Assembly (NCBI GenBank): GCA_003833135.1
Contig: QZLH01001215.1
Location: 8,207-29,708, forward strand
Direction of reading: 5' to 3'
Source: Oehlia diaphana
Lineage: Eukaryota; Glomeromycota; Glomeromycetes; Glomerales; Glomeraceae
Length of the DNA stretch: 21,502 nt
Shown piece by piece: positions 1 through 21,502 of this stretch (its first letter is position 1; every line of letters begins with the position of its first letter). The notes below the pieces were generated by a model, which was given only the letters and a program-made list of their open reading frames with translations, was not told where the DNA came from and did not search any database. The translations under genes were made by a program, and so were the position numbers.

Positions 1-174
1 CTTTCCGGACGCACAAATTCCAGACATTGACACCCCAGAATTTGTCCAGAATTTGTCCAGAATCGAGCGTCCGGAAAATGTTCCAAAACATGACCGTTTC
101 CGAATGTTTTCCGGACGCACGGAAAATTTCCGGACATTTTCCATACTTTTCAGGACAAATTCCGAATTTTCCTT
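1..174. repeat. TTCCGGAC-rich dispersed repeat patch
   Basis: The motif TTCCGGAC or its complement GTCCGGAA recurs several times, mixed with AATTTGTCCAGAA and GGAAAATTTCC pieces. The patch is clearly richer in GC than the following sequence and has no reading frame of note. It looks like the edge of a dispersed, simple-structured intergenic repeat; the window starts inside it, so its full size is unknown. Confidence 0.5.
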
Positions 175-410
175 TTTTTATAGGGATATAGTATATATTA
201 AATAACAATGTATATTAAATTTGTATGCTAAAAAATTATATAATTAAATGCTATTTAAGATTGTTAATAAACGCCATATAAAAATTTGCATAACATTTAA
301 TATCAATATTAATTATAATAACAATATCTTAACATCATCATTCCACTTAAATATTCTAATTTGGCTGATATTTGATATAGCTCACAAGCTTTTTACTAAT
401 ACCGACTCCA
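175..410. other. AT-rich stretch with a short Sel1 remnant
   Basis: No gene is seen here. Directly after the stop of the minus-strand kinase-Sel1 gene (411-413), another minus-strand frame reads DGVGISKK, as expected for the next Sel1 repeat, and then stops. This is a short out-of-frame remnant of that gene's 3' end. Confidence 0.45.
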
Positions 411-2347
411 TCATAAGTGGCCAAGATTATGCACAGCTACCAAATGTCCATTATTTACAGCTTTTTCATACCAATAAGCAGCAAATTTTAAATCTTTTTT
501 AATACTTAGTCCATTTTCATAAAACCAACCTAATTTATATTGTCCCATTGCATAATCTTTATTAGCTACTTTTTTGTAATATTCGAATGCAAGTCTTTCA
601 TTATTTGCAACTCCATATTTGAATGCAAGTCTTTCATTTTTCGTAAATCCATATCCAAATTGATAACAAATCCCAACATAAAATTGTGCTAATGCATGGT
701 CATGTTTAGATGCATTATTAAATGAAGTAAATGCTTTTGTCTTAATCATATTTGTTCCAATTCCACAAAATTCTAAATAACCAAGTAAAAAAATGGAATT
801 TGCATTATTTTGATTACATAATAACCAATTATAGAATATTATTGAATCTATACTATGATTATTAATATAATCAAGAACATGCTGCATTGCCACACTTCCT
901 TTATTAGTCTCTTTATAAATGAGATCAACTATTTCATTAACTATTATGTTCAAATCATTCTTTGACATTATGTATATTTCATTTGTATTTGTACGATTGA
1001 AATTTTTAGCCAATTGAGATAATTCTCCATGTAATGAATTTCCCGTATTATTTGGAATTAAATTTGCACTTGGCATGGGATTAATTTGATTATCATTTTG
1101 TTGATAAATTGGATTTGGAATAAATTTTCTTAATCTATCAACAACTTCATTTATAGATGGTCGTTTATTTGGTTCTCCATTCCAACACTCTAATAATTAG
1201 TAATATATATTTAATTAAAATGATTAAAATACTAAAAAATAAAATAAATAATATAGTGAAAAATAACTTGCCAGTATAAAGATTAGAATAATCAATAGGA
1301 GTATCAGAAATAATTACTTCTCTTCGACCTTGTGAAATTTTATACATTAAACTAAAATCACAATTTTCTTTATGAAATGGCGATTTCCCACTTGATATTT
1401 CCCATAACAGTACACCAATACTGTATATATCACTCTTCTCATTTAATTTTAAATTATCCATTAATACTTTTGGATCAATATAGGGAACTTTACCAAATAA
1501 TTTTGATTTTGATTTAGATGCTTCATCAACCCTTTTTGATAGACCAAAGTCCGCCAACTTAATGGAATTTTGATGAACCAACACATTACAAGAATGCTAT
1601 TATAATGTACAAACAAAGTAAATTAACTTTTAGGAATAATCATCTTGTTTAATATTAAAAAAAAAAAAAATTACCAAGTCTCGGTGAACAATTCCCTCTT
1701 CGTGCAGACATAGTATAGAACAAGCTAATTGGTATGCTAATCTGTATTTATTTTCCCAAGTAAGACTATGGATGTTATTTTTCAAATAGTCACGAAGCGT
1801 ACCACCGTCAGCGTATTCCATTACCAACAAATAATTTTTTGTTGGATTAAATATATTTTCTAATAAAAATAATTAATATTAGTTATTGCACAAATAAAAT
1901 TATTTCATTCAACTTTGACTGTTATAATAGTAATTAAAATATTTTACCAGTTCTTGGCTCATATTTTGTAATTCCGTAAAAGCGAATAATATTATCATGG
2001 AAATCTACATCTCGTTGAAGTTTAATCTGATTTATGAACGACAATCAGTGAAAGAATAAAGAAAATATATAAAAGGAGTACACATAAATAAAACTCTTTT
2101 TTTTAAAAAAAATGTATCAAATATTTAATAATAATGAAATTACCTCATTAATAATTTCTTTCAAGGTAATGTTGTTAAGATCAAAAAAAAATTTTAACGC
2201 TAAATAATGATCAAAGCTCTTCCAATTTGCACGGAAAACCTTTCCGAATCCTCCGGAATCAATCTCTTGAATATTTTTAAAATTTTCAAATTCGTAATAT
2301 TTAATGTTTTTTATTGACAGCATCTTCAATCCAATTAATACATTCAT
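411..2347 (-). CDS. TKL-type protein kinase fused to Sel1 repeats, five exons
   Basis: Model: complement(join(411..1189,1272..1596,1675..1859,1948..2026,2144..2347)), 523 residues, all junctions in phase. Kinase motifs seen: glycine loop SGGFGKV (residues 31-37), Lys52 in ALKFF, HRDLHSCN (153-160), DFG (172-174) and a PYIDPK activation-segment end. A linker from about residue 300 leads to Sel1 repeats (about 385-523; for example LGYLEFCGIG and LGWFYENGL). Such kinase-Sel1 fusions are typical of the large kinase families of Rhizophagus; a signalling role with Sel1 as protein-binding scaffold is inferred. The exon 4/5 intron must use a GC donor (G|GCAAGT) to stay in frame. Oddities: an upstream minus-strand frame (2301-2477) encodes the usual family N-terminus but is offset by a 2-nt deficit near 2303, and the last Sel1 repeat breaks at 411-413. 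The start at 2347 is therefore a fallback; the gene may be decaying. Confidence 0.8.
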
Positions 2348-2477
2348 CTATATTTTCGCTATTTTCGCTATTTTCGATATTTTCGCTATTTTCGATATTT
2401 TCGATATTTTCGTTATTTTCGATATTTTCGTTATTTTTGTTATTTTTGTTATTTTCGTTATTTTCGTTATTTTGCAT
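2301..2477 (-). pseudogene. out-of-frame N-terminal segment of the kinase gene
   Basis: From an ATG at 2477 the minus strand reads an Asn/Glu-rich repeat tract, then DECINWIEDAVNKKH, then TAA at 2301-2303. The end of this peptide resembles what normally precedes IKYYEF in Rhizophagus kinase-Sel1 proteins (family memory, not a search), and IKYYEF is encoded immediately after it in a different frame. Two missing bases at CATTAAA explain the shift. It could be a true mutation or a sequencing error in an A-rich run. Confidence 0.55.
2351..2474. repeat. 9-bp microsatellite (ATTTTCGNT)n
   Basis: About thirteen tandem copies of a 9-bp unit vary only at one or two positions (ATTTTCGCT, ATTTTCGAT, ATTTTCGTT, ATTTTTGTT). 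The period is a multiple of three, so on the minus strand it encodes repeating Asn-x-Glu/Lys triplets in the lost N-terminus of the kinase gene. The plus-strand IFAIFDIF-type frame is an artefact of the repeat. Confidence 0.85.
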
Positions 2478-3595
2478 TTTTCTTTATTAGAAATAGTGAG
2501 TGAAGTAAAGCAATATAAATTTTGGTGAAAATCCGAATAAATCTATTTAAGGAATTAACTTTACGTAAAATCAAAATAAATTGCTGATCAACCGTATTTA
2601 TGGTTGTTATACTGTTGTTATACAAGGATTTTTTTTTTAGAATTCTATACACAATTTCTAGAAGTTTTTTTCAATGGAATATAAAAATACGAATGAATTT
2701 ATAATTTTTTTCTTGGTTTATTTTACTTTCTTGAATTTTCTGTACGTATACTAGACATTCACATGAAAAAAGCCAAAATAAATGAGGAACTTCACATACA
2801 TTATTGAAGGTTACAAGTACAATTTGACCAATTTCATTATTTAATCATAGAAGTTACTTAGGCTAAGATCTATAAAAATATGAATAATTTGATATTGTTG
2901 AGCGCAGTAATTGACAACTTTGCGTCGCTCGGAAAAAATGGTAGCCGGAATTCCGGATTCATTTGCAGAGTCTCACGTGACTTCGGATACTGATTTCCGG
3001 TTATTACATTGTGTACGTCTCTCACTTTCAATAATATAATCATTTTCAAGCTAAACAATTGAATTTTTGAGTTAATATTTTATGATTTTGAAAATTCTAT
3101 AAGAAAATATTCATTGCCTGCATTATTGCAGTATTAATTCTTTCTCTGCCTTGCTTAATGGTTAAAAAATTTGCCTAAATTCCAAATCATTAGAAAAAAA
3201 TATATATTGCCATTATGACACGCACTAGAAAGCAAAAAAACGATGCCAAAATGAGATAATATTGTATAAATAACTTTTGAATTCTTTTATATTAAAAATT
3301 GTTAGTATTTTTGCTGTTTGAATTATATCTAATAGATCGACATTTTTGGTCAAATGTGAAATTGATTTTCTATTTGTGTTAGTGATTCAGGGTCAAGTCG
3401 TAATTTTCTTTTTTGCAATACAAATCGGAGAGTCTAAGAGGTTTGTAAATCCGCAGTACAGCGGCTCCGTTATCATTATATATGAAGTAACTGATACTGT
3501 GATATCACCATACATTACTTTTCGTCTTACCTGTCACAAACAATAAAATAAATAATAAATTATTTTTACGCCAAAAATATTTTTACCGAAAAAAA
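2478..3595. other. gene-poor intergenic stretch
   Basis: No convincing coding region on either strand; the frames are short and lack family features. A small island around 2900-3030 is richer in GC, with CCGGAATTCCGG and the palindrome TCACGTGA. It may be promoter or repeat sequence, but nothing decides this. Confidence 0.4.
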
Positions 3596-4960
3596 ATGTC
3601 AAAATTATATAAAAGATATTAAGGATTATCCTGTTTCTTGCCTTACAATTAATAAAACTTGGTGTGAAACAGTTATTCCAATATTGTGGAAAATCCCTGG
3701 AGATGCTATAATAAGAATTTGGAATTATCATTAATAAACACAATCGTTTCACAGAAATGACTTAAGTCAACACTTCAATTTTTTTTGAAAATTCATATAA
3801 GTAATCTTTATTTAATTATATTAGTTTTTGTAAGCATCTAAATTTAGAAAGAATTGAAGAGTTAAGGGCAATGACATATGTTAGCTAATATTTTAGGGGG
3901 TGGGGGAGTAAAAGAAAATCTTAGGTTACACATAATATAAACTATGTAAAATGGTTGTGATTGGTCATAAATCTTACCTGGGGTGGGGGAGTAAACGTTA
4001 CTATTAAAATAATGTTAGCTAATATATGTCACTACCCTAATTAAAGAGACCAATATTTACTTTAAAGAATTAGAAATGATATACTTAGTCTTTTTATTAA
4101 TGAAAATATAGAATATACACACCTTTATATATCCCAAAATTTTGATTATAATTTCATTCCTGGAGCAGAAGTTTGTTTTTCAAGAATTGAATTTCTTAAG
4201 TTTAATAATAGGGGTAATGATAAGTTTTTATCAATATTAAAGAAAGTGTGCAAATCAATTAAAGAATTGAAACTTAATATTTATGGACCTGATTACAATG
4301 ATGGAATTGTTAAGTTAGTTAATATTAGTTTTTTAGATATTGACAAGTCGTCTTGTAAAATTATTGTAAATTCATTGATCAAATATGCAAATATTATACA
4401 ATATATTAGTATATGAACGATTTGAATCGAAAGTTTTTAGGTCTTTTGTAAATTTAAAAATTCTGCTGAAGGGTAACAATACTAATAAAGAATGGTATAG
4501 TATAAGGGATTTTCAAATTTAATTAGAAGTTTGGGAAAAAACTTATCGAAATTCTTATTATAATTCTGATAATGATACTAATACTACAGTTTATAATGGA
4601 ATACTTATTCGAGCTATTTATCATAATTGCCCAAACATTATGTATCTTGAATTATTATATAAGAATGAGAATATTTTAGATTTAGAAATATTATTAATTA
4701 GTTGTTAATATCTAAAATATTAAGTCTTTATTGTTATTATCATGCAAATTTATTTTGTCAAACCAAAATACCAAAATACCAAAATATGTTGAGTGGGATT
4801 GGAATTTTAGAACTATTTTTTGATATTTGGGAAGGGGAAGGTAGACATCCTATTACTTTAAAATTTCAAATGGAGGGAAATTATCGTAAAGTAATAAATG
4901 ATGAATTAATCGAGAAAAAGGTTTAATTAAAAATTGTGTTTATTATTCCAATAGGACCCC
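3596..4960 (+). pseudogene. F-box/LRR-type gene relic, disrupted by a MITE
   Basis: Plus-strand fragments line up in the order of a Rhizophagus F-box protein. At about 3622 DYPVSCLTINKTWCETVIPILWK is a recognisable F-box core. After the MITE come ILSLFINENIEYTHLYI-like and IEFLKFNN segments (4080-4420). Then follow, in shifted frames, ERFESKVF, NLIRSLGKNL, IYHNCPNIMYLELL (to about 4708) and LELFFDIWEGEGRHPITLKF (about 4805-4865). Several frame changes and stops (for example near 4415, 4518 and 4926) and a transposon insertion at 3866-4037 show it is not functional. In fungi F-box proteins recruit substrates to SCF ubiquitin ligases; this copy would not. Assignment rests on family memory of conserved blocks. 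Confidence 0.7.
3866..4037. mobile_element. 172-bp MITE, PIF/Harbinger-like, TAA target duplication
   Basis: Terminal inverted repeats of about 30 bp begin GGGCAATGACATATGTTAGC on the left and, on the opposite strand, GGGTAGTGACATATATTAGC on the right. The element is flanked by TAA at 3863-3865 and 4038-4040. Two GGGGTGGGGGAGTAAA-type blocks lie inside. Removing the element and one TAA joins the F-box frame as GAA GAG TTA ATT AAA GAG, which supports the boundaries. The 3-bp TWA-type duplication suggests PIF/Harbinger; no coding capacity. Confidence 0.75.
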
Positions 4961-5173
4961 GAGCTATATATGTAGAGGTAAAGTGCAGCCAAAATAATTT
5001 ACTAATAGCTCTACGCATTTTTTCAGGGCCGGAATTATGATAATGCAGTCAGCGTCTAAAAAAGGAAATAAATTCCGGCCGGCATTATCTACAAAAGGAA
5101 AGATCTACATGATTATTTTGGTCAATTCTACGCAAACCCTTACCCTACCTTTTTATGTATAGCTCGGGTCCTA
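4952..5173. mobile_element. 218-bp MITE with TA target duplication
   Basis: The ends GGACCCCGAGCTATA and, reversed, GGACCCGAGCTATA form terminal inverted repeats. TA dinucleotides at 4952-4953 and 5172-5173 flank a body of 4954-5171. A second inner inverted repeat, GGCCGGAATT (5027-5036) and AATTCCGGCC (5071-5080), lets the whole sequence fold. The TA duplication suggests a Tc1/mariner-type non-autonomous element. It lies at the 3' end of the F-box relic. Confidence 0.75.
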
Positions 5174-5464
5174 GTAAATACATTTTCGGCTACTTTGCAA
5201 ATCTATTTTAATAGAGTGGCAAAGGTAGTTTGAACATTTTTTCTATCAAAACCAACTAATAAATATATCTATAATCACCATATGCGCGATCATTTTCAGT
5301 TTTATCACATGATACTACTGTATGTATCATTGTAAGATAAAATATTCTCAAATTTTGTCAAACAAAACAAACTAACTAAATTAAACAAAATAAAATTTAT
5401 TCACTAAGTTTGAATATAAAACTGCGCCACACTATCAATAAATTGCTATGTATATCACGGCATT
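5174..5464. other. AT-rich host flank left of the large transposon
   Basis: No coding region or RNA gene recognised. This is the left pre-insertion flank of the 13.2-kb element; it ends in TATCACGGCATT directly before the target duplication. Confidence 0.5.
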
Positions 5465-5472
5465 ACACCAGG
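5465..5472. repeat. left target site duplication ACACCAGG
   Basis: ACACCAGG immediately precedes the left TIR and is repeated exactly at 18704-18711, directly after the right TIR. The 8-bp length fits what is generally reported for Zisupton/KDZ-type elements (from memory). Confidence 0.9.
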
Positions 5473-5681
5473 CACTCCATTCGGGTGATCATCAAAGGTT
5501 ATAACCTTACGATTTATGTCTCAGGTGCATAGGTTATAACCTCATATTAGCGGCACGTGACCCACTTTTTAATTTTGGCCCAATATGCGTAATTTTGGCA
5601 TGTTAATTTTGGAGCACGTAACATGCTATACAGATGTAACATGCGTTAATATCATCGCACGTTACTTTTATGTAACATGCG
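5473..5681 (+). repeat. left terminal inverted repeat, 209 bp
   Basis: It matches the reverse complement of 18486-18703 with one substitution (fourth base, T versus C) and lacks a 9-bp segment present on the right. It contains the perfect 10-bp palindrome GGTTATAACC twice (5497-5506 and 5532-5541, 35 bp apart) and a CACGTG. It runs into the first hairpin units of the subterminal array. The paired palindromes are plausible transposase or accessory-protein sites (inference). Confidence 0.92.
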
Positions 5682-6365
5682 TTAATATCAGCGCACGTTA
5701 CTTTGATGTAACATGCACACTTATAACATGCGTTAATGCTGGCGCATGTTACACAGACGTAATGCGCACTAATTCAGTCGCATGTTACCCATCTGTAACA
5801 TGCGCTAATTCAGACACATGTTGCTCAACTGTAACATGCGCTAACTCTGGCGCATGTTTCCAGAACGTAATATGCGCTAATTCAGACGCATGTTACTCTT
5901 CCGCTAACAGTTAATGCCTATACACATGTAACATGCGGCGCTAATTCAGACACATGTTGCTCAACTGTAACATGCGCTAACTTTGGCGCATGTTTCCTGA
6001 ACGTAATATGCGCTATTCAGACGCATGTTACTCTTCTGTTAACATTCGTTAACAGTGCATGTTACCTTCTGTAACATGCGATGATTTAGTCGCATGTTAC
6101 TCGCCCGTAACATGCGCTAATTCAATCACATGTTGCTCAACTGTAACATGCGCTAACTTTGGCGCATGTTTCCTGAACGTAATATGCGCTATTCAGACGC
6201 ATGTTACTCTTCTGTTAATTACCTTCCGTAACATGCGATGATTTAGTCGCATGTTACTCGCCCGTAACATGCGCTAATTCAGTCACATGTTGCTCAACCG
6301 TAACATGCGCTAACTCTGGCGCATGTTTCCCAAATGTAACATGCGCTAATTCAGACGCATGTTCT
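5612..6365. repeat. left subterminal hairpin array (36-bp units)
   Basis: Units of arm GTAACATGCG, 10-nt loop, arm CGCATGTTAC and about 6-nt spacer are repeated; loops are variants of CTAATTCAGA, CTAACTCTGG and TTAATATCAT. A higher-order block of several units (ending GACGCATGTTACTCTTC) recurs near 5800-5900, 5940-6035 and 6115-6215. Open frames across the array with repeating Cys-Tyr or Val-Thr-Cys patterns only reflect the 36-bp (12-codon) period and are not genes. Confidence 0.9.
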
Positions 6366-6496
6366 TGATCTTCTATAACTGCGACCTTAATATTATGTAA
6401 TATGTGTAACATAGTAACGACATATACATATAACCCCAAATGTAAGTGATTATTTTACAACTGGATTTTTTTTTTAAAAAAAAAACTTTAATAATA

Positions 6497-9400
6497 ATGA
6501 GTGAAAATACTCAACCTTCACATAAAAAACCTAAAGGTACTATTTTATTGAATAATATTTATAATTAAATTATGAATTAAGTTTAATAATTAGGTTTACT
6601 AATAAATTATAAACCATAGGTCCAGTTAAATATCATCCTCATTATGTGTCCAATAATAAGCTGCATGCGGGAAGAATGATAGTTAATAAATATGCTAAAG
6701 GCAAAGCAAAGTATGAGCATTATGAATCTAACAAATCTGATAATATTGATGAAAATGATGAATATATGGATATTGATGAGAATACAGAAGAATGGGATGA
6801 TTTTTATAATGCTTTTCATGATATTAAAAATAAGAAGCAAAAATATTATAATGAACAAATTTCTTTAATGGAAAACTGGCAATCAATTATTCCAATTATT
6901 TTTAATTCTATTATTGAAGGTCAAGGATTTTCTGAAACTTCATTTTGCATTAAATGCAAAAAAGAAGCAATTATAAAATGTTTGGATTGTGATCCAAATA
7001 TATACTTTTGCCATAATTGTAATATATTATTTCATGATGTAATTAATATATTTCACCAACGAATAACCAAAAATAGTCAAGATAATAGTTCTACAAAAAT
7101 TATTAGATTATCACAAATATGTTTAGGAGAGTGTAAACATGAAATTTTAAAAGTATTATGTGTAGATATAAAAGGTATTATTAAAATATTCCTATATACT
7201 ATTTCTATATATAAAATATTAATTATATATTTTTAAAATTTCAGGAAAATATAATATTGAAGTTCCCATTTGCAATGGATTAATCAAAAGTTTAATTTAT
7301 AATAAGTTATTCCCATCAACACCTATACGACCTAGTGTTGTATTTACATTTAACGTATTAGATCTGTATAAAGAGCTTTTATGTGAAGCTCAAGTACCAT
7401 ACTTAGCATTTTGTAGAGTTTTAGAAACGCTTCACATGAATAATCATATAACTAGAGTTTGTATTTTGTATATTATTATTTTTTAAAAATTAAAAAATAA
7501 CTAAATACTAATATTATTTATACTATATTGTTTAGAATATTTATTTTTCCTTTATTTCAGCATTCCAACAATATATTGGGATCAAATCAAAAATCAATGA
7601 TGAAATTTTAAAATTATATCAAGAAACAAAGCCTTTATTCACCTGTCCTGCTTGTCCTCAAGTAATTTTCACGAAAAAAATGTTTATTTTTTATTTATAT
7701 TATATTTTTCTAATTATAATTTTTTTAGCCTCAAGAAGATAATGCAAAGGTTATTATTGCACTCGATGGAAATTTTCAATTAAGACGATTAAAAAGTGCT
7801 GGTAATGATGTTGGTCATAGATTAATTACAGATAACTACATTAAAACCTTTGATGAATATCAAAATTGGCTTGCAGAACATTATGATTTGATTCAAATAT
7901 TTAATAAAGATAAGGTAATTAATTAATAAATTAATTTATTTTTTTGAATATATCTGACATATTTTAATTTTTTAATTTTATTAGAATAATATTACATCAT
8001 GTGAAAGTAATTTTAAAGCGGCAAACCAACTCAATTCTTATCACAAAAGCAATTTTTTAGATGATACTGGATTGTTTGGCTGTACTTGTCGACATGGAAT
8101 TCTCATAAAATTTATAAATCTTCGCAATATAGGTGAAAGGTAATTATTAATTAATAACTTTATAGTTTTAATAGAATATAATACTAATAAAATCTTTTTT
8201 TTTTAAAAATTTTTATGTTAGATATTCATTAGCAGAATGTTTAATAAGTGAATTAAATAAATTGTTCCCAAAAGATTCCCAATCCCTTACTATTCTTTAT
8301 GATATAGCATGTTCATTACATGCACATGTTATGAATAATAATAGTGCAATTAATTTTATTAAATCAAAATTAAATTGGGGTGTTTCAATTTTCCATGCAT
8401 ACGCGCATTCTGTGAAATGTCAACTAAAATACCATCTGCGAATTCAAGAAGGTATTGGCCTTACTGATGGAGAATCTTTAGAAAGAATTTGGTCATATCT
8501 TGGAAGATTTGTTTCAAACACAAAGCATATGCGTCCAGCACATCGATTAGATATTTTATCATTAGCAATTCAACATATTTCAAACCGAATGATAGCTAAT
8601 TTAGGTAATTTTATTTATATTTATAAATTATTTATTATATTTTTATTATATTAAATTAATATTTCTATTAAAATAGGAGGTATTTTACTTCATAGATTTA
8701 AACATGCTAAAAAGCTTGAGATAGAAGTTACAAATAAACTTTCAGACCTAGAAAAACAACACCATGTTACTGAAGAAATAATTAAAAATACCATTAAAAA
8801 GCAACAGGAAAATACTTATGGTAATTTTTTTAAAAAATAAGTTATTAAAATTATCATAATTATAATAATTAATTTTATAATTTAATTAATTTTCAAAAAA
8901 CACTTACAAAAGGATGAAATATATTTTGCTCATTTAATGGAATTACAAGAATTAAAGTAAGTATATAGATTTGTGAATTATAGAAAAATCATTTATTTGT
9001 ATTAATTTATTTTTATTTTTTGTAATAGTAATAAATTTACTAAATGTCAGACAGATAAAGAAAAAGAAGGAATAAGTAAAAAAATATCAAAACTTCTTAA
9101 TAAAATTAACCATTGTGAAGCTGAATTAAATATTCCAGGAGATGAAAGATGGGATCCTATGGATATAAAATATAAGCAATATCTGGATGCTTATTTACAT
9201 GATCAAATAGAAAATATAGTTGATAAAATGCAAATTTTGCGTAATGAATATTCATTTAAATCTGGTTATTTTTTTGATCATAATCATAAAGGTAATTAAT
9301 TTAATTAATTTATTTTAATTCATTTAAAATAATTATAATAATTATAATAATTTATTATTTTAAAGGTCATAAAAGCGCCACAAAAATTAAAAAATCAGTT

Positions 9401-9712
9401 GATGATATCGTTAAAAACATTAATAATCAATTGATACATTACGATAAAATAAAAGTATTATTACCAGATGAATTACAAAATTATCCAGATTCAACTCTTA
9501 AGGATGTGTTAGATCATAAATCAGACTTATGGAAAGCATTAGATTTAAATACTGAAGATAATCATGGAATATCCCGAATTATTTTATACAATGCAATTCA
9601 AAACTATAATAATTTGTGTAGATCTAAAGAAGAACAAATTTTAATTCCTCAAGAATTAATTCGGCTTTTAAATCATTGGACAATTATTAAAATATTAAAA
9701 TATAGAAAATAA
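6497..9712 (+). CDS. KDZ-family transposase with N-terminal zinc-binding cluster
   Basis: Exons: 6497-6536, 6620-7174, 7245-7460, 7561-7661, 7729-7914, 7985-8139, 8222-8604, 8677-8820, 8913-8956, 9029-9291, 9366-9712. The start ATG reads MSENTQPSHKKPKG and splices in phase. A Cys/His cluster (FCIKCKKEAIIKCLDC and on, about residues 122-155) matches the CxC-type zinc modules that precede KDZ transposases. The RNase H-like core has ALDGNFQLRRLKSAG (Asp about 317), CTCRHG (about 400), LYDIAC (Asp about 445) and DGESLERIW (Glu about 502), the conserved blocks of the family and a likely D-D-E triad. Its role would be to cut and join the element's ends in the nucleus. The exon 8/9 junction is off by one nucleotide with canonical GT-AG splicing, so the later helical part (residues after about 594) may be shifted or the intron non-canonical. 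A TAA at 9710-9712 ends this frame. Confidence 0.85.
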
Positions 9713-10119
9713 ATTAGATGAAATTAAAGATCAAAAAACTCTATTAATGGTATGTATATACTTGTAATATTTAAGTAATATAAATGTAATTAACTGATTT
9801 TATAATTTATTTTTAGAGTGGGTTTATGTTTAATCTTAAACATATACTTTTCAAAGTGAATAATATAATTGAAGATTGTAATTCAGTTATAAATCAAATC
9901 AATGTACAATCTAATCCAACAAATCCTTATCAGAGTGAAGACAAGTTATTAAATGAAGATATTTATTTATTTACTAATGAATTTGAAGAAGTTGAACTAT
10001 TACAAGGTGAATTAGATAATAACATTACAGAATTAGATATAATTGATAAGATTGATAATATTCAAGAATATAAATCAGATATAATTGATGAAATTTATTT
10101 ATCAAGTGACAATGAATAA
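9699..10119 (+). CDS. C-terminal exons of the transposase, out of frame with exon 11
   Basis: From 9699 a different frame reads IENKLDEIKDQKTLLM and splices at ATG|GTATGT (9749) to 9817, continuing SGFMFNLKHILFKVNN to a TAA at 10117-10119. The last 80 residues are strongly acidic (Glu/Asp-rich). The codon style and the good intron suggest it is the true end of the transposase, reached after a frameshift near 9690-9700 or by an intron I could not place. It has no features of an independent gene. Confidence 0.5.
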
Positions 10120-10428
10120 TGATATAGAATATAATTCTCAAAATAAAAGAATACCTATATATTACACTCCCAATAAAAATTGATGCAAACATTAAAAATA
10201 TCTAAAATACATGAAAAATTAAAATTAAAGTAATAAAAAAAAAAGGGTTTGATAATTTATCGCCACATCGCAAGTGTCTCGTGATAGATAAAATCACGTG
10301 AATTATACTAAATTTGATTGGCTAATTTTTCGAAGACACTTAAAAAATTGCACCAAAAAGCTTATCAAAAATTCCAGGCGAAAAGAAAGGTCAAAGAATC
10401 ATTACAAAAAAGAAAAGAGAAAGAATTA
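10120..10428. other. spacer between the transposase gene and the minisatellite
   Basis: AT-rich sequence with no clear gene. It contains TCTCGTGATAG and AAATCACGTGAA. A short Lys-rich frame starts at 10318 but runs straight into the tandem repeat and is unlikely to be a gene. It may be the left edge of the element that carries the repeat. Confidence 0.4.
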
Positions 10429-11800
10429 GTTAACGTCCATCAACGAAAACCAACGAAAAATAACGAAAGCTACAACACCCAGCATACCAGAAGTCCTCAA
10501 GATCGAAAAAAAACACCTACAAAAAAAGGAAAAAAGTTAGTTAACGTCCATCAACGAAAAATAACGAAAAGCTACAACACCCAGCATACCAGGAGTCCTC
10601 AAGATCGAAAATAAATGCCTACAAAAAAAGGAAAATAGTTAGTTAACGTCCATCAACGAAAAATAACAAAAAGCTACAACACCCAGCATACCAGGAGTCC
10701 TCAAGATCGAAAATAAATGCCTACAAAAAAAAAAAAAAAAAGTTAGAAAAAAACAAAAAAAAAAAAAAAAAAAAAGCTACAACACCCAGCATACCAGGAG
10801 TCCTCAAGATCGAAAATAAATGCCTACAAAAAAAAAAAAAAATAGTTAGTTAACATCCATCAACGAAAAATAATGAAAAGCTACAACACCCAGCATACCA
10901 GGAGTCATCAAGATCGAAAAAAATGCCTACAAAAAAAGGAAAATAGTTAGTTAACGTCCATTAATGAAAACTAACAAAAATCAACACCCCACGCCACCTA
11001 ATAAGTCCTCAAGATCGAAAGAAATACCTACAAAAAAAAAGAAAGAGTTAGTTAACGTCCATCAACTAAAACTAACTAAAATCAACACCCTCCACACCGA
11101 ACAACCTACCAGGAATCCTCAAGATCAAAAAGAACACCTACAAAAAAAAAGAAAAATTGTTACAGCGAAACTAACAAAAACTATAACACCCACACCGAGC
11201 AACCTACCAGGAGTCCTTAATATCGAAAGAAACAACTACAAAAAAAAGAAAAATGTTAGTTAACGTCAATTAACGAAAACTAACAAAAATCAACACCCAC
11301 GCCACCTAATAAGCTTACGAGAAGTCCTCAAGATCGAAAGAAACACCTACAAAAAAAAGAGAGAGTTAGTTAACGTCCATCAACTAAAACTAACTAAAAA
11401 CAACACCCTCCACACCGAAAAACCTACCAGGAGTCCTTAACATCGAAAGAAACAACTACAAAAAAAAAGAAAAATGTTAGTTAACGTCAATTAACGAAAA
11501 CTAACAAAAATCAACACCCCACGCCACCTAATAAGCTTACGAGAAGTCCTCAAGATCAAAAGAAATACCTACAAAAAAAAAGAAAGAGTTAGTTAACGTC
11601 CATCAACTAAAACTAACTAAAAACAACACCCTCCACACCGAACAACCTACCAGGAATCCTCAAGATCAAAAGAAACAACTACAAAAAAAAAGAAAAATGT
11701 TAGTTAACGTCAATTAACGAAAACTAACTAAATGCATCAACTCCAACCAAAGCTTACCAGGAGTGTCTAATGACGAAAAGAATACCCAAGGAGTTAATAA
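10429..11800. repeat. minisatellite, 101-112-bp unit, about 13 copies
   Basis: The landmark GTTAACGTCCAT (or variant) recurs at about 10429, 10540, 10642, 10849, 10950, 11051, 11259, 11369, 11480, 11592 and 11703. Each unit holds AACACCC, TACCAGGAGTCCTCAAGATCGAAA and a poly(A)-rich tract that varies in length. In the right half two unit types alternate, giving a 221-223-bp higher-order period (11259, 11480, 11703). Lys/Thr-rich open frames here are repeat translations without coding support. Confidence 0.88.
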
Positions 11801-11899
11801 GCATTAATTACTTCTAGGCTTCTTCCAGGACGGCAATTCGGCGGCTGTCAACGACAGTGATTTATTCATTAAATTATTGCGAACTGGAATATATATCTA
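11801..11899. other. short unique segment between minisatellite and Helitron
   Basis: It is richer in GC than its surroundings (TTCCAGGACGGCAATTCGGCGG). No frame or RNA motif is recognised. Confidence 0.35.
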
Positions 11900-12707
11900 T
11901 CTATATATAAAATATAAAATAAAAAAATTTCAGAGTTGTGACTCATTTGCGCCTGATCTATTCCGTGTTAATTTGTGTGTAACGTTGACGTGAAAATAAA
12001 TGGGGTGTGATGTCCGAGGTGTTGTGATAAATAGAGATCAGACCACAAAAAAAGTCCCCGAGATAAATATAAACAACGCGATCAAGTGACCATGTGACAT
12101 AAACATCACCTGTAAAACCCGAGGTTGTAACCGAGGGTAGTGTGGTAAGAATTTCCCATTTGACGTTTTACCAGAAAGGCATGATATGTTTCGTTAAATG
12201 TTACCGCATAAAACATTACATCCCTTCTGTAGGCTTACTGTAAAATATTTATTTATATAGAGGCGTGATGTTTTATGCAGTGTATCAAGATCGATACTTT
12301 TGCACCCAATTTTTCCTCGATTTTCATACAAATAATTTAGTATTTTCATATTTTCATAATATTAAAGTTTTTTCGAAAATACTTTTAAAAGTTAATCAAT
12401 TTTTATTGATAATTATTTTTTTACAATTCCTTAATTAATCTGGATTTCATTTTCATTCTACACTCAAATGTCAAATCATTAATATAAATAGCTACATTAT
12501 TGTAAATATAATTTATATCATTTTAATATTATAAATATAATTTAATACATATTATTTTATTAATTTTTGTTGACTAATTATTACCATATTAAATTCCTAA
12601 TTATAAACAAAAACTACTATAACCATCTTTAATTTACTTAATAATACTAAATTTTTCTATTTAAACAAACTCATTGGTCCCGGTGCGAAGCAACGGGTGA
12701 CTGCTAG
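11900..12707 (+). mobile_element. non-autonomous Helitron, about 0.8 kb
   Basis: The 3' end is characteristic: an imperfect 8-bp stem hairpin CCCGGTGCGAAGCAACGGG (12679-12697, GAA loop), six bases, then CTAG at 12704-12707 followed by T. The best 5' end is TCTATATATAAAATATAAAA at 11900 after an A; a second A|TC at 11896 is possible. Insertion between A and T without target duplication, 5' TC and 3' CTRR are the Helitron rules. No Rep/helicase coding region lies between. The 3' end is secure; the 5' end is inferred. Confidence 0.65.
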
Positions 12708-12755
12708 TTTTTTATAAAAAAAAAAAATTCGTAATAATTTCGGTTAAACGATATA

Positions 12756-12864
12756 GAGTATGATATATACCTCTGATGTTGTATAGTATAGTTGATGAAA
12801 ATCTATACAATACAGTATAGTTTTTTTACACTATACTATACAACATCGGAGGTATATCATACTC
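12756..12864. mobile_element. 109-bp palindromic MITE
   Basis: The left arm GAGTATGATATATACCTCTG (extending to about 12793) is the reverse complement of the right arm, which ends CGGAGGTATATCATACTC, with a 2-bp indel and one or two substitutions. The centre is about 35 bp. It would form a long hairpin. No certain target duplication is visible; TA-type flanks are possible. Non-coding. Confidence 0.65.
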
Positions 12865-12931
12865 AATAACTATATTATCTAATAATTTATGAATTTGTTT
12901 GATCAGCATTCAGTATTTTCCTATCACTGTA

Positions 12932-13093
12932 GCAAAAATATGAATCTTGACCCGTCACATGTATTAATCTTGACCCACTGCATGCACGTTGTCGATCACA
13001 TATATTTTACAATACACCATGAATAGGATCGACAACGTGCATGCAGGTGGGTCAAGTTTCACGTACGTGACGGGTCAAGATTCATATATTTGC
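12932..13093 (+). mobile_element. 162-bp MITE copy A with 9-bp target duplication
   Basis: The ends GCAAAAATATGAATCTTGAC and, reversed, GCAAATATATGAATCTTGAC are terminal inverted repeats. A second inner inverted repeat around TGCATGCACGTTGTCGATC makes most of the element fold back. Perfect 9-bp direct repeats ATCACTGTA flank it (12923-12931 and 13094-13102). A 9-bp duplication suggests a Mutator-like non-autonomous family. Confidence 0.85.
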
Positions 13094-13099
13094 ATCACT

Positions 13100-13121
13100 G
13101 TAACATGCGAATAACATGCGA
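13100..13121 (+). promoter_or_regulatory. array-type motifs upstream of the coiled-coil gene
   Basis: GTAACATGCG at 13100-13109 and ATAACATGCG at 13112-13121 sit between the two 162-bp MITEs; another GTAACATGCG is at 13311-13320. These are single arms of the subterminal hairpin unit, placed 460-680 bp before the second gene. A binding-site role is inferred only. Confidence 0.4.
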
Positions 13122-13140
13122 TAATCTTTCTGTCTAACTG

Positions 13141-13302
13141 GCAAATATATGAATCTTGACCCGTCACGTACGTGAAACTTGACCCACCTGCATGCACGTT
13201 GTCGATCCTATTCATGGTGTATTGTAAAATATATGTGATCGACAACGTGCATGCAGTGGGTCAAGATTAATACATGTGACGGGTCAAGATTCATATTTTT
13301 GC
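13141..13302 (-). mobile_element. 162-bp MITE copy A', inverted and identical to copy A
   Basis: By eye this is the exact reverse complement of 12932-13093. It has its own 9-bp target duplication GTCTAACTG (13132-13140 and 13303-13311), different from that of copy A, so the two are separate insertions rather than one palindromic duplication. A 47-bp spacer lies between the copies. Confidence 0.85.
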
Positions 13303-13320
13303 GTCTAACTGTAACATGCG

Positions 13321-13781
13321 AATAAAGGGTGTACGCCTCCTTTTTTTTCAATATAAATATTCCGTCTCCTCATCTCAACAAATCATCTATTTTTTTTGGT
13401 TGGTTTGTTATTTTTTTTTTTAATAATCCAATCATACACCGCCTATTTTTTTTTTTTTTTATATTATCTCGTCTCGTACACCACCTCTATTTTTTTTTTT
13501 ATAATAATCTAGTTTAGTACACCGTCTATTTTTTTTATATTATTTCGTCTCATACACCACCTCTATTTTTTTAATAAATAAATAAATGACCATTTTCCTT
13601 CTTTTATTTATTTAATTAATTATTAAAAGAAAAAATTAAATGTCCTTTGGTTCACTTTTTTCTTTTAAAATAAATAACTATCCATCACTTCTTTTTTTTA
13701 AAAAAAATAACTATAAATCCTCTCATTCCCTTATCAATCCTCTTGTACCTGTATTTTTTAAAATACTATTTTTTTTTATCA
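13321..13781. promoter_or_regulatory. pyrimidine-rich repeated leader upstream of the coiled-coil gene
   Basis: T-rich tracts alternate with TACACCRCCTCTATTTTTT and TCGTCTC pieces, recurring about every 35-43 bp (TACACC near 13434, 13477, 13518 and 13553). No gene fits; the open frame of Phe/Ile residues is a T-tract artefact. CT-rich tracts like this often precede fungal start sites, so it probably holds the promoter and 5' leader of the next gene. Confidence 0.45.
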
Positions 13782-14609
13782 ATGGCACTAAATAAACCTA
13801 TTAAGCAAGCATTTAGTACATTACAAAATCAAATTGATGAATCAGACTATGTTCTTATTACTAAAACAAAAATTATTTTTAAAAACAAAGTATATATAAA
13901 AGCGGATGGAATTTGGGTGGATGATGATAATACAGAACCTTCAGAAGTTCTTTCAGGTCTAGGTCTAGATAAAAAAGAAGAAATAAATTCAATTACAAAT
14001 GAAAATAGTGATTTAAAAAAAAAAATTGAGGAATTAAATTTAAAGATACTTCAATTGGAGGAAGGAGAAGAAGAGCAGGAAGAAGAGGAGGAGGAAGATT
14101 TTGTTCCAAAAAAGAAAGTATCTGGTAAGCCAGCAAGTCAAAATAAAGTCAAAACCGCAATAATTAAGTTTTTTAATGACAATAAAGCAGATGGAGATTT
14201 ACTTGAAAATTTTAGTGAATTTTCAGTAATCTTAGATAAAAATAAGCAAAATAGAATTGAAACATTAAAAAAAATATTTGATAGTATGAAAGGTGGAGCA
14301 AGTGAACGTGTTTATAAATCATTTATTGAGCTTGAAATTTTATATCAATTATATTTAAAAGAATTTGGAAGGAAGAAAGGAAGCAATCTTGCCAAAGACG
14401 AGTTAAACAATATAATTATCACGAAAAAAAAACCATCAATTTATTTTAAAAAAGCTAGTAATTTTTATTTTATATGTAAATATTTGAAAAAAGGAGGGTG
14501 GAAAAAATGTGATCTAGCTCCTACATATTGGGAATCAGTTACCGGCCAAACTTGGAGTAGCATTTTAAATAGTTTAAATTTAGAACAACAAAATGAAAAT
14601 TTATCTTAA
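13782..14609 (+). CDS. unrecognised acidic/coiled-coil protein of the transposon
   Basis: ATG at 13782 begins MALNKPIKQAFSTLQ, giving 275 residues; the in-frame TTG further upstream lies in T-rich leader. Residues about 70-105 form a heptad-like coiled coil followed by an almost pure Glu tract, then a basic KKK segment. The remaining 150 residues are helical-looking with basic patches (KEFGRKKGSN, KYLKKGGWKKCD). I recognise no family. The position between the transposase and the HMG gene, in the same orientation, suggests an accessory DNA- or protein-binding factor. A 32-bp tandem duplication (about 14576-14607 and 14608-14639) creates the stop at 14607-14609; without it the frame would splice into two more exons (to 14846), adding an acidic Glu/Gln-rich tail of about 20 residues. 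The truncated protein may still work. Confidence 0.7.
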   Translation: MALNKPIKQAFSTLQNQIDESDYVLITKTKIIFKNKVYIKADGIWVDDDNTEPSEVLSGLGLDKKEEINSITNENSDLKKKIEELNLKILQLEEGEEEQEEEEEEDFVPKKKVSGKPASQNKVKTAIIKFFNDNKADGDLLENFSEFSVILDKNKQNRIETLKKIFDSMKGGASERVYKSFIELEILYQLYLKEFGRKKGSNLAKDELNNIIITKKKPSIYFKKASNFYFICKYLKKGGWKKCDLAPTYWESVTGQTWSSILNSLNLEQQNENLS

Positions 14610-14846
14610 ATTTAGAACAACAAAATGAAAATTTATCTGAAGGTAAGGTTTTTAATTAATAAAAATTTATTAAAAGTGTGTTATTTTTAAATTAATTTTT
14701 TTTTCTTCTTTTTCAGATAATTCAGAGCAAGAGCAACAAGAGCAACCAAATGAAGAAATAGGTAAGGCTTTTAATAAATTTATAATAAAATGTTTTAATA
14801 GTGTGGGTTATTTTTAAATTAATTTTTTTTATATAATTCAGAATAA
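14608..14846 (+). pseudogene. stranded C-terminal exons of the coiled-coil gene
   Basis: The second copy of the 32-bp duplication ends at GAAG|GTAAGG (donor after 14641). The next exon 14718-14761 reads DNSEQEQQEQPNEEI, and a further intron leads to a TAA just after its acceptor (about 14842-14846). Both introns have good GT-AG borders, so these exons were the original tail and are now cut off by the duplication. Confidence 0.55.
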
Positions 14847-15232
14847 GACCCCCGGAATTAGAGTAATGGATTTTTTAATTAAATTTTTTTTTTTATTTTT
14901 TAAATAATTCTTATATTGTTTTTTAAGAAATTTAAATTTTTTATTAAAATTTTTTTGATATAAATCACTATAAAAATAAATTTAATTTTTGATATGATGC
15001 ACGTTCACATATGTAACATGCGTTAATGTTCCAATGCACAAATCACATGATCATGATATTAAAACCGCGTAATATTAATAAGATTAGAATTCGTTTCTGT
15101 TTCTCACGGTTATTTCAAATTATTGTTGTATCATTTTTACTATAACAAAATGCAAGTATTATAATTTTATTAAAAAGACTTAATAAATTTAAATATATAA
15201 TATCAAATATACTGCATAATATTGAAATTTAG
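14847..15232. promoter_or_regulatory. spacer and likely promoter of the HMG-box gene
   Basis: AT-rich, without a gene. One array-type motif GTAACATGCG stands alone at 15013-15022, followed by TTAATGTTCC as in a hairpin unit missing its second arm. TCACATGATCATGATA follows. The first exon of the HMG gene, with its start codon, should lie here but could not be placed with confidence. Confidence 0.4.
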
Positions 15233-16675
15233 GATTGAAGAATCTTATGATATTGAAAATGAAATAAGCAATGGTTTTGAAAATTCAGGTATTTAAAAAA
15301 TTTAATATTTCTAATTTTTATATAACAATTTTAATTTATTTAATTGAAAATATACTATAGAATTAACAAAAGAAGCTTTAGCTTTAATCGAAGAAATGAG
15401 ATTGAAGCATGAAGCTGAAATCCATTTTTTATCTGAACAACTCAAATTAGAGCCTGAATTTATAAAAGTAAAGATACTGTATATTTTACTATATAAAGAT
15501 ACTTTATTTACCATTATATTTATATTTAAAAGAATTTATTTATTTTTAAAATATTTAAAAGAATATCATGAAATATCAGAGAGAACCTGCACCACGAAAA
15601 AAAAGAAAAATCTCTGCATATAATGTATTCCAAAAGGATTGGTGGGAAAATAATAAAACTAAGGGTATTTAATTAAATAATTTCTATTGTAATTTAACTT
15701 ATCTAATTAATTTATTATTTATATTATTAAGATTACAACTTGTCTACAGCTGATATTCAAAAAGTTTGTGCCAGTGATTGGAAAAAATTAAACGAAAAAG
15801 ATCATCAATTTTATAAAGAAAAAGTAAAAGAAATTTCAGACAGTCAACAATTAAGTTCAATTAATTATATAGAAAATACGAAATCAAGAATGACTGTATT
15901 AAATAAAGGAATATCAGACATTAGAAAAATGGTAAGTATAGCCTAACCCTAACCTTAACCCTAACCCTAATTTAATTAGCAAGATATTTTCAACTAACTT
16001 TACTAACATTTATATTTCAAATTGAATAGTTTTGTTCATTACAAATTACTTGTGGCCAAGAATTTGTAACATTATCTGTATCAAACCGTAATGAATTAGG
16101 TAGTAGTTTTTTTGGAACAAATGCAGGTGAAGAATTTTACCGTAATACACCAAAATTTAAAGATTTTATCACTCCATTTAGAAGTCTATCCAACGTAAAA
16201 TACAATGGTATGTTGTATAAGTAAAAAAAATTTATATATATAAATATTTTTAATATTAAATACTATTCTATTTATTATAGAATATATAGGAATTTTTGCT
16301 AAACAATCATCAGAATCAAATAATAATTACGTTGATGAAAATAATATGGAAATAGATATTAATAAAGCTAACACAAAAGAAGTTCAAAATATGGTTAGAA
16401 AAGTATTGAAAAGCAAATTTGGTATGTTTATTGATTTAATGATTTATTATTTATTACTAATATGAAATTTAAATTTATTTTTATTTTATTTTATAGAAAG
16501 AGATGTCAAATGCACTCAAATACCATATAAAAATTGGCATATACAAAATAAGTATGCTGTTAAAAATTGGCCAGATAATATTACATTTCAAGATTATAGT
16601 AATATCAAAAATGAAAATAACAGAAAAAAAGTATTATTAGCTTTGAAAGATATAGAGTTTGTAAAGTTGGGCTGA
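15233..16675 (+). CDS. HMG-box protein encoded by the transposon, multi-exon
   Basis: Exons with phase-consistent GT-AG borders: 15233-15288, 15361-15467, 15580-15664, 15732-15931, 16030-16207, 16281-16421, 16497-16675 (stop TGA), at least 314 residues. The HMG box spans exons 3-4: basic lead PRKKRK, ISAYNVFQKDWWENN, then ADIQKVCASDWKKL and DHQFYKEKVKE, the pattern of a three-helix HMG domain. An acidic/helical N-terminal part (ELTKEALALIEEMRLKHEAEI) precedes it, and an unrecognised C-terminal part of about 180 residues follows (TCGQEFVTLSVSN, NWHIQNKYAVKNWP). HMG boxes bend DNA and favour cruciform or distorted DNA, so a role at the element's hairpin arrays is attractive (inference). The upstream start exon is not resolved; an in-frame ATG exists at 15396. 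Confidence 0.75.
15941..15971 (+). repeat. interstitial telomere-like tract (CCCTAA)n
   Basis: CCTAACCCTAACC, TTAACCCTAACC and CTAA follow directly after the donor of the HMG gene's fourth intron (GTAAGTATAG, 15932 on). It is about five copies of CCCTAA with one variant, the complement of the common fungal telomere repeat TTAGGG. It lies wholly in the intron. Confidence 0.8.
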
Positions 16676-16852
16676 AATAACCATCTGGCTAGGGAAGCAG
16701 GGTCACGAAAGGTTCAGAGTACCATTGCACGGAAAGCCATTAGCACCCATCTAAGGTGACTAAATTTCAATGTATTTCTGTTTTTATCATGTAATATGTT
16801 TTTTTTTCACATTTACGAATAAAGAAATGCATTTATCTAAAAAAAAAAAAAT
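16676..16852 (+). other. 3' UTR or possible poly(A)-tailed retroposed segment
   Basis: After the HMG stop, about 85 bp (16681-16765) are much richer in GC than anything nearby (CATCTGGCTAGGGAAGCAGG, GGTTCAGAGTACC). T-rich sequence with AATAAAG (16818) and a run of A (about 16841-16851) follows. Either this is the HMG gene's 3' UTR with polyadenylation signal and chance A-run, or a SINE-like or processed-RNA insertion. The GGTTCAGAGTACC piece only loosely recalls a pol III B box, and no target duplication was found. Confidence 0.4.
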
Positions 16853-16959
16853 AATAATGAAATTTAATCATTTGTTTCAATAAATTTTATAAAATTTTCG
16901 ATTTTATTATTTTACATTCATATTCATGTTACAAGCATTTTCATTAAGTGCCAGTATAA

Positions 16960-18485
16960 CAGATAATATGCATGCGTAAGAATTGATGCATGTTACTTCA
17001 CATTCACTCAGAAATAACATCCTGGCATCTGCCCCACTCGCTCAATTGCTCAGAACTTACTTTTATTCCGCTTAATATCATGTTACCCAAACATAACATG
17101 CGCTAATTTGGATGCGCGTTACCCGAACGTAAGCATTTTATTCGGGTAACATGCGCCCGAGTTACCGCGTGCTACGGATGGTAATGCGCATCTGAATTAT
17201 CGCATGTTACAGATGGGTAACATGCGCGCGTTTTCTGACGTAACATGCGTTAATGCTGGCGCATGTTACCCAAATAAAATGTATAAATATTATTTCCAGT
17301 ATAACATGCGTCTGTAATCACCGCATGTTACGACGAATTAGTAACATGCGTACGAATCACCGCATGTTACGAACGAGTAACATGCGTCTGAATCACCGCA
17401 TGTTACATGAGAGTAACATGCGTCAGAACCGCCGCATGTTACGAATGAATAACATGCGCCCAAATTATCGCATGTTACGACACGTAACATGCGCCCGAAG
17501 TTTATGCATGTTACGAGTTTATGCATGTTACAGAAGAGTAACATGCGTCTGAATTAGCGCATGTTACAAAAATAACGAAATAGTAACATGCGTCTGTAAT
17601 TACCGCATGTTACGGCAGAGTAACATGTGCCTGAGTTACCGCATATTACAGAAGAAAGGGTAACATGCGTCTGACTCACCGCATGTTACGGAAGAGTAAC
17701 ATGTGCCCAATTTACCACATGTTACATTCGGAAAACATGCGCCAAAATTATCGCATGTTACGGTCACGTAACATGCGCCAGAGTTGACGCATGTTACAGA
17801 AGAGTAACATGCGTCTGAATCACCGCATGTTACGGAAGGTAACATGCGCCCAAGTTACCGCATGTTACGGCAGAGTAACATGCGCCAGCATTAACGCATG
17901 TCATGGATGAGTAACATGCGCCCAAGTTACCGCATGTTACGGCAGAGTAACATGCGCCCAAGTTACCGCATGTTACGGGAGAGTAACATGCGCCCAAGTT
18001 ACCGCATGTTACGGGAGAGTAACATGCGTCTACATCACCGCATGTTACGGAAGGTAACATGCACAGTATGGGTTTGAGTAATATATGCCCGCATGTTACA
18101 GATAAGTAGTAATATGCGCCTGAGTTACCGCATGTTACGGACGAGTAAGAGTTACCGCATATTATACATTTTGTTTGTGTAACATGCGCCAGCATTAACG
18201 CATGTTACGGTCGGAAAACGCATCGCATGTTACGGAGGAGTAACATGCGCTAATTCAGACGCATGTTACTCCTCCGTAACATGCACAGGCATTAACGTAT
18301 GTTATTTTCTGAATAATGCGAATTAATTTTATGCCAGTGAATGTGAAGTAATATGCGTTAATACCCACGCATGCTATCCAGATGTAAAATCTATATGATA
18401 CTGGAAATAACATAATTATAAACACGCGACAGCATTAACGCATATTACGGATGGGTTATGGAAGGGTAACATGCGTCCGAATTAG
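16960..18485. repeat. right subterminal hairpin array (36-bp units)
   Basis: It starts with degenerate units (16960-17150), becomes regular from about 17150 and runs into the right TIR. Each unit is GTAACATGCG, a 10-nt loop (TCTGAATCAC, CCCAAGTTAC or CCAGCATTAA types), CGCATGTTAC and a 6-nt spacer such as GGCAGA, GGGAGA or GAACGA. It is about twice the length of the left array and has a different set of loops. Cys-Tyr-rich frames on the minus strand are periodic artefacts. Confidence 0.92.
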
Positions 18486-18703
18486 CGCATGTTACATAAA
18501 AGTAACGTGCGATGATATTAACGCATGTTACATCTGTATAGCATGTTACGATTGTTACGTGCTCCAAAATTAACATGCCAAAATTACGCATATTGGGCCA
18601 AAATTAAAAAGTGGGTCACGTGCCGCTAATATGAGGTTATAACCTATGCACCTGAGACATAAATCGTAAGGTTATAACCTTTGATGATCACCCGAATGGG
18701 GTG
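18486..18703 (-). repeat. right terminal inverted repeat, 218 bp
   Basis: Reverse complement of 5473-5681 with a single substitution near the tip and an extra 9 bp around 18548-18556, where GTTAC is doubled (GTTACGATTGTTACGTG). It contains GGTTATAACC twice and CACGTG, as on the left. Confidence 0.92.
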
Positions 18704-18711
18704 ACACCAGG
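18704..18711. repeat. right target site duplication ACACCAGG
   Basis: Exact copy of 5465-5472, abutting the right TIR tip GGGGTG. The flank continues CGATTCAGAGCC, so the empty site would read GGCATTACACCAGGCGATTC. Confidence 0.9.
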
Positions 18712-18853
18712 CGATTCAGAGCCGATTTTGGACTTTGTACAGCAATATGTAGTATTACACAAACAATTATAAATTAAAGTGCAACCTTTTTTTCCTAAAT
18801 ATATCATTAACTTTTCTGACTATAACAAACGACTATAACCAATATATGATAAT

Positions 18854-20029
18854 ATGGATTCACAAAATAGCAACTTCTCGTTAAACACGAATATTATAAA
18901 TTATGATACCACCATATTTTTTAATCATCTTAAAACATTATTAAAAGAATTATATATTATTTTATCAAATATGGAAAATATAGAATATGAGGTAGATGAA
19001 ATAAAAGAATTTATAAATAATTTTTTATTTGAATATGATTTGGATCCTAAAGATGTGTTCAAAATTATAACAAGTAATTCTAAAAATATTTTTTGTTATT
19101 CAAGTTTAATTGGATTTTTTTATCAATATGGAATTGGATGTGAAATTGATAAAATTAAAGCATCTGAAATATATTTTAATGTTTTAAAAAAAAATCAAAA
19201 AGAAACATTAAACCAAATCATTTTTAATGAAAAAAATGAAACCATTATTTTCTGTAATGATGATATTAAAGAGTTAAATGAAATAATTATAAAATATTTA
19301 TATTCTTTACTCCTTTATGAAAATATTATTTTGGATAAACAAAATAATTATAAATTTTGCATTAAAAGTGCTGAAGATGGTGATTCAGCATCACAATATT
19401 ACATAGGAAATTGGTATAACATCAAAAAAGATTATAATAAAGCGATTGAATGGTATTTAAAATCATCAGAAGGAGGAAATATTAAAGCAATGTATATACT
19501 AGGCTGTTGTTATGAGTATGAATATGGAGTTATGAAAGATGAGAAGAAAGCATTTGAATTATATTTAAAATCTGCTGAAGGAGGATATAAGCATGCACTA
19601 AGTGAATTGGGAGGTTGTTATTATCATGGAAATTGTGGTACCTTTAAAGACAAAAATAAAGCTTTTGAATTTTATTTAAAAGCAGCAGAAAAAGGACATG
19701 TTTCTAGTCAATATTTGGTAGCAAATTATTATTTTAATGGAAAATATATTCCAAAAAGTGAAGAAAAATGGTTTTATTGGAATAGAAAAGCTGCAATTAA
19801 TGGTATTACTGATGCTCAACTTGAATTAGCGGAATATTATATTAACCATTCTCTTGATAAGAATGAAAGTAAAGCATTCAAGTGGTATATGAAATTAGCT
19901 AATGAAAATATATTAAAGGCAATTCAAATGGTTGCAAAATGTTATAGGTGTGGTATTGGAACCGATAAAAATTCTTTGGAAGCTTTTAATTGGTTACATA
20001 AATGTATAAATTATAAAAGTTCTATGTAA
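18854..20029 (+). CDS. Sel1-repeat protein, single exon
   Basis: An intact 391-residue frame from ATG at 18854 (MDSQNSNFSLNTNI) to TAA at 20027-20029. A helical N-terminal part (about residues 20-75) leads to Sel1-like repeats over about 80-385, with the usual A-x-x-x-LG-x-x-Y-x-x-G and KAFEWYLKAAE patterns: LIGFFYQYGIG, QYYIGNWYN, MYILGCCYEYEYG, LSELGGCYYHGN, QYLVANYYFNG, QLELAEYYI and IQMVAKCYRCGIG. Sel1 repeats form alpha-alpha solenoids that bind proteins. There is no kinase domain, signal peptide or membrane segment. It resembles the Sel1-only members of the lineage's expanded family. It lies 142 bp outside the large transposon and is unbroken, unlike the kinase-Sel1 gene at the window's other end. 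Confidence 0.88.
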   Translation: MDSQNSNFSLNTNIINYDTTIFFNHLKTLLKELYIILSNMENIEYEVDEIKEFINNFLFEYDLDPKDVFKIITSNSKNIFCYSSLIGFFYQYGIGCEIDKIKASEIYFNVLKKNQKETLNQIIFNEKNETIIFCNDDIKELNEIIIKYLYSLLLYENIILDKQNNYKFCIKSAEDGDSASQYYIGNWYNIKKDYNKAIEWYLKSSEGGNIKAMYILGCCYEYEYGVMKDEKKAFELYLKSAEGGYKHALSELGGCYYHGNCGTFKDKNKAFEFYLKAAEKGHVSSQYLVANYYFNGKYIPKSEEKWFYWNRKAAINGITDAQLELAEYYINHSLDKNESKAFKWYMKLANENILKAIQMVAKCYRCGIGTDKNSLEAFNWLHKCINYKSSM

Positions 20030-20640
20030 AAGTACAAATCACCTTGGACCATTTTTTTATTTATTTTTGAATGATTTGGATAATGAAGCTTCTTTATATA
20101 AAAATGGAAATTATTTTAATAGAATTGTTCTTTTGTATTTAGCTGTCAAGATTTATCGTAAAATTATGTATTTGTTTTAATTTTTGTTATTTTATTTTTT
20201 ATATATTAACTTAATAAATATAAGATATTTATCATTATGACCAGTTTTGTTATAAACATAGAAATGTATATGTTGGCTTGACAACTAACATGATCTCAAT
20301 AAATACTATAACAATAAACTGTCTTTTTAAAATTAATCTATTCAAGGAAATCAGATGACGATGATACTATTAAAAAATTTTGAAAGTACTATAACAATAT
20401 TTGGAAATTGAAGTTAGTTATTACTAGATATTTGTTAATTTCGCAATATACACTAACAAAACATTTTATCTATAAGATATTCTAAGATATAATTTTAAAT
20501 ATTGATAAATTAGCCATAGTTATACCAAAAATTATCATTAAGATACAAAATTCACTAATGTTTATTATAATATAATTTTTTATTTAACAATTCCACAAAT
20601 ATTATTATTTAGCAAAAAGTTTAAAAATGACAATTTATGT
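20030..20640. other. gene-poor AT-rich stretch downstream of the Sel1 gene
   Basis: No credible frame, RNA gene or repeat. It contains the 3' end of the Sel1 gene; AATAAATATAAG near 20213 could serve as a polyadenylation signal. Confidence 0.4.
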
Positions 20641-20815
20641 GGAATATTAGAATTCGGGATATTGGAATTTGGAACATTAGGATTCGGGATATTAGTTATA
20701 TGTTTCAGGAAGGGCCCAGTTCGAGATATTGTATGTTTCAGTAAAGGGTCCAACTCGGGAAATATGTATTCAGGGAAATATGTATTCAGGAAAATGGCAT
20801 TCAGGAAATGGCTCG
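20641..20815. repeat. degenerate short tandem repeats
   Basis: Units of about 16 bp (GATATTGGAATTTGG, AACATTAGGATTCGG, GATATTAG) are followed by ATATGTATTCAGG copies and ATGTTTCAG copies. Both strands are open for 60-80 codons only because the repeat lacks stops; no family resemblance is seen. Confidence 0.5.
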
Positions 20816-21276
20816 ACAATGATGATTCAACGATTATTGGATCATTTATATCAATTGGAAGCTACTAAATATAGTTTGCCTTATTAAAATTACGTAAAGG
20901 AAAAGAGAATTTTTTTTTTTTGTCCCAAATAAATGGTCCTGCACACTTTCCCGTGAAATAAACCTTGAAAATTAGTTTAGGACTCAGGCCTGTTAATACT
21001 TTCGTCATTTCTGGGAAAATAACTAAAAATTTGTTATGTTTATTATAAATTTCAGACTTTCAGTTAATAGTAATTATTTTATGAATTTTGTGTTATAATA
21101 AAACTGAAATCTAATTTTGATATGATTTAAAATAACGTTTATATACCTTTGTATAAATATTTACGTTGCACACGTGCACATGATTTTGACTTTTGTACAT
21201 CAAATAATTATTAAATTATTGTTACAAAATAAAAAAATCAAACTACCTAATATTTTAACAAGAAAATTTTTTCCAG
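20816..21276. other. AT-rich stretch without a recognised gene
   Basis: A T-run near 20910-20922 adjoins TGTCCCAAATAAATGG. The rest is AT-rich with a CACACGTGCACATG box at 21168-21181. Nothing further can be supported. Confidence 0.35.
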
Positions 21277-21368
21277 TCATCAAGGTGACCATGAAAGTGC
21301 TAACAGATATCCTGATTATAATCGAATGAACCGCGCCATTTATCTTCTTCAGTGGAAGACACAACAAG
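21277..21368 (+). CDS. possible isolated exon of a gene running off the window
   Basis: Between a good acceptor (TTTTTTCCAG, ending 21276) and a donor (CAAG|GTAATA, 21369) one frame is open and looks coding: HQGDHESANRYPDYNRM then NRAIYLLQWKTQQ. Its codon use is less AT-biased than the flanks. The family is not recognised. It may be a fragment of a mobile-element gene or a true exon whose neighbours lie beyond the window. Confidence 0.4.
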
Positions 21369-21466
21369 GTAATAAGTTATTTAATCCCCCGTCGCACTAA
21401 GTGTCACTCATGATCACCTTCATACTAATTTTTAAAAATTGCGAGTGATTAGCTGAGTTTATAAAT

Positions 21467-21499
21467 GACCGGGAATCTTCGTTTAGTTATTTCCCGGTC
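21467..21499. repeat. short hairpin GACCGGGAA / TTCCCGGTC
   Basis: Nine-base perfect arms (21467-21475 and 21491-21499) surround a 15-nt loop at the window's end. It may be one end of a small inverted-repeat element; the rest is not visible. Confidence 0.5.
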
Positions 21500-21502
21500 T
21501 CA

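What the first reader, a model, noticed from the sequence alone, without database searches (positions are those of the whole stretch)
5465..18711. A complete 13.2-kb KDZ-type transposon with transposase, coiled-coil protein and HMG-box protein
Seen: TIRs of 209/218 bp with one substitution and one 9-bp indel, a perfect 8-bp duplication ACACCAGG at both outer edges, and three same-strand multi-exon genes inside. Known: KDZ (Kyakuja-Dileera-Zisupton) transposases carry CxC zinc clusters and an RNase H core, as here. Inferred: the coiled-coil and HMG proteins are element-encoded accessory factors, making a three-gene transposition system. I do not know of a described element with this gene set and architecture.
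Basis: partly seen in the sequence, partly recalled or inferred. Interest (0 to 1): 0.95.

Follow-up and report, generated by a model that had tools for sequence, protein, structure and literature searches.

The report
KDZ transposon carrying captured regulator genes
This is a 13-kb inserted jumping gene of a root-symbiotic fungus that holds, beside a transposase gene that looks damaged in this copy, an intact gene for a protein with an HMG box and a predicted GTF2I-like DNA-binding domain, likely taken from its host, and a gene for an unknown coiled-coil protein; both would serve the element's own movement or control.

Summary
The insertion is real. Inverted ends of 214/223 bp are bounded by a perfect 8-bp duplication that crosses the edge of a high-copy repeat, so the right-hand copy is a true duplication. 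The transposase is KDZ (Pfam 4e-51; CxC2 over cut-off). Nine of 12 other copies with both ends resolved have an 8-bp duplication (at most one mismatch). Palindromic 36-bp arrays at both ends are private to this element (41 of 41 exact matches in the assembly); their half-site TAACATGCG also lies upstream of the other two genes. The HMG gene is intact, encodes a protein identical to R. diaphanus C1646_818068, has a GTF2I-like predicted C-terminal fold not noted before, and shares four introns with a host paralogue: a likely capture. The coiled-coil protein has relatives (32-95%) but no known domain. Corrections: this copy's transposase lacks one splice acceptor and has a frame shift; younger repeats are nested inside; the coiled-coil gene is one exon. 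That the three proteins form one system is untested; no second three-gene copy was seen in this gapped assembly. Size, ends and duplication match active KDZ elements already described in Cryptococcus; only the cargo is new. New variant of a known kind.

The parts
5465..5472 (.). left copy of the 8-bp target site duplication ACACCAGG
   Evidence: its first 6 bases are the end of a high-copy repeat
18704..18711 (.). right copy of the 8-bp target site duplication ACACCAGG
5473..5686 (+). left terminal inverted repeat (CACTCCATTCGGGTGATCATC...)
18481..18703 (-). right terminal inverted repeat
5633..6370 (.). left subterminal array of 36-bp palindromic units TAACATGCG-N-CGCATGTTAC (21 half-sites, the first within the TIR)
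17081..18540 (.). right subterminal array of the same units (49 half-sites)
6497..10119 (+). KDZ transposase gene; exons 6497-6536, 6620-7174, 7245-7456, 7536-7661, 7729-7914, 7985-8139, 8222-8604, 8677-8820, ~8890-8956, 9029-9291, 9366-~9694, ~9699-9749, 9817-10119; lost acceptor near 8890 and frame shift near 9694-9698 in this copy
13782..14609 (+). coiled-coil protein gene, 275 aa, one exon
14574..14638 (+). 32-bp tandem duplication carrying the stop of the coiled-coil gene
15150..16675 (+). HMG-box + GTF2I-like protein gene, 321 aa, 8 exons (15150-15151, 15233-15288, 15361-15467, 15562-15664, 15732-15931, 16030-16207, 16281-16421, 16497-16675); first intron GC-AG, splits the start codon
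   Evidence: (identical to P0007)
13101..13120 (+). two TAACATGCG half-sites upstream of the coiled-coil gene
13312..13320 (+). TAACATGCG half-site upstream of the coiled-coil gene
15014..15022 (+). TAACATGCG half-site shortly upstream of the HMG gene's start
10451..11741 (.). tandem array of 102-111-bp units between transposase and coiled-coil genes
12323..12709 (.). nested dispersed repeat, likely the 3' end of a Helitron (12 of 19 listed matches end within window 12706-12713)
12932..13302 (.). two inverted copies (12932-13093, 13141-13302) of a 162-bp dispersed repeat nested in the element

Best explanation
It is a KDZ DNA transposon with long inverted ends and an 8-bp target duplication, in a Rhizophagus fungus, that has likely captured a host HMG-box/GTF2I-like regulator gene and also carries a coiled-coil gene, both of which would act together with the transposase on element-private palindromic sites. 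Shown here: ends, target duplication, mobility of the ends, private palindromic arrays, half-sites upstream of the two other genes, intact HMG gene, four introns shared with a host paralogue. Inferred: the transposase cuts at the CACYCC...GGRGTG ends; an element-encoded protein (the HMG-GTF2I protein, or the zinc-cluster part of the transposase) binds the TAACATGCG palindromes as a dimer, bends or joins the two ends, and through the copies near the gene starts tunes the element's own genes, much as En/Spm TnpA does with its subterminal sites (recalled). This copy is probably not autonomous now.
Confidence: 0.6

Rival explanations
1. Passive passengers: the KDZ element picked up two host genes by chance (transduplication); they have no role in its movement and will decay.
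For: HMG gene has introns like the host paralogue; no relative of the three proteins in the other TIR loci held (about 3 kb each, some with gaps) nor in 6.9 kb of the C1527 element; transposase damaged in this copy; coiled-coil frame shortened by a 32-bp duplication.
Against: HMG gene is intact here and has relatives at 64-70% in other species; coiled-coil relatives of 241-291 aa at 55-95%; element-private half-sites upstream of both.
Confidence: 0.25
2. Nested or composite insertion: the coiled-coil and HMG genes belong to another mobile element that landed in the KDZ element.
For: Other repeats are nested in the element; coiled-coil relatives lie at C954 and C1224 without these ends, C954 beside another 35-bp array.
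Against: Among the 25 longest of 137 inverted pairs in 10130-17080, apart from the nested 162-bp repeats and a 37-bp pair at 12765-12857, I see only A/T-rich pairs of 71-84%, so no clear second pair of ends; the KDZ element's own half-site occurs before each gene. Ends without inverted repeats are not excluded.
Confidence: 0.1
3. The two genes are ordinary resident host genes and the TIRs flank them by chance or by two separate insertions.
For: Relatives of the HMG-GTF2I gene exist at loci without these ends (C295, C611, C17).
Against: Perfect shared 8-bp duplication and nearly identical 214/223-bp ends mark one insertion; palindromic arrays only at these two ends.
Confidence: 0.03

Closest known systems
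KDZ1, KDZ2, KDZ3 of Cryptococcus neoformans (PMC12810828, passages seen)
   Same: about 9.2-11 kb, TIRs of 139-241 bp, 8-bp duplications (4-8 bp for KDZ2 and KDZ3), KDZ transposase with a CxC domain; shown there to move
   Different: the passages that I saw name only the transposase; the term HMG does not occur in that main text; CxC1 there, CxC2 here
Zisupton and Dileera transposons
   Same: KDZ transposase and 8-bp target duplication (PMC12730594: abstract, passages, section 3.2 and first part of the Discussion seen)
   Different: HMG-GTF2I and coiled-coil genes; 36-bp palindromic arrays; exact KDZ lineage not resolved here
TET/JBP-carrying KDZ elements of Dikarya (PMC12730594)
   Same: KDZ element that carries a gene for a DNA-acting protein, there thought to help against silencing
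   Different: different cargo; host is a glomeromycete; Kyakuja makes 7-bp duplications without TIRs
En/Spm (CACTA) with TnpA and subterminal motifs (recalled)
   Same: works alike in outline: repeated subterminal sites in both orientations, a second element protein
   Different: unrelated transposase, 3-bp duplication; binding protein here unknown
GTF2IRD2 (PMC10641963, start of abstract and one passage seen)
   Same: GTF2I-type domain together with a transposon
   Different: a fusion with a hAT transposase; here a separate HMG-GTF2I protein inside a KDZ element

Membership tests
KDZ transposons | KDZ transposase domain PF18758 | tested here: met
   174.1 bits against cut-off 26.6
KDZ transposons | CxC cysteine cluster N-terminal to it | tested here: met
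   CxC2 30.9 bits against cut-off 27; CxC1 22.1, below its 26.9
KDZ transposons | catalytic acidic residues | tested here: inconclusive
   LDGNF, LYDIAC and TDGESLERIW stretches present and found, with LDGNF or FDGNF, in P0011, P0012, P0013; which acids are catalytic is recalled
Zisupton/Dileera | 8-bp target duplication with TIRs | tested here: met
   window and 9 of 12 other copies with both ends resolved; no tree was built, so the lineage is open
Kyakuja | 7-bp duplication, CA..TG ends without TIRs (PMC12730594) | tested here: not met
   8 bp and long TIRs
autonomous transposon | intact transposase gene in this copy | tested here: not met
   lost acceptor and frame shift against relatives; assembly error not excluded
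HMG-box proteins | HMG box | tested here: met
   HMG_box_2 4.7e-10 and HMG_box 9.3e-6, both over cut-off
GTF2I-repeat proteins | GTF2I repeat | tested here: inconclusive
TET/JBP-carrying KDZ element | TET/JBP gene | not tested
   only the three described gene products were scanned

The most novel reading that the evidence does not exclude
A three-protein, self-regulating KDZ transposition system: a captured HMG-GTF2I factor, with a coiled-coil partner, reads a private palindromic code (TAACATGCG) placed both in the transposon ends and before the element's genes, joining end synapsis and gene control, and has spread as a unit through Glomeraceae.
Probability: 0.25. Interest if true: 0.75.

Novelty: new variant of a known kind. 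Interest (0 to 1): 0.45.

Why it matters
KDZ elements are known to carry TET/JBP genes in Dikarya, whose role there is not tested by experiment (PMC12730594). A glomeromycete KDZ element with an HMG-GTF2I regulator and private binding-site-like arrays gives a testable case of a transposon that has taken a host DNA-binding protein for its own ends, in fungi whose repeats are largely unclassified. It also warns that some HMG genes counted as host regulators in arbuscular mycorrhizal fungi may be transposon cargo.

Tried and rejected
A second full copy: each of the three proteins was searched in the whole assembly; elsewhere only relics or distant paralogues, and PF18758 matched this locus only (2 matches, both here, 2 candidates scored); six-frame search exon by exon and assembly gaps make this a lower bound. 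TIR loci: proteins blasted against them gave nothing. C1527: 6.9 kb read, three half-sites, no relative of the three genes, no second end; four of its ORFs had no Pfam hit. C663: one exon-sized transposase relic; C970: one of 25 residues. C954 and C1224: coiled-coil relatives without these ends or half-sites in the stretches held. C241: a weak HMG-part match, E 0.003, not followed. Other organisms: viral contigs with A2 and A1 and genome contigs with A2 gave no relative; metagenome scans are capped at 0 and were not tried, so the contigs of P0001-P0005 were not opened. Coiled-coil structure: mean pLDDT 45, not searched further. GTF2I family in the whole genome rang nowhere, controls included, so it says nothing. 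Rfam: no match. Selection ratios: no relatives' DNA at hand.

Literature, open-licence papers only: listings (40 of 68 papers listed; 3 of 3; 20 of 32; 4 of 4) name no KDZ element with an HMG or coiled-coil gene; titles and starts of abstracts were seen. One search listed 20 of 88. Searches (12 of 238; 10 of 230, none with the word KDZ) were swamped by other words and say little. The founding Zisupton and KDZ papers (Bohne 2012, Iyer 2014, recalled) are not held. So absence from print is not shown.

Full report
What was checked. The spliced HMG protein is letter for letter the R. diaphanus protein C1646_818068, so the host is likely R. diaphanus or very near it. Against this: that protein's longest contig is 108,251 bases, longer than C1154 (29,708), and another R. 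diaphanus protein, P0006, matches this assembly's C954 only in part (pieces of 42-100%).

The insertion. The ends align over 214 and 223 bp with two substitutions and one 9-bp indel. ACACCAGG stands on both sides. The left flank belongs to a high-copy repeat: the joined-flank query gave 40 matches (40 of 64 candidates scored), two of them the window's own flanks and 38 other places, whose alignments stop at query 79-88, with the junction at 84. I read four of the 38 (L074-L077): the repeat ends at or within two bases of ...GGCATTACACCA, and other sequence follows. The ACACCA on the far side therefore arose by target duplication. This is strong evidence of one insertion of the whole 13.2 kb.

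Mobility of the ends. The left end (218 bp) had 33 matches in the assembly, two of them the window's own; 28 others came as loci L003-L030 and three had no locus. I examined 25 of the 28 loci for both ends; L018, L019 and L030 were dropped as second views of L004, L006 and L005. Ten loci held two ends; 8 of 10 have an 8-bp duplication with at most one mismatch, the ends being allowed to slip by up to 2 nt (3 of the 8 perfect; C873 and C767 fail). Random pairs with the same slip reach this in 2.6% of cases. The 4.1-kb copy on C168, seen through two loci, has a perfect TTGAAACA duplication; the C100 copy has none and holds a second, related pair of ends. Seven of these 12 copies are 93-bp foldbacks. 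These ends have moved with 8-bp duplication, as told of Zisupton and Dileera and unlike Kyakuja (7 bp, no TIRs; PMC12730594: abstract, passages, section 3.2 and first part of the Discussion). Three KDZ elements of Cryptococcus neoformans have the same build: about 9.2-11 kb, TIRs of 139-241 bp, 8-bp (or 4-8-bp) duplications, and they move (PMC12810828, passages).

The arrays. Palindromes TAACATGCG-N5..12-CGCATGTTAC have 41 exact matches in the assembly (both strands counted), all inside this element; the backward control has none. The half-site occurs 74 times in the window: 21 left, 49 right, 4 in the interior, 0 outside the element. In 137 kb of other loci (overlapping loci counted more than once) it occurs 6 times, in the TIR-bearing loci L003 and L012 only. 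The four interior sites lie at 13101, 13112 and 13312 (before the coiled-coil gene, start 13782) and 15014 (before the HMG gene, start 15150); dinucleotide shuffles of the interior give 0.026 on average and 0 of 1000 reach four. The first three flank two inserted 162-bp repeats and may not be independent. The arrays are rich in CpG (64 and 74 per kb against 14.5 in the interior), which would matter if methylation acts on them; that is a thought, not a result.

Transposase. Pfam KDZ 174 bits, CxC2 30.9 bits. Of 23 relatives found the nearest is R. irregularis P0011; exon pieces are 95-100% identical, apart from one long stretch of 76.5% that runs through introns. This copy lacks the AG acceptor of the exon that starts near 8890 (P0011 and P0013 read on there) and has a 4-nt length change near 9694-9698 (P0011, P0012 and P0013 read on), after which the last part (116 residues in P0011) is out of frame. 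The three records are gene predictions and each lacks some stretch that the window has, so none of them alone is a whole reference. The first eight exons, with the exon edges of relatives, read 600 residues without a stop. Sequencing or assembly error cannot be excluded. The element is structurally whole but probably not autonomous.

Coiled-coil protein. 275 residues, one exon; no Pfam family over its cut-off; relatives at 95, 55, 55 and 56% (source jgi), 91% (source lgn) and 32% (R. diaphanus). A 32-bp tandem duplication ends the frame before the tail seen in relatives. A distant relative with an open 266-aa frame, and two more in part, lie on C1224, and a broken one on C954. Structure prediction failed (mean pLDDT 45).

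Nested younger repeats. 12323-12709 has 19 listed matches elsewhere, 12 of them ending within window 12706-12713, with a Helitron-like 3' end (recalled motif). 12932-13302 holds two inverted copies of a 162-bp repeat found at 89-100% identity on 21 other contigs among the 40 of 252 candidates scored. One also sits in the 856-bp TIR copy on C42.

Judgement. KDZ element by one insertion: about 0.95 (my estimate). The two genes are part of it: about 0.85. That they act in its movement or control: about 0.35. Accessory genes in KDZ elements are known (TET/JBP) and elements of this build are known (KDZ1-3), so the kind is known; the gene set is new as far as searches show. A curated R. irregularis repeat study used a KDZ profile; its single mention of KDZ describes no such element (PMC11075540, passages). 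PMC8647823 does not contain the words KDZ, Kyakuja, Zisupton or HMG in its main text.

Noticed in passing
window 15942-15970: About five copies of CCTAAC (telomere-like repeat) lie inside an intron of the HMG gene.
   Followed up: no
window 15150-15232: A GC-AG intron splits the ATG start codon of the HMG gene; the R. diaphanus protein record agrees with this model.
   Followed up: yes
window 12932-13093 and 13141-13302: A 162-bp repeat, 89-100% identical on 21 other contigs among the scored candidates, looks like a recently active miniature element.
   Followed up: partly
window 12323-12709: Dispersed repeat with a Helitron-like 3' end (hairpin and CTAGT, recalled) nested in the transposon.
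   Followed up: partly
window 5389-5470: End of a high-copy repeat (...CACGGCATTACACCA) at whose edge the transposon landed.
   Followed up: partly
window 411-1596 and 18839-20029: Sel1-repeat and protein-kinase ORFs flank the element.
   Followed up: no
L033 (C1224): Open 266-aa frame distantly related to the coiled-coil protein, with two more copies in part on the same contig.
   Followed up: partly
L080 5945-6295 (C954): 35-bp tandem array beside a broken coiled-coil relative, like a subterminal array of another element.
   Followed up: partly
L013/L021 (C100): A related element with variant ends sits inside a 93-bp-type copy; bases beside its two ends match in 7 of 8.
   Followed up: partly
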